From contig CALWWW010000017.1 in assembly GCA_944385365.1 (NCBI GenBank), forward strand, positions 1 through 52,363: 52,363 bases of DNA, given 5' to 3'. Position 1 is the first letter of the stretch, and the number at the start of each line of letters is the position of its first letter. The position numbers were made by a program, and so were the translations under genes. The notes beneath the pieces were generated by a model. It was not told the DNA's origin. It was given only the letters and a program-made list of their open reading frames with translations, and made no database searches. Shown here one piece after another: positions 1-52,363 of the stretch. Source of the DNA: an uncultured Oscillospiraceae bacterium (GTDB lineage: Bacteria > Bacillota > Clostridia > Oscillospirales > Oscillospiraceae).

Positions 1-289
1 CGCCCGCTGCGGCGGGCGGGTATTTCGCGCCGTGCGCGGCGCGGGAGTTTCGCCCGTTGCGACGGGCGACCAAAGGCTCTGCCTTTGGAAACCACGATTT
101 TGGGCTGTCCGCCGTCCGTTGGCAAGAGTGGTCGGCGAGGAATTTTGCGTCAGGCCAAGGTGTGGCTTCGCAGGCATACTGGATGTATGGCAAGAAGCCA
201 CACCGCAAGCATGGCGGAAAAGGCCCGGCGAGCACCGCAGACACACGGACGGTGGGCAGCCCCACAAGAAAAAAATCGAGCAAAACTTT
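1..289 (-). repeat. Modular hairpin repeat element, copy 1 (cut by window edge)
   Basis: Read on the minus strand, this copy starts with the family's AAAGTTTTGCTCGATTTTTT end 20 bp after the guanine deaminase stop. It continues through a central part holding a CCATAC-ATCCA-GTATG hairpin and a CCAAAGGC/GCCTTTGG hairpin. It ends in three 18-nt hairpins (+ strand CGCCCGC-TGCG-GCGGGCG, CGCGCCG-TGCG-CGGCGCG and CGCCCGT-TGCG-ACGGGCG) separated by 7-nt spacers. The window starts inside the array, so the far end is missing. Three other copies share the same order of parts. Short open frames cross it but look like by-products of the GC content. Confidence 0.85.
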
Positions 290-309
290 AACTTTCTTCT
301 GCGTTCCGA

Positions 310-1551
310 TTATTTGACCTTTCTGCCGTCGGACCAGACGGCCACGATATCCGCCGGTTCCATCTGGTACAGCGCCCGCTCCAACCGTTCCTCCGGCGTC
401 CGCTGCGGGTCCATGGCAAAGCGGCTGTCATCCACCACCACGGCGTGGAGCTTCTCTCCCACACCGAACCCAGGGGCCGCGCCGAAGAACTGCTGACCCG
501 CCGTGGTACCCAGATAGTACCCCTCCGCCGCCGACAGGGGCGCGTCGCCATGGGTCATGGCGCGGATTTTGGAAGCCCGGATGGATGCCGTGATCACCTG
601 GGGCATAAACAGCTGTGCGCCCCCGGCGATATCCGAGCCCAAAGCCACGGTCACGCCCTCTTGCAGCAGCTGACGCACCGGCGCCGTGCCGCTGCACAGG
701 TTCAGATTGGAATCGGCACAATGGACCACCGTCACGCCGTGGTCCCGCATGGCCGTCCGCTCCCGGCGGTCACTATGGACACAATGGGCCATCAGCGTCC
801 GGGGCCCCCACAGGCCGTACTTGTGGTACGTCTCCCAATACTGGGCACAATCCGGGTGCAGTTCCCGGACCCAGGCGATTTCCGCATCGTTTTCGCTCAA
901 GTGGGACTGGACCGGCAGGCTCCGCTCCCGTGCCAGATCGCCCAGCCACGCCATCAGCTCATCGGTGCAGGACGGCGTAAACCGGGGCGTCAGAATGGGC
1001 CGGATATGCTGGAACTGTTCGCAGCCCTCCAGCCATCGCAGCGTCTCCCGCTTCGATTCCTCCGTGGTCTCCTGGAGATTGACGCCGCCGTTGCGGTCCA
1101 TATTGACCTTGCCCACATAACCTGTGACACCAGCCCGTTCCAGCTCCTCCATCAGCACCAGCGTGGCGTCCGTATGGAGAGAGGAAAACATGGCCACCCG
1201 GGTGGTGCCGCCGTCGATCAGCGCTTTTGCCAGCCGCTCATAGACCGACCGGGCGTATTTCAGGTCCGCAAACCGTGCCTCCAGCGGGAACGTATAGGTA
1301 TTGAGCCAGTCCAGCAGGGGCAAATCCATGCCCATGCCCACCTGGGGGAACTGGGGGCCGTGGAGATGCAGGTCAGAGAAGGATTGCAGAATCAGCCGGT
1401 CGCCATAATCCGTCACCGGTTCCCTGCCGCCGGGCAGTTCCGGCAGACATTCCAAAACCGCGCCGTTTTCGTCCAGCCGCAGGCAGCCGCCGGGCAGGCA
1501 GGTCAGTTTTCCCAGCTCTGTGGTCGTTACGATGGTTCCTCGCAGAATCAT
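310..1551 (-). CDS. guaD: Guanine deaminase (amidohydrolase)
   Basis: This 413-residue cytosolic enzyme should hydrolyse guanine to xanthine and ammonia in purine salvage or catabolism. The metal site begins with HLHGPQ (His62 and His64), which is the guanine deaminase form of the amidohydrolase HxH motif. It is followed by the family blocks TPRFTPSCT, SHLSEN, MAHCVH and GSDIAGG, and the length fits the family. The ATG at 1551 is chosen because AAGGAGGG lies just upstream and the longer reading frame would run through the riboswitch terminator. It is a single-gene transcription unit with its own promoter and a guanine-type riboswitch in its leader. That leader supports guanine over other amidohydrolase substrates. 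Confidence 0.9.
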   Translation of the reverse strand: MILRGTIVTTTELGKLTCLPGGCLRLDENGAVLECLPELPGGREPVTDYGDRLILQSFSDLHLHGPQFPQVGMGMDLPLLDWLNTYTFPLEARFADLKYARSVYERLAKALIDGGTTRVAMFSSLHTDATLVLMEELERAGVTGYVGKVNMDRNGGVNLQETTEESKRETLRWLEGCEQFQHIRPILTPRFTPSCTDELMAWLGDLARERSLPVQSHLSENDAEIAWVRELHPDCAQYWETYHKYGLWGPRTLMAHCVHSDRRERTAMRDHGVTVVHCADSNLNLCSGTAPVRQLLQEGVTVALGSDIAGGAQLFMPQVITASIRASKIRAMTHGDAPLSAAEGYYLGTTAGQQFFGAAPGFGVGEKLHAVVVDDSRFAMDPQRTPEERLERALYQMEPADIVAVWSDGRKVK

Positions 1552-1572
1552 TGTGAAGCCCTCCTTTTGATG

Positions 1573-1626
1573 AAAAAACAAAATGTGCGCCCGACAGGGC
1601 ATACTTCTGCCCCGTCGGACACACAT
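1573..1626 (-). terminator. Intrinsic terminator of the guaD riboswitch
   Basis: On the minus strand a 19-bp stem (outer arms ATGTGTGTCC and GGGCGCACAT, loop GAAGTA) spans 1583-1626 with only wobble imperfections, and is followed by TTTTGTTTTTT. The first bases of its 5' arm, ATGTGT, are also the 3' strand of riboswitch helix P1. Aptamer folding and terminator folding therefore compete. When P1 forms, the remaining inner hairpin is separated from the U-tract and should not terminate. Confidence 0.8.
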
Positions 1627-1688
1627 AGAAAAGCCTTGGGCGGCTTTGTAGAGACTCCCGCGCCAGATCAGCAGGATTATATGTGTAT
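1619..1688 (-). promoter_or_regulatory. Purine (guanine-type) riboswitch aptamer
   Basis: The minus strand carries the purine-aptamer core. P1 is ACACAT/ATGTGT, J1/2 is ATAATC within CACATATAATCC, P2 is CCTGC/GCGGG, J2/3 is GTCTCTAC, P3 is AAAGCC/GGCTTT, and J3/1 is TCTATG. The residue that pairs with the ligand is C in TCTATG, as in guanine aptamers (U in adenine ones). The L2 and L3 loops depart from the usual kissing-loop consensus and L3 is short, which lowers confidence in affinity but not in the fold. Its place ahead of guanine deaminase agrees with the ligand assignment. Confidence 0.8.
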
Positions 1689-1706
1689 GCACGATTTGTT
1701 TTTTTC

Positions 1707-1735
1707 AGTATACCACAGTTTGACCGCAGATGCAA
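1707..1735 (-). promoter_or_regulatory. Sigma-A promoter of guaD
   Basis: The minus strand shows TTGCAT (1730-1735), a 17-bp spacer and TATACT (1707-1712). Transcription would start about 15-20 nt before the riboswitch aptamer. The promoter lies immediately after the stop of the preceding anti-sigma gene, so guaD is uncoupled from that operon. Confidence 0.8.
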
Positions 1736-1739
1736 GCCG

Positions 1740-2264
1740 TCACTGGGTTTTCCCGTGGCGGTGCTGCCATCCGTTGCCGTTGTGGCCGCCCTGAGCTTCC
1801 CGGTTTTCATGGTCTGAGCCGCCCCAGCCGTAGCAATGGGCCCGTCCGCCGGAACAGCGCTCCACCGCGTCGGAGATGGCGGCGCACTGGGCCGGATCGC
1901 CGTCCACAGCCACGGTGACGCCCTCCGTGCTCAAGTCCTCAAAAATGGCGGTCAGCGCCGCTTCATAACTCTGATGGCACACGGCGGCATCGGTTCCCGT
2001 GGCCTCCACCACCCGTCCAAACCGGTTGACTTCCAGTTCCACCGCCTGGGGCAGGTCAATTCGCACCGTTGCCGTGGGTGTGGCGTAGACGCGGTAGCCC
2101 CCGAATCCCGCCAGCACCATCACACAGGCGGCCACTGCCGCCCACCGGCGCACCGGATGGGGCCGCCGTGCTCGCAGCCGTTCCGTGACGGCGGCCACGG
2201 TTTTGGCCTTCAATGCCTCGTCGGCCTGAACGGCATCGAATGCCTGATAAATACGTTCATCCAT
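1740..2264 (-). CDS. Membrane anti-sigma factor, RsgI-like
   Basis: This 174-residue protein should hold the adjacent ECF sigma factor inactive at the membrane. The first ~37 residues are cytosolic and charged, followed by one membrane segment (about 38-58, AVAACVMVLAGFGGYRVYA). The outer part begins ATVRIDLPQAVELEVNRFGR, resembling the first extracytoplasmic domain of RsgI-type anti-sigma factors (the family's S-x-D-x-N-P-S-x-E-L-x-x-N-R-F pattern). The C-terminus is rich in Gly, His and Asn. Its start overlaps the end of the sigma gene by 8 bp, so the two are co-translated. What signal releases the sigma factor is not visible. Confidence 0.7.
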   Translation of the reverse strand: MDERIYQAFDAVQADEALKAKTVAAVTERLRARRPHPVRRWAAVAACVMVLAGFGGYRVYATPTATVRIDLPQAVELEVNRFGRVVEATGTDAAVCHQSYEAALTAIFEDLSTEGVTVAVDGDPAQCAAISDAVERCSGGRAHCYGWGGSDHENREAQGGHNGNGWQHRHGKTQ

Positions 2265-2742
2265 GGCCGTCCTCCCCTTCCAGCTTCTGTTTCAACTGCT
2301 CCCGGGCCCGCCGCAGCAGCGTGTAAACGGTATTTTCCCGTTTGCGGAGAATGGTTCCGATCTCCGCCGCCGTGTATCCCTCGTAGTAGTGGAGATACAC
2401 CACCTCCCGGTACTTGGGCGGCAGGGACAGCACCGCTTCCAGCACCTCCCGGTGCTGCGGGTCCTGGACGGCGGCCTGATCCAGCGCCGCCTCCAGGGGT
2501 ACGGTCCGCCGCCGGAACGCGCTCTTCAGCAGGTCCTTGCAGGCGTTGATGGTCACTCGCAGAATCCACGCCCGCTCCTGGTCTCCAGGCGGCAGGCCGG
2601 TTCCATGGAGGAAGTATTGCAGGAAGACCGTCTGGAAAATATCCTCCGTGTCCGCCTCGTTTTTCAAATACACCATGCAGACCCGGCGGACGGTAGCACC
2701 ATACCGCTCCACCGCCGCCTGCACGGCCTGTTCCCGTTCCAT
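2257..2742 (-). CDS. ECF-type RNA polymerase sigma factor
   Basis: This 161-residue sigma-70 family protein has region 2 at about 10-75 (YLKNEADTEDIFQTVFLQYF, then RAWILRVTINACKDLLKS) and region 4 at about 100-155 (LPPKYREVVYLHYYEGYTAAEIG, a helix-turn-helix, then TVYTLLRRAREQLK). Regions 1 and 3 are absent, as in ECF sigma factors. It is preceded by AGGCGG and an ATG. It lies 27 bp after the small repeat protein and overlaps the anti-sigma gene, giving a three-gene operon that is probably self-activated. Confidence 0.88.
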   Translation of the reverse strand: MEREQAVQAAVERYGATVRRVCMVYLKNEADTEDIFQTVFLQYFLHGTGLPPGDQERAWILRVTINACKDLLKSAFRRRTVPLEAALDQAAVQDPQHREVLEAVLSLPPKYREVVYLHYYEGYTAAEIGTILRKRENTVYTLLRRAREQLKQKLEGEDGHG

Positions 2743-2769
2743 GGAACCGCCTCTTTTCTCCCCGTTGCC

Positions 2770-3123
2770 TTATGCCCAGCGGCCTCCGCGATGACAGCCG
2801 GTGCCGTAGTTGTCACAGACACCGTCGCCGTTGGCGTCCACATAATACCGGCCCGTACCGGTACCGCAGTTGTCGCACACGCCGTCGCCGTCCGCGTCCA
2901 CATAGTTCCGACCGCAGCCGGTGCCGTAGTTGTCGCAGACACCGTCGCCGTCGGCATCCACATAGTTCCGGCCGCAGCCGGTACCGTAGTTGTCACAGAC
3001 GCCATTGCCGTCGGCGTCCACATAGTTCCGGCCCCGGCCGCAGCCGCCGCCCCGGGCCATGGCGGTGGTGGCCAGTCCGGCCACCATCAGGACTGCCAAA
3101 AACAGGGTGATCAATCGTTTCAT
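2770..3123 (-). CDS. Small exported protein with four YVDADGDGVCDN repeats
   Basis: This 117-residue protein has a clear Sec signal peptide (MKRLITLFLAVLMVAGLATTAMA) and a Gly/Cys/Arg-rich start of the mature chain. It then carries four near-identical 20-residue repeats, each with the core YVDADGDGVCDNYGTGCG. The D-x-D-G-D/N-G spacing resembles calcium loops of EF-hand, dockerin or thrombospondin type 3 modules, and each repeat has one or two Cys. The function is not known. As first gene of an ECF sigma/anti-sigma operon it could be the effector or the sensed factor. A GGAGGG ribosome site 7 bp before the ATG fixes the start. Confidence 0.8.
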   Translation of the reverse strand: MKRLITLFLAVLMVAGLATTAMARGGGCGRGRNYVDADGNGVCDNYGTGCGRNYVDADGDGVCDNYGTGCGRNYVDADGDGVCDNCGTGTGRYYVDANGDGVCDNYGTGCHRGGRWA

Positions 3124-3130
3124 AAAAAAT

Positions 3131-3175
3131 CCCTCCGTTGTATTTTTGTGGTTTCACCTTAAATACGACGGAGGG
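3131..3175 (-). promoter_or_regulatory. Inverted repeat over the ribosome site; possible ECF promoter
   Basis: CCCTCCGTTGTATTT (3131-3145) and AAATACGACGGAGGG (3161-3175) form a 15-bp inverted repeat with one mismatch. On the minus strand the downstream arm contains the Shine-Dalgarno site of the repeat protein. If both arms are transcribed the hairpin would mask the ribosome site. The same stretch also resembles an ECF promoter (GAAC, 18 bp, CGTA on the minus strand), in which case the upstream arm would be promoter DNA. I cannot decide between these readings. Confidence 0.45.
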
Positions 3176-3209
3176 ACGCAAAACCGTTCACCGGTTTTGA
3201 AAAAATTTT

Positions 3210-4079
3210 TTACGGCTGATAGAGAATGTGCTCATAGAGGTCCGGGTTCTCCAGGGTGAACTCCGGGCTGCCGGTGGAACCAGGACCCACCTCGTATTTG
3301 TCAAAGGGTATGACAATTTTCCCGTCCCCGTTGAAGTAAAAATCCTGTTCCGGATCGATGGCGTCAAAGTACCACGTTCCCAGCTCGTTGATACCCTCCA
3401 GCCAATAGGCCTCGCCGGGATTGTCCGCCATGCGCTGGGCCATCTGCGTTTTCAGCTCGTCGCTGATGACGGTGACATAGTCGTAATCCGCCGGGAACAG
3501 GTCCGACAGCGTCTTCTGTTCTCCCGTGGCGGCGTCGATGTGGTAGTGCTGCTCCTGATGGTTGCCGGAGGCCATGACGCGGTCGGTGGAAATCCGCAGG
3601 GTGAACCACTTCTCCGTGTTGGTCACCACCTCCCAGGTCACATCCAGATTGAAATAGCCGTCGGCCTGGGCCTCGCTTTCAAATTCCGCAATGAGCTGGT
3701 CCGTATACGTCTCCACCTGGTCGTTAATGGCTTCCGCGCCGGTGCTGCCGGTCTCGTCGAGAATCTGCGGCACGTCGATGGACACATGGTTCTTGCCCTC
3801 CTCCACCGCATAGGTCCGGAAAGTCACGGCCCGGAACAGTTCGCCCACCACCGGCAATGCGCTCAGCGTTTCCGCCATGGCGGCGCTGGTATTGGGCAGG
3901 GCTACGGTAACGGCCACCGCCGCCGCCAGACCTGCGCCCAGCAGATGCCGCCAGGTGCCGCGGCGGGACGGTCGGGACGGCAGGTTGTCCAGCGTCTCCC
4001 GGACCCGATTGGAAAAACTCTCCGGTACGCCGTCGCCTTCGGCTGCCGCACGCCGTCTCAGTTCTTCATCAAATCCCAT
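3210..4079 (-). CDS. RsiV-like anti-sigma factor (DUF3298)
   Basis: This 289-residue protein has a short cytosolic N-terminus (residues 1-48, MGFDEELRRRAAAEGDGVPE...), one membrane segment (about 48-70) and a large extracytoplasmic domain of the DUF4163/DUF3298 type. The closing block FYFNGDGKIVIPFDKYEVGP followed by GSPEF is characteristic of RsiV. In Bacillus and Enterococcus RsiV binds lysozyme and is then cut to release SigV (established for those species). The ATG at 4079 is preferred over one 6 bp upstream because GGAGGG stands at proper distance from it. The gene follows its sigma factor directly. Confidence 0.85.
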   Translation of the reverse strand: MGFDEELRRRAAAEGDGVPESFSNRVRETLDNLPSRPSRRGTWRHLLGAGLAAAVAVTVALPNTSAAMAETLSALPVVGELFRAVTFRTYAVEEGKNHVSIDVPQILDETGSTGAEAINDQVETYTDQLIAEFESEAQADGYFNLDVTWEVVTNTEKWFTLRISTDRVMASGNHQEQHYHIDAATGEQKTLSDLFPADYDYVTVISDELKTQMAQRMADNPGEAYWLEGINELGTWYFDAIDPEQDFYFNGDGKIVIPFDKYEVGPGSTGSPEFTLENPDLYEHILYQP

Positions 4080-4081
4080 AT

Positions 4082-4549
4082 TCATCCCTCCAACAGTTCC
4101 CGCAATCGCTTGCGCGCCCGGGACAGTCTCGTTTTCACATTGGCTTCCGATATGCGCAGGATGGACCCGATTTCCCGGGCCGAAAATCCCTCGTAATAAT
4201 ACAGCACCACCACGGACCGCAGCTGCTCGCTGAGGTCGCAGACGGCCTGCCACAGGTCCTGATGTTCCTCGCTGAGGGCCGGGGCCTCCGGCTCCGGCAG
4301 GGCGTCGGACTCCAAAAACCGCTGCCGCTGGCGCAGAATGGCGTAGCATTCATTGGTGAGAATGCGCAGAATCCACGGCTTGAACCGGTCCCGCCGCCGC
4401 AGGGTATGGAGCTTTTCATAGGCGATGCAGATGGTTTCCTGGGCGGCGTCGGCAGCGTCGTCGCCATTGGTCAGTATGCTCATGGCCAGTCGGTACATGG
4501 CCGGTTCACAGGCCTGCACCTGGGCTGTGAACCACTTGATCTCCTCCAA
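4082..4549 (-). CDS. ECF sigma factor, SigV-like
   Basis: This sigma-70 family protein of about 155 residues has region 2 (MYRLAMSILTNGDDAADAAQ, FKPWILRILTNECY) and region 4 (LRSVVVLYYYEGFSAREIGS, EANVKTRLSRARKRLRE). The frame is open to an ATG at 4621, but that start would overlap the SGNH gene by 116 bp and add a Pro/Gly/Ser stretch unlike the family. A TTG at 4549 preceded by GAGG gives the expected N-terminus MEEIKWFTAQV, so I place the start there. It pairs with the RsiV-like protein and should drive the cell-wall operon it sits in. Confidence 0.85.
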   Translation of the reverse strand: MEEIKWFTAQVQACEPAMYRLAMSILTNGDDAADAAQETICIAYEKLHTLRRRDRFKPWILRILTNECYAILRQRQRFLESDALPEPEAPALSEEHQDLWQAVCDLSEQLRSVVVLYYYEGFSAREIGSILRISEANVKTRLSRARKRLRELLEG

Positions 4550-5480
4550 CAGTTGTTTCCTCGTTTCTGATGATTCCGTGCTCCCGGAGCCAGTCGGCCC
4601 AGAGCGTATACCCGGCGGCATAGGGGTGGACCCCGTCGCCGGTCATGTCGTCCTTCAAGTAGCCCTCCGCGTCACAGAATACCGGATTGACATCCAGATA
4701 GAAGCTGTGCTCCCCGTCTGCCATGGCCGCAATCTCCGCATCCAGACGGCACAGATTTTCCATGGTCAGCCAGGAAGTACCCGCCGACGCCGTCCGGGTC
4801 ACATGCAGATTGGCGCACAGCAGCAGGTCCGCCTGGGGCTGCAATTTCCGGATGGCGGACACGGTGGACTGATACTGGCCCAGCAGGCTGTCCATGGGAT
4901 AGCCCAGCTCATTGATGCCCAGCATCAGATATATCTTACCATAAGTCCGGCCGGAAAGTAAGGTCTCCAACGTCTGCCGCTCAAAATTTGTATCCGACAG
5001 GGCCTTGTCCCACAAATTGAACACCGTCAGGCCTACGTCGGCAAAGTAATCTGCCTGCCCCAACCGGCCGTACTGGCTCAGTCCCACGGTGCGGGAATCC
5101 CCGATGAACAGGGCGTCGTCAAAATAGCTGTCCTCCACGGTGCCGAAGGTAACCGCCTGCTGTTCCTCCGGCTGGTCCGTACCGGCGTCTGTACCGGCCC
5201 CTGCCTCCGGCGTCGGGTTGATGGAGGGAATGCGGCTGCCCGACGGCGTCTCCTGGGGTTTGGACAGGGTTTCCGTGTCCTCCACCGGCGCCGTCGTCTC
5301 CGGTACCCGCAGCAGCGTTGGGTCCGCCAGGACCATCAGCGGCACGGCCACCGCCGGGCCGGATTGGAGCTGCTGCACCTCCTTGCCCACGGTGCAGCGG
5401 ATGGCCACGCCGATGGCGGCCATGAGCGCCGAGGAAACCAGCAGCACAGCCAATAACGTCAAAGGATGTCTTGTACGCAC
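4506..5480 (-). CDS. SGNH/GDSL-family hydrolase, membrane-anchored
   Basis: This 324-residue protein has one N-terminal membrane helix (about 8-28), a Pro/Thr/Glu-rich linker to about residue 110, and an extracytoplasmic SGNH domain. Visible blocks are LFIGDSRTVG (catalytic Ser in GDS), MLGINELG (Asn block) and GDGVHPYAAGY (Asp-x-x-His). Its gene is 12 bp after the MBOAT gene. MBOAT plus SGNH is the PatA/PatB-type arrangement in which the membrane protein moves acetyl groups outward and the SGNH protein places them on an envelope polymer. Peptidoglycan is the likely target here because of the linked RsiV system, but a teichoic acid or exopolysaccharide is possible. Confidence 0.8.
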   Translation of the reverse strand: MRTRHPLTLLAVLLVSSALMAAIGVAIRCTVGKEVQQLQSGPAVAVPLMVLADPTLLRVPETTAPVEDTETLSKPQETPSGSRIPSINPTPEAGAGTDAGTDQPEEQQAVTFGTVEDSYFDDALFIGDSRTVGLSQYGRLGQADYFADVGLTVFNLWDKALSDTNFERQTLETLLSGRTYGKIYLMLGINELGYPMDSLLGQYQSTVSAIRKLQPQADLLLCANLHVTRTASAGTSWLTMENLCRLDAEIAAMADGEHSFYLDVNPVFCDAEGYLKDDMTGDGVHPYAAGYTLWADWLREHGIIRNEETTVGGDQVVHSPGAGL

Positions 5481-5492
5481 AATGGGTACCTC

Positions 5493-6824
5493 CTAGAAGC
5501 TGAAATAGAGGAAGGGGTCGTTCTGGCCCGCCGCCATGACATAGGCCGACGCCCAGAAAATAATCACCAGCACAATGGTCCCGAAGGCCGTCCGCTGGAA
5601 CCGCCGCCAAAGGCGTTCGGGATAGGGCGTGGCCATCAGAATGCCCGCCGCCAGATAGCCCCCGTACTGCTGCAAATGCCGCTGGAAGTCGGGGGCGCTC
5701 CAGGAATACTCTGTAAACAGCCGCCCCGCAAAGGTCCACAGCTGGTGCAGGTCGGGAATGGCGAAGAGCATCCAGGTCAGCAGACAGGCCGGAATCATAT
5801 AGAACCGGCTCAGAATACCGTGGCGCTGGAAAAATGCGCCGGTCCAGCGTTTTTCCAATACAATCAGGCCGAACAGCGACAGGCCCCAGAGGAGATAGTT
5901 GAGGGTGGAGCCGTGCCACAGGCCCGTGCAGAGCCAGACGATGAGCAGATTGCGCATGTGCTTCCCGCTGCCGCACCGGCTGCCGCCCAGCGGAATATAG
6001 ATATAATCCCGGAACCAGGCGTTCAAAGTCATATGCCACCGTCTCCAAAATTCGGTCATGGTCCGGGACGCATAGGGGTGGTCGAAGTTCTCCGGCAGAT
6101 GGTAGCCCAGCATATGGCCCACGCCCACGGCCATTTTGGAATAGCCGTAGAAGTCGAAGTACAGCTGTAGGGAGAACGCCACCAGGCCCAGCCAGGCCAG
6201 CGGGGCGGAAACGCTGTCATAGCCGATGTTGCCCAGCTGCCGCCACAGGCCGCCCAGCTGATCCGCCAGCAGCAATTTCAGGCCCAGGCCCCAGATAAAC
6301 TCCCGCAATCCCAGGTTGAAGTTGCTCACCCGGCAGCAGGGCCGACGGACCGACGTCAGGGGCGTGATGGGGCCCGACAGCAGTTTGGGAAACAGCAGGA
6401 CGCCGTTGGCAAACCGCAGGGGGTTCCAGTCGGCGGGGCCTTTTCTTCTGGCCACGTCGGCCAAATACGCCGCCATGGTGAAGGTATAAAAGCTGATGCC
6501 CAGCGGCAGCGGCAGGGGCGATTCCGTAAACAGTCCCATATATTTAAAGAAGAGCAGCGTCCCGAACAGCACCGTCCAGGAGAGGACCAGAATGGTCCTG
6601 GCCCAGGCCCGGTGATAGACCATGATCACACCGGCTCCATAGGTCCAGGCCAGCAGGCCCAAAAGCAGCCCCATCATCCATGGATTGCTCCGCACGCCCC
6701 ACCAATAGAAAAACAAACTGCCCAGGAGCATGGTCACGCCCCGGACCTTGGGCGGCGTGATATAATAGGCGGCCAGCATGGCCGGTAAAAAGAGAAATAC
6801 AAATTCCAAACTGCTGAATGCCAT
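5493..6824 (-). CDS. MBOAT-family O-acyltransferase (AlgI/PatA-like)
   Basis: This 443-residue polytopic membrane protein of the MBOAT family passes acyl, usually acetyl, groups across the membrane. The family blocks are FWRRWHMTLNAWFRDYIYIP followed by LGG, and LCTGLWHGSTLNYLLWG with the invariant catalytic His. About ten hydrophobic segments are visible and the length is normal. The ATG at 6824 is preferred because GGAAG lies 7 bp upstream. An ATG 12 bp further up lacks a ribosome site. It is first in the operon with the SGNH protein, the SigV-like sigma factor and the RsiV-like protein. Confidence 0.85.
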   Translation of the reverse strand: MAFSSLEFVFLFLPAMLAAYYITPPKVRGVTMLLGSLFFYWWGVRSNPWMMGLLLGLLAWTYGAGVIMVYHRAWARTILVLSWTVLFGTLLFFKYMGLFTESPLPLPLGISFYTFTMAAYLADVARRKGPADWNPLRFANGVLLFPKLLSGPITPLTSVRRPCCRVSNFNLGLREFIWGLGLKLLLADQLGGLWRQLGNIGYDSVSAPLAWLGLVAFSLQLYFDFYGYSKMAVGVGHMLGYHLPENFDHPYASRTMTEFWRRWHMTLNAWFRDYIYIPLGGSRCGSGKHMRNLLIVWLCTGLWHGSTLNYLLWGLSLFGLIVLEKRWTGAFFQRHGILSRFYMIPACLLTWMLFAIPDLHQLWTFAGRLFTEYSWSAPDFQRHLQQYGGYLAAGILMATPYPERLWRRFQRTAFGTIVLVIIFWASAYVMAAGQNDPFLYFSF

Positions 6825-6910
6825 GGGTTCTTCCATCCAATCTTCGTTGTCTCTGTTTGATAGATGGACAGAGACGACAAAAGGTGACAATCTTTTTTTG
6901 CGTTATTTGA

Positions 6911-6926
6911 GTTAGTCGAATCAAAC
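6911..6926. promoter_or_regulatory. Imperfect iron-type operator between MBOAT and feoA
   Basis: GTTAGTCGAATCAAAC resembles the GTTAGT-N4-ACTAAC operators seen elsewhere in the window, with a degenerate second half. It lies 18 bp upstream of the feoA -35 box. Confidence 0.4.
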
Positions 6927-6943
6927 TTTTTTCCGCCGCCCTA

Positions 6944-6972
6944 TTGACACCGCGCATCGGGTGTGATACCAT
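6944..6972 (+). promoter_or_regulatory. Sigma-A promoter of feoA
   Basis: TTGACA (6944-6949), a 17-bp spacer and TACCAT (6967-6972) stand 47 bp ahead of the feoA start. Confidence 0.75.
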
Positions 6973-6980
6973 ATTTTACA

Positions 6981-6996
6981 GTTAATGAAGACTAAC
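6981..6996 (+). promoter_or_regulatory. Putative DtxR/IdeR-type operator of feoA
   Basis: GTTAATGAAGACTAAC is an inverted repeat (GTTA/TAAC outer arms) placed 8 bp after the -10 box, where a bound repressor would block initiation. The same 16-bp pattern sits in the same place in front of the DUF3793-flavodoxin operon, pointing to a shared metal-dependent repressor. The half-sites TTAGT/ACTAA match the DtxR family style better than Fur. Confidence 0.55.
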
Positions 6997-7018
6997 CAAA
7001 GGAAAGGCGGTGTTTCCC

Positions 7019-7234
7019 ATGAATCTGACCTGTGCCGCAGAGGGACAGGAGTATATTGTCCGGCAGATTGTCACCGACGACCCCGAGCTGGACGCCTTTC
7101 TCTTCTCCCTGGGCTGCTACAGCGGCGAGCCCATCACCGTCATCTCCCATCGGAAAGGCGGCTGCGTCATCTCCATCAAGGACGGCCGGTACACCATCGA
7201 CCGGGAGCTGGCGTCGGCCATTGAAGTGCAATAA
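7019..7234 (+). CDS. feoA: Ferrous iron transport protein A
   Basis: This 71-residue cytosolic protein has the FeoA/SH3-like fold pattern: a beta-rich chain with the FeoA core FLFSLGCYSGEPITVISHRK and a final GRYTIDRELASAIEV. FeoA works with FeoB in ferrous iron uptake. The ATG at 7019 has AGGCGG 8 bp upstream. A GTG 9 bp earlier is possible but has a poorer site. feoB follows after 114 bp. Confidence 0.9.
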   Translation: MNLTCAAEGQEYIVRQIVTDDPELDAFLFSLGCYSGEPITVISHRKGGCVISIKDGRYTIDRELASAIEVQ

Positions 7235-7285
7235 CCGTTTTTTCTTCGGTGCCGTCTGCGGGCGGCACCAAAAAACGCCCCCTAA

Positions 7286-7301
7286 GTTAGCGACGGTTAA
7301 C
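7286..7301 (+). promoter_or_regulatory. Operator-like inverted repeat before feoB
   Basis: GTTAGCGACGGTTAAC keeps the GTTA/TAAC ends and 16-bp size of the operators at feoA and at the DUF3793 operon. It sits 47 bp before feoB. No clear -35/-10 pair goes with it, so a second promoter is only possible. Confidence 0.4.
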
Positions 7302-7348
7302 CATCAGCCGTTACCCATATTATAACCAGCAGAAAAGAGGAATTGTCT

Positions 7349-9349
7349 ATGAGAATTGCATTGGCAGGCAACCCCAACAGCGGCAAGACCACCATGTACA
7401 ACGCCCTGACGGGGCGCAATGAAAAGGTGGGCAACTGGGCCGGTGTCACCGTGGACAAAAAAGAGAGCCCCATCAAATCCCAATACCGCAGAAGCGGCCA
7501 GGAATTGATTGCCGTGGACCTGCCCGGCGCGTATTCCATGTCCCCCTTCACCTCGGAGGAGAGCATCACCAGCAGCTACGTCAAAAATGAGCATCCCGAT
7601 GCCATCATCAACATTGTGGACGCCACCAATCTGAGCCGCAGCCTGTTCTTCACCACCCAGCTGCTGGAGCTGGGCATTCCCCTGGTGGTGGCCCTCAACA
7701 AGAGCGACATCAACAGCAAAAAGGAAACGAAAATCGATGTGGAAACCCTGTCGCAGCGGCTGGGCTGCCCCGTCGTGGAAACCGTCTCCACCACCGCCGA
7801 CGGCCTTTTGGATTTGGTGACGGTGGCCGCTTCCCTGGCTGGTAAAAGGCAGAAAGCCCCCTATTCCCAGGGCAATGTGAATTTGACCGACAAGCACGCC
7901 GTAGAGCAGGCGGACCGTCAGCGCTTTGCCTTTGTCAACGGCATTGTCAAGGATGTGGAGACCCGCAAGGTCCTGACCCGGCAGAAAAACTCCCAGGACA
8001 GCCTCGACAACATCCTCACCAACCGATGGCTGGGCATTCCCATTTTCGCCGTGGTCATGTTCCTGGTGTTCCAGATTTCCCAGGCCTGGGTCGGCCCCTG
8101 GATTGCGGGCATCCTGGGCGGCTGGATTGAGTCCTTCCAGGGCTGGGTCGGCTCCCTGGTGGAGAACAGCTCTCCCCTGCTGCAATCCCTGCTGGTGGAC
8201 GGCATCATCGGCGGCGTCGGCGCTGTCATCGGCTTCCTGCCCCTGGTCATGGTCATGTACTTCCTCATCGCTCTGCTGGAGGACTGCGGCTACATGGCCC
8301 GCGTCAGCGTCGTTCTGGACCCCATCTTCAAAAAGGTAGGTCTCTCCGGCAAGTCCGTCATCCCCTTTGTCATCGGCACCGGCTGCGCCATCCCCGGCGT
8401 CATGGCCTGCCGCACCATCCGCAATGAGCGGGAGCGCAAGGCCACGGCCATGCTGACCCCCTTTATGCCCTGCGGCGCAAAGCTCCCCGTCATCGCCCTG
8501 TTTGCCGGCGTCTTCTTCGCCGACGCCTCCTGGGTGGGCACCCTGATGTATTTTATGGGCATCGTCCTGATCTTCCTGGGCGCTCTGCTGGTCAACCGCA
8601 TCAGCGGCTATAAGAACCGCAAGTCCTTCTTTATTATGGAGCTGCCCGAGTACAAGGCCCCCAGTCTCAAGCGGGCCGCCCTGGCCATGCTGTCCCGCGG
8701 CTGGGCCTACATCGTCAAGGCCGGTACCATCATTCTCCTGTGCAACACCGCCGTCCAGCTGATGCAGTCGTTCAACTGGAGCTTCCAGCTGGTGGAGGAA
8801 GGCATGGAGCACACCTCCATTCTGGCCTCCATCGCCACCCCCGTGTCCGTCCTGCTGATTCCCCTGGGCTTCGGCGCGTGGCAGCTGGCCGCCGCCGCCG
8901 TCACCGGCTTTATTGCCAAGGAAAACGTGGTGGGCACCCTGGCCGTCTGCTACGGCGTCACCAACTTCATCGACACCGATGAGCTGGCCCTCACCGGCGG
9001 CGCCTCCGAAGTGGCCGCCATCTTCGCCCTGACCAAGGCCGCCGCCCTGGCCTATCTGATGTTCAACCTGTTCACGCCCCCCTGCTTCGCCGCTATCGGC
9101 GCCATGCGCTCCGAGATCAAGGACCGCAAGTGGCTGTGGGCCGGTATCGGTCTCCAGTTTGCCACCGGCTATACCGTGGCGTTCCTGGTGTACCAGATCG
9201 GTACCCTGGTCACCACCGGCTCCCTGGGCACCGGCTTTGTCCCCGGTCTGATTGTGGTGGCCGCCATCGCCGCGTTCCTGGCCTACCGGATTCGCGTAGC
9301 CGACAAGTCCCTCCAGGCCACCTACAGTCTCAGCGGTGCAAGAGCCTGA
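7349..9349 (+). CDS. feoB: Ferrous iron transporter B
   Basis: This 666-residue inner-membrane Fe(II) transporter has an N-terminal G domain with GNPNSGKTT (about 8-16, P-loop), the switch block VTVDKKESP, DLPGAYSMSP (G3) and NKSD (about 117, G4). A membrane domain with two Gate-like repeats follows, for example VIPFVIGTGCAIPGVMACRT and FIAKENVVGTLAVCYG. The chain ends shortly after the last helix. The ATG has AGAGG at 8 bp. It forms one unit with feoA upstream and the Cys-rich small protein 27 bp downstream. Confidence 0.96.
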   Translation: MRIALAGNPNSGKTTMYNALTGRNEKVGNWAGVTVDKKESPIKSQYRRSGQELIAVDLPGAYSMSPFTSEESITSSYVKNEHPDAIINIVDATNLSRSLFFTTQLLELGIPLVVALNKSDINSKKETKIDVETLSQRLGCPVVETVSTTADGLLDLVTVAASLAGKRQKAPYSQGNVNLTDKHAVEQADRQRFAFVNGIVKDVETRKVLTRQKNSQDSLDNILTNRWLGIPIFAVVMFLVFQISQAWVGPWIAGILGGWIESFQGWVGSLVENSSPLLQSLLVDGIIGGVGAVIGFLPLVMVMYFLIALLEDCGYMARVSVVLDPIFKKVGLSGKSVIPFVIGTGCAIPGVMACRTIRNERERKATAMLTPFMPCGAKLPVIALFAGVFFADASWVGTLMYFMGIVLIFLGALLVNRISGYKNRKSFFIMELPEYKAPSLKRAALAMLSRGWAYIVKAGTIILLCNTAVQLMQSFNWSFQLVEEGMEHTSILASIATPVSVLLIPLGFGAWQLAAAAVTGFIAKENVVGTLAVCYGVTNFIDTDELALTGGASEVAAIFALTKAAALAYLMFNLFTPPCFAAIGAMRSEIKDRKWLWAGIGLQFATGYTVAFLVYQIGTLVTTGSLGTGFVPGLIVVAAIAAFLAYRIRVADKSLQATYSLSGARA

Positions 9350-9376
9350 GATTTTGCAGAAAGGCAGTAGACTTTT

Positions 9377-9556
9377 ATGACCGATGTGATTATAATTGCC
9401 ATACTGGCGGCCGTTTTGATTGCGGCGGCACGCTATGTGTACCGGGCAAAGAAAAACCACGCCCCGTGCATCGGCTGTTCCGCCTGCCACGGCCACGCCA
9501 AAGAACCGGGAGCCGATTCCGGCTGCTGCTGCGGCTGCGGACACTCCCACCAATAA
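9377..9556 (+). CDS. FeoB-associated Cys-rich membrane protein
   Basis: This 59-residue protein starts MTDVIIIAILAAVLIAAARY, a single N-terminal membrane helix. A short basic stretch follows, then a Cys/His-rich tail with CIGCSACHGH and CCCGCGHSH. This is the pattern of the small proteins that follow feoB in many Firmicutes, which are thought to hold or pass iron at the membrane. The start is supported by GAAAGGCAG about 8 bp upstream. Confidence 0.85.
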   Translation: MTDVIIIAILAAVLIAAARYVYRAKKNHAPCIGCSACHGHAKEPGADSGCCCGCGHSHQ

Positions 9557-9626
9557 GCGCACCTGTCTCCGGGCCGCCACGCCGCGGCTCGGAGCTTTGC
9601 GCGCTATACAGAAAGGAACCAACTCT

Positions 9627-10367
9627 ATGCTTCTGGAAGTCTGTGTCGATTCCTATGAATCGGCCAAAATCGCCGCCGAACACGGCGCCGGCCGGCTGGA
9701 ACTGTGCGCCAATCTGCTCATCGGCGGCACCTCTCCCAGCCCCTTTCTCATTGAGGCCGTCCAGTCCCTGGGCGTCCCGGTCCGGGTCCTGCTGCGGCCC
9801 CGGTTCGGTGATTTTCTCTACACCCCCATGGAACTGGAGCTGCTGCGGCGGGAAGTGGAATCCTGCCGGTCCCTGGGCGTCGACGGCGTTGTGCTGGGCG
9901 TCCTGACCGCTGACGGCCGTCTGGACCGGGAAGCCCTGGCTGCGCTGCTGGACGCCGCCGGTCCCCTGCACAAGACGCTGCACCGGGCCTTTGACGTGTG
10001 CCGGGACCCCTTTGAGGGTCTGGAGGACGCCGTGGCCCTGGGCTTCGACACCATCCTCACCTCCGGCCAGCGGGCCACCGCCGTGGAGGGCGCGGACCTG
10101 CTGCGGCAGCTCCACACCGCCGCCGCCGGACGCATTGCCCTGATGGCGGGCAGCGGCGTCAATCTCCAGACCCTGCCCCGGCTGCTGGCCGAAACGCCCC
10201 TGGATACCTTCCATCTGTCGGCAAAAACCACCGTGGACAGCCCCATGGTCTTCCGCCGGGCGGGCGTTCCCATGGGATTGCCCATGGCCGGAGAGTACGA
10301 CCGGTTCTACGCCGACGGGGCGGTAATTGAACAGGTTAAAGCATTGCTGTGCCGTAGTTTTTCCTAA
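9627..10367 (+). CDS. cutC: CutC-family protein
   Basis: This 246-residue TIM-barrel protein of the CutC family starts LEVCVDSYESAKIAAEHGAG followed by RLELCANL. Further family blocks are LLRPRFGDFLYTPMEL, HRAFDVCRDP, ILTSGQRATA and MAGSGVN. CutC was first linked to copper tolerance in E. coli, but that role is disputed and the reaction is unknown. The start ATG follows GAAAGGAA. It stands apart from the feo genes by 70 bp and ahead of the PTS promoter. No obvious terminator follows it. Confidence 0.9.
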   Translation: MLLEVCVDSYESAKIAAEHGAGRLELCANLLIGGTSPSPFLIEAVQSLGVPVRVLLRPRFGDFLYTPMELELLRREVESCRSLGVDGVVLGVLTADGRLDREALAALLDAAGPLHKTLHRAFDVCRDPFEGLEDAVALGFDTILTSGQRATAVEGADLLRQLHTAAAGRIALMAGSGVNLQTLPRLLAETPLDTFHLSAKTTVDSPMVFRRAGVPMGLPMAGEYDRFYADGAVIEQVKALLCRSFS

Positions 10368-10456
10368 TTTCTGCCATGATATTTATGCAATCTTAACAAT
10401 TTATTTACACTTAATTTGTGATTCGTTCTAAATTTGTGAAACCTTTCTCAAAGCGA

Positions 10457-10485
10457 TTGACAACTTTTCTATTTCTTTGTAATAT
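10457..10485 (+). promoter_or_regulatory. Sigma-A promoter of the PTS operon
   Basis: TTGACA (10457-10462), a 17-bp spacer and TAATAT (10480-10485) lie about 15 bp before the RAT sequence, in an AT-rich stretch (10370-10495) that otherwise shows nothing. Confidence 0.85.
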
Positions 10486-10499
10486 TTGAACAGAAGCTT

Positions 10500-10528
10500 G
10501 GATTGTTACCGCGCAAGCGGGCAAAACC
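10500..10528 (+). promoter_or_regulatory. Ribonucleic antiterminator (RAT) for a BglG/LicT-type protein
   Basis: GGATTGTTACCGC, then GCAAGCGGGCAAAACC, follow the RAT consensus of BglG/SacY/LicT-controlled leaders closely: conserved GGATTGTTAC at the 5' end and GGCAAAACC at the 3' end, with a CCGC/GCGG stem between. The first downstream gene encodes an antiterminator of that family. The terminal AAAACC can pair instead with GGTTTT of the following terminator, so the two structures exclude one another. Confidence 0.9.
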
Positions 10529-10549
10529 GGGACTCGCCAAGAAGGATGA

Positions 10550-10608
10550 CCAGGCATTGCCATGTGCAGATGCCGCCGGGTTCACCCTGGGCGGGGCCTG
10601 GTTTTTTT
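10550..10608 (+). terminator. RAT-controlled intrinsic terminator in the PTS leader
   Basis: CCAGGC (10550-10555) pairs with GCCTGG (10596-10601). An inner CCGCC/GGCGG stem closes around TTCA, and seven T follow. Extended pairing to the AAAACC of the RAT is possible. Without the bound antiterminator, transcription of the whole PTS operon should stop here. Confidence 0.85.
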
Positions 10609-10641
10609 CTTTCTCCGCGGGAGATTGGGAGGCGATCTACT

Positions 10642-11481
10642 TTGGAATTCCAGATCTTGAAAACCATCAACAACAACATCGTCAGCTGTCTCGACCCCCA
10701 GGGCCGGGAACACATTCTCATGGGCCGCGGCCTGGGCTTTGGACGCAAAGCCGGTCAGACCATCGGCCAGGATCAGGTGGAGAAGATCTTCTCCATCACC
10801 GACGAGGCCAATCTGGAGCGGTTCAAGGAACTGCTGTCCCGACTGCCCCGGCGGCAGGTGGAGTTCTGCACCGAACTGATCCCCTACGCCTGCGATGTCC
10901 TGGGCCACTCCCTCAATGAAAGCGTCTGCTACACCCTCTGCGATCACATCTGCTTCGCCATTGAACGGGTGAAAAACGGCATGGCGTTCACCAACGCCCT
11001 CCACACGGAGGTGCGGCTGTTCTATCCCCGGGAATACGGCGTGGGCTCCTACGCCGTGTCCGAAATCGCCCGCCGCTTCCAGGTCCAGCTGCCGGAGGAC
11101 GAAGCCGCTTCCATCGCGCTGCACCTGGTCAACGCCGAGTACGTCACCTCCTTCGGGATCACCATGCAGGTGACCCAGGCCCTGGGCGAGATGGCGCAGC
11201 TTCTGCGCACCTCCGCGGAATTTGAGCTGGACGAGAGCTCCATCTACTTCGATGAATTTCTCATTCACCTGAAATTCCTGGCCCTGAGCCTTTTCTCTCA
11301 CTATGAGGAGCCGGTGTCCGACAATCCCTTTTTTGACTCCGTGGCCGCGGCCCTGCCGCGGGAATACCACTGGGCCGGAGTCCTGACCGAGAATCTGGAG
11401 AAGGCCAGCGGTCAGAAGCTGACACAGCAGCAAAAAGCGTATCTGGCCATCAATCTCCATCGAATTCATCCGACGAAATGA
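10642..11481 (+). CDS. BglG/LicT-family transcription antiterminator
   Basis: This 279-residue protein has an N-terminal RNA-binding CAT domain (about 1-58, ILKTINNNIVSCLDPQGREH, ILMGRGLGFGRKAGQ) and two PTS regulation domains, PRD1 (about 65-165) and PRD2 (about 172-279). It should bind the RAT in its own leader when the sugar is present, with activity set by PTS phosphorylation of PRD histidines. The start is a TTG at 10642 with GGGAGG 9 bp upstream, giving the usual length for LicT. The target is the operon it heads. Confidence 0.9.
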   Translation: MEFQILKTINNNIVSCLDPQGREHILMGRGLGFGRKAGQTIGQDQVEKIFSITDEANLERFKELLSRLPRRQVEFCTELIPYACDVLGHSLNESVCYTLCDHICFAIERVKNGMAFTNALHTEVRLFYPREYGVGSYAVSEIARRFQVQLPEDEAASIALHLVNAEYVTSFGITMQVTQALGEMAQLLRTSAEFELDESSIYFDEFLIHLKFLALSLFSHYEEPVSDNPFFDSVAAALPREYHWAGVLTENLEKASGQKLTQQQKAYLAINLHRIHPTK

Positions 11482-11493
11482 GGTAATACCAAA

Positions 11494-11985
11494 ATGGGTA
11501 TCTTCGACAAACTCTTCCACAAACCCCAGTCCGAACACCCCGTGATCACCGCCCCGGTGGCCGGCACCGCCGTCGCCCTGCAGGAGGTCAACGACCCCAC
11601 CTTCAGCCAGGAGATTCTGGGCAAGGGCATCGCCATCCGTCCCACCGGCAACCAGATCGTGGCCCCCTGCGACGGCAAGGTGGACATGATGTTCGACACG
11701 GGCCATGCCGTCAGCCTCATTAGCACCAACGGCATGGAAATTCTGATTCATGTGGGTCTGGAGACCGTGCAGCTCAAGGGCAAGCACTACACCACCCATG
11801 CCAAGACCGGCGACACCGTCAAGCAGGGCCAGCCCCTGATCTCCTTTGACCGGGAAGCCATCGCCGCCGAGGGCTATGACCTCATCACCCCCATCGTTCT
11901 GTGCAACTCCGACCGCTTCCCCATTTTGCAGGCCCATCTCGGCGCCGTTTCCTCCGGCGATCCCCTGCTGACCATCGACGCCTGA
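11494..11985 (+). CDS. PTS glucose-type EIIA component
   Basis: This 163-residue stand-alone EIIA of the glucose family has conserved PVAGTAVALQEVNDPTFSQE, the active-site pair DTGHAVSL (His about 71) and ILIHVGLETVQL (His about 86, phosphorylated by HPr), and a final GDPLLTID. It takes phosphate from HPr and passes it to the EIIB domain of the EIIBC protein four genes on. In many Firmicutes this domain is fused to EII, but here it is free. It starts 12 bp after the antiterminator gene. Confidence 0.92.
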   Translation: MGIFDKLFHKPQSEHPVITAPVAGTAVALQEVNDPTFSQEILGKGIAIRPTGNQIVAPCDGKVDMMFDTGHAVSLISTNGMEILIHVGLETVQLKGKHYTTHAKTGDTVKQGQPLISFDREAIAAEGYDLITPIVLCNSDRFPILQAHLGAVSSGDPLLTIDA

Positions 11986-12005
11986 GCGTAGGAGGGACGG
12001 AAACC

Positions 12006-13628
12006 ATGATACAGGGAACAGGCTTGCCGGTATTCCCCGGCGTTGCCATCGGACCGGCCTTCGTCCATGAGACGGCCAAGCTGGAACTGCCCACCGCCTG
12101 GGGCTCCGCCGCTGAGGAGCGGCAGCGCTTCACCGACGCCAAGGCCCAGGCCCAGGCCCAGCTCCAGACGCTGCTGGAGGAAACCGCCGCCCGTCTGGGA
12201 CAGGAACACGCCATGATTCTGGACGTTCAGATCATGATGCTGGACGATCTGGATTATGTGGAGGCCATCGAGGCCCGCATTGACGGCGGCGACAGCGCCG
12301 CCCACGCCGTCCAGGAGACCGGTGAGGAATTCGCCGAGGTCTTCGCCTCCATGGACGACGAGTACATGAAAGCCCGGTCCACCGACGTTCGGGACGTATC
12401 CCGCCGGGTGGTGGAGATTCTCTGCGGCTTCTCCTCCGCCATGACCATGGATGTTCCCGGCGTACTGCTGGCCGAGGACCTGACGCCGTCGGAGACGGTG
12501 CAGCTGCCCAAAGACAAGATTCTGGCCTTTGTGACCCGCAAAGGTTCCGCCAACAGCCACACGGCCATTCTGGCCCGGACCATGGGTATCCCCTCTCTGG
12601 TGGCCGCCGACGTCGATCTGTCGGCCATCCAGCCAGGCGATACGGTCATTGTGGACGGCTTCACCGGCCAGTGCTACATCCGGCCTGACGAGGCCACCCT
12701 GGCGGAGATGACCGCCAAGCAGACCGAAGCCCAGGCCGCCAAGGAGGCCCTGGAAGCCTACCGCGGCAAGGAGACCCGGACGGCCAAGGGCCGCAAGGTC
12801 AAGCTCTATACCAACATCGGCAGCCCCGACGACGTGGAGCTGGTGCTGAAAAACGACGGTGAAGGCGTGGGTCTGCTGCGCAGCGAGTTCCTGTACCTGG
12901 GCCGCGACACCTACCCCACCGAGGAGGAGCTGTACACGGCGTACCGCCAGGTGGTGGAGGGCTTGCAGGGCCGCCCCGTCATCGTCCGCACCCTGGACAT
13001 CGGCGCCGACAAGCAGGCCGACTACTTCCAGCTGGACGCCGAAGAGAATCCCGCCCTGGGTCTGCGCGGCGTTCGCCTGTGCCTGAGCCGTCCGGAGCTG
13101 TTCCGGACCCAGCTGCGGGCCATCTACCGGGCCAGCGCCCACGGTCCCGTCAGCATGATGTTCCCCATGATCGCCTCCCTGTGGGAGGTCCAGGAGGTCA
13201 AGGCCCTGTGCCAGACCATCCGGGAGGAACTGACCGCCGAGGGCGTCGCCATCGGAGACGTGCCCCTGGGCGTCATGATCGAGACGCCCGCCGCCGCCGT
13301 CATCAGCGACACCCTGGCCCGCGAGGTGGACTTCTTCAGCGTCGGCACCAACGACCTGACCCAGTACACCCTGGCCGCCGACCGGCAGAACAGCGCCCTG
13401 GGCCGCTACTGCGACCCCAAGCATCCGGCATTGCTGTGGCTCTTGCAGCGCATTGCCGACAGCGCCCACGCCGCCGGAATCTGGTGCGGCATCTGCGGCG
13501 AGCTGGCCGCCGACGCCTCCATGACCAACACCCTGATGACCATGGGCTACGACGAACTCTCCGTCTCCCCGGCCCAGGTGCTGAAAATCCGTAAAGCCAT
13601 CTCTGAAAGCGAGGTTGTTTCCCAATGA
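12006..13628 (+). CDS. ptsI: PTS enzyme I (phosphoenolpyruvate-protein phosphotransferase)
   Basis: This 540-residue cytosolic enzyme starts the phosphate relay from phosphoenolpyruvate to HPr. The N-terminal HPr-binding and phosphohistidine domain contains KGSANSHTAILARTMGIPSL (active His about 185). The C-terminal PEP-binding barrel contains GVGLLRSEFLYL, RTLDIGADK, GLRGVRL, FSVGTNDLTQYTLA and the catalytic Cys in GICGELA (about 497). Full length for the family. It overlaps ptsH by 4 bp (ATGA). Being inside an antiterminated sugar operon, its own level should depend on that sugar. Confidence 0.96.
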   Translation: MIQGTGLPVFPGVAIGPAFVHETAKLELPTAWGSAAEERQRFTDAKAQAQAQLQTLLEETAARLGQEHAMILDVQIMMLDDLDYVEAIEARIDGGDSAAHAVQETGEEFAEVFASMDDEYMKARSTDVRDVSRRVVEILCGFSSAMTMDVPGVLLAEDLTPSETVQLPKDKILAFVTRKGSANSHTAILARTMGIPSLVAADVDLSAIQPGDTVIVDGFTGQCYIRPDEATLAEMTAKQTEAQAAKEALEAYRGKETRTAKGRKVKLYTNIGSPDDVELVLKNDGEGVGLLRSEFLYLGRDTYPTEEELYTAYRQVVEGLQGRPVIVRTLDIGADKQADYFQLDAEENPALGLRGVRLCLSRPELFRTQLRAIYRASAHGPVSMMFPMIASLWEVQEVKALCQTIREELTAEGVAIGDVPLGVMIETPAAAVISDTLAREVDFFSVGTNDLTQYTLAADRQNSALGRYCDPKHPALLWLLQRIADSAHAAGIWCGICGELAADASMTNTLMTMGYDELSVSPAQVLKIRKAISESEVVSQ

Positions 13629-13885
13629 AAACCATTACCCACGTGATCCAGGACCCCATGGGTCTCCATGCCCGTCCCGCCGGACTGCTGGCCAAGGCCG
13701 CCGCGGCCTGCGAGGGCTGCTCCTTCAGCCTGACCTTCAAGGAGCAGACGGTGGACGCCAAGCGCATCATGGGTCTCATGAAGCTGGGCGCCAAGCAGGG
13801 CGATACCCTGACCATCACCTGCGCCGGTGAAAACGAGGACGCCGCTGCCGCGTCCATGGAATCCTTCCTCAAGGACAATCTGTAA
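13625..13885 (+). CDS. ptsH: Phosphocarrier protein HPr lacking the regulatory Ser46
   Basis: This 86-residue HPr has the active site GLHARPAG (His15, phosphorylated by enzyme I) intact. At the second signature, where Gram-positive HPr has KSIMG with regulatory Ser46, this protein reads DAKRIMGLMKLG, so the serine is replaced by Arg47 (one residue extra before it). It can carry phosphate for transport but should not be a substrate of HPr kinase at that site and so should not work as CcpA corepressor. Another HPr or Crh elsewhere in the genome is possible. Confidence 0.93.
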   Translation: MKTITHVIQDPMGLHARPAGLLAKAAAACEGCSFSLTFKEQTVDAKRIMGLMKLGAKQGDTLTITCAGENEDAAAASMESFLKDNL

Positions 13886-14012
13886 CGCTTGCTTCCAATC
13901 CATTTCTTTTTGAGCAATCACAGGCGGCCGGGATAGGCACCGGCTTCCCACCCAACGCCGACGGGCAGTTCCCTGCCCGCGGCACACTGTAAGAGAGAGG
14001 AGCAATCATATT

Positions 14013-15479
14013 ATGATGAAATTTTTGCAGCGCCTTGGCAAAGCATTGATGCTGCCCGTGGCCTGTCTGCCCATCTGCGGCATTCTGATGGGCATCGGCT
14101 ACCTGCTGTGCCCCCAGACCATGCAGGGCGGTGACATCACCGGTACCATCCCCACCATCGGCCTGTTCCTGGTGAAGGCCGGCGGCGCCCTGATCGACAA
14201 CATGGCCATCCTGTTCGCCATCGGCGTCGGCGTCGGCATGGCCGACGACAAGGACGGCACGGCCGGTCTGGCCGCTCTGGCCTCCTGGCTGATGATCACC
14301 ACCCTGCTGGGTGAGGGCGTCGTCACCGTTATCCGTCCCTCCGTGGCTGAGAACGCCACCCAGCTGCTGGCTTTCCAGAAGATCGCCAACCCCTTCATCG
14401 GCATCATCTCCGGTCTCATCGGCGGCCTGACCTACAACCGCTTCAAGAGCACCAAGCTGCCCGACTTCCTGGCCTTCTTCAGCGGCAAGCGCTGCGTGAC
14501 CATTCTGGCCGGTCTGTTCTCCATCATCGCTTCCGCCATTCTGCTGTTCGTGTGGCCCCTGGTCTTCGGCGCTCTGGTTGCCATCGGTAAGGGCATCGTG
14601 GGTCTGGACGCCGTCGGCGCCGGTATCTACGCCTTCCTGAACCGTCTGCTGATCCCCACCGGCCTGCACCACGCCCTGAACAACGTGTTCTGGTTCGACA
14701 CCATCGGCCTGGGCGACCTGTCCCACTTCTGGGCCGGCGACACCTCCGCCGACGTGTCCTGGAGCCTGGGTATGTACATGTCCGGCTTCTTCCCCTGCAT
14801 GATGTTCGGTGTCCCCGCTGCTGCCATCGCCATGATCCGCAGCGCCAAGCCCGAAAAGCGTAAGGTCGCCATCGGCCTGCTGAGCTCCGCCGCCATCGCT
14901 TCCTTCGTCTGCGGCGTCACCGAGCCCTTCGAGTTCGCTTTCATGTTCCTGGCTCCCGGCCTGTATGTCCTGTACGCTCTGCTGTACGGCATCTTCGTGG
15001 CTGTGACCACCGTCGTGGGCTTCCGTGCCGGCTTCTCTTTCTCCGCCGGTGCCACCGACCTGCTGTTCTCTGCTTCCCTGCCTGCTGCGCAGAAGACCTG
15101 GCTGATTCTTCCCCTGGGCCTTGCTGCCGCCTTCATCTTCTACGTCGTCTTCCGCTTCGCCATTGTGAAGTTCAACCTGAAGACCCCTGGCCGTGAAGAT
15201 GACGACACCGACGAGGAGAAGATCGTGCTGGCCAACGACAACTACACTGAGATGGCCCGCATCATCCTGGAGGGCCTGGGCGGCGCTTCCAACGTGACCT
15301 CCATCGACAACTGCATCACCCGCCTGCGTCTGGAAGTCAAGGACACCACCCTGGTCAACGAGAAGAAGATCAAGTCCTCCGGCGCTGCCGGCGTCATCCG
15401 TCCCGGCAAGACCTCCGTGCAGGTCATCATCGGGCCCAAGGTCCAGTTCGTGGCCGACGAGTTCAAGAAGCTGGTCTGA
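14013..15479 (+). CDS. PTS EIIBC component, N-acetylglucosamine/glucose type
   Basis: This 488-residue sugar permease has an N-terminal EIIC domain of about ten membrane segments with NRLLIPTGLHHALNNVFWFD, GDLSHFWAGDTSADVSWSLG, GFFPCMMFGVPAAAIAMI and GVTEPFEFAFMFLAP. A C-terminal EIIB domain carries the phosphorylated Cys in DNCITRLRLEVKD (about residue 434). The FxAGD block after the H-x-x-N loop is more like GlcNAc (NagE) than glucose permeases, so GlcNAc is my first guess. EIIA is supplied by the separate gene upstream. The 127-bp gap from ptsH holds only loose GC-rich pairing. The start has GAGGAG 10 bp upstream. Confidence 0.88.
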   Translation: MMKFLQRLGKALMLPVACLPICGILMGIGYLLCPQTMQGGDITGTIPTIGLFLVKAGGALIDNMAILFAIGVGVGMADDKDGTAGLAALASWLMITTLLGEGVVTVIRPSVAENATQLLAFQKIANPFIGIISGLIGGLTYNRFKSTKLPDFLAFFSGKRCVTILAGLFSIIASAILLFVWPLVFGALVAIGKGIVGLDAVGAGIYAFLNRLLIPTGLHHALNNVFWFDTIGLGDLSHFWAGDTSADVSWSLGMYMSGFFPCMMFGVPAAAIAMIRSAKPEKRKVAIGLLSSAAIASFVCGVTEPFEFAFMFLAPGLYVLYALLYGIFVAVTTVVGFRAGFSFSAGATDLLFSASLPAAQKTWLILPLGLAAAFIFYVVFRFAIVKFNLKTPGREDDDTDEEKIVLANDNYTEMARIILEGLGGASNVTSIDNCITRLRLEVKDTTLVNEKKIKSSGAAGVIRPGKTSVQVIIGPKVQFVADEFKKLV

Positions 15480-15519
15480 CACACGGAACTGCTCAAAAAG
15501 ACATGATGTATTGACAGCA

Positions 15520-15560
15520 CCCCTGTCCCGCGCCTATGCGGGACAGGGGATTGATTTTTT
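15520..15560 (+). terminator. Intrinsic terminator of the PTS operon
   Basis: CCCCTGTCCCGC and GCGGGACAGGGG form a perfect 12-bp stem with loop GCCTAT, followed after four bases by seven T. Confidence 0.93.
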
Positions 15561-15614
15561 TCTGAAAAGATTTGTGCCGTTGTCATATTCTGAACGGTCG
15601 TTGCGGAATGTGTA

Positions 15615-15643
15615 TTGTAAATTGTGCCCAGTCATGATACAAT
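15615..15643 (+). promoter_or_regulatory. Sigma-A promoter of moaC operon
   Basis: TTGTAA (15615-15620), a 17-bp spacer and TACAAT (15638-15643) precede moaC by 56 bp. Confidence 0.75.
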
Positions 15644-15658
15644 CATGCTATCATCCAT

Positions 15659-15679
15659 GGTGCATCGTTCCGATGCACC
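15659..15679 (+). promoter_or_regulatory. Perfect 9-bp inverted repeat in the moaC leader
   Basis: GGTGCATCG, TTC, CGATGCACC form a perfect inverted repeat about 10-15 bp after the predicted transcription start and 10 bp before the ribosome site. It may be an operator just after the start site or a leader hairpin. It does not look like the molybdenum cofactor riboswitch, which is much larger. Confidence 0.5.
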
Positions 15680-15699
15680 GCTGTGCAGGAGGACGACCC

Positions 15700-16179
15700 A
15701 TGGACAAACCATTCAATCACTTCGACGCCGACGGCAACGCCGTTATGGTGGACGTTTCGGAAAAATCCCCCACGGTCCGGGTGGCCGTGGCCGAGGGCAC
15801 CATCCGTCTGACGCCGCCCATTCTGGCCGCCATCACCGGCCGTACCGCCGCCAAGGGCGATGTGCTGGGCGTGGCACAGGTGGCCGGTATTATGGCCACC
15901 AAGCGCACCGGCGATCTGATTCCCCTGTGCCATCCCATGATGCTGAGCCATTCCGCCATCGAGTTTACGATTCTGGAGGAGGAATGCGCCGTCCGCGCCA
16001 CCTGCACCGTCAAGCTGACGGGCAAAACCGGCGTGGAAATGGAAGCCCTCACCGGTGTTTCCGTCGCCCTGCTGACCATTTATGATATGTGCAAGGCGCT
16101 GGACAAGGGCATGGAGATCACGGACATCCATCTGGTCCACAAGGAGGGCGGCAAGTCCGGCTCCTACGACCGGGCTTGA
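15700..16179 (+). CDS. moaC: Cyclic pyranopterin monophosphate synthase
   Basis: This 159-residue enzyme completes, after MoaA, the conversion of GTP to cyclic pyranopterin monophosphate in molybdenum/tungsten cofactor synthesis. Family blocks are FNHFDADGNAVMVDVSEK, AGIMATKRTGDLIPLCHPM (active-site region), KTGVEMEALTGVSVALLTIY and DMCKALDKGM, ending in the KEGGKSG motif. Full length. The ATG has AGGAGG 7 bp upstream. First gene of moaC-moaA-MOSC-mogA. Confidence 0.97.
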   Translation: MDKPFNHFDADGNAVMVDVSEKSPTVRVAVAEGTIRLTPPILAAITGRTAAKGDVLGVAQVAGIMATKRTGDLIPLCHPMMLSHSAIEFTILEEECAVRATCTVKLTGKTGVEMEALTGVSVALLTIYDMCKALDKGMEITDIHLVHKEGGKSGSYDRA

Positions 16180-16193
16180 ACAGGAGGGCCGCC

Positions 16194-17168
16194 ATGCTGG
16201 ACCAATTTCAGCGGAACATCCACTATCTGCGAATTTCCGTTACGGACCGCTGCAACCTCCGGTGCGTCTACTGTATGCCGGAGTCGGGCGTGGAGTGTCT
16301 CCCCCACAGCGCCATTCTCACCTATGAACAAATCGCCCGGCTGGTGGAGCAGTTTGCCGCCCTGGGCGTCACCCATATTCGTCTCACCGGCGGCGAACCC
16401 CTGGTGCGGCCCCAGCTTTACAAGCTGGTGGCAGCCATCCGAGCCGTCCCCGGCATCGAAAGAATCACCCTGACCACCAACGGCGTCCTGTTGGCCCAGC
16501 AGCTGCCCCAGCTGCTGGAAGCCGGTATCGACGGCGTCAACATCAGTCTTGACACCTTGGACCGGCAGCAATTTGCCGCCATCACCCGGCGGGACCTGCT
16601 GTTGGAAACCCTCTCGGGCCTGGAAGTGGCCCTGGGCGTTCCCGGCCTGACGGTGAAGGTCAACTGTGTCCCCACCGAAACCAACCGGGACCAGTTGGTG
16701 CCGCTGGCCGCTCTGGCCAGGGACCGGGATTTGTCGGTGCGCTTCATTGAAATGATGCCCATTGGCCTGGGCCGCAATCTGGGCCGTCTGACCCAGGAGG
16801 AAGTGCTGGCCCAGCTGACCGACGCCTTCGGCGCGCCTCTGGACTGTCCCCCACCCCCCGGCGCGGGTCCCAGCACCTACCGGACGTTCCCCGGCTTTAC
16901 GGGCCGGGTGGGCTTTATCAGCGCCGTGAGCCATCAGTTCTGCCACAACTGCAACCGGGTCCGGCTGACGGCCACCGGCTATTTAAAAACGTGTCTGCAA
17001 TACGAGACGGGCCGGGATTTGAAGGCCCTGCTGGACGGCGGCGCGTCGGACGACGAGCTGCGCCGGGTCATCTCGGAGACCATCCGGCAGAAACCGGCCA
17101 GCCACCACTTTTCCACCGCCGCCCAGTCCGGCGACGAGGCCATGAACATGCATCAAATAGGAGGATGA
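16194..17168 (+). CDS. moaA: GTP 3',8-cyclase (radical SAM)
   Basis: This 324-residue radical SAM enzyme performs the first step of pyranopterin synthesis on GTP. The N-terminal cluster motif is CNLRCVYC (about residue 20), followed by RLTGGEPLVR. The C-terminal second cluster has CHNCNRVRLTATGYLKTCL, and the chain ends in the conserved Gly-Gly (HQIGG) that reaches into the active site. Start ATG after AGGAGGG. It follows moaC by 14 bp and precedes the MOSC gene by 4 bp. Confidence 0.97.
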   Translation: MLDQFQRNIHYLRISVTDRCNLRCVYCMPESGVECLPHSAILTYEQIARLVEQFAALGVTHIRLTGGEPLVRPQLYKLVAAIRAVPGIERITLTTNGVLLAQQLPQLLEAGIDGVNISLDTLDRQQFAAITRRDLLLETLSGLEVALGVPGLTVKVNCVPTETNRDQLVPLAALARDRDLSVRFIEMMPIGLGRNLGRLTQEEVLAQLTDAFGAPLDCPPPPGAGPSTYRTFPGFTGRVGFISAVSHQFCHNCNRVRLTATGYLKTCLQYETGRDLKALLDGGASDDELRRVISETIRQKPASHHFSTAAQSGDEAMNMHQIGG

Positions 17169-17172
17169 TACC

Positions 17173-17610
17173 ATGGGCAATGTGATTGCAGTCTGCATCA
17201 GTGAGAAAAAAGGCGTTCAGAAGAAAAATGTGGGCAGCGCCCGGTTCATCGAGGACTGGGGCATCGAAAACGACGCCCACGCCGGAAAATGGCACCGTCA
17301 GGTGTCCCTGCTGTCCCATGACCGGGTGGAGGAATTCCGGGCACGGGGCGCCGTGGTGGAGGACGGAGCCTTTGGTGAAAATCTGGTGGTCTCCGGCTTT
17401 GATTTCAAGAATCTGCCCGTGGGCACCAAATTCCGCTGCAACGATGTGCTGTTGGAAATGACCCAGATCGGCAAACAATGTCACGCCCACTGTGAGATTT
17501 ACAAGGTCATGGGCGACTGCATCATGCCCCGGGAGGGCGTCTTTGCCCGGGTGCTCCACGGCGGCACCATCTCCGTCGGCGACACCCTTTCCATTGTAGA
17601 GGAGGAATAA
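17173..17610 (+). CDS. MOSC domain-containing protein
   Basis: This 145-residue protein is a stand-alone MOSC domain, a beta fold found in Moco sulfurases and YiiM-type proteins. Visible blocks are WGIENDAHAGKWHRQVSLLS, GAFGENLVVSGFD and TQIGKQCHAHCEIYKVMGDC, with the conserved Cys in KQCHAHC and the late EGVFARVLHGG. It is presumed to bind or carry sulfur or cofactor for Mo/W enzymes. The position inside the cofactor operon supports this, but the reaction is not known. Confidence 0.88.
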   Translation: MGNVIAVCISEKKGVQKKNVGSARFIEDWGIENDAHAGKWHRQVSLLSHDRVEEFRARGAVVEDGAFGENLVVSGFDFKNLPVGTKFRCNDVLLEMTQIGKQCHAHCEIYKVMGDCIMPREGVFARVLHGGTISVGDTLSIVEEE

Positions 17611-17613
17611 ACC

Positions 17614-18102
17614 ATGCGCGTTGCAATTCTCACCCTCAGCGATTCCGGCTACACCGGCCAGCGGGAGGATAAAAGCGGTCCCGTCATCCGGCAGATGGTG
17701 GAGGCCGCCGGTTACACCGTGGTCCACACGGAACTGCTGCCCGACGGCATTGACCCCCTGCGGGGCGTCCTCTCCACCCTCTGCGACGAGGACGTATGTG
17801 ATCTGATTCTCACCACCGGCGGGACCGGCTTCTCCCCCAGCGACGTGACCCCCGAGGCCACCATGGCTGTGGTGGAGCGTCCCGCCCCCGGCATCGCCGA
17901 GGCCATGCGGTACCACTCCCTGCAAATCACCCCCCGTGCCATGCTGTCCCGGGCCGCCGCCGGTATCCGCAAAGGCACTCTGATTGTCAATCTGCCCGGC
18001 AGCCCCAAGGCCGTCACGGAATGTCTGGAGTACATTCTCCCCTCTCTGGCCCACGGCCTGGAAGTGCTCCGGGGCATGACCGGCAACTGCGCCCGGACGT
18101 AA
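17614..18102 (+). CDS. mogA: Molybdopterin adenylyltransferase (MogA/MoaB family)
   Basis: This 162-residue protein activates molybdopterin by adenylylation before metal insertion. Family blocks are AILTLSDSGYTGQREDKSG, LILTTGGTGFSPSDVTPEAT (the TTGGTG nucleotide loop and the Asp used in adenylylation), PGIAEAMR, LSRAAAGIRKGTLIVNLPGS and PKAVTECLEY. MogA and MoaB cannot be told apart safely by length. The job is the same. It is last in the moaC operon and followed by a 30-bp palindrome. Confidence 0.92.
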   Translation: MRVAILTLSDSGYTGQREDKSGPVIRQMVEAAGYTVVHTELLPDGIDPLRGVLSTLCDEDVCDLILTTGGTGFSPSDVTPEATMAVVERPAPGIAEAMRYHSLQITPRAMLSRAAAGIRKGTLIVNLPGSPKAVTECLEYILPSLAHGLEVLRGMTGNCART

Positions 18103-18112
18103 TCCGCAGAAA

Positions 18113-18142
18113 TCCGAAGACGGCGGGCCCGCCGTCTTCGGA
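18113..18142. terminator. Perfect 30-bp palindrome after mogA
   Basis: TCCGAAGACGGCGGG is followed directly by its full complement. The T-tract after it is weak (ACTTGCCTTT) and contains the -35 box of the next promoter, so it may act as partial terminator or as a protein site at the tup promoter. Confidence 0.55.
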
Positions 18143-18143
18143 C

Positions 18144-18172
18144 TTGCCTTTCCCATTGGGATATGGTATACT
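18144..18172 (+). promoter_or_regulatory. Sigma-A promoter of the tup operon
   Basis: TTGCCT (18144-18149), a 17-bp spacer and TATACT (18167-18172). The -35 box directly abuts the 30-bp palindrome. Confidence 0.75.
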
Positions 18173-18227
18173 GTTGTTGCAAGCCCGATACTTTCGGGTC
18201 ATAATGTAAACTAAAAGTGGGTGGACG

Positions 18228-18289
18228 AGCCCCTTTTCCAGGTTCTGATCGACACAAGACGGAAGTTGGAGGGGCTTGTTTTATTTTTT
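18228..18289 (+). terminator. Intrinsic terminator/attenuator inside the tup leader
   Basis: AGCCCCT pairs with AGGGGCT, continued by CCA/TGG after a bulge, around a loop of about 30 nt. Then TTGTTTTATTTTTT follows. It lies between the promoter and the tupA start, so it must be overcome for expression. Upstream GGG and CCC runs (18185-18234) could form an alternative pairing. I do not recognise a named riboswitch here. Confidence 0.6.
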
Positions 18290-18315
18290 CCATATTTTAG
18301 GAGGAATCACCCATC

Positions 18316-19392
18316 ATGAAAAAGCTTCTTGCACTGGTGCTGGCCCTGTCCACGGTTCTGGGTCTTCTGGCAGGCTGCGGCGCCAAAGAGAACACCGCCC
18401 AACCCACCACGGAGGACACCGCCAACACCGAGACCAACGACGCTCCGGAAACCACGGACGACACCGCCGGGACCGGCACCGAGGAGACCACCGACGACAG
18501 CAGCGCTGTGGTGGTGGACCTGACCATCCTCAAGGAAGCCGACGAGAGCATGCTCAACACCTATTCCATGATCGCCGTCAACCCCGAAGCACCCTTCACC
18601 GATGCCGACGGCAACGCCGTTTCCGATGTCACCGTCAACACCGCCGGCGCCGACGCCCTGATGCACTGGCTGCTGCTGCCGGAGACGCTGGATCTGGCCG
18701 CCAACTACGGCATGGAAGAGTACGGCAACACCCTGTTCTATGTGCTGGAGGACGCGCCCACCTATGAGGGCGAAATCCCCGCCGCCACCGACGAGACCAA
18801 GACCATCCGCCTGTCCACCACCACCTCCGTCAACGACTCGGGTCTACTGTCCTACCTGCTGCCCCAGTTTGAGGAAGCCTATGGCTACACGGTGGAAGTC
18901 CAGTCTGCCGGTACCGGCAAGGCCATCGAGGCCGCCAAGTTCGGCAATGCCGACCTGATTCTGGTACACTCCAAGAGCCAGGAAGAGGAGTTTGTCAACG
19001 CCGGTTTTGCCCGCGTCATCGACGGCATGGAGACCGAGCGTGTGTCTTTCCTCTATAACTACTTCGTCCTCTGCGGCCCCTCTGCGGACCCCGCCGGTGT
19101 GAAGGATGCCGCCACGGTGCTGGACGCTTTCGCCGCCATTGCTGAGGGCAAGTATCCCTTCATCTCCCGCGGCGACGGCTCCGGTACCCACACCAAGGAG
19201 CTGTCTCTGTGGCCTGCGGAGCTGGGCATCACCGAGGACCCCGAATCCTTTGCCGATTACACCGACTGGTACACCTCTGCCAACGCCGGTATGGGTGCCT
19301 GCCTGGTCATGGCTGAGGAAATGGGCGGCTACATCCTCACCGATAAGGCCACGTTCCTGACCTTTGTTGCCAACAACGGCGTCATGGAATAA
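18316..19392 (+). CDS. tupA: Tungstate-binding lipoprotein TupA, apparently circularly permuted
   Basis: This 358-residue protein has a lipoprotein signal (LAGC, Cys21) and a Thr/Glu/Asp-rich linker to about residue 64. The part from 161 on starts with the hallmark N-terminus of mature TupA: STTTSVNDSGLLSYLLPQFE, then GTGKAIEAAKFGNADLILVH, FISRGDGSGTHTKE and GYILTDKATFLTF, and stops there. Normal TupA runs on past that point into a block with LLNxYxVIxVNPE and a closing FGxxxYGxxLF. Here that block lies at the N-terminus (66-146: LTILKEADESMLNTYSMIAV, NPEAP, WLLLPETLDLAANYGMEEYG, NTLFYV). Both parts occur once, so this is a permutation, not a duplication. It should capture tungstate outside the membrane for TupBC. 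Confidence 0.85.
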   Translation: MKKLLALVLALSTVLGLLAGCGAKENTAQPTTEDTANTETNDAPETTDDTAGTGTEETTDDSSAVVVDLTILKEADESMLNTYSMIAVNPEAPFTDADGNAVSDVTVNTAGADALMHWLLLPETLDLAANYGMEEYGNTLFYVLEDAPTYEGEIPAATDETKTIRLSTTTSVNDSGLLSYLLPQFEEAYGYTVEVQSAGTGKAIEAAKFGNADLILVHSKSQEEEFVNAGFARVIDGMETERVSFLYNYFVLCGPSADPAGVKDAATVLDAFAAIAEGKYPFISRGDGSGTHTKELSLWPAELGITEDPESFADYTDWYTSANAGMGACLVMAEEMGGYILTDKATFLTFVANNGVME

Positions 19393-19471
19393 GCAGGCAA
19401 ATTACAGAAAAGCTCACCGTTGGGTTGCTGTATTCACAGCACCCCAATTTGGTATGGAAAGGGGAATGTCT

Positions 19472-20158
19472 ATGGGCTCCGCTGTGGAGCAGGCCGTACA
19501 GCTGATCGCCTCCGGCGACCGGGAACTGCTGAATATTTTGTCCGTCACAGCCCGCATGAGCCTGTCCAGTTCCCTCATTGCCCTGCTGCTGGGGGTTCCT
19601 CTGGGGCTGCTGCTGGGGGCCTGCCGGTTTCCGGGCCGTGGGCTGCTGCTGGTGTTGAACCGGACCCTTATGGGTGTGCCGCCGGTGGTCTGCGGTCTGA
19701 TCTTCTATATTCTGTTCTCCGGCGTGGGTCCGCTGCGCCATCTTCATTTATTGTTCACCGTGGAAATCATGATTCTGGCCCAGGTGGTGCTGATCACGCC
19801 CCTGCTCACCAGCCATATGGAGACGTATGCGGCCCAGATTGCCGGTCCCGTCCGGGAGACGGCCAAGGGACTGGGGCTGTCCCGGTGGAAAACCTTTCTG
19901 CTGCTGCTCAATGAGAGCCGCTATCCCATCTTTTCCGGGTATCTGCTGGGCTTCTCCCGTGCCATTGCCGAGGTGGGCGCAGTGTCCATGGTGGGCGGCG
20001 CCATTGCCTGGAAAACCAACGTCATGACCACAGCCATTATGCAATACACCAACCGGGGCAATTTTTCGCTTGGCATCGCGCTGGGGTTGATTCTTCTGGT
20101 GCTGTCCCTGGGGATGAACTTGGCTCTGTCCCTGCTGCAAAGGAAGGTGGCGTCATGA
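19472..20158 (+). CDS. tupB: Tungstate ABC transporter permease TupB
   Basis: This 228-residue inner-membrane permease of the ModB/TupB type has about five or six membrane segments. It starts with the family's ILSVTARMSLSSSLIALLLG and carries the EAA-like coupling loop ETAKGLGLSRWKTFLLLLNE, then RAIAEVGAVSMVGGAIAWKT. The ATG at 19472 is preferred (AAGGGG at 7 bp) over one 6 bp upstream. It follows tupA by 79 bp and overlaps tupC by 4 bp. Confidence 0.92.
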   Translation: MGSAVEQAVQLIASGDRELLNILSVTARMSLSSSLIALLLGVPLGLLLGACRFPGRGLLLVLNRTLMGVPPVVCGLIFYILFSGVGPLRHLHLLFTVEIMILAQVVLITPLLTSHMETYAAQIAGPVRETAKGLGLSRWKTFLLLLNESRYPIFSGYLLGFSRAIAEVGAVSMVGGAIAWKTNVMTTAIMQYTNRGNFSLGIALGLILLVLSLGMNLALSLLQRKVAS

Positions 20159-20811
20159 ACCTTTATGCCTTTGCCAAGTCCTTCGGGGGACAAGCGGCGG
20201 TTACCGTACCGGACCTGACGCTGGAAGCCGGAACACTGTACGCCGTCATCGGGGCCAACGGCAGCGGGAAATCTACCTTTTCCCGTGTGATTGCCGGAGT
20301 CCTCTCCCCTGACGGCCGCCGTCCGGTGACGGAAGCGGGGCTGCGGGTGGGGTATCTGCCCCAGAAGAGCTACGGATACCGGCTGAGCGTCCTGCAAAAT
20401 CTGCTGCTGGCCAGCCGGGACCGGGACCAGGCCGCCCGGCTGCTGGAAGCGGTGCAGCTGTCCCATCTGGCCGGGAAACCGGCACACCGCCTGTCCGGCG
20501 GCGAGACGGCCCGCATGGCATTGGCCCGGCTGTTCATGGGGCAGTATGATCTGGTCATTCTGGATGAACCCACGGCTTCCATGGATATGGAGAGCACCAT
20601 GCTCACAGAGCAGTTGACCCGGCAATATGTGGCTGAAACGGGCTGCGCTCTGCTGCTGGTCACCCACAGTCTCCAGCAGGCCCGGCGGCTGGCCGATAAA
20701 GCGCTGTACTTCCATAAGGGGCAGCTGCTGGAACAGGGTCCCGCCAAAACGGTTCTATACGAACCACAACACCCTGAAACCCGGCAATTTCTCTCATTTT
20801 ACGGCTCATAA
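20155..20811 (+). CDS. tupC: Tungstate ABC transporter ATP-binding protein TupC
   Basis: This 218-residue ATPase has Walker A GANGSGKST, the Q-loop block VGYLPQKSYGYRLSV, ABC signature HRLSGGETARMALAR, Walker B YDLVILDEPTASMD and switch His in LLVTHSLQQA. It is short for an ABC ATPase with no regulatory C-terminal domain, as usual in TupC. It drives tungstate import with TupA and TupB. The stop codon merges with the first bases of a hairpin repeat copy. Confidence 0.92.
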   Translation: MNLYAFAKSFGGQAAVTVPDLTLEAGTLYAVIGANGSGKSTFSRVIAGVLSPDGRRPVTEAGLRVGYLPQKSYGYRLSVLQNLLLASRDRDQAARLLEAVQLSHLAGKPAHRLSGGETARMALARLFMGQYDLVILDEPTASMDMESTMLTEQLTRQYVAETGCALLLVTHSLQQARRLADKALYFHKGQLLEQGPAKTVLYEPQHPETRQFLSFYGS

Positions 20812-21199
20812 AAAGTTTTACTCGATTTTTTCTGTGGGGCAACTTACCGCCGGTGTGTCTGCGGGTGTCACCGGGCCTTTTGCGCCATAGCTGCGGCGCA
20901 GCTTCTTACCATACATCCAGTATGGCTGCGAAGCTGTGCCTTGCTCTGACACAAAATTCCTCGCCGACACCTCTTGCCAACCGGCGGCGCGTTGCCCAAA
21001 TCACGGAGTCCAGGGGACAGCGTCCCCGGTCGCCCCGCGCACGGGGCGAAACTCCCGCTGGCCGCAGCCAGCGAAACACCCGCCCGCCGCAGCGGGCGAA
21101 ATCCCTCAGCGTCCAAAGCGCCATCCGCAGATGGCGCAATCCCCGGCCAAAGGCCAACGCCCCCGGCGCCACCCATAAAGGGTGGACGCCGGGGGCGTT
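20811..21199 (+). repeat. Modular hairpin repeat element, copy 2 (full length)
   Basis: It starts at the tupC stop with AAAAGTTTTACTCGATTTTT. It then has a CCATAC-ATCCA-GTATGG hairpin, a GGGGAC/GTCCCC hairpin, and three 18-nt units at 25-bp period: CGCCCCG-CGCA-CGGGGCG, CGCTGGC-CGCA-GCCAGCG and CGCCCGC-CGCA-GCGGGCG. After a gap comes CGCCATC-CGCA-GATGGCG. It closes with a strong hairpin at 21156-21199 (AACGCCCCCGGCG and CGCCGGGGGCGTT) that can serve as terminator between the convergent tup and moe operons. The remaining 100 bp up to the next stop codon hold one more hairpin, GGCGGGGGCAAGCCCCCGCC. Confidence 0.85.
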
Positions 21200-21302
21200 C
21201 TATATTGCACTGTTCATTCGGGTAAAACCCTGCCAAATGCGGCGGGGGCAAGCCCCCGCCCTACAGCGTGGAACCCATCGGTTCAGCAGGAACATTCAGG
21301 AC

Positions 21303-23207
21303 TTACAGTTCCCGCACCGTGCCGGGATTGTTTACCGTATAGCCGCCCAGGGCTTCCAGACGGGCGCGGAAGGTGTCGCTGCGGAGCACCTCCAGCAGCT
21401 TCTGCACCATGGGGGTATCCCACGCGCTGTCGGGAATCAGCAGATCATACTGTTCTGTACAAATGGGCAGAAATTCCAGGCCGTACAGCTGAGCCGCGGA
21501 CCAGATGCCCATACCGGCGTCGCCGCTGCCGTTGGCAATCTGCGCTGCTACCGCCGTATGGGTGAATTCCTCCCGGTCATAGCCATAGATGGCCTTGCCG
21601 TCTACGTGCTCCTGCTTGCACAGGTAGTCGAAGAGAATCCGGGTGCCGCTTCCCTTCTGGCGGTTCACATAGGAGATGCCCTCTTGGGCCAGATCGGCAA
21701 ATTTTTCAATCCCCTTGGGATTGCCTGCAGCCAGCATCAATCCCTGGGTCCGGCCCACGCACTCCACCAGACGGACGCCGCCGTTGGGGAAGTATTTGCG
21801 GATAAACGCCGTATTGTAAGAGCCGTCCTTTTCATCCAGCAGGTGGACGCCGCCCATATGGGCTTCGCCCCTGCGGATGGCCATGATGCCGCCCATGGAG
21901 CCCACATGGGACGAGCTGAGATAGAACTGGCCGTCCAGACGGAACAGGTCCGCCAATTCATCCATGAGGGGGTCGTGGCTGCCGATGACCACCAGGGTTT
22001 TCTGGAGTTCCGCCTTGGGGCGCAGCAGCTGGACGGTGACCGTCTGGCCATTCTCGTATCCCTCTGTTCCCTGGGGCACCTCCAGAATGCCGTCAGCCTT
22101 CATAAAGGAGGTGACGACGCCGCTGCCGCGGCTCAGGGGCGACGCCATGAGCTTATCGCCCACATAGCCCAGCCGGACGCGGATAAACTCCCGATACTTG
22201 AGACCCGACACCACAGGGCGGGACAGAACGGCCTCCGCCGTCTCCACCTGAGCATGGGTGCGGCCCGTCAGATGCTCCACCAGAGGCTGCAACAGCTCCC
22301 GAATGACCAGGATACCCGACACAGGATAGCCGGGCACGCCCAGAATGGGCACAGGGCCTTTGCAGCCGAGAATGGCGGGCTTGCCGGGTTTGATGGCGAT
22401 ACCGTGACACAGGACCTCGCCCACCTCGGAAATGGCCTGACAGCTGTAATCCTCCCGGCCCGCCGAGGAACCGGCGTTCAGGAGCACCATATCACACTCC
22501 TCCGCCGCCTGGGCCACTCTTGCCCGGATATCGTCCAGGTTATCCCGTGTAATGGGGTACGTTTTCGGCACCGCGCCCCACTCCTGCACCATGGCGGAAA
22601 AGATGGTGGAATTGAACTCCATAATCTGGCCGGGAGCCGGGTCCGTGGTGGGCGGAATGATCTCGTCGCCGGTGGGCAGAATGCCCACCACCGGGCGGCG
22701 GTACACGGGAATCTCCAGGACGCCGCCGGCCAGCAGTGCGCCCATGGCCGCCGGGGTCACGGCGGTACGGGACGGCAGGAGCATCTCTCCGGCGCAGACA
22801 TCCTCGCCGATCTGGCGGATATGCTGCCAGGGAGCCGCTGGGGCATAGAGCCGGGCGGAACCGTCTTCCTCGTAGACCACGTCCTCCACCATAATGACGG
22901 CGTCGCAGCCCTCGGGGATGGGGTCGCCCGTATCCAACACCTTAAACTGGGACGGCGGCAGCACCACCGGCGTGGTCTCCGTGGCGCCGAAGGTGTCGGC
23001 AGCCCGGACGGCAATACCGTCCATGGCGCTGGCATGGTAATGTGGGGCGCAGATATGGGCGTAAACGGCCCGGGACGTGATGCGGCCCAACGCCTCGCCC
23101 ACGGGAATGGTCTCCTCCGCGGGAGCAAAACCGTGGTCCAGCAGCGTCGTTAAGTACAGGGTTTTTGCCTCGTCTAAGGGCATGTTTTGCAGGAACTGAA
23201 ATGCCAT
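21303..23207 (-). CDS. MoeA fused to a PBP-like domain (molybdopterin biosynthesis protein)
   Basis: This 634-residue fusion has a MoeA part (about 1-408) with PHYHASAMDGIAVRAADTFG, VLDTGDPIPEGCDAVIMVED, GILPTGDEI, LNAGSSAGREDYS, GIAIKPGKPAILG and GVPGYPVSG. It should insert molybdate or tungstate into adenylylated molybdopterin. The C-terminal part (about 412-634) is a periplasmic-binding-protein-like domain without signal peptide (VIGSHDPLMDELADLFR, GLMLAAGNPKGIEKFADLAQ, FVNRQKGSGTR-like block YVNRQKGSGTR, LEFLPICTEQYDLLIP). This domain probably senses the oxyanion or cofactor inside the cell. Start ATG has GGAG about 9 bp upstream. Last gene of regulator-moeA-moeA/PBP. Confidence 0.9.
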   Translation of the reverse strand: MAFQFLQNMPLDEAKTLYLTTLLDHGFAPAEETIPVGEALGRITSRAVYAHICAPHYHASAMDGIAVRAADTFGATETTPVVLPPSQFKVLDTGDPIPEGCDAVIMVEDVVYEEDGSARLYAPAAPWQHIRQIGEDVCAGEMLLPSRTAVTPAAMGALLAGGVLEIPVYRRPVVGILPTGDEIIPPTTDPAPGQIMEFNSTIFSAMVQEWGAVPKTYPITRDNLDDIRARVAQAAEECDMVLLNAGSSAGREDYSCQAISEVGEVLCHGIAIKPGKPAILGCKGPVPILGVPGYPVSGILVIRELLQPLVEHLTGRTHAQVETAEAVLSRPVVSGLKYREFIRVRLGYVGDKLMASPLSRGSGVVTSFMKADGILEVPQGTEGYENGQTVTVQLLRPKAELQKTLVVIGSHDPLMDELADLFRLDGQFYLSSSHVGSMGGIMAIRRGEAHMGGVHLLDEKDGSYNTAFIRKYFPNGGVRLVECVGRTQGLMLAAGNPKGIEKFADLAQEGISYVNRQKGSGTRILFDYLCKQEHVDGKAIYGYDREEFTHTAVAAQIANGSGDAGMGIWSAAQLYGLEFLPICTEQYDLLIPDSAWDTPMVQKLLEVLRSDTFRARLEALGGYTVNNPGTVREL

Positions 23208-23229
23208 GGGTGTGATTCTCCTTCTCGTT

Positions 23230-24450
23230 TCATTCCATATGATACACGGTGACGGCGACGGTGCTGCCCTGGGGCAATCCCTCGCAGTCCCGTGGGATTT
23301 CAAAATAGCCGTCAGACCCGGCCAGGGTGCTGATGAGGCCCGATTTGCTGCGGATGGGCTGGGCATACAGTACGCCGTCCCGCTCCGTCAGATGGACGCC
23401 GGTGTACTGGGCACGGCCATGGTTGGCCGAGACGGTCTCCGTCAGAACGGCAGGCACCGGACGGCGCACCAGGGTGCGGCCCTGCATCCGGGCCAGCAGG
23501 GGTTTCAAAAACAGATTGGCCACAAAAAACGCCGCGCCGGGATGGCCCGGCAAGCCCATAACCGGCTTGCCCTCCACGACGCCCAGAATGGTGGGTTTGC
23601 CGGGCTTCATGGCAATGCCATGGAACAGCAGCTTGCCCAGCCGGTCAATGACGCGGCAGGTGGCGTCCTTTTCCCCCACGGAACTGCCGCCGGAAATGAG
23701 CACACAGTCGCACTGTGCCAGCGCCCTGCGCACCGTCTCTTCCAGCAGCGGTTCCTCATCCCGCAGCGCCCCCATGGGGATAGCCTCGCCGCCGAAGGAG
23801 GTCACCGCCGCCGCCAGCAGGGCCGAATTGACGTCCCGGACCTGCCCAAGCCCCGGCTGTTCCGTCACGTCTACCAACTCGTCGCCGGTGCTGATGACGG
23901 CCACCCTGGGCCGCCGGGCCACGGTCACCTGGGCCCGGCCCAGAGCCGCCAACGCGCCGATATCGGCGGCGGTCAGAATGCGGCCCGCCTGCAATACCAC
24001 CTTGCCGGGCCGCACGTCGTCGCCCCGGTACACCAGATTGCTGCCGGGGGCGGCGGGCTTCATAACGCCGATGGTGCCGTCGCCGTAGTCCTCCGTATAT
24101 TCGATCATCACCACGGCGTCGGCCCCCTGGGGCAGCGCGCCGCCGGTGGGCACGGCCACGCAGGTGTTTTCCTCCACGGTACCCTCCGCCGCTTGTCCCA
24201 TCAGAACCGAACCGGTGACCGTCAGAATGGCCGGAATGCTGTCGCTGCATCCAAAGGTGTCGGCCCCGCGGACCGCGTAGCCGTCCACCGTGGACCGGTC
24301 AAAATCCGGTACAAACTCCGCCGCCGTCACCGTCTCGGCCAGCACCCGGCCCAGGGCCGCGGGCAGGGGCACCGATTCCGGCTCCCCCACTGTAAACGCC
24401 GATTCCGCAATCAGCGACAGGACCTCCTCCGGTGTCTTCACCGTCAACAT
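23230..24450 (-). CDS. moeA: Molybdopterin molybdenumtransferase MoeA
   Basis: This 406-residue full-length MoeA has FVPDFDRSTVDGYAVRGADT, VPTGGALPQGADAVVMIEYT, VISTGDELVD, LISGGSSVGEKDATCRVID, GIAMKPGKPTILGVVEGK and GLPGHPGAAFF. It joins Mo or W to the adenylylated pyranopterin. With the MoeA-PBP fusion next to it, the organism has two MoeA proteins, possibly one per metal, as proposed for other tungsten users. It starts 3 bp after the regulator stop with GGAGG upstream, so it is translationally coupled. Confidence 0.94.
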   Translation of the reverse strand: MLTVKTPEEVLSLIAESAFTVGEPESVPLPAALGRVLAETVTAAEFVPDFDRSTVDGYAVRGADTFGCSDSIPAILTVTGSVLMGQAAEGTVEENTCVAVPTGGALPQGADAVVMIEYTEDYGDGTIGVMKPAAPGSNLVYRGDDVRPGKVVLQAGRILTAADIGALAALGRAQVTVARRPRVAVISTGDELVDVTEQPGLGQVRDVNSALLAAAVTSFGGEAIPMGALRDEEPLLEETVRRALAQCDCVLISGGSSVGEKDATCRVIDRLGKLLFHGIAMKPGKPTILGVVEGKPVMGLPGHPGAAFFVANLFLKPLLARMQGRTLVRRPVPAVLTETVSANHGRAQYTGVHLTERDGVLYAQPIRSKSGLISTLAGSDGYFEIPRDCEGLPQGSTVAVTVYHME

Positions 24451-24453
24451 GTG

Positions 24454-25392
24454 TCAAACCTCCTCCAGGATTTCCCCCATCTGGGTGTAATCGTTGCCGC
24501 TGAACTGCTCCAGCTCCCGGCGAAAGGCCGGGTCCCGCAGAACGGCCAGCAGCGTTTGTACCTCTGGCTGCTCCAGAGAATCCTTGCGCAAAACCAGATC
24601 ACAGCGCTCCTGCTGCATGGGAATAAAGTCCAGTCCCGCCTGCTTGCGGGTGACCCGTTCGGTACCCACGCCCACGTCGGCCTTGCCCTGGGCAATGGCC
24701 CCGGCCAGCGTCAGATGGGAGCCGGTCTCCTGGTCATAACCCCGGACCGATGACGGCGCGATGCCCAGCCGCCGCAGATGCTCGTCCAGCAGCACCCGGG
24801 ACGCGGACCCGCAGCCCCGGTTGAGCATGCACACGTCCGCCCGGCACAAATCCTCCCAGCCGGTGATCTGCTTAGGGTTGCCTGCGGCCACATAAAAGCC
24901 CTGCATCCGCCGGGACACATTGACCAGCACCGCCCCCACGCCGGGCATGAGCCGCCGGACATAGGGACTGTTGTACCGGTCCACATCCCCGGCCCACAGA
25001 TGGACCATAGCCGCATGGATCCGCTTCTGATAGAGGGCCAGCAGTCCCTCAAAGCCGCTGAGATACGCCCGCAGCGCCGCCACATTCTTCTGCTGCATGC
25101 GGCTGGACAGCAAATCCAGCACCACGTCCTGGCCCGCAATGATAAAATGGTGGTCCCAATCGGCACGGGTGATGAGACCGCCCTCCAGTTCGGCGGTCTT
25201 GACCTTGGGGGCCGAACGCTCATGGCGGGACCGGGCAATATACTGGTCCACATCCTCCTTGGTGAAGCGCACCTTGCGCCCCACCCGGTAGGAGTTGATT
25301 TCCCCCCGGCGAATCAGTTCATAGACGGTGTTGCAGCTCACATGGAGCATCGCCGCCACCTGCTGGGTGGACAGGGCCTTTTGGTCGGGCAT
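24454..25392 (-). CDS. HTH regulator with PBP-like sensor domain
   Basis: This 312-residue cytosolic protein starts with an excisionase-type helix-turn-helix (about 5-55, LSTQQVAAMLHVSCNTVYEL, INSYRVGRKVRFTKEDVDQY). It continues with a PBP-like domain (about 85-312; GFYVAAGNPKQITGWEDLC, MLNRGCGSASRVLLDEHL, GLDFIPMQQERCDLVLRK) of the same kind as that fused to MoeA. No signal peptide. It probably reads intracellular molybdate/tungstate or cofactor and controls this region, in the role ModE has in Proteobacteria. It is divergent from the AOR gene and heads the moeA operon. ATG after GAGGGGG. Confidence 0.85.
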   Translation of the reverse strand: MPDQKALSTQQVAAMLHVSCNTVYELIRRGEINSYRVGRKVRFTKEDVDQYIARSRHERSAPKVKTAELEGGLITRADWDHHFIIAGQDVVLDLLSSRMQQKNVAALRAYLSGFEGLLALYQKRIHAAMVHLWAGDVDRYNSPYVRRLMPGVGAVLVNVSRRMQGFYVAAGNPKQITGWEDLCRADVCMLNRGCGSASRVLLDEHLRRLGIAPSSVRGYDQETGSHLTLAGAIAQGKADVGVGTERVTRKQAGLDFIPMQQERCDLVLRKDSLEQPEVQTLLAVLRDPAFRRELEQFSGNDYTQMGEILEEV

Positions 25393-25427
25393 AGCTCCCC
25401 CTCCTCTTTTACATAGCAGTTGACACA

Positions 25428-25457
25428 AGTATAACCCATTTCACACAATGTTGGCAA
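25428..25457 (-). promoter_or_regulatory. Promoter of the regulator-moeA operon
   Basis: The minus strand has TTGCCA (25452-25457), an 18-bp spacer and TATACT (25428-25433), 36 bp before the regulator start. It is back to back with the AOR promoter. Confidence 0.65.
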
Positions 25458-25485
25458 GGGTCCCGTGAAATCTCTTGCGTTTTTA

Positions 25486-25513
25486 TTGTAATTTCCGGAA
25501 TTCCAGCTATGAT
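25486..25513 (+). promoter_or_regulatory. Promoter of the AOR gene
   Basis: TTGTAA (25486-25491), a 16-bp spacer containing the palindrome TTCCGGAATTCC, and TATGAT (25508-25513). The spacer palindrome could be an operator for the divergently encoded regulator, but no second copy is seen in the window. Confidence 0.55.
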
Positions 25514-25561
25514 GAAATCAGGAAGTGTGTAAGGAAACCCATTGTTCAAGGAGGGAATCGT

Positions 25562-27370
25562 ATGAGCCGTTCTTACTATGAGAAACTCGCCCGCATCGAT
25601 TTGACCGCCGGTACGGTGGCCGTGGAACCCCTGGAGCTGGAAAAAGCCCAACGGTACATCGGCGGCCGCGGTTTGGGTACCAAAATCCTCTACGATGAGG
25701 GCGTTGCCACCGTGGACCCCCTGGGTCCCGACAACAAACTGGTGTACATCACCGGCCCCATGACCGGTACGCCGTCGCCGTCCTCGGGCCGCTATATGGT
25801 CTGTACCAAGTCTCCCCTGACGGGCATGATCGCCTGTTCCAACTCCGGCGGCATCTGGGGCGCCAAGCTGAAACATGCCGGTTGGGACGGTCTGATTGTC
25901 GAAGGCGTTGCCAAGGAGTGGACCTATCTGCTGGTGGACGATGGGGAAATTTCGTTCCACAGCGCCGAGCAGTACGTGGGCATGAAGAGCGAGGACATGG
26001 ACGAAGCGCTGCGCAAGGTCCATGGCGAGAAAGCCTCCGTTCTGAACATCGGCCCCGCCGGTGAACACCAGGCACTGCTGGCCGCCATCATCAACGACAA
26101 GGACCGGGCCGCGGGCCGCTCCGGCGTCGGCGCGGTCATGGGCTCCAAGAAGCTCAAGGCCATTGTGGTCAAGGCCAGCGTGGGCCATGTGACCACCCTC
26201 CACGACGAAGACGCCCTGAAGCAGGCCACCAGCCGCTGCCTGGGCATCCTCAAGGAAAACGGCGTCACGGGCCAGGGTCTGCGGGCCTACGGCACCGCCG
26301 TTCTGGTCAACATCATCAACAACATTGGTTCCCTGCCCACCAAGAACTGGCAGGAAGCCTATTTTGAAGCCGCCGAGAAGATTTCCGGTGAAACCATGGC
26401 CGAGACGTGTCTCGTCAAGCCCGGCGCGTGCTTCCGCTGCCCCATCGTCTGCGGCCGTATTGTCAAGCTCAACGACGGCAAGGTCTGCGGCGGCCCCGAA
26501 TATGAACCCCTGTGGGCCTACGGCGCCAACTGCGGCGTGGACGACCTCAACGCCATCAACGTGGCCAATATGCTCTGCAACGAATACGGTCTGGACGCCA
26601 TTTCCACCCCCTGTACCATCGCCGCCGCCATGGAGCTGTATCAGATCGGCGCCATCACCGAGGCGGACTGTGAGGGCGTTCCCCTGACCTGGGGCAGCGC
26701 CGAGGCCATTGTGGAATGGACCCGCCGCATGGGCGCCGGAGAGACCGAGCTGGGCAAGCGGATGGCTCAGGGTTCCTACCGTCTCTGCGAGCACTACGGC
26801 CATCCCGAGGTGTCCATGAGCGTCAAGAAGCAGGAAATGCCCGCCTACGACGCCCGCGGCATTCAGGGCATCGGCATCACCTATGCCACCAGCAACCGCG
26901 GCGGCTGCCATGTCCGGGGCTATATGATCTCCCCCGAAGTCCTGGGCCTGCCCCAGCAGCTGGACCGGACGGTGACCGACGACAAGGCCGCCTGGGCCAA
27001 GACCTTCCAGGACCTGACCGCCGTCATCGACTCCATGGGCAACTGCCTGTTTACCTCCTTTGCCCTGGGGGCCCAGGAGTATGCGGACCTGCTCAACGCC
27101 GCCACCGGCACCAACTACACCGTGGAGACGCTGCTGGAAGCCGGTGAGCGGATTTACAACCTGGAGCGGCTGTTCAACAAGGCCGCCGGTATGAAGCCCG
27201 AGGATGACCGGCTGCCCAAGCGTCTGCTGGAGGACCCCATCCCCGGCGGTCCCTCCAAGGGTATGACCAGCAAGATCGCGCTGACGCTGCCCCAATACTA
27301 CGAAGCCCGCGGTTGGGTGGACGCCTTCCCCACGGAAGAAACGCTGCGCCGCCTGGGCCTTGCCGAATAA
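25562..27370 (+). CDS. Tungsten-type aldehyde:ferredoxin oxidoreductase
   Basis: This 602-residue enzyme of the AOR family oxidises aldehydes to carboxylic acids, or the reverse, with ferredoxin, using tungsten-bispyranopterin and one 4Fe-4S cluster. Blocks seen are RYIGGRGLGTKILYDE, GPMTGTPSPSSGRYMVCTKS (pterin site), NIGPAGEHQ, DKDRAAGRSGVGAVMGSKKL, the cluster Cys in CFRCPIVCG (about 289-296) with the distal Cys in GNCLF (about 494), and GIGITYATSNRGGCHVRGYM. Length is normal. It lies amid tungstate uptake and cofactor genes, supporting tungsten rather than molybdenum. The natural aldehyde cannot be read from sequence. Confidence 0.94.
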   Translation: MSRSYYEKLARIDLTAGTVAVEPLELEKAQRYIGGRGLGTKILYDEGVATVDPLGPDNKLVYITGPMTGTPSPSSGRYMVCTKSPLTGMIACSNSGGIWGAKLKHAGWDGLIVEGVAKEWTYLLVDDGEISFHSAEQYVGMKSEDMDEALRKVHGEKASVLNIGPAGEHQALLAAIINDKDRAAGRSGVGAVMGSKKLKAIVVKASVGHVTTLHDEDALKQATSRCLGILKENGVTGQGLRAYGTAVLVNIINNIGSLPTKNWQEAYFEAAEKISGETMAETCLVKPGACFRCPIVCGRIVKLNDGKVCGGPEYEPLWAYGANCGVDDLNAINVANMLCNEYGLDAISTPCTIAAAMELYQIGAITEADCEGVPLTWGSAEAIVEWTRRMGAGETELGKRMAQGSYRLCEHYGHPEVSMSVKKQEMPAYDARGIQGIGITYATSNRGGCHVRGYMISPEVLGLPQQLDRTVTDDKAAWAKTFQDLTAVIDSMGNCLFTSFALGAQEYADLLNAATGTNYTVETLLEAGERIYNLERLFNKAAGMKPEDDRLPKRLLEDPIPGGPSKGMTSKIALTLPQYYEARGWVDAFPTEETLRRLGLAE

Positions 27371-27388
27371 GTTCCGAACTGTTATGAT

Positions 27389-27416
27389 GGAGGGGAAACC
27401 ATTCCCCTCCATTTTT
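27389..27416 (+). terminator. Weak terminator between AOR and moaD
   Basis: GGAGGGG and CCCCTCC form a 7-bp stem with loop AAACCATT, then ATTTTT. It probably lets part of the transcription through, so the cofactor genes are made in smaller amount than the enzyme. Confidence 0.65.
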
Positions 27417-27439
27417 CCATTGTGAAAGGAGAGATCGCC

Positions 27440-27661
27440 ATGCTGGAAGTCCGTCTGTTTGCCACCCTGCGGCAGGGCCGGGAGAAGGTCTATCACCTGG
27501 ACGCCGCCGGATTCCCCGACGGCACCGCTGTTCTGGACCATCTGCATATTCCCAAAGAGGAAGTGGCCATTTTCCTGCGCAACGGATTCCACCGTCCCAC
27601 GGACACCGCCCTGGCGGACGGGGACATTGTGGCCATTTTCCCGCCCACCGGCGGCGGCTGA
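27440..27661 (+). CDS. MoaD/ThiS-family sulfur carrier protein
   Basis: This 73-residue ubiquitin-fold protein ends in IFPPTGGG, the counterpart of the MoaD ending PPVAGG whose C-terminal glycine is thiocarboxylated. The start EVRLFATLRQGREK is the usual MoaD opening. It should supply the dithiolene sulfur of the pyranopterin and be activated by the ThiF-like protein 12 bp downstream. The large subunit MoaE is not present in the window. ATG after AAAGGAG. Confidence 0.85.
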   Translation: MLEVRLFATLRQGREKVYHLDAAGFPDGTAVLDHLHIPKEEVAIFLRNGFHRPTDTALADGDIVAIFPPTGGG

Positions 27662-27673
27662 GGAGGCATCCCT

Positions 27674-28348
27674 ATGGAGGAACGCTATCTGCGCAATCTG
27701 GGGCCGCTGACCGAAGCGGAGCAGGCGCTGCTTGCATCCAAAACCGTCTTTCTCGCCGGTTTGGGCGGTCTGGGCGGCCATCTGCTGGAACACATGCTGC
27801 GGCTGGGGGTGGGGGCCATTGTGACCGCCGACGGCGACCGCTTCACCCCCTCCAATCTGAACCGGCAGCTGTTGGCCACGGAGGACGCCATGGGTCAGCC
27901 GAAAGCCCAGGCGGCGGCGGAACGGGCCGCCGCCGTCAATCCCAGTGTCCGGGTCACCGTCGTATCCACACCGCTGACGGCCCGCAACCGGGACGCCCTG
28001 CTGGCCGGGTGCGATCTGGCCCTGGACGGTCTGGACAATCTGGAAGCCCGGCGGATTCTGGCCGCCGGCTGCGACCGGGCCGGTATTCCCCTGGTCCATG
28101 GCGGCATCCGGGACTGGTGCGCCCAGGTGGCGGTGATTCCGCCGGGCAGCGGCCTGCTGGACCGCATTTACCCGCCCCATCTGTCGGAACTCTCCCCCAG
28201 CGGCACCGTCTCGCCGGTACCGGCCTGGTGCGCCGCCGTTCAGGCGGCCCAGGCGCTTTGTCTTCTCTGCGGCCGTCCCGCCCCCCTGTGGGGAAAGCTG
28301 CTGGCGGCAGACCTGCTCTATGGAGAACAGGAAATTCTGCCCCTGTAG
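27674..28348 (+). CDS. ThiF/MoeB/HesA-family adenylyltransferase
   Basis: This 224-residue E1-like enzyme has the nucleotide loop VFLAGLGGLGGHLLEHMLRL, the Asp block VTADGDRFTPSNLNRQLLAT and the later GCDLALDGLDNLEARRILA. It should adenylylate the C-terminal glycine of the MoaD-like protein. The zinc-binding Cys pairs of classical MoeB are not seen (CLLC near the end is only one pair), so it is of the shorter HesA/ThiF class common next to AOR genes. Confidence 0.88.
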   Translation: MEERYLRNLGPLTEAEQALLASKTVFLAGLGGLGGHLLEHMLRLGVGAIVTADGDRFTPSNLNRQLLATEDAMGQPKAQAAAERAAAVNPSVRVTVVSTPLTARNRDALLAGCDLALDGLDNLEARRILAAGCDRAGIPLVHGGIRDWCAQVAVIPPGSGLLDRIYPPHLSELSPSGTVSPVPAWCAAVQAAQALCLLCGRPAPLWGKLLAADLLYGEQEILPL

Positions 28349-28352
28349 CGTC

Positions 28353-29168
28353 TCACCGAACCTGAATGTCAATCTCGGTCAAATAGTCCTCCGGCGTCGG
28401 GCTGACGGTCTCATTGATGACGGTTTCATAGGCATAGCCCGTCAGCGCAATGCCCTGGGCTTCGGCATAGGCCAGCATCCGTTCATAGGCCGCCGGTACC
28501 TGCTCCCAATAGCCCCGGCAATAGGCCCGCAGATAGGTGCCGCCGGGGCGGATATGCTGCCGCGGAACGGCAGCGGCATCGGGACACCGCAGGAAAATGG
28601 CCGTGTAACCCCAAAAATCCCGCTGCATCAGCCGTTCCACCGGAATCATGGCCCCGTAGTCGATGCCGTACAGCCGCCGGAGTCCATGGTCCGTCACCGC
28701 CTGCTGGGAGGTCTGCACATCCTCTTCCATGGTGGCGGTCCGGGACGTTTCCAGCAGGGCCAGGCGGCGCGGTTCCACCGTCACCAGCCCCATCTGGTCC
28801 GGGTCTACCTGCCGCAGCTGCTCCAGAGACTGCCGCTGACGGCCCAGGGCTTCCTGCAATTCCCGCAGATGGGCCATGGCCGCGTCCAGCTCCGCCGCCT
28901 TTTCCGCCATGAGGGTGTCCAGCTCCTCCACGGACCGGTGGGCCATCCAGGCCCGGATATCGGGGATGGACATGTTCAGCTCCCGCAGCATAAGAATGGT
29001 GCCCAGGGTGGCGCTCTGGAGAAAGCTGTAATACCGGTAGCCGTTCTCCCCCACCACCGCCGGACGGAACAGGCCGATTTCATCGTACCACATCAGCGTT
29101 TTTTTATGGATGCCGTGGGCCTTGGCAAATTCCCCAATGGTATAAAGGTGTCTGGCGTCCTGGGGCAT
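28353..29168 (-). CDS. MerR-family regulator with GyrI-like effector domain
   Basis: This 271-residue protein has a MerR helix-turn-helix at about 9-75 (YTIGEFAKAHGIHKKTLMWY, GLFRPAVVGENGYRYYSFLQ), a long coiled dimer helix (about 80-120), and a C-terminal effector domain of the BmrR/GyrI type (about 125-271, ending YETVINETVSPTPEDYLTEI). Such proteins bind hydrophobic or drug-like ligands. ATG after GGAGGT. It faces the nitroreductase gene across a 116-bp spacer and is its likely regulator. It converges with the ThiF-like gene with only 4 bp between stops. Confidence 0.88.
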   Translation of the reverse strand: MPQDARHLYTIGEFAKAHGIHKKTLMWYDEIGLFRPAVVGENGYRYYSFLQSATLGTILMLRELNMSIPDIRAWMAHRSVEELDTLMAEKAAELDAAMAHLRELQEALGRQRQSLEQLRQVDPDQMGLVTVEPRRLALLETSRTATMEEDVQTSQQAVTDHGLRRLYGIDYGAMIPVERLMQRDFWGYTAIFLRCPDAAAVPRQHIRPGGTYLRAYCRGYWEQVPAAYERMLAYAEAQGIALTGYAYETVINETVSPTPEDYLTEIDIQVR

Positions 29169-29212
29169 GGTTCTCACCTCCTGTGTCGTTTTGGATACTA
29201 TAGCATATGTCG

Positions 29213-29241
29213 TTGCTTTTTGCAGCCCCATGGAGTATACT
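29213..29241 (+). promoter_or_regulatory. Promoter of the nitroreductase gene
   Basis: TTGCTT (29213-29218), a 17-bp spacer and TATACT (29236-29241). The spacer is not the elongated 19-20 bp typical of MerR-activated promoters, so activation by the divergent regulator is uncertain. Confidence 0.6.
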
Positions 29242-29284
29242 GGAAAAAAACAGAAGGAGGCGGGCCCTGGGCCCAAGTTTTGGT

Positions 29285-30028
29285 ATGAACGAGATTTTAC
29301 GCGCACTCCATGAGAGAAAGTCGGTGCGGCTCTACGAGGACCGTCCCGTTCCCGATTCGGTAAAGGCCGCCGTCCTGGAAGCCGCGGTACAGGCTCCCAC
29401 GGCAGGCAATCAACAGCTGTACACCATTCTGGATATCACCGAGCCGCAGCTCAAGCATGCCCTTTCCATCACCTGCGACAATCAGCCCTTTATTGCCCAG
29501 GCCCCCATGGTGCTAGTGTTCCTGGCCGACTGCAAAAAATGGTACGACGCTTACCGCTACGCCGATTGCTGCCCCCGGGAGCCCGGCGTGGGCGACCTGC
29601 TATTGGCTGTCAGCGACGCCAACATTGCCGCCCAAAACGCTGTCACCGCCGCAGAAAGCCTGGGTCTTGGTTCCTGCTACATCGGTGACATCATGGAGCA
29701 CGCCGCCGAGCAGCGCCGTCTGCTCCATCTGCCGGACTACGTCTTCCCTGCCGCCATGGTCGTGTTCGGCTATCCGACGGAACAGCAGCGCCGCCGTCCC
29801 AAACCCACCCGCTGCCCCATGGAGCAGATCGTCCATGAGAACGGGTACCGCATTTTGGACGAAACAGAGCTGCGTCACATGCTGGAGGACAAGGCGGGAG
29901 AGAAGCCCTACGAAGCGTGGCTCAACGCGTTCTGTCAGCGGAAGTACAACTCGGACTTTTCCCGGGAGATGACCCGGTCTGTGGCTGCGTATCTGCGGCA
30001 GTATCACATGCCGGAACAGGAAGATTGA
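29285..30028 (+). CDS. Nitroreductase-family protein
   Basis: This 247-residue FMN-binding oxidoreductase has RKSVRLYEDRPVPDSVKAAV (FMN phosphate arginines), AAVQAPTAGNQQLYTI, DANIAAQNAVTAAESLGLGS, then CYIG, and VVFGYPTEQQRRRPKPTR. The N-terminal part is classical; the last 60 residues are an extension rich in Glu/Tyr/Arg. Substrates may be quinones, nitro compounds or flavins. ATG after a weak site. A strong terminator follows. Confidence 0.88.
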   Translation: MNEILRALHERKSVRLYEDRPVPDSVKAAVLEAAVQAPTAGNQQLYTILDITEPQLKHALSITCDNQPFIAQAPMVLVFLADCKKWYDAYRYADCCPREPGVGDLLLAVSDANIAAQNAVTAAESLGLGSCYIGDIMEHAAEQRRLLHLPDYVFPAAMVVFGYPTEQQRRRPKPTRCPMEQIVHENGYRILDETELRHMLEDKAGEKPYEAWLNAFCQRKYNSDFSREMTRSVAAYLRQYHMPEQED

Positions 30029-30043
30029 CCAGTATAGAAATTG

Positions 30044-30079
30044 GGGCGCGTTGCAAAATTCATTGCAACGCGCCCTTGT
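30044..30079 (+). terminator. Intrinsic terminator after nitroreductase
   Basis: GGGCGCGTTGCAA and TTGCAACGCGCCC form a perfect 13-bp stem with loop AATTCA, followed by TTGTT. Confidence 0.85.
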
Positions 30080-30129
30080 TCTCAGTATGGCGGTTATGCG
30101 AAGTAGAGTATGGGGCCTGAATTGTATTT

Positions 30130-30347
30130 GTAGGGCGGGACCTATGTGTCCCGCCGCTGGTATGCACCATCGACCAACAACAACGTAGGGGCCGGCATCC
30201 TTGACGGCCCCGGACCGATTGTGCAATGGGCGCGTCAGGGATGCCGCGCCCTACAGATGTGGATGCGGATTCGCTCCAGGGCCGTCCAGTAACCGCCCAG
30301 TAACCGCCGGGGGTGCTGCACGGCGGGACACGCAGGTCCCGCCCTAC
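30130..30347. repeat. Cluster of GTAGGGCGGGAC-type hairpin repeats
   Basis: Four related hairpins lie here: GTAGGGCGGGACC with GTCCCGCC (30130-30155), GTAGGGGCCG with CGGCCCC (30185-30212), GGGCGCG with CGCGCCCTAC (30228-30254), and GGCGGGAC with GTCCCGCCCTAC (30322-30347). The first and last are inverted copies of one unit. The CGCCCTAC/GTAGGGCG end is shared, and a relative (GGCAAGCCCCCGCCCTAC) stands at 21247-21264. No gene is seen in the 383 bp between the nitroreductase and the next stop codon. Confidence 0.7.
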
Positions 30348-30411
30348 GAGATCAAACGGGCGTGACTGCTGAACTTCTCATTCCCGCCATTCTGCAACAG
30401 TCCCAACTTTT

Positions 30412-32658
30412 TTATTGCATAAAGGTATCATCGAAGGTCTTTACATCGACGGGTTTACTGTAGTAGTAGCCCTGGCCCAGGTCGCAGTGCAGCTCCTGAA
30501 GCAGTGCTTCATCCTCTGCCGTCTCCACACCCTCAGCCACCGTTTCCAATCCCATGGTCCGGGCAAACTGGATAATCTGGTCCAGAATCGCCCGCCGCCG
30601 GGCGGCGTCTTCCTCGGTGGCCGCCATGGCCATAAAGCCCCGGTCCAGCTTCAATTCATCGATTTTCAGCTGGTACAGCGCATTGAGGGACGAATATCCC
30701 GTGCCGAAATCGTCCATGGACACCCGGAAGCCCTGTTGATGGAGCTGGTCGATGACGTCGTTCAGCTCTTTTGTATTGCCCGTGGCCACGCTCTCAAGAA
30801 TCTCCAGCGTCACATACCGGGGCGGCACATCGTATTTCCGGACAATGGCGGTGAGTTTTTCCACATATCCCGCGCTGAAAAACAGCAGCCGCGTCTGATT
30901 GACCGAAATGGGCACCGGCACCCGGCCCGCGTCCATCCACCGCCGCAGCTGGCGGCACACCTGTTCCATCATGTAGAGGTCCAGCTGGATGCAGAATCCG
31001 TTTTCTTCAAACAGCGGAATAAACTCGTTGGGATACCGGTAGGTACCGTCGCTCTTGCGCCACCGGACCAGCGCTTCCGCACCGGCCAGGGCCCCGGTAT
31101 CCAGCCGGAACTTGGGCTGCAAAAACAGCTCAAACTGCTCCTGATCCAGTGCCAGCTGCATGGTGTTTTCAATCTGACATTTGCGCCGTTCCTCGGCGTG
31201 GACCTTGGCATCGTAGAAGGAAATCTCCGTCTGCATGGAAGCCTGGATGCTCTGCATGGCCAGCAGCGCCTGCATTCGGTCGCCCCCCACGGCCACGCCG
31301 CAGTACAGGGACACACCGCCGCCGTAGTGCTTCTGCCACGCGGTACGAACGGCGGCGGTGAGCCGTTCCACCCGCTCCCGCAGCACCGTTTCGTCGGTGT
31401 CTTCCATCAGAATATAGAACAGGTCCGCCGCGTCGCGGCAGAAAAATTCTCCCGGACGCAGCTGCTCTTCAATGGCGGCTTTCAAATCCCGCAGGACCTG
31501 GTCGCCGCCGGCGGAGCCGTGGAGTTCATTGATAAATTTGAACCGATGGATATTGACGGCCACAATGCCGTAAGGCAAATGCTGGGCCTTGCGCTCCTCC
31601 AGACGCTGCTCGAACCGGGCGGCGTTCTCCGCGCCGGTGACCGGGTCATAATAGGCCAGCTTCACCAGGGCCGCACTGTTGCGCCGGAATGCCATATAGC
31701 CCAGGTACAGAATGGCCACGGCCACCAGCACCACCAGGGACAGAGACACCGCCGCCACCATCAGAATATGGCTCATATACTGAGAGGTGCTCATATCCGT
31801 ATCGGCGCAGTAGAGATACCAGTTGTTGACACCCACCGGCGTAATATAAAACTGGTACCGGTTGCCGTCGTAAACAAAGGACGAGGAAGCGCTGCTCTGA
31901 TTGGCAAAGGCCTGCCGGGCCGCCTCCTGGGCCTCTTCCGACATAAAGGAGTCATCAAGCAGTGTCTCCGGCTGTTCCTTGATGACCGAATAGGACGAAC
32001 GAATGAGAAATTCTCCCTGATCATTAAGCAGATGGAGATATCCCTGGCCGCCCAGTACCGTATCGCCGCTGAGAATTTCCTCAAAAATGCCGATGTTGTC
32101 GCAGGCCGACAGTACACCCATCACCTCGCCGCCTTTATACACCGGCACACTGTAGGTACAGAGCTTTTCATCGTTGGCCGCGGTTCTGAAATCGGCGCTG
32201 GAAAACGGCCGCGAAATACTCTCCTTTCCCTCAAAGGCCGCTTCCACCGTGTCGATCACGTCCTGCTGACACTGTGCCAGGGGAAACGACTGGGGATTGT
32301 CCACGTCGCTTCGCGTCATGACACCCATGCGGTCCCGGGTGAAAAATGCCATGTTTACAAAATCATTGCTGCCGTTGGCAGCCTGCAACACCGTATGCAG
32401 CCGCTCCCGGTCCTCCAAATCATCATAGGACAGAATGGAGGCCGCCGTCCGCAGACACTGGAAGTTGTAATCGATTTGCTTCAGGATGCGCTTTTTATAC
32501 TCCTGCGTCTCTGCCTGCAGCTGCATCTGAATCGACGCCTGCATAGACTGATACAGATAGTGCAGCACGCCGCCCGACGCCACGCAGAGGGTCAAAACCA
32601 CGATTATAACCGCCAGGGTCAGTCTGTGGAGCTTGTGCTTCACCGCTGTTTCCGTCAC
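30412..32658 (-). CDS. Cache-GGDEF-EAL membrane signalling protein
   Basis: This protein of about 748 residues has a membrane helix (about 10-32), an extracytoplasmic double-Cache-like sensor (about 40-290), a second membrane helix (about 298-320), a degenerate GGDEF domain (about 330-490) and an EAL domain (about 495-745). The GGDEF site reads RDAADLF, so no cyclase activity is expected. The EAL domain keeps AEALVRW, EILES, DDFGTGYSS, KLDR and VAEGVET, so it should hydrolyse cyclic di-GMP. I place the start at the GTG at 32658, 8 bp after GGGAGG; the GTG three codons earlier overlaps that site. Confidence 0.9.
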   Translation of the reverse strand: MTETAVKHKLHRLTLAVIIVVLTLCVASGGVLHYLYQSMQASIQMQLQAETQEYKKRILKQIDYNFQCLRTAASILSYDDLEDRERLHTVLQAANGSNDFVNMAFFTRDRMGVMTRSDVDNPQSFPLAQCQQDVIDTVEAAFEGKESISRPFSSADFRTAANDEKLCTYSVPVYKGGEVMGVLSACDNIGIFEEILSGDTVLGGQGYLHLLNDQGEFLIRSSYSVIKEQPETLLDDSFMSEEAQEAARQAFANQSSASSSFVYDGNRYQFYITPVGVNNWYLYCADTDMSTSQYMSHILMVAAVSLSLVVLVAVAILYLGYMAFRRNSAALVKLAYYDPVTGAENAARFEQRLEERKAQHLPYGIVAVNIHRFKFINELHGSAGGDQVLRDLKAAIEEQLRPGEFFCRDAADLFYILMEDTDETVLRERVERLTAAVRTAWQKHYGGGVSLYCGVAVGGDRMQALLAMQSIQASMQTEISFYDAKVHAEERRKCQIENTMQLALDQEQFELFLQPKFRLDTGALAGAEALVRWRKSDGTYRYPNEFIPLFEENGFCIQLDLYMMEQVCRQLRRWMDAGRVPVPISVNQTRLLFFSAGYVEKLTAIVRKYDVPPRYVTLEILESVATGNTKELNDVIDQLHQQGFRVSMDDFGTGYSSLNALYQLKIDELKLDRGFMAMAATEEDAARRRAILDQIIQFARTMGLETVAEGVETAEDEALLQELHCDLGQGYYYSKPVDVKTFDDTFMQ

Positions 32659-32707
32659 TGTGTCCACCTCCCGACGCCCTTGGAAGTTTTATGCAATCTC
32701 TTTTACC

Positions 32708-32736
32708 ATCATACGTTTTTTTGAGAGATTCGTCAA
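32708..32736 (-). promoter_or_regulatory. Promoter of the Cache-GGDEF-EAL gene
   Basis: The minus strand has TTGACG (32731-32736), a 17-bp spacer and TATGAT (32708-32713), 49 bp before the start codon. Confidence 0.75.
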
Positions 32737-32858
32737 GCAATTATCCGCAGAAAGCCAACTTCTATGCACTTTTACCGAAAACGGCATGGAAAATCCCCAC
32801 TTTTTCCATGCCTTTTTTCAGGTCCCTGTCTATGCTGTGTGCACAGTATGATCGAAAA

Positions 32859-32894
32859 ACCGGACGTACCGCGGATTCCTGCGGTACGCCCGGT
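32859..32894 (-). terminator. Terminator of the DUF3793-flavodoxin operon
   Basis: On the minus strand ACCGGGCGTACCGC and GCGGTACGTCCGGT form a 14-bp stem around AGGAATCC, followed by TTTTT. Confidence 0.88.
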
Positions 32895-32917
32895 CGGTCG
32901 TATGATTTTGTGTTGTT

Positions 32918-33343
32918 TCAGGATGCCAGCATCCGGCCCAAGGTCCGGCAGGCGGCCAAGGCTTCCTCATCGGGGGCCTCGTTGCAGATGACGCCGTCGG
33001 ACACCAGTTCGGCGCCGTCGGCACGGACCTGCTCTTCCCAGTTGCGCATCCACTCGCCGTCGCCCCAGCCGTAGGAGCCGAAAAGTCCCAGACGCTTGCC
33101 CTGGATTCCGTCGCGGCACTGTTCAAACATGGGTGCGAACTCCGTCTCCTCCAATTCCTCCGCACCCATGGACGGGCACCCAAAGGCCACCGCGTCGAAC
33201 TGGTCCAGCTCCGCCGCCGCAAACTCCGCCGCGGTCTTCACCACAGCTTCGCCGCCGGATTCGTTGACGCCCTGGGCCACTGCCGCCGCCATGGCTTCCG
33301 TATTGCCTGTTCCACTCCAAAAGATCACTGCAACCTTACGCAT
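32918..33343 (-). CDS. Short-chain flavodoxin
   Basis: This 141-residue flavodoxin carries the FMN phosphate loop WSGTGNTEAMA at the N-terminus, the middle loop FGCPSMGAEE and the third loop GSYGWGDGEWM. It is an electron carrier that can replace ferredoxin when iron is short. It follows the DUF3793 gene by 50 bp and shares its operator-bearing promoter, which fits iron-dependent control. ATG after AAAGGTTG. Confidence 0.92.
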   Translation of the reverse strand: MRKVAVIFWSGTGNTEAMAAAVAQGVNESGGEAVVKTAAEFAAAELDQFDAVAFGCPSMGAEELEETEFAPMFEQCRDGIQGKRLGLFGSYGWGDGEWMRNWEEQVRADGAELVSDGVICNEAPDEEALAACRTLGRMLAS

Positions 33344-33393
33344 TCTATTACAACCTTTCTATCATATTATATATGCAGGAGATGACACGTTGA

Positions 33394-33942
33394 TCATCCG
33401 GCCACCGCCAGACGTTCAATGGATTTGCCGTCGGCCAACTGACGGCAATACACGCGGGTACACTTCCGGTAGCGGTCGAAGAGCTTCTCCGCCGCCCGGG
33501 CGTCGCCGTAGACCTTCCAGCAGCCCACACAGGTGCAGTCGGTACGGCCATCGAGAAAGCCCCGGACGTCCTCCGGCGGATATCCCAGAAACAACCCGAT
33601 TTCATGGGGGAATTCCTCGCTGCCCTCCAGCCGCCGCCGGAGATGGGCCAGACACGCTTCGGCACTGTCGCTGTCATAGCCGCGGGGCCGCAGCAGCGCG
33701 GCCGCAGCGTCCCGGCACAGGTCCCGCCGGAGCCGCTCGGGCCGGAACAGGTACAGGAGAGCCCGGCCATTCCGACGGCGCAGCAGCGTCAGCCGCAGCC
33801 CCTTCCCCGCCAGACGCCGGTTCCACCGGTCCACCGTCTCCCCCAGCGCCTCGCTGTCGCCACAGGCACAGGTAAAGAGACTGCCCGTTTTCAATCCCGC
33901 CAGCGTGGGCGAGCAATGCTGCACCAGCAGTTGTTCCGACAT
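33394..33942 (-). CDS. DUF3793 family protein
   Basis: This 182-residue cytosolic protein of unknown function has the family features HCSPTLAGLKTGSLF near the start, LLRRRNGRALLYLFRPERL, HEIGLFLGYPPEDVRGF and CTCVGCWKVYGDARAAEKLF. In Clostridia these genes are regularly found beside flavodoxin and feo genes. It has conserved Cys near the end (CTCVGC, KCTRVYC) that might bind metal. First gene of the operon with flavodoxin. A structural or assembly role under iron limitation is my inference. Confidence 0.85.
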   Translation of the reverse strand: MSEQLLVQHCSPTLAGLKTGSLFTCACGDSEALGETVDRWNRRLAGKGLRLTLLRRRNGRALLYLFRPERLRRDLCRDAAAALLRPRGYDSDSAEACLAHLRRRLEGSEEFPHEIGLFLGYPPEDVRGFLDGRTDCTCVGCWKVYGDARAAEKLFDRYRKCTRVYCRQLADGKSIERLAVAG

Positions 33943-33959
33943 AGATGCCTCCTTTTGTA

Positions 33960-33975
33960 GTTAGTTTTTACTAAC
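33960..33975 (-). promoter_or_regulatory. Iron-type operator, leader copy
   Basis: GTTAGTTTTTACTAAC is a perfect inverted repeat with 6-bp arms (GTTAGT/ACTAAC). It lies between the promoter and the DUF3793 ribosome site. A small hairpin (CCTCC/GGGAGG followed by AATTTTTT on the minus strand) stands between it and the upstream operator and looks like a leader terminator. Confidence 0.6.
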
Positions 33976-34008
33976 CACAACCTTTAAAAAATTCCTCCCG
34001 GTTCGGAG

Positions 34009-34024
34009 GTTAGTTGTTTCTAAC
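34009..34024 (-). promoter_or_regulatory. Iron-type operator at the transcription start
   Basis: GTTAGTTGTTTCTAAC, arms GTTAG/CTAAC, begins 3 bp after the -10 box and covers the predicted start point, the same placement as at feoA. Confidence 0.65.
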
Positions 34025-34027
34025 TGC

Positions 34028-34056
34028 ATAGTACCACAGCCGCCGTTTTTTGTCAA
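34028..34056 (-). promoter_or_regulatory. Sigma-A promoter of the DUF3793-flavodoxin operon
   Basis: The minus strand has TTGACA (34051-34056), a 17-bp spacer and TACTAT (34028-34033). Confidence 0.85.
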
Positions 34057-34316
34057 GGAGGATTTTCCGTTGTGCAGCCTTTCGCACACAGAAACCGTCT
34101 TTTCGTTTAGATTGTATAAAAATTACAGATAACACTGTTCAATACCGCAGCAATGTGCTATAGTGAACGCGTACAGAGAAAGGGCCAGGCCTGCGTTCCC
34201 CCGCCGGCATCCGGATTCTATGAGTGAATGCCTGGACGCACATCTTTGAAGCCTCCGCCATGGCCTTTGACAGCGCCATCCGTACCGACGGCTGACGGTC
34301 ACCCCCGCATAACAAC

Positions 34317-34354
34317 GCCCCCGGATGGGACGCCGATGCGTCCCATCCGGGGGC
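34317..34354. terminator. Strong hairpin between divergent transcription units
   Basis: GCCCCCGGATGGGACGC and GCGTCCCATCCGGGGGC form a perfect 17-bp stem with loop CGAT. It follows the DUF4234/SHOCT gene on the minus strand (weak T-tract GTTGTTAT). The 230 bp between it and the DUF3793 promoter hold no convincing gene, only a promoter-like TATAGT at 34161-34166 on the plus strand. Confidence 0.65.
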
Positions 34355-34374
34355 ATTTATCTGTGATATCGCGG

Positions 34375-35574
34375 TCACAGATTCAAAATCTGCTGTTTTT
34401 TGGCGTCGAATTCCTCCTGGGTGAGCACGCCATCGTCCAGCAGCTGTTTCAACTCCCGCAGCGCACCGCTCATGTTTTGCTGGGCCAGCCGGGGTGTCTC
34501 CCCGCCGTTCCACTGGGCCAGGGTGTTGAGTTTCTCCTGAATCAGCACCGGCGGCGCAAAGGGCACAAAGAACGCCAGCAGCAAACACGTGCCCGACAGC
34601 TCCGACGGGATGCCCTTCTTTCTTGCCATTCGGTCCACCCGCTGGGCGCTGCGGTAGAACCAATAAATAGAATAAAAGGGAAGGAACATGCACAGCAGCA
34701 GTTTGGTAACAGGGTTCCGGGGCGGCTCGTCCTCCAGGTCGTTGAGGGTGACGGTGGTCCGGTAAATCCAGATCAGCTGCCAAATGCCGAACGTAAAGAG
34801 CAGCAGCAGGCAATGCTGCACCAAACCGTAGTAGATATCCGTCCGGTACACCGTGCCCGCACCGCCGGCGGTACCGGTCTGCGTCTGTCGTTCCTCCGGC
34901 GTGCACTGCCGGGGGAAGGCGATCCACAGGCCCGCCGCCGACACCGCCGCCACTTCTACCAGCTCCCAGAATGTCCACAAGAACACCTGTCCTGCCATAC
35001 CCGCACGCAACATGGGAAGCCGGTAAAATGCATTGATCACGACGGCTAAAGCACAGCAAATTGTGGGCAGGAACCATACTTTTCTGGATTTTTCCCGCCG
35101 CAGAGCCAGAATCAGCAGCAGTAGATAGGTCAGAGTCCACAGCAGTCCGGGGAACAATGTGCGCGGCGGCACGCCGCTTTGGATGTAATTGAACAGCAAC
35201 AGCACCCATTCGACCAGCAGCGGCAAAAAGCCCACGGCCAGCAGCGCGCCCTGCCGCCGGGTCAGCAGCAATACGGCCGCCAGCAGGAAACCCACTGTGG
35301 GCAGCAGCATGCTCACCCGCTGCACATTCCAGATTCCCCAATCCGCAAGCTGCTTATATTCAATCAGCTGATCATTATAGTAGTGGAAATCATCCCAATC
35401 ATACCAATTATCCAAGGGCGACCAGTTATCCACTTTCTCCTGGTAATATTCGATTTGTTCCTGATAGAATCTCTGATTGTCAAAAATGGTCCAGCCATTG
35501 TAAAGTCCCAGAATCAGGAATAAGATTCCGGCAATCAGGCAGAATTTTGTAGCTTTCGCCTTTGTTTGTTCCAT
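34375..35574 (-). CDS. DUF4234 and SHOCT domain membrane protein
   Basis: This 399-residue multi-pass protein of unknown function has an N-terminal helix (about 9-28), an aromatic, acidic outer loop (30-85), four or five further helices to about 235, and a DUF4234-like block with YYGLVQHCLLLLFTFGIWQL, IWIYRTT (about 268-295). It ends with a SHOCT motif, LRELKQLLDDGVLTQEEFDA, KKQQIL. SHOCT tails are oligomerisation or recruitment modules on membrane proteins. ATG after AAGGAGAG. Likely monocistronic. Confidence 0.75.
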   Translation of the reverse strand: MEQTKAKATKFCLIAGILFLILGLYNGWTIFDNQRFYQEQIEYYQEKVDNWSPLDNWYDWDDFHYYNDQLIEYKQLADWGIWNVQRVSMLLPTVGFLLAAVLLLTRRQGALLAVGFLPLLVEWVLLLFNYIQSGVPPRTLFPGLLWTLTYLLLLILALRREKSRKVWFLPTICCALAVVINAFYRLPMLRAGMAGQVFLWTFWELVEVAAVSAAGLWIAFPRQCTPEERQTQTGTAGGAGTVYRTDIYYGLVQHCLLLLFTFGIWQLIWIYRTTVTLNDLEDEPPRNPVTKLLLCMFLPFYSIYWFYRSAQRVDRMARKKGIPSELSGTCLLLAFFVPFAPPVLIQEKLNTLAQWNGGETPRLAQQNMSGALRELKQLLDDGVLTQEEFDAKKQQILNL

Positions 35575-35707
35575 TGGTTTTCTCTCCTTCCAAACGAAAT
35601 AGCAGCCTGCGGTCCCGGTGACGCCGTGTTCGGTCCCCCAGTCTGTTGCTTTCAGTGTAGTGGACAGTTTTGGAAAAAACATTATGCGGCTGCATAGTAT
35701 TGCCTGA

Positions 35708-35751
35708 AAAGGGGCCGTTTCAGAACAAACTCGTTCTGAAACGGCCCCTTT
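35708..35751 (-). terminator. Terminator after the zinc-ribbon protein gene
   Basis: AAAGGGGCCGTTTCAGAAC and GTTCTGAAACGGCCCCTTT form a perfect 19-bp stem with a 6-nt loop. On the minus strand it ends in CCCCTTTT. Confidence 0.8.
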
Positions 35752-35772
35752 GACCATTCGATGACTATGATA

Positions 35773-36702
35773 TTAACTGAGGTACTCCCGCTCCAAATCG
35801 CGGACCATACGGATGTAATGGGCCTTGCACTCCCCTTCCCTGCCGTTGCAGAGGGCATCGTAACAGGGCTGCAAATACCGGCGGCGAATGGCCTCGTACC
35901 GGTCGGCCCGGTCGGCACAGCCGTCGATGGCGGCCACAATCTGCGGCGCAATGCGGTAATATTCCTCCACCAGATCAGGACCGTCCGCCGTCTCCATCAG
36001 ATAGCCGTCGCGGAACGCCCGGAACGCTGTCAACTCGGCGCAGTCGTCGGGCTTGCCCTGGGCTTCACACACGGCAGTGGTGATAAAGCAGAACTTGAAC
36101 CGCTTTTTAAAGCCCTCCTGAATGGCGTCGTAGGAGCCAATATAGAAGGGATACTTGGGATACCGCTGGACCCAGGTCTGCTGCAGCAGATTGCAGAAGT
36201 CCTCGCTGACCGTCAGGTTCAGCCGTCCCACCATGGGCACCAGGAAGATGGCCACGATCATTTTATCCTCTTCCAGGGCCAGGGCACGGCTGCCCCGTTT
36301 GGCGGCCCAGCGCTGCTCCAGCTGGTCCAGCAGGCTGTTCACGGACTGCTGCAAGAGGTCGTCCCGACGGTCCGGCACCAGGCGGCAGGCCAGATCCAGA
36401 TCGTCAAAAATCGGACGGCAGGACCGCTCGTAGGCAGTAAAGGCGTCGGCGAAGCGGTTGCGGCTGATCTCCCGGCGCAGTTCCTCCCGGCCTGCGATGC
36501 AGGACAGCAGATCGCGGGTGACCCGCTCCATCAGCTGGTCCGGATCGCCTTCCAGATTCAGCGGCGTCATCTCCTCCACCAAGTCCTTCGGTGTCAGCCG
36601 GGCCCCGCAATACATACAGGAGAAGGTTTCCAGATGGGCCGGAATGTGCAGTTCCTCGCCGCACTGGCTGCATTTTCCCGTGATAAATTCCTGTTGGCTC
36701 AT
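35773..36702 (-). CDS. Zinc-ribbon protein with CFITTA motif domain
   Basis: This 309-residue cytosolic protein has an N-terminal zinc ribbon CSQCGEELHIPAHLETFSCM, YC (Cys about 11, 14, 29, 32). A helical middle follows, then CFITTAVCEAQGKPDDCAEL, TAFRAFRDGYLM at about 213-245, a Cys-rich block seen in several uncharacterised Firmicutes proteins. The function is not known. No signal peptide or membrane segment. AAGTGAAGGGAC precedes the ATG. It lies downstream of tRNA-Gly with terminators in between. Confidence 0.75.
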   Translation of the reverse strand: MSQQEFITGKCSQCGEELHIPAHLETFSCMYCGARLTPKDLVEEMTPLNLEGDPDQLMERVTRDLLSCIAGREELRREISRNRFADAFTAYERSCRPIFDDLDLACRLVPDRRDDLLQQSVNSLLDQLEQRWAAKRGSRALALEEDKMIVAIFLVPMVGRLNLTVSEDFCNLLQQTWVQRYPKYPFYIGSYDAIQEGFKKRFKFCFITTAVCEAQGKPDDCAELTAFRAFRDGYLMETADGPDLVEEYYRIAPQIVAAIDGCADRADRYEAIRRRYLQPCYDALCNGREGECKAHYIRMVRDLEREYLS

Positions 36703-36740
36703 GTCCCTTCACTTCCGTTTCTAAGAGTCAGATAAACAAA

Positions 36741-36769
36741 ATTGGACAATCCCCGGAGGAATTGTCCAA
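36741..36769 (-). terminator. Second terminator-like hairpin between tRNA-Gly and the zinc-ribbon gene
   Basis: TTGGACAAT and ATTGTCCAA pair around a short loop and are followed by TTTTGTTT on the minus strand. A further weak ACGCCG/CGGCGT hairpin with TTTTT lies at about 36784-36823. They separate the tRNA unit from the next gene or attenuate its leader. Confidence 0.6.
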
Positions 36770-36835
36770 ACGCACAAATCGTAAAAACGCCGTCCCGTCC
36801 ATGGGGAAACCGTCAGGCGGCGTCCTGTAGATTAT

Positions 36836-36875
36836 GAAAAAGCCGGAGCAAGCGGTTCACAGCTTGCTCCGGCTT
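36836..36875 (-). terminator. Terminator of tRNA-Gly
   Basis: On the minus strand AAGCCGGAGCAAGC and GCTTGCTCCGGCTT form a 14-bp stem, followed by TTTTT. The stem begins at the last base of the encoded CCA end. Confidence 0.88.
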
Positions 36876-36950
36876 GGAGCGGGTGACGAGGCTCGAACTC
36901 GCTACCTCCACCTTGGCAAGGTGGCGCTCTACCAGATGAGCTACACCCGC
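36875..36950 (-). tRNA. tRNA-Gly (anticodon GCC), CCA encoded
   Basis: This 76-nt cloverleaf has acceptor GCGGGTG/CACCCGC, D-arm with AGCTCATCTGGTAGAGC, an anticodon stem CACCT/AGGTG with loop TTGCCAA giving anticodon GCC, T-loop GTTCGAG and a genomic CCA. It reads GGC and GGU codons. Confidence 0.96.
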
Positions 36951-36967
36951 ATCGACGATGCTCATTT

Positions 36968-36996
36968 ATTATAGCGTGACCATCGTCATTTGTCAA
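36968..36996 (-). promoter_or_regulatory. Consensus promoter of tRNA-Gly
   Basis: The minus strand has TTGACA (36991-36996), a 17-bp spacer and TATAAT (36968-36973), a perfect sigma-A promoter 17 bp before the tRNA. Confidence 0.93.
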
Positions 36997-37014
36997 GCAG
37001 TTTTTTGACATTTT

Positions 37015-38088
37015 TTACGGACAGGCGGGATACGCCTCAGCGTCCCATTCATATCCGGTCATAGCGCCGTCTTTCAGCAGCAGCAGCCCCTCGCTGCCCT
37101 CCATCAGCAGCCGGTACAAATCCACGTGGCAGTAGATACCGTCCACGGCCACGATGTTCCAGACGTAGGGCTTGCCGTCGCGGGTTCCCTCCACCGTATG
37201 GCACTCCAGCTCCATCTCGTCACAGATGATCTGCAAACTCCGGGCTGCGCCCTCACTGGTGGCGATGCCGTCGCAGAGGAAAGAATACGCCGGTGTGGCC
37301 GTATCGATGGCCACATAGGAAAACCGCTCCTGTAAGTACGTATAAAGCAGCTGCAATTTGTCCGTGTCGGTCTCCCGGTAGCGGACATATTCCTGGGCCG
37401 CGTGGGCGCTGGTCTGGACCGCCTCCCGATACTGCCGCAGCTGTTCCGCCGTATTGGTATACTCCATGAGTACCTCAATGATTCGGACGTAACCGCCCTC
37501 TTTGGGGTAGACATTGACGGTGACCTGGGGCATTTCCATGGCTTCCGCCGGGTGGGACCGGTAATAATTGCGGGGTATGGCGGCCACATCCTCGCCGTTG
37601 TAATAGGACACACGGGCCGTCACTTCCGTTTCATAGCCGTCCATGGCCTTTTCGATGCGGTCTGTCAGCATACTCATGGAGGTGGACGGTTCGATGGCGT
37701 CGATCTGCTCCGGCGTCCGGCGGAACGCGATATCCACCCGGATTTCCTGATAGGCCACAATCAGGGACGATTCGGCCTCCATGGTCTCCACGGCGTAGAC
37801 GCCCAGGGGGTCCTTTTCCGTCACCTCCCGGACGGCTTCGGGCAGTTCCGCTGTCAGATCGCCGGAGTAGTCGTACACGCGGATGCTGCCCTGTTCCTGT
37901 CCGTTTTCCACGAAGTAGAGCAATGCGTTTTTCAGGCTCAGATAGTTCTCCGCCGTCTGGTACCCCTCCTCGCTCTCCTGCTTCACCGGTTCCGTGTAGG
38001 GCGACACATGGAGATAGGAGGAGTTCACCAGGGCGCTGCATCCGGTCAGCAGAACCAGCAGCACCGGCAGCAGGACCAGTCGCTTCAT
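37015..38088 (-). CDS. Lipoprotein with transglutaminase-like domain
   Basis: This 357-residue protein has a lipoprotein signal (VLLVLLTGCS). The middle part is mixed alpha/beta. The C-terminal third has the transglutaminase-like (bacterial cysteine protease fold) order: FLCDGIATSEGAARSLQIIC (Cys site replaced by Gly-containing loop), ECHTVEGTRDGKPYVWNIVA (the His-bearing block lacks the usual H) and HVDLYRLL (H/D block). The catalytic Cys-His-Asp triad therefore looks altered, and it may be a binding rather than enzyme domain. ATG after GGAGGGG. It follows the YitT gene by 13 bp and may share its transcript. Confidence 0.7.
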   Translation of the reverse strand: MKRLVLLPVLLVLLTGCSALVNSSYLHVSPYTEPVKQESEEGYQTAENYLSLKNALLYFVENGQEQGSIRVYDYSGDLTAELPEAVREVTEKDPLGVYAVETMEAESSLIVAYQEIRVDIAFRRTPEQIDAIEPSTSMSMLTDRIEKAMDGYETEVTARVSYYNGEDVAAIPRNYYRSHPAEAMEMPQVTVNVYPKEGGYVRIIEVLMEYTNTAEQLRQYREAVQTSAHAAQEYVRYRETDTDKLQLLYTYLQERFSYVAIDTATPAYSFLCDGIATSEGAARSLQIICDEMELECHTVEGTRDGKPYVWNIVAVDGIYCHVDLYRLLMEGSEGLLLLKDGAMTGYEWDAEAYPACP

Positions 38089-38101
38089 GGTCACCCCTCC
38101 C

Positions 38102-38971
38102 CTACAGGCTGTTGTCGGAATAGCGGCCGAAGCCCTCACCTAGAATCTGGTGGGCCTTCTGCACAATGAGGAACGCTTCCGGGTCCAGCTCCGTCACCAG
38201 CCGTTGGAGCTGGCCCACCTGGGCCTCCTTGACGGCGCAGAGAATGACGGTTTTCGGCTGATTGGTATACGCGCCGGTGGCGGGCAGCAGCGTGGCGCCC
38301 CGGTCCAGCTGCCGGTCGATTTCATCGGCAATCTCCCGGTATTTCTCCGAGATGATCAGGAACACGCCGGAGTCGTTGCGGCCGTAGATAACGCCGTCCA
38401 TGACCACAGACATGATATACAGGGCAACGGCGCTGTACAGCGCCTTGTTGACGTCCTCAAAGACAATGCCGTTGAGGATTACAATGACGCAGTCGATGGC
38501 CAGCATGATTTTGCCGATGGGAAACCGGCGGGAACGCTGGCGCACCAGCCGGGCCAGAATATCAATGCCGCCGGTGGACGCGCCCCGCAGGAACACCAAG
38601 CCCAAACCGAAGCCGGTGATGACGCCGCCGAAAATACCGGCCAGCAGTGGTTCCGTCTGCACCACCGGCAGAAACACAAACACGTCGATGCCCACCGACA
38701 CCACTATCATGCCCAGCAGGGAGCCCAGGAAGAAGAACCGGCCCAGCCGCTTCCATCCAATGAGAAACAGTGGGATATTAGCAATCAGGGACATGGTACC
38801 GATGGCATTGAAGCCCGTCAGCTCCGCCACAATCATGGCAAGGCCCGACAGGCCGCCGCCGGTAATATCGTAGGGCCGCAGGAAAATATCGAAGCCCAGG
38901 GCGTACAGCGCCGAACCGGCGGCGATCAGCAGCACGTCCAGGACGCGTTTTTTGGTGTTTGCAGCGTTCAT
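38102..38971 (-). CDS. YitT family membrane protein
   Basis: This 289-residue protein has five or six N-terminal membrane helices (DUF161; ITGGGLSGLAMIVAELTGFN, GVITGFGLGLVFLRGASTGG) and a cytosolic C-terminal DUF2179 domain (about 210-289, KYREIADEIDRQLDRGATLL, KTVILCAVKEAQVGQLQRLV). Function is not established; family members are often multi-copy in Firmicutes. It sits 15 bp after the topoisomerase A gene in the same direction. Confidence 0.9.
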   Translation of the reverse strand: MNAANTKKRVLDVLLIAAGSALYALGFDIFLRPYDITGGGLSGLAMIVAELTGFNAIGTMSLIANIPLFLIGWKRLGRFFFLGSLLGMIVVSVGIDVFVFLPVVQTEPLLAGIFGGVITGFGLGLVFLRGASTGGIDILARLVRQRSRRFPIGKIMLAIDCVIVILNGIVFEDVNKALYSAVALYIMSVVMDGVIYGRNDSGVFLIISEKYREIADEIDRQLDRGATLLPATGAYTNQPKTVILCAVKEAQVGQLQRLVTELDPEAFLIVQKAHQILGEGFGRYSDNSL

Positions 38972-38986
38972 GGGGTCTCCTTTCCG

Positions 38987-41227
38987 TCAGAGTTCCATGG
39001 CAATCTGTGTCTCCCCGGTGTCTTCCTCCCGCAGCAGCGCGCCGGTGGCAGGCAGAGAACGGGTACGGTAGCGGGACACATTCTGAATGGGGCTTTCGGC
39101 CAGGGGCACCGCCCGGTCCAGAACGTGCTTGCGCTTGAGGGTCAGAACGGCCACGCCCTGGCTGGACCGTGTGGTTTTGGGGGCCAGCTGGGCCGTGGAG
39201 AAGACCAGCGCCCGGCCCTCGGTGGAATAGAGGACCAGTTCTTCCTCCTCTGTGAGCATCCGCACCGCCTTGAGGGGGCTCTTGTCGCAGTACGCGCCGG
39301 TCAGGCGGCGGCGGTTGGTCTTGGTATCATAGGAGGACGCGGCGATTTTGGCCACCTTGCCGTTCTCATAGACAAACAGGATATTGCCGGAGTAGTCGCC
39401 GGGCAGACACACGGCCACCACGGTTTCTCCCTCGTCCATGCTGAGCTTGGCCGGCAGATAGTCGCCCAGGACCGATGCCTTGGAGTCCTCAAACTCGGCG
39501 CATTTTGCCTTATAAACCTGGCATTTGTCGGTAAATACCAGCAATTCCGCCCGGTTGGTGGTCTCGAAGGTGGCCAACAGGCCGTCGCCCTCCTTAAACT
39601 TCTGTTCGCCGGACATCCGCAGGGACTGGGGCGTGATCTTCTTGAAATAGCCCTCCCTGGACAGGAACAGATGGACCGGATAATCCGGCGTCTCGTCCTC
39701 TTCATCGGCGGCGGGTACGTCGCTTTCGTGAATCAGGGTGGTTTTCCGGTCGGTACCATACTTTTTGATGACCTGTTCCAGCTCCGAAATAATGAGTTTC
39801 CGGATACGGGCTTCACTGTCCAGCGTCTTCTGGAGGTCTTCGATTTCCGCTTCCAGGCTGGCCGTCTCCTGAATGCGTTTGAGGATATACTCCTTATTGA
39901 TGTTGCGCAGCTTGATCTCCGCCACATACTCGGCCTGAATTTCGTCGATGCCGAAGCCGATCATCAGGTTGGGCACCACGTCCTGTTCCTGTTCCGTCTC
40001 CCGGATGATGGCGATGGCCTTATCGATATCCAGCAGGATTTTTCCCAGACCTTGCAGCAGATGGAGCTTGTCCTTTTTCTTTTGCAGCTGGAAGTAGACC
40101 CGGCGGCGGACGCACTGGCTGCGCCAGGCGGTCCACTCCTCCAGAATCTCGCCCACGCCCAGAACCTTGGGCATACCCTCAATAAGGATATTGAAGTTGC
40201 AGGAAAAGCTGTCCATCAGCGGGGTGGAGCGGAACAGCTTCTGCATGAGCTTCTCCGGGTCCACGCCCCGCTTGAGGTCGATGGTCAATTTCAGGCCGTT
40301 CAAATCGGTCTCATCGCGCATATCGGCGATTTCCCGAATTTTACCCGCCTTAATCAGTTCGGAAACCTTATCGATGATGGGTTCCGTGGCGGTGGTATAG
40401 GGAATCTCATAGATTTCTATGAGATTTCCCTCTTTGACGTAGCGCCATTTGGCCCGAACCCGGAAGGAGCCGCGGCCCGTCTCATAGATCTGCCGCATTT
40501 CCTTGGGGTCATAGAGAATTTCGCCGCCGGTGGGAAAATCGGGGGCGGGCAGCGTTTCCAGCAGGTCGCACTCCGGGTTTTTGATGCGGGCAATGGCCGT
40601 CTGGCACACCTCCCGCAGATTGAAGCCGCAGATATTGCTGGCCATGCCCACGGCAATGCCCATGTTGGCCGACACCAGCACATTGGGGAACGTGGTGGGC
40701 AGCAGCGTGGGCTCCAGCATGGAGTTGTCATAGTTGTCGATAAAGTCCACCGTATCGGCGTCAATATCCCGGAACAGCTCCTGGCAGATGGGGTCCAGCT
40801 TGGCTTCGGTGTAACGGGAAGCTGCGTAGGCCATATCCCGGGAGTAGACCTTGCCGAAGTTGCCCTTGGAGTCCACAAAGGGATGGAGCAGCGCTTCATA
40901 GCCCCGGGCCAGACGGACCATGGTCTCATAGATGGCCGCGTCGCCGTGGGGGTTTAGCCGCATGGTCTGGCCCACGATATTGGCCGACTTGGTGCGCCCG
41001 CCGTTCAAAAGCCCCATTTTATACATGGTATAGAGGAGCTTTCTGTGGGAGGGCTTGAAGCCGTCGATTTCGGGGATGGCCCGGGAGACAATGACCGACA
41101 TGGCATAGGGCATGTAGTTCAGCTCCAGGGTGTCACAGATGGGCTGTTCGAGAATTTCCGCGTGAAGTCCCTCCACGTTGGGATTCACGGTGTGTTTTGA
41201 GGGTTCCGTTGATTTTTTCCGGGCCAT
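38987..41227 (-). CDS. Type II topoisomerase subunit A (GyrA/ParC-like, divergent)
   Basis: This 746-residue breakage-reunion subunit has YMPYAMSVIVSRAIPEIDGF, KPSHRKLLYTMYKMG, the active-site Tyr139 in AASRYTEAKL, and IPYTTATEPIIDKVSELI. The usual QRPLPD block is replaced by SHRKLLYTMYK-type sequence near DGFKPSHRK, so Gly-Leu-Lys/Pro details differ from housekeeping GyrA. The C-terminal region after 520 has beta-blade-like repeats but no GyrA box (QRRGG). It is more like a topoisomerase IV or a third clostridial topoisomerase. Its partner is the TOPRIM subunit two genes upstream. Confidence 0.88.
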   Translation of the reverse strand: MARKKSTEPSKHTVNPNVEGLHAEILEQPICDTLELNYMPYAMSVIVSRAIPEIDGFKPSHRKLLYTMYKMGLLNGGRTKSANIVGQTMRLNPHGDAAIYETMVRLARGYEALLHPFVDSKGNFGKVYSRDMAYAASRYTEAKLDPICQELFRDIDADTVDFIDNYDNSMLEPTLLPTTFPNVLVSANMGIAVGMASNICGFNLREVCQTAIARIKNPECDLLETLPAPDFPTGGEILYDPKEMRQIYETGRGSFRVRAKWRYVKEGNLIEIYEIPYTTATEPIIDKVSELIKAGKIREIADMRDETDLNGLKLTIDLKRGVDPEKLMQKLFRSTPLMDSFSCNFNILIEGMPKVLGVGEILEEWTAWRSQCVRRRVYFQLQKKKDKLHLLQGLGKILLDIDKAIAIIRETEQEQDVVPNLMIGFGIDEIQAEYVAEIKLRNINKEYILKRIQETASLEAEIEDLQKTLDSEARIRKLIISELEQVIKKYGTDRKTTLIHESDVPAADEEDETPDYPVHLFLSREGYFKKITPQSLRMSGEQKFKEGDGLLATFETTNRAELLVFTDKCQVYKAKCAEFEDSKASVLGDYLPAKLSMDEGETVVAVCLPGDYSGNILFVYENGKVAKIAASSYDTKTNRRRLTGAYCDKSPLKAVRMLTEEEELVLYSTEGRALVFSTAQLAPKTTRSSQGVAVLTLKRKHVLDRAVPLAESPIQNVSRYRTRSLPATGALLREEDTGETQIAMEL

Positions 41228-41261
41228 GGGTTACCGTCCTTTGGTAAAGTATAGTCAAATA

Positions 41262-42920
41262 TCAGAAATATCCCACCTCTTCCAGTGCCATGGACACCGC
41301 TTCCGGCGGCGGCAGCGTCTCCACCAGCTCGTCGGTGACGCGGCGGGCGGTCGTCACGGACAACGTGCCTTTGCACAGGTTTTTCAGATGGAACGTCAAT
41401 GTGGCCTGTTCGCCGCTGTCGCGGCTGGCGAGGTCCAGGCCCAACACATAGTCGGCGCCGTCCACAGACAGGGCGCCGTTAAAATCGCAGCGGCCGCCGC
41501 CCCGGTCCGTAATTTGCAAGTCCAGGCCCATGCTGGGGGTCTCGGTGTAATAGAACAGGGACGCGTCGTTCAAATAATCGGTGACAAGGTCCTCCGTATG
41601 GAGGGTGTAGGTGGAGCCGGACCGGGTGAACTGGCTGTCGCCCAGGACCGACAGGAGAAGGTTGAGCGTCGTATCCACGCCCTCATAGCAGTGGAAGGCG
41701 TAGAGATTGCCCATCTCCACATCCTGCATCCGGGACAGCAGCACCAGGTCCGTGACAGTCAGGGGCTCCGCTCCATCCAGGACCGGCCAGTCCCCGTCCA
41801 GCAGATCGCCCACATACTGTTCCAGCCAGGTGGTCTGGCCCATCATCAAATCGATCAGGGGGTTCTGGATGTACAGGGTTTGGGTTTCGTTGTCATAGCG
41901 CAATTCCGCTTCCAGCCGTCCCAGCAGCCGGAACACCGCCTCGTCCTCTGCCGACAGTCCCCCGCTCTCTGCGCCGTATTCCTCCATCAGCAGGTCCATC
42001 AGCTCCGAAATGTCCACCTCCAGAGTGGTCTGGAAGCCGTCGCTGTTGGTGAGCGTATCGGTTTTGGCTGTGGCATTCAGGTGTTTATCCCCCTGGATGG
42101 TGTCAAACAGCGTCAGATCGAGGGCAATGTCCGCCGTCTCCCGGTATGTCTGCGCGGGATTTTCGCGCAGCTGCACCTCAGACAACAGGAGATTCACCAG
42201 GGTCAGCTGGGAACCATAGGTCTCTTCCAGGGAAGCCGGGTCCAGGAGGACCACAGTCTGATAGTCGCCGTCCCACAGCACCGCCAAGTCCAGCGCTTCA
42301 GCAAAGAACCGGACGGGCACAAAGGTGACGCCGCCGGTCACATAGGAAGCGCTGTCCATGGAACAGGTTCTGGTCTCCCCTGCCCCGTCTGTGACGGCCA
42401 CCGTATCGGTGTTGACGGTATGGGTCAGGGTGCGGCCATCCTCCAGAGACGCTGTCATTACGCCGCCGTCATACGTTACCGCCGCGCCCAAGGCTTCCAG
42501 CACCGGACGCGCCGGGGCCATGACGCGGCCGCACTGGTTCTCCGGCCACACGGTTGCAAAATCGATGCAGCGGTCGTTGTATTTGACGTTGATTTGTCCC
42601 GGCTCGCCGCCGGCGTCCGTCAGCTCCTGGGCCAGCCAGTCCCCGGTCTCGTCCTCCCAGTTATCATATCCCCACTGGGCGTCAAAATATCCCGAGTCAA
42701 AGCCTTCGGCATAGCCGTCGGTATAGCCATCTTCCCGTGTGCCGATGGGGCCGGGCTCGGCTTCTCCGGCTTCCCAGGCGGCAGCGCCGTCGGCGTAGCC
42801 CGCATCAAAGCCCTCGTTATAGCCGTCCCAGTATTCGTCTGAATGTGCCGCGCCTGCGGGAATGGTGTAGGTACCTGCCAGGGTCAGTGCCAAAACAATC
42901 GTGAACCATCGTTTCTTCAT
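41262..42920 (-). CDS. Secreted protein with stalk (copper amine oxidase N-like) domain
   Basis: This 552-residue exported protein has a signal peptide (MKKRWFTIVLALTLAGTYTI, PAGA). Next comes an aromatic/Gly repeat zone (about 28-85: DGYNEGFDAGYADGA, DGYTDGYAEGFDSGYFDA). A stalk domain follows at about 105-220 with APARPVLEALGAAVTYDGG and FVPVRFFAEALDLAVLWDGD, then a long uncharacterised region. The function is unknown; such domains bind cell-wall polymers. It sits oddly between two topoisomerase subunit genes, 34 and 69 bp from them, in the same direction. The ATG at 42920 has AAAGG 9 bp upstream. Confidence 0.8.
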   Translation of the reverse strand: MKKRWFTIVLALTLAGTYTIPAGAAHSDEYWDGYNEGFDAGYADGAAAWEAGEAEPGPIGTREDGYTDGYAEGFDSGYFDAQWGYDNWEDETGDWLAQELTDAGGEPGQINVKYNDRCIDFATVWPENQCGRVMAPARPVLEALGAAVTYDGGVMTASLEDGRTLTHTVNTDTVAVTDGAGETRTCSMDSASYVTGGVTFVPVRFFAEALDLAVLWDGDYQTVVLLDPASLEETYGSQLTLVNLLLSEVQLRENPAQTYRETADIALDLTLFDTIQGDKHLNATAKTDTLTNSDGFQTTLEVDISELMDLLMEEYGAESGGLSAEDEAVFRLLGRLEAELRYDNETQTLYIQNPLIDLMMGQTTWLEQYVGDLLDGDWPVLDGAEPLTVTDLVLLSRMQDVEMGNLYAFHCYEGVDTTLNLLLSVLGDSQFTRSGSTYTLHTEDLVTDYLNDASLFYYTETPSMGLDLQITDRGGGRCDFNGALSVDGADYVLGLDLASRDSGEQATLTFHLKNLCKGTLSVTTARRVTDELVETLPPPEAVSMALEEVGYF

Positions 42921-42989
42921 GTCGCTCATCCTTTCCCAATATGCAGTTTTTCCATCTCGATACCGTTCAGAACGGCGCGGCAGGCGGAA

Positions 42990-44972
42990 TTACGAAATAT
43001 CCGCCAACTCCAAATATTTATACCCGTTTTCGGCAATGTGATCCTTCCGGCCCGGCAGATTGTCGCCCAGCAGCAGGTCGAAGACCTGGGCCGTCTTTTC
43101 CGCGTCCTCGGGCATGACCTTGATGAGGCGGCGGGTGGCCGGGTTCATGGTGGTCATCCACATCATTTCCGGTTCGTTCTCACCGAGACCCTTGGAGCGG
43201 TTGACCGTGTATTTTTTGCCCTCCAATTCCTTGATAATGGTGTTCTTTTCGGCGTCGGAGTAGGCAAACCACGTTTTATCCTTGGTGGAAATCTCAAAGA
43301 GGGGCGATTCGGCAATATAGACGTACCCCTCCCGGATCAGCGTGGGCACCAGCCGGTACAGCATGGTGAGAATCAGGGTGCGGATCTGGAAGCCGTCCAC
43401 GTCGGCATCGGTACAGATGACGATTTTATTCCAGCGGAGGCTGTCCAAGTCAAACTCGGCCAAATCCTTGACCCGCTTGTCCTTGACCTCCACGCCGCAG
43501 CCCATGACCCGCAGCAGATCGGTGATGATCTCACTCTTGAAAATGCGGCCATAGTCGGCCTTCAAACAGTTCAGAATCTTGCCGCGGACGGGCATGATGC
43601 CCTGGAACTCGGCGTCCCGGCTCAGCTTGACCGAGCCCATGGCGCTGTCGCCCTCGACGATGTAGAGTTCCCGCTTGTCCCGGTCCTTGGTGCGGCAGTC
43701 CACAAACTTCTGGACCCGGTTGGAGATATCCAGGTTGCCCGACAGCTTCTTCTTGATAGAAAGCCGGGCCTTTTCGGCGGATTCGCGGCTACGCTTGTTG
43801 ACCAGGACCTGGTCCACAATGCGGTCGGCTTCAGCCTTGTTCTCGATGAAATAGACCTGGAGATTGGCCCGGAAGAACTCCACCATGGCCTCCTGGACAA
43901 ACTTGTTGGTGATGGCCTTTTTCGTCTGGTTCTCATAGGAGGTCTGGGTAGAGAAACAGTTGGTCACCAGGACCAGGCAGTCGGCCACGTCCTGGAAGGT
44001 GATCTTCGATTCATTTTTGGTGTACTTGCCCACGGACTTGATATAGGCGTCAATGGCGTAGACAAAGGCGTTGCGGACGGCCTTGTCCGGCGCGCCGCCG
44101 TACTCCAGCCAGGAGGAATTATGATAGTATTCCAGACGGCTGACCTGATTGGAAAAACAGAAGGCGGCGGAGATTTTCACCTTGTAGTCGTTCATGTCGG
44201 CCCGGTCGCGGCCTTTCCGCTCGGCTTCCCAGAACTGGGGCATGGTCATGGCCTTGCCGTCGGTGATCTCCGTCACATAGTCCAGAATGCCCTGCTGATA
44301 GCAGAACTCCGTGGTCTCAAATTTGCCGTCCTTTTCGCTGCGGAACCGGAACGTGACGCCGGCGTTGACCACAGCCTGCCGCTTGAGGACGTCGAGAAAG
44401 AATTCCTCGGGGATATCGATATCGGTAAACACCTGTAAATCCGGCAGCCAGCGGAATTTGGAGCCGGTCTTTTTGCCGCTGTAGGGGGTCTTTTCCATCT
44501 CCCCGGCAATTTCGCCCTCTTCAAAGTGGAGCTTGTACTCGAAGCCGTCCCGATGGATGACGGCGTTGAACCATTTGGAGGCGTACTGGGTGGCGCAGGC
44601 GCCCAGGCCGTTGAGGCCCAGGGAGTATTCATAGTCGCCGCCGGCGTTGTTCTGGTACTTGCCGCCGGCGTACAGCTCGCAGAACACCAGTTCCCAGTTG
44701 TATTTCTGTTCGATCTCGTTCCAGTCCACTGGGCAGCCGCGGCCGAAGTCCTCCACCTCAATGGAGTGGTCAGCGTAACGGGTGACAACGACCGTGTCGC
44801 CGTGGCCCTCTCTGGCCTCGTCGATGGCGTTGGACAGGATTTCAAAAACGGCGTGTTCGCAGCCCTCCAGGCCGTCGGAGCCAAAAATAACGGCCGGACG
44901 CTTACGCACCCGGTCAGCGCCCTTTAATGCGGAGATGCTGTCATTGCCATAGGCTTGTTTTTTCGTCTTCAT
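42990..44972 (-). CDS. Type II topoisomerase subunit B (GyrB/ParE-like, divergent)
   Basis: This 660-residue ATPase subunit has GHKL motifs EILSNAIDEAREGH (Mg-binding Asn), VEDFGRGCPVDW and GLNGLGACATQYAS. The TOPRIM domain reads YIVEGDSAMGSVKLSRD (GyrB has EGDSAGGSA) and CTDADVDGFQIRTLILTML. The closing block is MWMTTMNPATRRLIKVMPED. The replacement of EGDSAGG by EGDSAMG and of DADVDGSHI by DADVDGFQI shows it is not a housekeeping GyrB. With the subunit A gene it forms an additional decatenase or topoisomerase IV-like enzyme. First gene of the operon, ATG after GAGGAA. Confidence 0.9.
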   Translation of the reverse strand: MKTKKQAYGNDSISALKGADRVRKRPAVIFGSDGLEGCEHAVFEILSNAIDEAREGHGDTVVVTRYADHSIEVEDFGRGCPVDWNEIEQKYNWELVFCELYAGGKYQNNAGGDYEYSLGLNGLGACATQYASKWFNAVIHRDGFEYKLHFEEGEIAGEMEKTPYSGKKTGSKFRWLPDLQVFTDIDIPEEFFLDVLKRQAVVNAGVTFRFRSEKDGKFETTEFCYQQGILDYVTEITDGKAMTMPQFWEAERKGRDRADMNDYKVKISAAFCFSNQVSRLEYYHNSSWLEYGGAPDKAVRNAFVYAIDAYIKSVGKYTKNESKITFQDVADCLVLVTNCFSTQTSYENQTKKAITNKFVQEAMVEFFRANLQVYFIENKAEADRIVDQVLVNKRSRESAEKARLSIKKKLSGNLDISNRVQKFVDCRTKDRDKRELYIVEGDSAMGSVKLSRDAEFQGIMPVRGKILNCLKADYGRIFKSEIITDLLRVMGCGVEVKDKRVKDLAEFDLDSLRWNKIVICTDADVDGFQIRTLILTMLYRLVPTLIREGYVYIAESPLFEISTKDKTWFAYSDAEKNTIIKELEGKKYTVNRSKGLGENEPEMMWMTTMNPATRRLIKVMPEDAEKTAQVFDLLLGDNLPGRKDHIAENGYKYLELADIS

Positions 44973-45012
44973 TGGGATTCCTCGTTATCATAGTTGGCAT
45001 TTCTTACAGTTG

Positions 45013-45041
45013 ATTATAGTAATTCCCTGGGCAAAAGTCAA
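45013..45041 (-). promoter_or_regulatory. Promoter of the topoisomerase operon
   Basis: The minus strand has TTGACT (45036-45041), a 17-bp spacer and TATAAT (45013-45018), 41 bp before the subunit B start. Confidence 0.85.
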
Positions 45042-45093
45042 GAAAGCAGCAAATTCCCCGTTCCGCCCCGTAAAATCCGTGAAAAATGCCGTG

Positions 45094-45122
45094 TTGCTTT
45101 TTTGGCCGTTTACGGGTATGAT
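45094..45122 (+). promoter_or_regulatory. Promoter of the DUF1846 gene
   Basis: TTGCTT (45094-45099), a 17-bp spacer and TATGAT (45117-45122), divergent from the topoisomerase promoter. Confidence 0.7.
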
Positions 45123-45166
45123 GAAACCATATGTGAAAAACGCACGGAACGAAGGAGACGATACGC

Positions 45167-46651
45167 ATGAGAAGGATCGGGTTCGACAATCAAAAATACC
45201 TGGAGCTGCAATCCAAGCGCATCCTGGAGCGGGTGGATTCCTTTGGCGGCAAGCTGTATCTGGAATTCGGCGGCAAGCTCTTTGACGATTACCATGCCAG
45301 CCGGGTCCTGCCGGGCTTTGAGCCGGACAGCAAGCTGAAAATGCTGTTGCAGCTGAAGGACCACGCGGAAATCGTCATTGCCATCAACGCCGCCGACATC
45401 GAAGCCAGCAAGCGCCGGGCCGATCTGGGCATCACCTACGATCAGGACGTCATGCGTCTGGTGGACGTGTTCCGGGACGTGGGTCTCTATGTGGGCAGCG
45501 TCGTCATGACCCAGTACCACAGCCAGCGGGCCGCCGAGCAGTTCGCCCAGAAGCTGCAAAACCTCGGCGTCAAGGTCTACCGTCACTACAGTATTCCCGA
45601 TTACCCCTCCAACATTCCCCTCATTGTCTCCGACGAAGGCTTCGGCAAGAATGAGTATATCGAGACCTCCCACCCCGTGGTGGTGGTGACGGCCCCCGGC
45701 CCCGGCAGCGGCAAAATGGCCACCTGTCTGAGCCAGCTCTACCACGAGCACAAGCGGGGCATTCAGGCGGGCTACGCCAAGTACGAGACGTTCCCCATCT
45801 GGAACATCCCCCTCAAGCACCCGGTGAATCTGGCCTATGAAGCCGCCACCGCCGATCTCAGCGACGTCAACATGATTGACCCCTTCCATCTGGACGCCTA
45901 CGGCGAGACGACGGTCAACTACAACCGGGACATTGAGATTTTCCCGGTGCTGGAAGCCATGTTCAAGAAAATCTATGGCACCTGCCCCTATAAGAGCCCC
46001 ACGGATATGGGCGTCAACATGGCGGGCAACGCCATCATTGACGACGAGGTATGCCGCGAGGCGTCCCGGCAGGAGATCATCCGCCGGTATTTTGCCGCCG
46101 CCTGCGGCAAGGTCCGCGGCACCTCCACCGCCGCCGAGGTCCAGAAAATCGAAATGCTCATGAGCAGTCTCGATCTGGCCCCCGAGTCCCGTCCCTGCGT
46201 CACCCCGGCTCTGGAGCGGGCCGAGCAGACCGGCGGCCCCGCCGTGGCCATCGAGCTGCCCGACGGTACCATCGTCACGGGCAAGACTTCCAAGCTCCTG
46301 GGCGCTTCCTCCGCAGCGCTGCTCAACGCTTTGAAGCGTCTGGGCAACATCAACGACCGGATCGAGCTGATCTCCCCGGCCATCATTGCCCCCATCCAGC
46401 ATTTGAAGGTGGAACACCTGGGCAACCGGAACCCCCGGCTCCACACGGACGAGGTGCTCATTGCCCTGAGTATGTGCGCCGTCACCAATCCCACGGCGGA
46501 AATCGCCATGGAGCAGCTCAGCACGCTGCGCGGCTGCCAGGTCCACTCCTCGGTCATCCTCTCCCCTGTGGATGAAAACGTGTTCAAGAAGTTGGGCTGT
46601 GATGTCACCTGTGAGCCGGTGTATCAGTCCCACCGTCTGTATCATAAATAA
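45167..46651 (+). CDS. DUF1846 family protein
   Basis: This 494-residue cytosolic protein is of a family with solved structures but no assigned reaction. Recognisable blocks are RIGFDNQKYLELQSKRILER, LYLEFGGKLFDDYHASRVLP, VTAPGPGSGKMATCLSQLYH (a P-loop-like GPGSGKMAT), GYAKYETFPIWNIPLKHPVN and NMAGNAIIDDEVCREASRQE. The length is typical and the sequence highly regular for the family. The PGPGSGK loop and the split alpha/beta layout suggest nucleotide or phosphosugar binding, but this is inference. ATG after GAAGGAG. A hairpin repeat copy follows the stop by 18 bp. Confidence 0.9.
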   Translation: MRRIGFDNQKYLELQSKRILERVDSFGGKLYLEFGGKLFDDYHASRVLPGFEPDSKLKMLLQLKDHAEIVIAINAADIEASKRRADLGITYDQDVMRLVDVFRDVGLYVGSVVMTQYHSQRAAEQFAQKLQNLGVKVYRHYSIPDYPSNIPLIVSDEGFGKNEYIETSHPVVVVTAPGPGSGKMATCLSQLYHEHKRGIQAGYAKYETFPIWNIPLKHPVNLAYEAATADLSDVNMIDPFHLDAYGETTVNYNRDIEIFPVLEAMFKKIYGTCPYKSPTDMGVNMAGNAIIDDEVCREASRQEIIRRYFAAACGKVRGTSTAAEVQKIEMLMSSLDLAPESRPCVTPALERAEQTGGPAVAIELPDGTIVTGKTSKLLGASSAALLNALKRLGNINDRIELISPAIIAPIQHLKVEHLGNRNPRLHTDEVLIALSMCAVTNPTAEIAMEQLSTLRGCQVHSSVILSPVDENVFKKLGCDVTCEPVYQSHRLYHK

Positions 46652-46668
46652 AAACTATAAAAGTTTTA

Positions 46669-47028
46669 CTCGATTTTTTTCTTGTAGGGACCTCCCCCCG
46701 CCCGTATGTCTGCGGTTCTCGCCGGGCCTTTTCCGCCATGGCGGCGGTGCGGCTTCTTGCCATACATACAGTATGGCTGCGAATCCACACCTTGCCCTGA
46801 CGAAAAATTCCTCGACGCGCACTCTTGCCAACGGACGGTGTGCTGTCCAAATCGCGGAGTCCAGAGGCAGAGCCTTTGGTCGCGCCTCGCAAGGCGCGAA
46901 ATACCCGCCCGCCGCAGCGGGCGAAACACCCAATCGTCCCAAAGCGCCATCCGCAGATGGCGCAATCCCCGGCCAGCGGCCATGCGCCCCACCGCCGCCC
47001 CCTCCGCGGGGCGGACGATGGGGCGCAT
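46669..47028 (+). repeat. Modular hairpin repeat element, copy 3 (full length)
   Basis: It begins with AAAAGTTTTACTCGATTTTT and contains CATAC-ATACA-GTATG, CCAGAGGC/GCCTTTGG, the units CGCGCCT-CGCA-AGGCGCG and CGCCCGC-CGCA-GCGGGCG with AAATACC/AAACACC spacers, then CGCCATC-CGCA-GATGGCG. It closes with a hairpin at 46982-47028 (ATGCGCCCCA and TGGGGCGCAT). That closing hairpin occupies the same place as AACGCCCCCGG/CCGGGGGCGTT in copy 2 but has different, again complementary, arms. The following 110 bp lead to the GH3 gene without a clear promoter box. Confidence 0.85.
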
Positions 47029-47139
47029 CTTTCTATCCCTCCCCCACTGTTTCCCGAATGTTCACAAATCTTCCCTTGTATTTTCCCCGCGCACCCTGTA
47101 GAATGGTTGTGCGATTTTCATAGAAACGAGGTATTTCCC

Positions 47140-48396
47140 ATGGGAAAAGGCGTTAAAATTTTTCTCGTCTCTCTGCTGGGCTTCTGCGTCCTGGTGGGCG
47201 CCATCTGCATCATTGTGCCCCTGGCCCGCAGCGGCGAGCCCAACATTCCGTCCCAGTTCAACCCGGTCACCGATGACACTAGCAACGATTCCGCCAACAG
47301 CACCGATGACACCACCACGGACACCGGCGACACTTCTGCCGTCACCGAACCAGAACCCGAGTCGGAATTTGTCACCAAAGCCAAGGAAACCGTCCAGAAT
47401 ATGACACTGGAAGAGCAGGTCTACCAGCTGTTTATGGTGACGCCGGAGGACCTGACCGGTGTGGACACGGCCACCGTGGCCGGTGACGCCACCAAATCCG
47501 CCCTGGAGCAGTATCCCGTGGGCGGTATCGTCTACTTTGCCAAAAATCTGGAGAATGTGGACCAGATCAAATCCCTGCTGTCCACCACCCAGTCCTATGC
47601 CAAGACGCCCCTGCTTCTAGGTGTGGACGAGGAGGGCGGCACCGTCTCCCGGTTGGGCAGCCGCGGCCTGGGCGTGACGGAACTGGACGACATGGCCAGC
47701 TATGACGATCCCCAGCAGGTCCACACCATGGGCAAGACGTTGGGCGACGAGCTGTTGGCCCTGGGATTTAATCTGGACTTTGCCCCCGTGGCCGATGTGT
47801 CCACCAGCGGTTCCGCCATCGGTGATCGGTCCTTTTCCTCCGACGCCGAGGAAGCCGCCAGTCTGGTGGGCTCCATGGTGGCGGGCATGAAGGAGTCCGG
47901 CATTCTCTGCACCCTCAAGCACTTCCCCGGACTGGGCGGCGTCTCCGCCGACACCCACAACGGCGCAGCTTCCACCAGCGCCACCCTGGAACAGCTGAAA
48001 GAAAAGGATTTTCTTCCCTTCCAGGCCGGTATTGATGCCGGGGCCCCGCTGGTCATGGTGAGCCATGTCTCCGTGCCCGCCGTCACCGGCGATGACCGCC
48101 CCGCCAGTCTTTCCACTTCCATCATTGACGGCCTACTGCGTACAGAGCTGGGCTTCGACGGCGTTGTGGTTACCGACGCCCTCAACATGGAAGCCATCAC
48201 CGACCAGTTCACCGCCGCCGAAGCCGCGGTGCAGGCATTGGAAGCCGGCGCCGATCTGCTGTTGATGCCCGAGGACTTCCAGGCCGCCGTGGACGGCGTC
48301 CTCCACGCCGTGGAGACCGGTTCCCTCCCCCAGGACACCATCACCGACAGCGTCGTGCGCGTTCTGGCCATGAAATACGAGTACGGCATTGCCTGA
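47140..48396 (+). CDS. Glycoside hydrolase family 3, NagZ-like, membrane-anchored
   Basis: This 418-residue protein has an N-terminal membrane helix (about 5-28), a Thr/Asp-rich linker to about 75, and a GH3 N-terminal barrel. Blocks are MTLEEQVYQLFMVTPEDLTG, LLLGVDEEGGTVSRLGS, LDFAPVADVSTSGSAIGDRS, TLKHFPGLGGVSADTH and FDGVVVTDALNMEAIT (nucleophile Asp in VTDALNM). The KHFPG-G-x-x-x-D-T-H loop with the catalytic His/Asp is that of beta-N-acetylhexosaminidases (NagZ). It probably removes GlcNAc from cell-wall fragments outside the membrane, which would suit the GlcNAc-type PTS in the window. ATG after ACGAGG. Confidence 0.9.
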   Translation: MGKGVKIFLVSLLGFCVLVGAICIIVPLARSGEPNIPSQFNPVTDDTSNDSANSTDDTTTDTGDTSAVTEPEPESEFVTKAKETVQNMTLEEQVYQLFMVTPEDLTGVDTATVAGDATKSALEQYPVGGIVYFAKNLENVDQIKSLLSTTQSYAKTPLLLGVDEEGGTVSRLGSRGLGVTELDDMASYDDPQQVHTMGKTLGDELLALGFNLDFAPVADVSTSGSAIGDRSFSSDAEEAASLVGSMVAGMKESGILCTLKHFPGLGGVSADTHNGAASTSATLEQLKEKDFLPFQAGIDAGAPLVMVSHVSVPAVTGDDRPASLSTSIIDGLLRTELGFDGVVVTDALNMEAITDQFTAAEAAVQALEAGADLLLMPEDFQAAVDGVLHAVETGSLPQDTITDSVVRVLAMKYEYGIA

Positions 48397-48435
48397 ATGT
48401 TTTTTGTGGCGAACAAAATTCCATCACAGATGGAC

Positions 48436-48464
48436 TTGACACAGCGCTTTGGGAATGTTATAGT
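48436..48464 (+). promoter_or_regulatory. Promoter of the glycine riboswitch-AGCS unit
   Basis: TTGACA (48436-48441), a 17-bp spacer and TATAGT (48459-48464). A leader hairpin (GATGCCGCC and GGCGGCATC, 48483-48507) lies between it and the aptamers. Confidence 0.85.
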
Positions 48465-48527
48465 TTAATACAGAAAAGCGAGGATGCCGCCGCAGATGGC
48501 GGCATCCCCCATACCGCAACAAGTGAA

Positions 48528-48706
48528 GTTTGCAGGAAAAAGGACCGCCGTCCTTGCCGAAGGAGCAAAACTCTCAGGCGTTTCCCACTGGAAATGAGGA
48601 CTGCAAACGGATGTGGCTCTGGAGAAGCTCCCCTCCGCGGGAGTGCCGAAGGTGCAACGCGCGGCGGTTTTCCGCCGCGGGAATCTCTCAGGCAAAAGGA
48701 CAGAGT
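48528..48706 (+). promoter_or_regulatory. Tandem glycine riboswitch
   Basis: Two consecutive aptamers carry the glycine signature. The first (48528-48608, closing stem GTTTGCAG/CTGCAAAC) has GCCGAAGGAGCAAAACTCTC followed by AGGCG and ACTGGAAATGAGGA. The second (about 48616-48706, stem CTCTGG/ACAGAG) has GTGCCGAAGGTGCAACGC and GGGAATCTCTCAGGCAAAAG, followed by GACAGAG. A short linker joins them, as in the cooperative form. It controls the AGCS transporter downstream. Confidence 0.93.
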
Positions 48707-48762
48707 TTGGCACAGGGGTTCGCTGCGCAGTTTGGATGCAGCATCGAACCGTTGTCCATCCG

Positions 48763-48802
48763 GAGCCGACTGACGCCCACGGCGGGCGGAGTCGGTTTTT
48801 TT
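48763..48802 (+). terminator. Terminator of the glycine riboswitch
   Basis: CCGACT (48766-48771) and AGTCGG (48790-48795) close a hairpin with an inner GCCC/GGGC pairing, followed by seven T. It ends about 45 bp before the transporter's coding region, so reading through it is required for expression. Confidence 0.8.
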
Positions 48803-48848
48803 ATTTGGGCGGAATTCAAAGAGAAAAGGAAGAATCCCCAGGCACCTC

Positions 48849-50204
48849 ATTGAATCCATCGTCGGCATTGTCAACACGGTCCTCTGGGACTATGCCCTGC
48901 TGTTCCTGCTGGTGGCCACCGGTATTTTCTTCACGGTCCGTCTGGGCTTCGTCCAGATTCGCCGCTTCGGAGAAGGTCTGCGGCGGCTGTTCGGCGGGTT
49001 TTCCATGTCCGGTAAAAAGGCCGGTAAGGAAGGTATGTCCTCCTTCCAGGCCCTGACCACCGCCATCGCCGCCCAGGTGGGCCCCGGCAACATCACCGGC
49101 TGTGCCACCGCCCTGTTCTCCGGCGGTCCCGGCGCCATCTTCTGGATGTGGCTCAGCGCCTTTTTCGGTATGGCCACCATCTACGCCGAAGCCATTCTGG
49201 CCCAGAAGTTCAAAACCGTGGACCGGGACGGCCATGTGACCGGCGGCCCCATCTATTACATCCGCGCCGCCTTTACCGGCAAGTTCGGCAAATTCCTGGC
49301 GGGCTTCTTCTCTGTGGCCATCATTCTGGCCCTGGGCTTCATGGGCAACATGGTGCAGTCCAACTCCATCAGCGACGCATTCCACACGGCGTTCGGGGTG
49401 CCTAAAATCGTTATGGGCATCATTGCCGCCGTCATCGCCGGGTTCATCTTCCTGGGCGGCGTCAGCCGCATTGCCTCCTTTACGGAGAAAATCGTTCCCA
49501 TTATGGCCATTTTCTACATGGTGGGCTGCATTATTATCCTGTTTATCAATCACGACGCCTTTTGGGGCGCGCTCCGTTCTATTTTCGTCTGTGCCTTCGA
49601 TCCCCAGGCCGTTTTCGGCGGCGCACTGGGTCTCGGCATGAAAGAGGCCATGCGCTACGGCGTGGCCCGCGGCCTGTTCTCCAATGAGGCCGGTATGGGC
49701 TCCACGCCCCACGCCCACGCCATGGCCAAGGTGGACCATCCCCACGATCAGGGCGTCATTGCCATGATCGGCGTGTTCCTGGACACCTTTGTGGTTCTGA
49801 CCCTGACGGCCCTCGTTATTCTGACCTCCGGCCTGCTGGAGCCCGTCACCGGTTCCCTCCAGGGTACCGCCCTGGCCCAGGCTGCGTTTAATGCTGCATT
49901 CGGCTCCTTCGGCAACGCCTTTGTGGCCATCTGTATGCTGTTCTTCGCCTTCTCCACCATCATCGGCTGGTATTTCTTCGGCAAGACCAACGTCCAAGCC
50001 CTCTTCGGCAAGCGCGGCGTCATTTTCTACACCCTGCTGGTTCTGGTCTTTATCGTCATCGGCTCCACCCAGAAAGTCGATCTCGTCTGGAGCCTGTCCG
50101 ACATGTTCAACGGCTTGATGGTCCTCCCCAACCTCATCGGCCTCCTGGCCCTCAACGGCCTGGTGGTCCGCATCAGCCGCAGCAAGAGCAAGACACTGCT
50201 GTAA
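48849..50204 (+). CDS. AGCS-family sodium:alanine/glycine symporter
   Basis: This protein of about 451 residues has some ten membrane segments. Family blocks are ATGIFFTVRLGFVQIRRF, FQALTTAIAAQVGPGNITGC, GPGAIFWMWLSAFFGMATIY, GGPIYYI and RGLFSNEAGMGSTPHAHAMA. It imports glycine or alanine with sodium. The conserved N-terminus IESIVGIVNTVLWDYALLFL, LVATG runs upstream without ATG, GTG or TTG in frame. I therefore place the start at an ATT (48849), a rare start codon, with AGG 6 bp before it. The next usual start is GTG at 48912, which would delete the first helix. The glycine riboswitch upstream fits the substrate. Confidence 0.9.
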   Translation: MESIVGIVNTVLWDYALLFLLVATGIFFTVRLGFVQIRRFGEGLRRLFGGFSMSGKKAGKEGMSSFQALTTAIAAQVGPGNITGCATALFSGGPGAIFWMWLSAFFGMATIYAEAILAQKFKTVDRDGHVTGGPIYYIRAAFTGKFGKFLAGFFSVAIILALGFMGNMVQSNSISDAFHTAFGVPKIVMGIIAAVIAGFIFLGGVSRIASFTEKIVPIMAIFYMVGCIIILFINHDAFWGALRSIFVCAFDPQAVFGGALGLGMKEAMRYGVARGLFSNEAGMGSTPHAHAMAKVDHPHDQGVIAMIGVFLDTFVVLTLTALVILTSGLLEPVTGSLQGTALAQAAFNAAFGSFGNAFVAICMLFFAFSTIIGWYFFGKTNVQALFGKRGVIFYTLLVLVFIVIGSTQKVDLVWSLSDMFNGLMVLPNLIGLLALNGLVVRISRSKSKTLL

Positions 50205-50362
50205 GGGGATTTCGCGCCTTGCGAGGCGCGGGTGTTTCGCCCGCTGCGGCGGGCGGGTGTTTCGCTGGCTGCGGCCAGCGGGGATTTCGCCCGTTGCGAC
50301 GGGCGACCGGGGCTTTGCCCCTGGACCCCACGATTTTTTGAAAAAAATCGAGTAAAACTTTT
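50205..50362 (-). repeat. Modular hairpin repeat element, copy 4 (short form)
   Basis: Read on the minus strand it starts AAAAGTTTTACTCGATTTTT, lacks the ~170-bp central part, keeps a CCAGGGGC/GCCCCGG hairpin and then has four units at strict 25-bp period: CGCCCGT-CGCA-ACGGGCG, CGCTGGC-CGCA-GCCAGCG, CGCCCGC-CGCA-GCGGGCG and CGCGCCT-CGCA-AGGCGCG. The array end abuts the AGCS stop codon directly. Orientation is opposite to the gene it follows, unlike copies 1-3. Confidence 0.88.
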
Positions 50363-50466
50363 AAATGTTGGGATTTTGAGTTTTTTATAGTGATTTGGTG
50401 CGGTGGTTCTGAATGAGTACGCCAGCGCGCTGAATCCATGCTTCGCATTGTTGCAGAATAAATTGG

Positions 50467-50507
50467 AGAGCGGTACCATCCAATCGGCTGGTACCGCTCT
50501 GTTTTTT
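50467..50507. terminator. Terminator between convergent AGCS and ttcA genes
   Basis: AGAGCGGTACCA and TGGTACCGCTCT form a 12-bp stem with a 10-nt loop, then GTTTTTT on the plus strand. On the minus strand a weaker T-rich stretch follows. The 100 bp between copy 4 and this hairpin show nothing else. Confidence 0.85.
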
Positions 50508-51252
50508 ACTCAATATCCGGTAACGGACGTCGTCCATGGTCGACCGGTCCCCACTCCGGCAGGGGCAGCCGCTGCATAGCGCCGAAAATCCGGGCTTTCA
50601 AATCGGGATAGGTGGCCGACAGGTCATAAATCAGCTGTTTGATCTCCTCCCGCTTGGTATGCTTATCGGCGGGACAGGTATTATGGACCACGGGCAAGTG
50701 CATTCGGTCGGCAAAATGGCTGACGGTCTTTTCGCTGAGGTACAGCATGGGCCGGATTTGGGTCACACCGGTCCGGTCCAGGTACGTCACCGGCTGGAAG
50801 CAGCTGATACGCCCCTCGAAGATCAGAGACATGACGAAGGTTTCCACGGCGTCGTCGTAGTGGTGGCCCAGGGCGATTTTGGAAATGCCCCGGTCCAGGA
50901 TGGCTTCATTCAACGCGCCCCGGCGCATTTTGGCGCACATGGAACAGGGGTTCTTTTCCTTTCGGTGTTCAAAAATGACGGGGCCGATCTGGGTGTCGAT
51001 TTTGGTGTAGGGCACGTTCAGCCGGCGGCACAGCTCCGCCACCGGCGAAAAATCCATCCCCTCCAGTCCCATGTCGATGGTCAGGGCTTCCAGGGTGAAG
51101 CCCGCCGGATGGAAGTCCCGCAGTCTCGCCAGCAGCGTCAGCAGCGTCAGGGAGTCCTTGCCGCCGGACACACCCACGGCGATTTTGTCCCCCGGCTGGA
51201 TCATTTGATAGTCGTCCACACAGCGGCGGACCAGTCCAAGTAGCTTCTGCAT
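50506..51252 (-). CDS. TtcA-like tRNA 2-thiocytidine synthetase
   Basis: This 248-residue PP-loop ATPase has VGVSGGKDSLTLLTLL (ATP pyrophosphatase loop), the middle Cys pair CSMCAKMRRG and GHHYDDAVETFVMSLIFEGR. The TtcA family uses a 4Fe-4S cluster to thiolate C32 of some tRNAs. In Firmicutes this branch is less studied, so another thiolation target is possible. ATG at 51252 is preceded by GAGGAT. It converges with the AGCS gene. Confidence 0.85.
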   Translation of the reverse strand: MQKLLGLVRRCVDDYQMIQPGDKIAVGVSGGKDSLTLLTLLARLRDFHPAGFTLEALTIDMGLEGMDFSPVAELCRRLNVPYTKIDTQIGPVIFEHRKEKNPCSMCAKMRRGALNEAILDRGISKIALGHHYDDAVETFVMSLIFEGRISCFQPVTYLDRTGVTQIRPMLYLSEKTVSHFADRMHLPVVHNTCPADKHTKREEIKQLIYDLSATYPDLKARIFGAMQRLPLPEWGPVDHGRRPLPDIE

Positions 51253-51369
51253 AGAAAAAAATCCTCTTCAAATTGTAATTTGCCTTTTGAGCATTCGAGA
51301 GAAAACAAGCGATATTCAGAGAAATCAAGAGTTCTCTCGGAGCAAAACAAAAATGTTTCCATTTTGCGA

Positions 51370-51398
51370 TTGACACAAAAGCGCCGTTGTGGTATAAA
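51370..51398 (+). promoter_or_regulatory. Promoter of rplM-rpsI
   Basis: TTGACA (51370-51375), a 17-bp spacer and TATAAA (51393-51398), a near-perfect sigma-A promoter as expected for ribosomal protein genes. Confidence 0.9.
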
Positions 51399-51403
51399 AT
51401 ACA

Positions 51404-51435
51404 GGCGCGGTTGTGCAGATTATTGTAATCGCGCC
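51404..51435 (+). promoter_or_regulatory. Leader hairpin of rplM, possible L13 autoregulatory element
   Basis: GGCGCGGTT and AATCGCGCC pair right at the predicted transcript start, enclosing GTGCAGATTATTGT. Bacillota often have an L13-binding leader at this place. The structure is short and I cannot confirm a match to the known motif. Confidence 0.5.
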
Positions 51436-51497
51436 CGATGAATTTGTCAAAATTTTTATTTTGGGAAGCCAGACTTCCCGATTATGGAGGAAATACT

Positions 51498-51929
51498 ATG
51501 TCCACTACTATGGCAAAGAAGGAGACCGTCCAGAGAAAATGGTACGTTCTCGACGCTGCCGGCAAGCCCCTGGGCCGTACGGCTGCCACCGCTGCCAAGC
51601 TGCTGCGCGGCAAGCACAAGGTTGATTTCACCCCCAACGTTGACTGCGGCGATTTCGTCATTATCGTCAACACCGACAAGGCCATTCTGACCGGTAACAA
51701 GATGGAAGACAAGTACTACCGTCATCACACCGGCTGGATCGGCGGTCTGAAGGAAGTTAAGTACCGTCTGCTGATGGAGCAGCGCCCCGAGTTCGCCATG
51801 GAGCTGGCTGTCAAGGGCATGCTGCCCAAGAACTCCATCGGCCGCAGCGCTCTGACCCGCCTGAAGCTGTACGCTGGTCCCGAGCACAACAACGCCGCAC
51901 AGAAGCCCGAAGCCTGGACTTTGGACTAA
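51498..51929 (+). CDS. rplM: Large ribosomal subunit protein L13
   Basis: This 143-residue protein has WYVLDAAGKPLGRTAATAAK, LLRGKHKVDFTPNVDCGDFV, KMEDKYYRHHTGWIGGLKEV and VKGMLPKNSIGRSALTRLKL, all standard for L13. The ATG follows GGAGG by 8 bp and begins STTMAKKETVQRKW. It is an early-assembling protein of the 50S subunit. rpsI follows after 18 bp. Confidence 0.97.
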   Translation: MSTTMAKKETVQRKWYVLDAAGKPLGRTAATAAKLLRGKHKVDFTPNVDCGDFVIIVNTDKAILTGNKMEDKYYRHHTGWIGGLKEVKYRLLMEQRPEFAMELAVKGMLPKNSIGRSALTRLKLYAGPEHNNAAQKPEAWTLD

Positions 51930-51947
51930 TTCAGGAGGTAACAGACT

Positions 51948-52352
51948 ATGTACGAGAGCAAGAAGCAGTATCATTACGGCACCGGCCGCCGCAAGTCTTC
52001 CGTGGCCCGTGTGCGCCTGTACGAGGGCGGCACCGGCTCCATCGTGATCAACGGCCGTGACATCGACGATTACTTTGGTCTGGAGACCCTGAAGCTGCTG
52101 GTTCGTCAGCCCATGGCCACCACCAACACCCTGGGCAATGTGGATATCATCTGCACCGTCTCCGGCGGCGGCGTGTCCGGCCAGGCCGGCGCCATCCGTC
52201 ATGGCGTTGCCCGTGCCCTGTTGAAGATGAACGCTGAGTATCGCCCCGCTCTGAAGGCCGCCGGCCTGCTGACCCGCGATCCTCGCATGAAGGAGCGTAA
52301 GAAGTACGGCCTCAAGGCTGCCCGTCGCGCTCCGCAGTTCAGCAAGCGCTAA
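51948..52352 (+). CDS. rpsI: Small ribosomal subunit protein S9
   Basis: This 134-residue protein has [58 protein letters not shown] and the C-terminal [16 protein letters not shown] tail that reaches the P-site tRNA. Complete; the stop stands 11 bp before the window end. ATG after AGGAGG. Confidence 0.97.
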
Positions 52353-52363
52353 ACTTTATCAAA

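Follow-up and report, generated by a model that had tools for sequence, protein, structure and literature searches.

The closest described relatives of the protein considered here are the TupA proteins of Desulfovibrio alaskensis G20 (DaG20; PDB 5my5) and Geobacter sulfurreducens (3lr1). According to the available text of PMC5517513, DaG20 TupA consists of lobe A (residues 2-76 and 201-251), a central strand (77-89) and lobe B (91-200), and its ligand site is formed by Thr9-11, Ser12, His59, Arg118, Thr124 and Asp170. A natural circular permutation has been described, in the accessible part of PMC4990184, for Tp0684 (MglB-2) of Treponema pallidum, a glucose-binding protein classed as 'Type Ic'. 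The uptake of tungsten by gut bacteria is itself a current topic (PMC11980592 and PMC13328260, from the portions available). In the stretch of 52,363 nucleotides analysed here (the window), a tupA gene of a gut bacterium encodes what we take, with a probability of roughly 0.9, to be a circularly permuted substrate-binding lipoprotein of a TupABC tungstate importer. The gene and the parts of its product are laid out as follows.

18300-18304, + strand: ribosome binding site GGAGG before tupA, read from the sequence
18316-19392, + strand: permuted tupA, an open reading frame of 358 codons plus stop
18316-18378, + strand: signal peptide and lipobox, residues 1-21 (L-A-G-C21 in the sequence, helix 2-19 in the model)
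18379-18510, + strand: disordered tether, residues 22-65, rich in Thr, Asp and Glu (pLDDT below 50 at 22-62)
18511-18753, + strand: native C-terminal block, now at the front, residues 66-146 (PDB and profile matches)
18754-18795, + strand: new linker from the old C-terminus to the old N-terminus, residues 147-160 (pLDDT block means 96-97)
18796-19389, + strand: native N-terminal part, residues 161-358, holding all eight ligand-site residues

The first-pass annotation had proposed that the native C-terminal block precedes the N-terminal part, and the matches to solved structures bear this out. A sequence search aligned residues 162-350 with residues 5-178 of PDB 3muq_A and residues 67-114 with residues 182-231 of the same chain, and 3lr1, 5my5 and 3kn3 returned the same two pieces, again in an order swapped with respect to the query. 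Within the protein, LNTYSMIAVNPE and NYGMEEYGNTLFYV both lie inside residues 80-143, TTTS occupies residues 168-171 and the chain ends shortly past GYILTDKATFLTF. As the second PDB piece is not significant alone (independent E of 0.22 for 3muq and of 100-260 for 3lr1, 5my5 and 3kn3), it was tested with a profile of 47 native-order TupAs spanning 247 positions, against which all 296 rotations of residues 63-358 were scored. The best match of the encoded order reaches 219.4 bits, with the moved block forming a separate match of 39.9 bits, whereas rotations starting at residue 147 or at residues 150-161 give 266.0 bits in one match over profile positions 2-244. Starts on either side score lower (259.4 bits at 140, 261.9 bits at 165), the optimum of the scan falling on starts in the inter-block linker. 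The rotated chain thus aligns better than the encoded one, and no match in native order spans the chain. The same gain, of 39.2-56.0 bits, is seen upon rotation in 125 out of 125 permuted open reading frames (counting near-copies, but neither L126 nor its copy L197), their mean profile coverage rising from 175 to 243 positions, while the 47 native TupAs lose 93 bits on average, and each at least 44, when permuted likewise.

General family profiles see only part of the permuted chain as encoded. The NCBIfam TupA profile (NF041772, 266 positions) gives 130.2 bits in two stretches, residues 161-354 corresponding to profile positions 14-193, and 139.6 bits in a single stretch over positions 16-223 once the chain is rotated; Pfam PBP_like_2 scores 102.2 over positions 5-207 in the encoded order and 108.2 over positions 13-253 of 267 in the rotated one. 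Homology to TupA over a whole profile is therefore attained only after rotation. The 130.2 bits fall short of the NF041772 cut-off of 400 bits, which no match in 394 genomes of the order reaches, native-order ones included, so that the cut-off excludes those too; the protein is best called TupA-type rather than an NCBIfam equivalog.

It had further been claimed that each half occurs once, as in a cut-and-rejoin event, and this holds throughout: none of 192 distinct TupA-like open reading frames carries a second copy of either half above threshold (15 bits for the large half, 10 bits for the small one), and duplication is rejected on this count. The search for the same permutation in related genomes was equally productive, with 103 of the 192 being permuted (L126 included), 82 native and seven unclassed. 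It is these relatives that refute a chimeric assembly or frameshift mimicking a permutation, a reading so improbable that it can be set aside: although most of the named sources are metagenome-assembled genomes, the 103 distinct permuted frames come from many assemblies, are free of internal stops and include one, in G078, from a single-contig genome of 4.3 Mb. Assembly error is rejected on the same grounds. The observations support a circular permutation without duplication.

Structure models, built on close relatives (identity of at least 65%) and free of ligand, are in keeping with a single core. AlphaFold gave a pLDDT of 87.1 and a pTM of 0.76 for the whole chain (46 sequences), residues 22-62 falling below 50, and a pLDDT of 92.2 and a pTM of 0.85 for the core of residues 63-358 (59 sequences), with no stretch below 50. 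On these core values a separate N-terminal domain made of residues 66-146, the arrangement that the first-pass annotation had set against its own proposal, is rejected, the model being one fold. The first six solved-structure matches in Foldseek are TupA-type chains, aligned in chain order only, a mode that does not capture the full superposition, over 190-201 columns with TM scores by target of 0.38-0.65; the rmsd to 3muq, 9.4-9.6 in that chain-order alignment, is large, perhaps as a result of lobe opening.

Alignment to 5my5 places the equivalents of the ligand site, as listed in the available text of PMC5517513, at T168-170, S171, H218, R285, T291 and D343. All eight published residues are kept, every one of them in the unmoved part, and across 102 permuted proteins, the divergent L126 not counted, the only departure is a single T168S. 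DaG20 Tyr201 corresponds to Y83, and the central strand to residues 243-255, for which the model predicts a strand at 242-255. By the lobe limits given in the same text, residues 66-82 form the end of lobe B and residues 83-146 a part of lobe A, the cut falling between DaG20 residues 180 and 187, within lobe B. The native order of lobes, A-B-A with both ends in lobe A, has become B-A-B with both ends in lobe B, although the chain crosses between the lobes twice in either form. With the ends relocated in this way, it is lobe B that carries the lipid tether. The first-pass annotation had a Thr/Asp-rich linker joining the moved block to the lipidated Cys21 through the former C-terminal lobe; the linker is found, but what it attaches to is the short lobe B segment, residues 83-146 being lobe A.

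An alignment of 102 permuted proteins shows no gap in the new linker; A157 is invariant, while P148, I154, T158 and likewise T161 are nearly so. The moved block is about 11 residues longer in permuted TupA than in its native relatives, and a segment within it around FTDADGN (residues 93-104, window 18592-18627) is conserved among the permuted relatives. The tether varies in length. It measures a median of 35 residues after the Cys in 98 permuted open reading frames, near-copies included, and ranges from 6 to 99 residues, the divergent L126, set aside, having one. Cys21 is the expected lipidation site in the window's protein. A simple motif rule finds no lipobox in 11 of 101 untruncated permuted frames (L062, L063, L065, L069, L090, L092, L099, L109, L111, L112 and L114), the signal peptide looking ordinary; the tether is thus not universal, and the products of these 11 may be without a lipid anchor.

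In the arrangement that we propose, the chain is opened in lobe B, after its last helix and before its last strand, and a linker of about 14 residues and fixed length joins the old ends. The event would have passed through a tandem duplication followed by loss of the outer parts, as the usual model has it; no duplication intermediate was seen among the relatives. The two lobes would presumably still shut around tungstate in the manner of a native-order TupA and pass it on to TupB and TupC, so as to supply the tungsten cofactor of the neighbouring aldehyde ferredoxin oxidoreductase.

Permuted forms prevail in the family of the window's host. Within this family, 42 of 300 genomes match at 1e-20, its own included (33 permuted, eight native and the divergent G041), and the best 80 of 148 confirmed genome-contig relatives are permuted without exception. 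Wider samples gave matches in 47 of 391 genomes of the class, four of them permuted including the window's own, and in 186 of 398 genomes of the phylum, where among the matches listed only the window's own spans both blocks. Plasmid records gave 116 matches, none covering more than 80% of the query, and a plasmid-borne permuted tupA was rejected on that basis. One assembly, G406, carries both orders, with 4% contamination; its native-order frame (L193:1628-2926, the same as L136) has what looks by eye like a LysM-like N-terminal part. Native-order TupA domains were also seen behind a DNA-binding-like domain, again by eye, near tupABC in L170:4242-5378, L171:4786-5883 and L172:4141-5349, and these three proteins could possibly be tungstate-responsive regulators.

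For the more careful of the TupA trees, the halves were aligned in one order for 44 native rows, five long ones having been omitted, and for 35 of the 75 permuted rows other than L126, the remaining 40 and L126 itself being left out. Three native frames whose second half was weak or short (L154, L184 and the second frame of L172) had been removed before any tree was built. Permuted and native forms part in one clean split (100/100), and the nearest natives to the permuted clade, L118 (family f1) and L134 (family f23), are joined to it at 100/98. In a quick tree of 125 rows the permuted label needs two changes, L126 standing apart on an end branch of length 10; the AU test does not reject a placement of L126 among the permuted rows (p-AU 0.76). 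The clean split supports the view that the permutation arose once. The gene of L126 (L197:7108-8064) encodes a divergent permuted TupA-like lipoprotein in which the ligand residues are replaced, with no tupB and none of ten query genes in the fetched stretch around it, and is an orphan that has retained the scaffold and lost the site.

The TupB tree, a quick one with three gappy rows, likewise shows one split between 73 permuted and 65 native rows (SH-aLRT 100). TupB divides as TupA does, and the two genes have therefore remained linked. In 94 of the 96 permuted loci with room for it, TupB comes directly next, the exceptions being the orphan L126 and L128, where the TupB open frame begins upstream of the end of tupA and hence lies outside the distance limit. 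The same narrow test finds TupB next in 34 of 54 native loci; in several of the others TupB or TupC is also nearby, the frames overlapping or the gene order being different.

On this evidence we lean towards a neutral event, in which an accidental permutation would have become fixed a single time in an ancestor and then travelled with the tup cassette. The single split on the TupA tree fits such a history, as does the patchy presence of the permuted form, which occurs in three of six sampled genomes of genus g1, is scattered also in families f17, f27, f52 and f99 and divides genus g40 between G275 (permuted) and G189 (native). Its numerical weight within the family, however, with 34 of the 42 matching genomes permuted (the 33 and the degenerate G041) against eight native, could hint at an advantage. 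The first-pass annotation had suggested that the permutation could alter hinge motion or docking on TupB. An adaptive origin, in which a lipid tether and both chain ends on lobe B change lobe closure or docking on TupB and TupB has co-evolved, is an unlikely alternative that would account for the single TupB clade of the permuted operons and for a new linker fixed in length with conserved residues; a similar proposal on tethering is made by the authors of the Tp0684 study in the accessible text of PMC4990184. Yet inheritance of the genes as a cassette yields the same TupB tree and explains the separate clade as well as adaptation does, a tether of 6-99 residues, with the lipobox absent in some proteins, argues that no precise tether is required, and the ligand residues are unchanged. 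A neutral fixation remains the preferred account of how the permuted form spread. The permutation, apparently of single origin and represented by about a hundred distinct descendants, has close native sisters in L118 and L134 and lends itself to a direct test of what chain topology does in the binding protein of an ABC importer, since near relatives can be set side by side for lobe closure, tether position, docking and folding.

The genes around tupA point to the role of its product. Molybdenum/tungsten cofactor genes lie upstream, and tupB and tupC adjoin it.

15511-18102, + strand: moaC, moaA, a MOSC protein and a mogA/moaB-type gene (Pfam and ORF bounds; starts uncertain)
19454-20158, + strand: tupB, permease (Pfam BPD_transp_1; start codon uncertain)
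20155-20811, + strand: tupC, ATPase (Pfam ABC_tran)
21303-25428, - strand: MoeA-PBP_like fusion, MoeA and HTH_17-PBP_like protein (Pfam)
25475-27370, + strand: aldehyde ferredoxin oxidoreductase (Pfam AFOR_N, AFOR_C)
27674-28348, + strand: ThiF-family protein, MoeB-like (Pfam ThiF)

The aldehyde ferredoxin oxidoreductase is likely the tungsten enzyme served and, going by what is known of the family, the likely role of permuted TupA is to capture tungstate for the cofactor of that enzyme. That the protein instead binds another ligand, such as molybdate or another oxyanion, or none at all, appears improbable. The orphan L126/L197, permuted and without the ligand residues, demonstrates that the scaffold can lose its role, but the window's protein keeps TTTS, H218, R285, T291 and D343, changes at the equivalent of R285 alter tungstate/molybdate binding in DaG20 TupA (PMC5517513, in the text available), and tupB, tupC and the cofactor genes adjoin.

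Downstream of the mogA-type gene, tupA is preceded by a leader whose conserved core is approximately AAAGCGGUGGACGAGCCUCUUUCC. The following elements can be recognized in this leader region.

18144-18172, + strand: promoter-like site TTGCCT-17-TATACT, from a consensus scan only (four such sites in the stretch against 0.6 expected)
18203-18247, + strand: hairpin P1, a candidate antiterminator, with a nearly invariant UGGACGAG loop
18222-18289, + strand: intrinsic terminator of the leader, GGACGAGCCCC pairing with GGGGCUUGUU and followed by a U-run; its 5' arm overlaps P1

The region 18178-18300 folds with a z of -5.2, and a covariance model built from 29 leaders matches 18205-18286 with 42.4 bits; two weak matches in the window, of 17.9 and 14.0 bits, are on the other strand. 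P1 pairs UUUUG, AAAG and GG with CC, CUUU and CAAAA. In its alignment 83.3% of cells are paired and nine of 12 pairs carry double changes, the cells with double changes numbering 79 against 30.3 in shuffled alignments (0/500). When the partners are slid by one column, 69 such cells are kept and 65.1% of cells remain paired, so that part of the count comes from low complexity. When upstream arms are exchanged among 76 leaders, folding becomes weaker, its mean energy going from -9.8 to -7.9 kcal/mol. In the terminator, GGACGAGCC pairs with GGCUCGU and UCCAA with UUGGA, 91.8% of cells being paired; its cells with double changes, eight against 1.9 shuffled (0/500), all belong to the inner helix, variation in the outer helix being confined to the 3' side. 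Across the 29 leaders the 5' arm GACGAGCC is constant and the 3' arm variable, as would be expected of a 5' arm with a second task, either in P1 or in binding some partner.

The mark of an attenuator is a pair of hairpins that exclude each other, one being an intrinsic terminator, and here both hairpins show covariation. On sequence grounds the leader is thus probably a transcription attenuator controlling the operon, and it would respond to tungsten or molybdenum status. It may also be a new kind of RNA. A scan of the window with Rfam 15 at the gathering threshold gave nothing at the leader. Within 18090-18330 the single match at E<=1 was to a microRNA model; it falls on the opposite strand, at 18108-18149, and does not touch the leader. 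Six further leader loci gave none at E<=0.1. The literature listed for tungstate and molybdate riboswitches consisted of the Moco motif, reviews and papers on unrelated subjects. That the core encodes a peptide, V-D-E-P-L-S, is thought unlikely, third codon positions hardly varying. Elsewhere in the window the Rfam scan identified three known RNAs.

1606-1704, - strand: purine riboswitch
36878-36950, - strand: tRNA
48609-48713, + strand: glycine riboswitch

The leader is closely associated with the permuted gene. With up to three errors allowed, its core is found in 72 of 230 loci, at 74 sites that differ in their surroundings. Of these sites, 71 are upstream of permuted tupA and three elsewhere (L069:938, its near-copy L070:938 and L091:648), with none at the native-tupA loci among the 230. 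The covariance model finds 66 sites in 63 of 80 genome-contig loci, of which 21 had fed the model, the remaining 17 being without a match. It finds none in 95 control loci, made up of 89 native-order tupA loci (82 distinct frames), five of unclear order and the orphan L197. Among 49 chosen genomes there are 25 sites in 21, with 19 at permuted tupA and six elsewhere; a match is obtained in 21 of the 34 genomes that carry permuted tupA and is lacking in the other 13, the filters losing weak matches, and the 11 genomes with native tupA only have no match. In a sample of 157 genomes of the class two match, one being the window's own; G748 matches with an E of 3.8e-4. An exact 16-base core pattern has 13 sites, spread over 12 of the 300 family genomes. 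Permuted tupA accounts for 11 of these sites and L244 for another, and the last (G085:C3) is taken as chance, lying as it does within a thymidylate synthase-like open frame; the reversed pattern gave three matches in the 300 genomes. A leader in viral contigs was rejected, an exact 19-base leader pattern having no match there.

Sites of the leader away from tupA are found at the following places.

L069:929-1010 (copy in L070), L091:639-739 and L244:1229-1324 (G213:C37)
L272 (G406:C152), L273 (G406:C49) and L274 (G087:C14)
L275 (G149:C60) and L276 (G213:C48)

By Pfam and reading of the open frames, a FecCD permease is encoded downstream in each of the eight distinct loci, and a Peripla_BP_2 protein in seven; in L276 the FecCD gene is about 3 kb from the leader site, behind one long frame. 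XdhC and FmdE stand beside the leader in L091, and L069 and L273 have DUF364/DUF4213 'heavy-metal chelation' genes, while L272, L275 and L276 have no molybdenum-named or chelation gene among those tested. The first gene behind the leader in both L244 and L274 encodes an Oxidored_molyb protein (L244:1353-4424 and L274:2076-5165), lipoprotein-like and of about 1025 residues, with one Oxidored_molyb domain recognised, ahead of the FecCD importer. In G149 the operon behind the leader includes a frame joining SBP_bac_11 and a methyltransferase domain (L275:272-1936). FecCD importers mostly carry other substrates, and for that reason we only infer that these operons are linked to molybdenum or tungsten. 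FecCD-type molybdate importers exist, MolBC-A being an example (PMC4031551, available text).

Like the Moco RNA motif, which precedes molybdenum/tungsten genes (PMC2408646, accessible part), the tupA leader stands before genes of this kind, from which motif it differs in matching no Rfam family. If it is a true sensor of tungstate, molybdate or their cofactor, it would represent a further class of gene control by metal oxyanions and supply a sensor part. We suggest tentatively, and with less than even confidence, that no circularly permuted binding protein of the ModA/TupA fold was described before permuted TupA and that the leader founds a new class of regulatory RNA, which would sense tungstate, molybdate or their pterin cofactor and switch importers of two unrelated kinds, TupABC and FecCD/Peripla_BP_2. 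In the available main text of the tungsten papers checked no word begins with 'permut', and among natural permuted binding proteins Tp0684 is the sole precedent found in a search largely of papers open without subscription.

With the TupA proteins of DaG20 and G. sulfurreducens the permuted protein shares its ligand residues, its operon partners and, after rotation, homology over the whole profile; it differs from them in the rotated order of its blocks, in having its ends in lobe B rather than lobe A and in the extra linker. Tp0684, as far as the accessible text describes it, is similarly a natural circular permutation of a tethered binding protein of an ABC importer, with relatives in gut Gram-positives. 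In that protein, however, a Type I fold has the first three strands of its N-lobe moved to the end, which creates a fourth hinge crossing, and the ligand is a sugar, whereas permuted TupA has the TupA fold, cut at the end of lobe B, and two crossings. The Type Ic definition, a Type I fold with a fourth hinge crossing, thus does not describe permuted TupA, which provides a second natural case among such binding proteins, in a fold different from that of the only precedent found.
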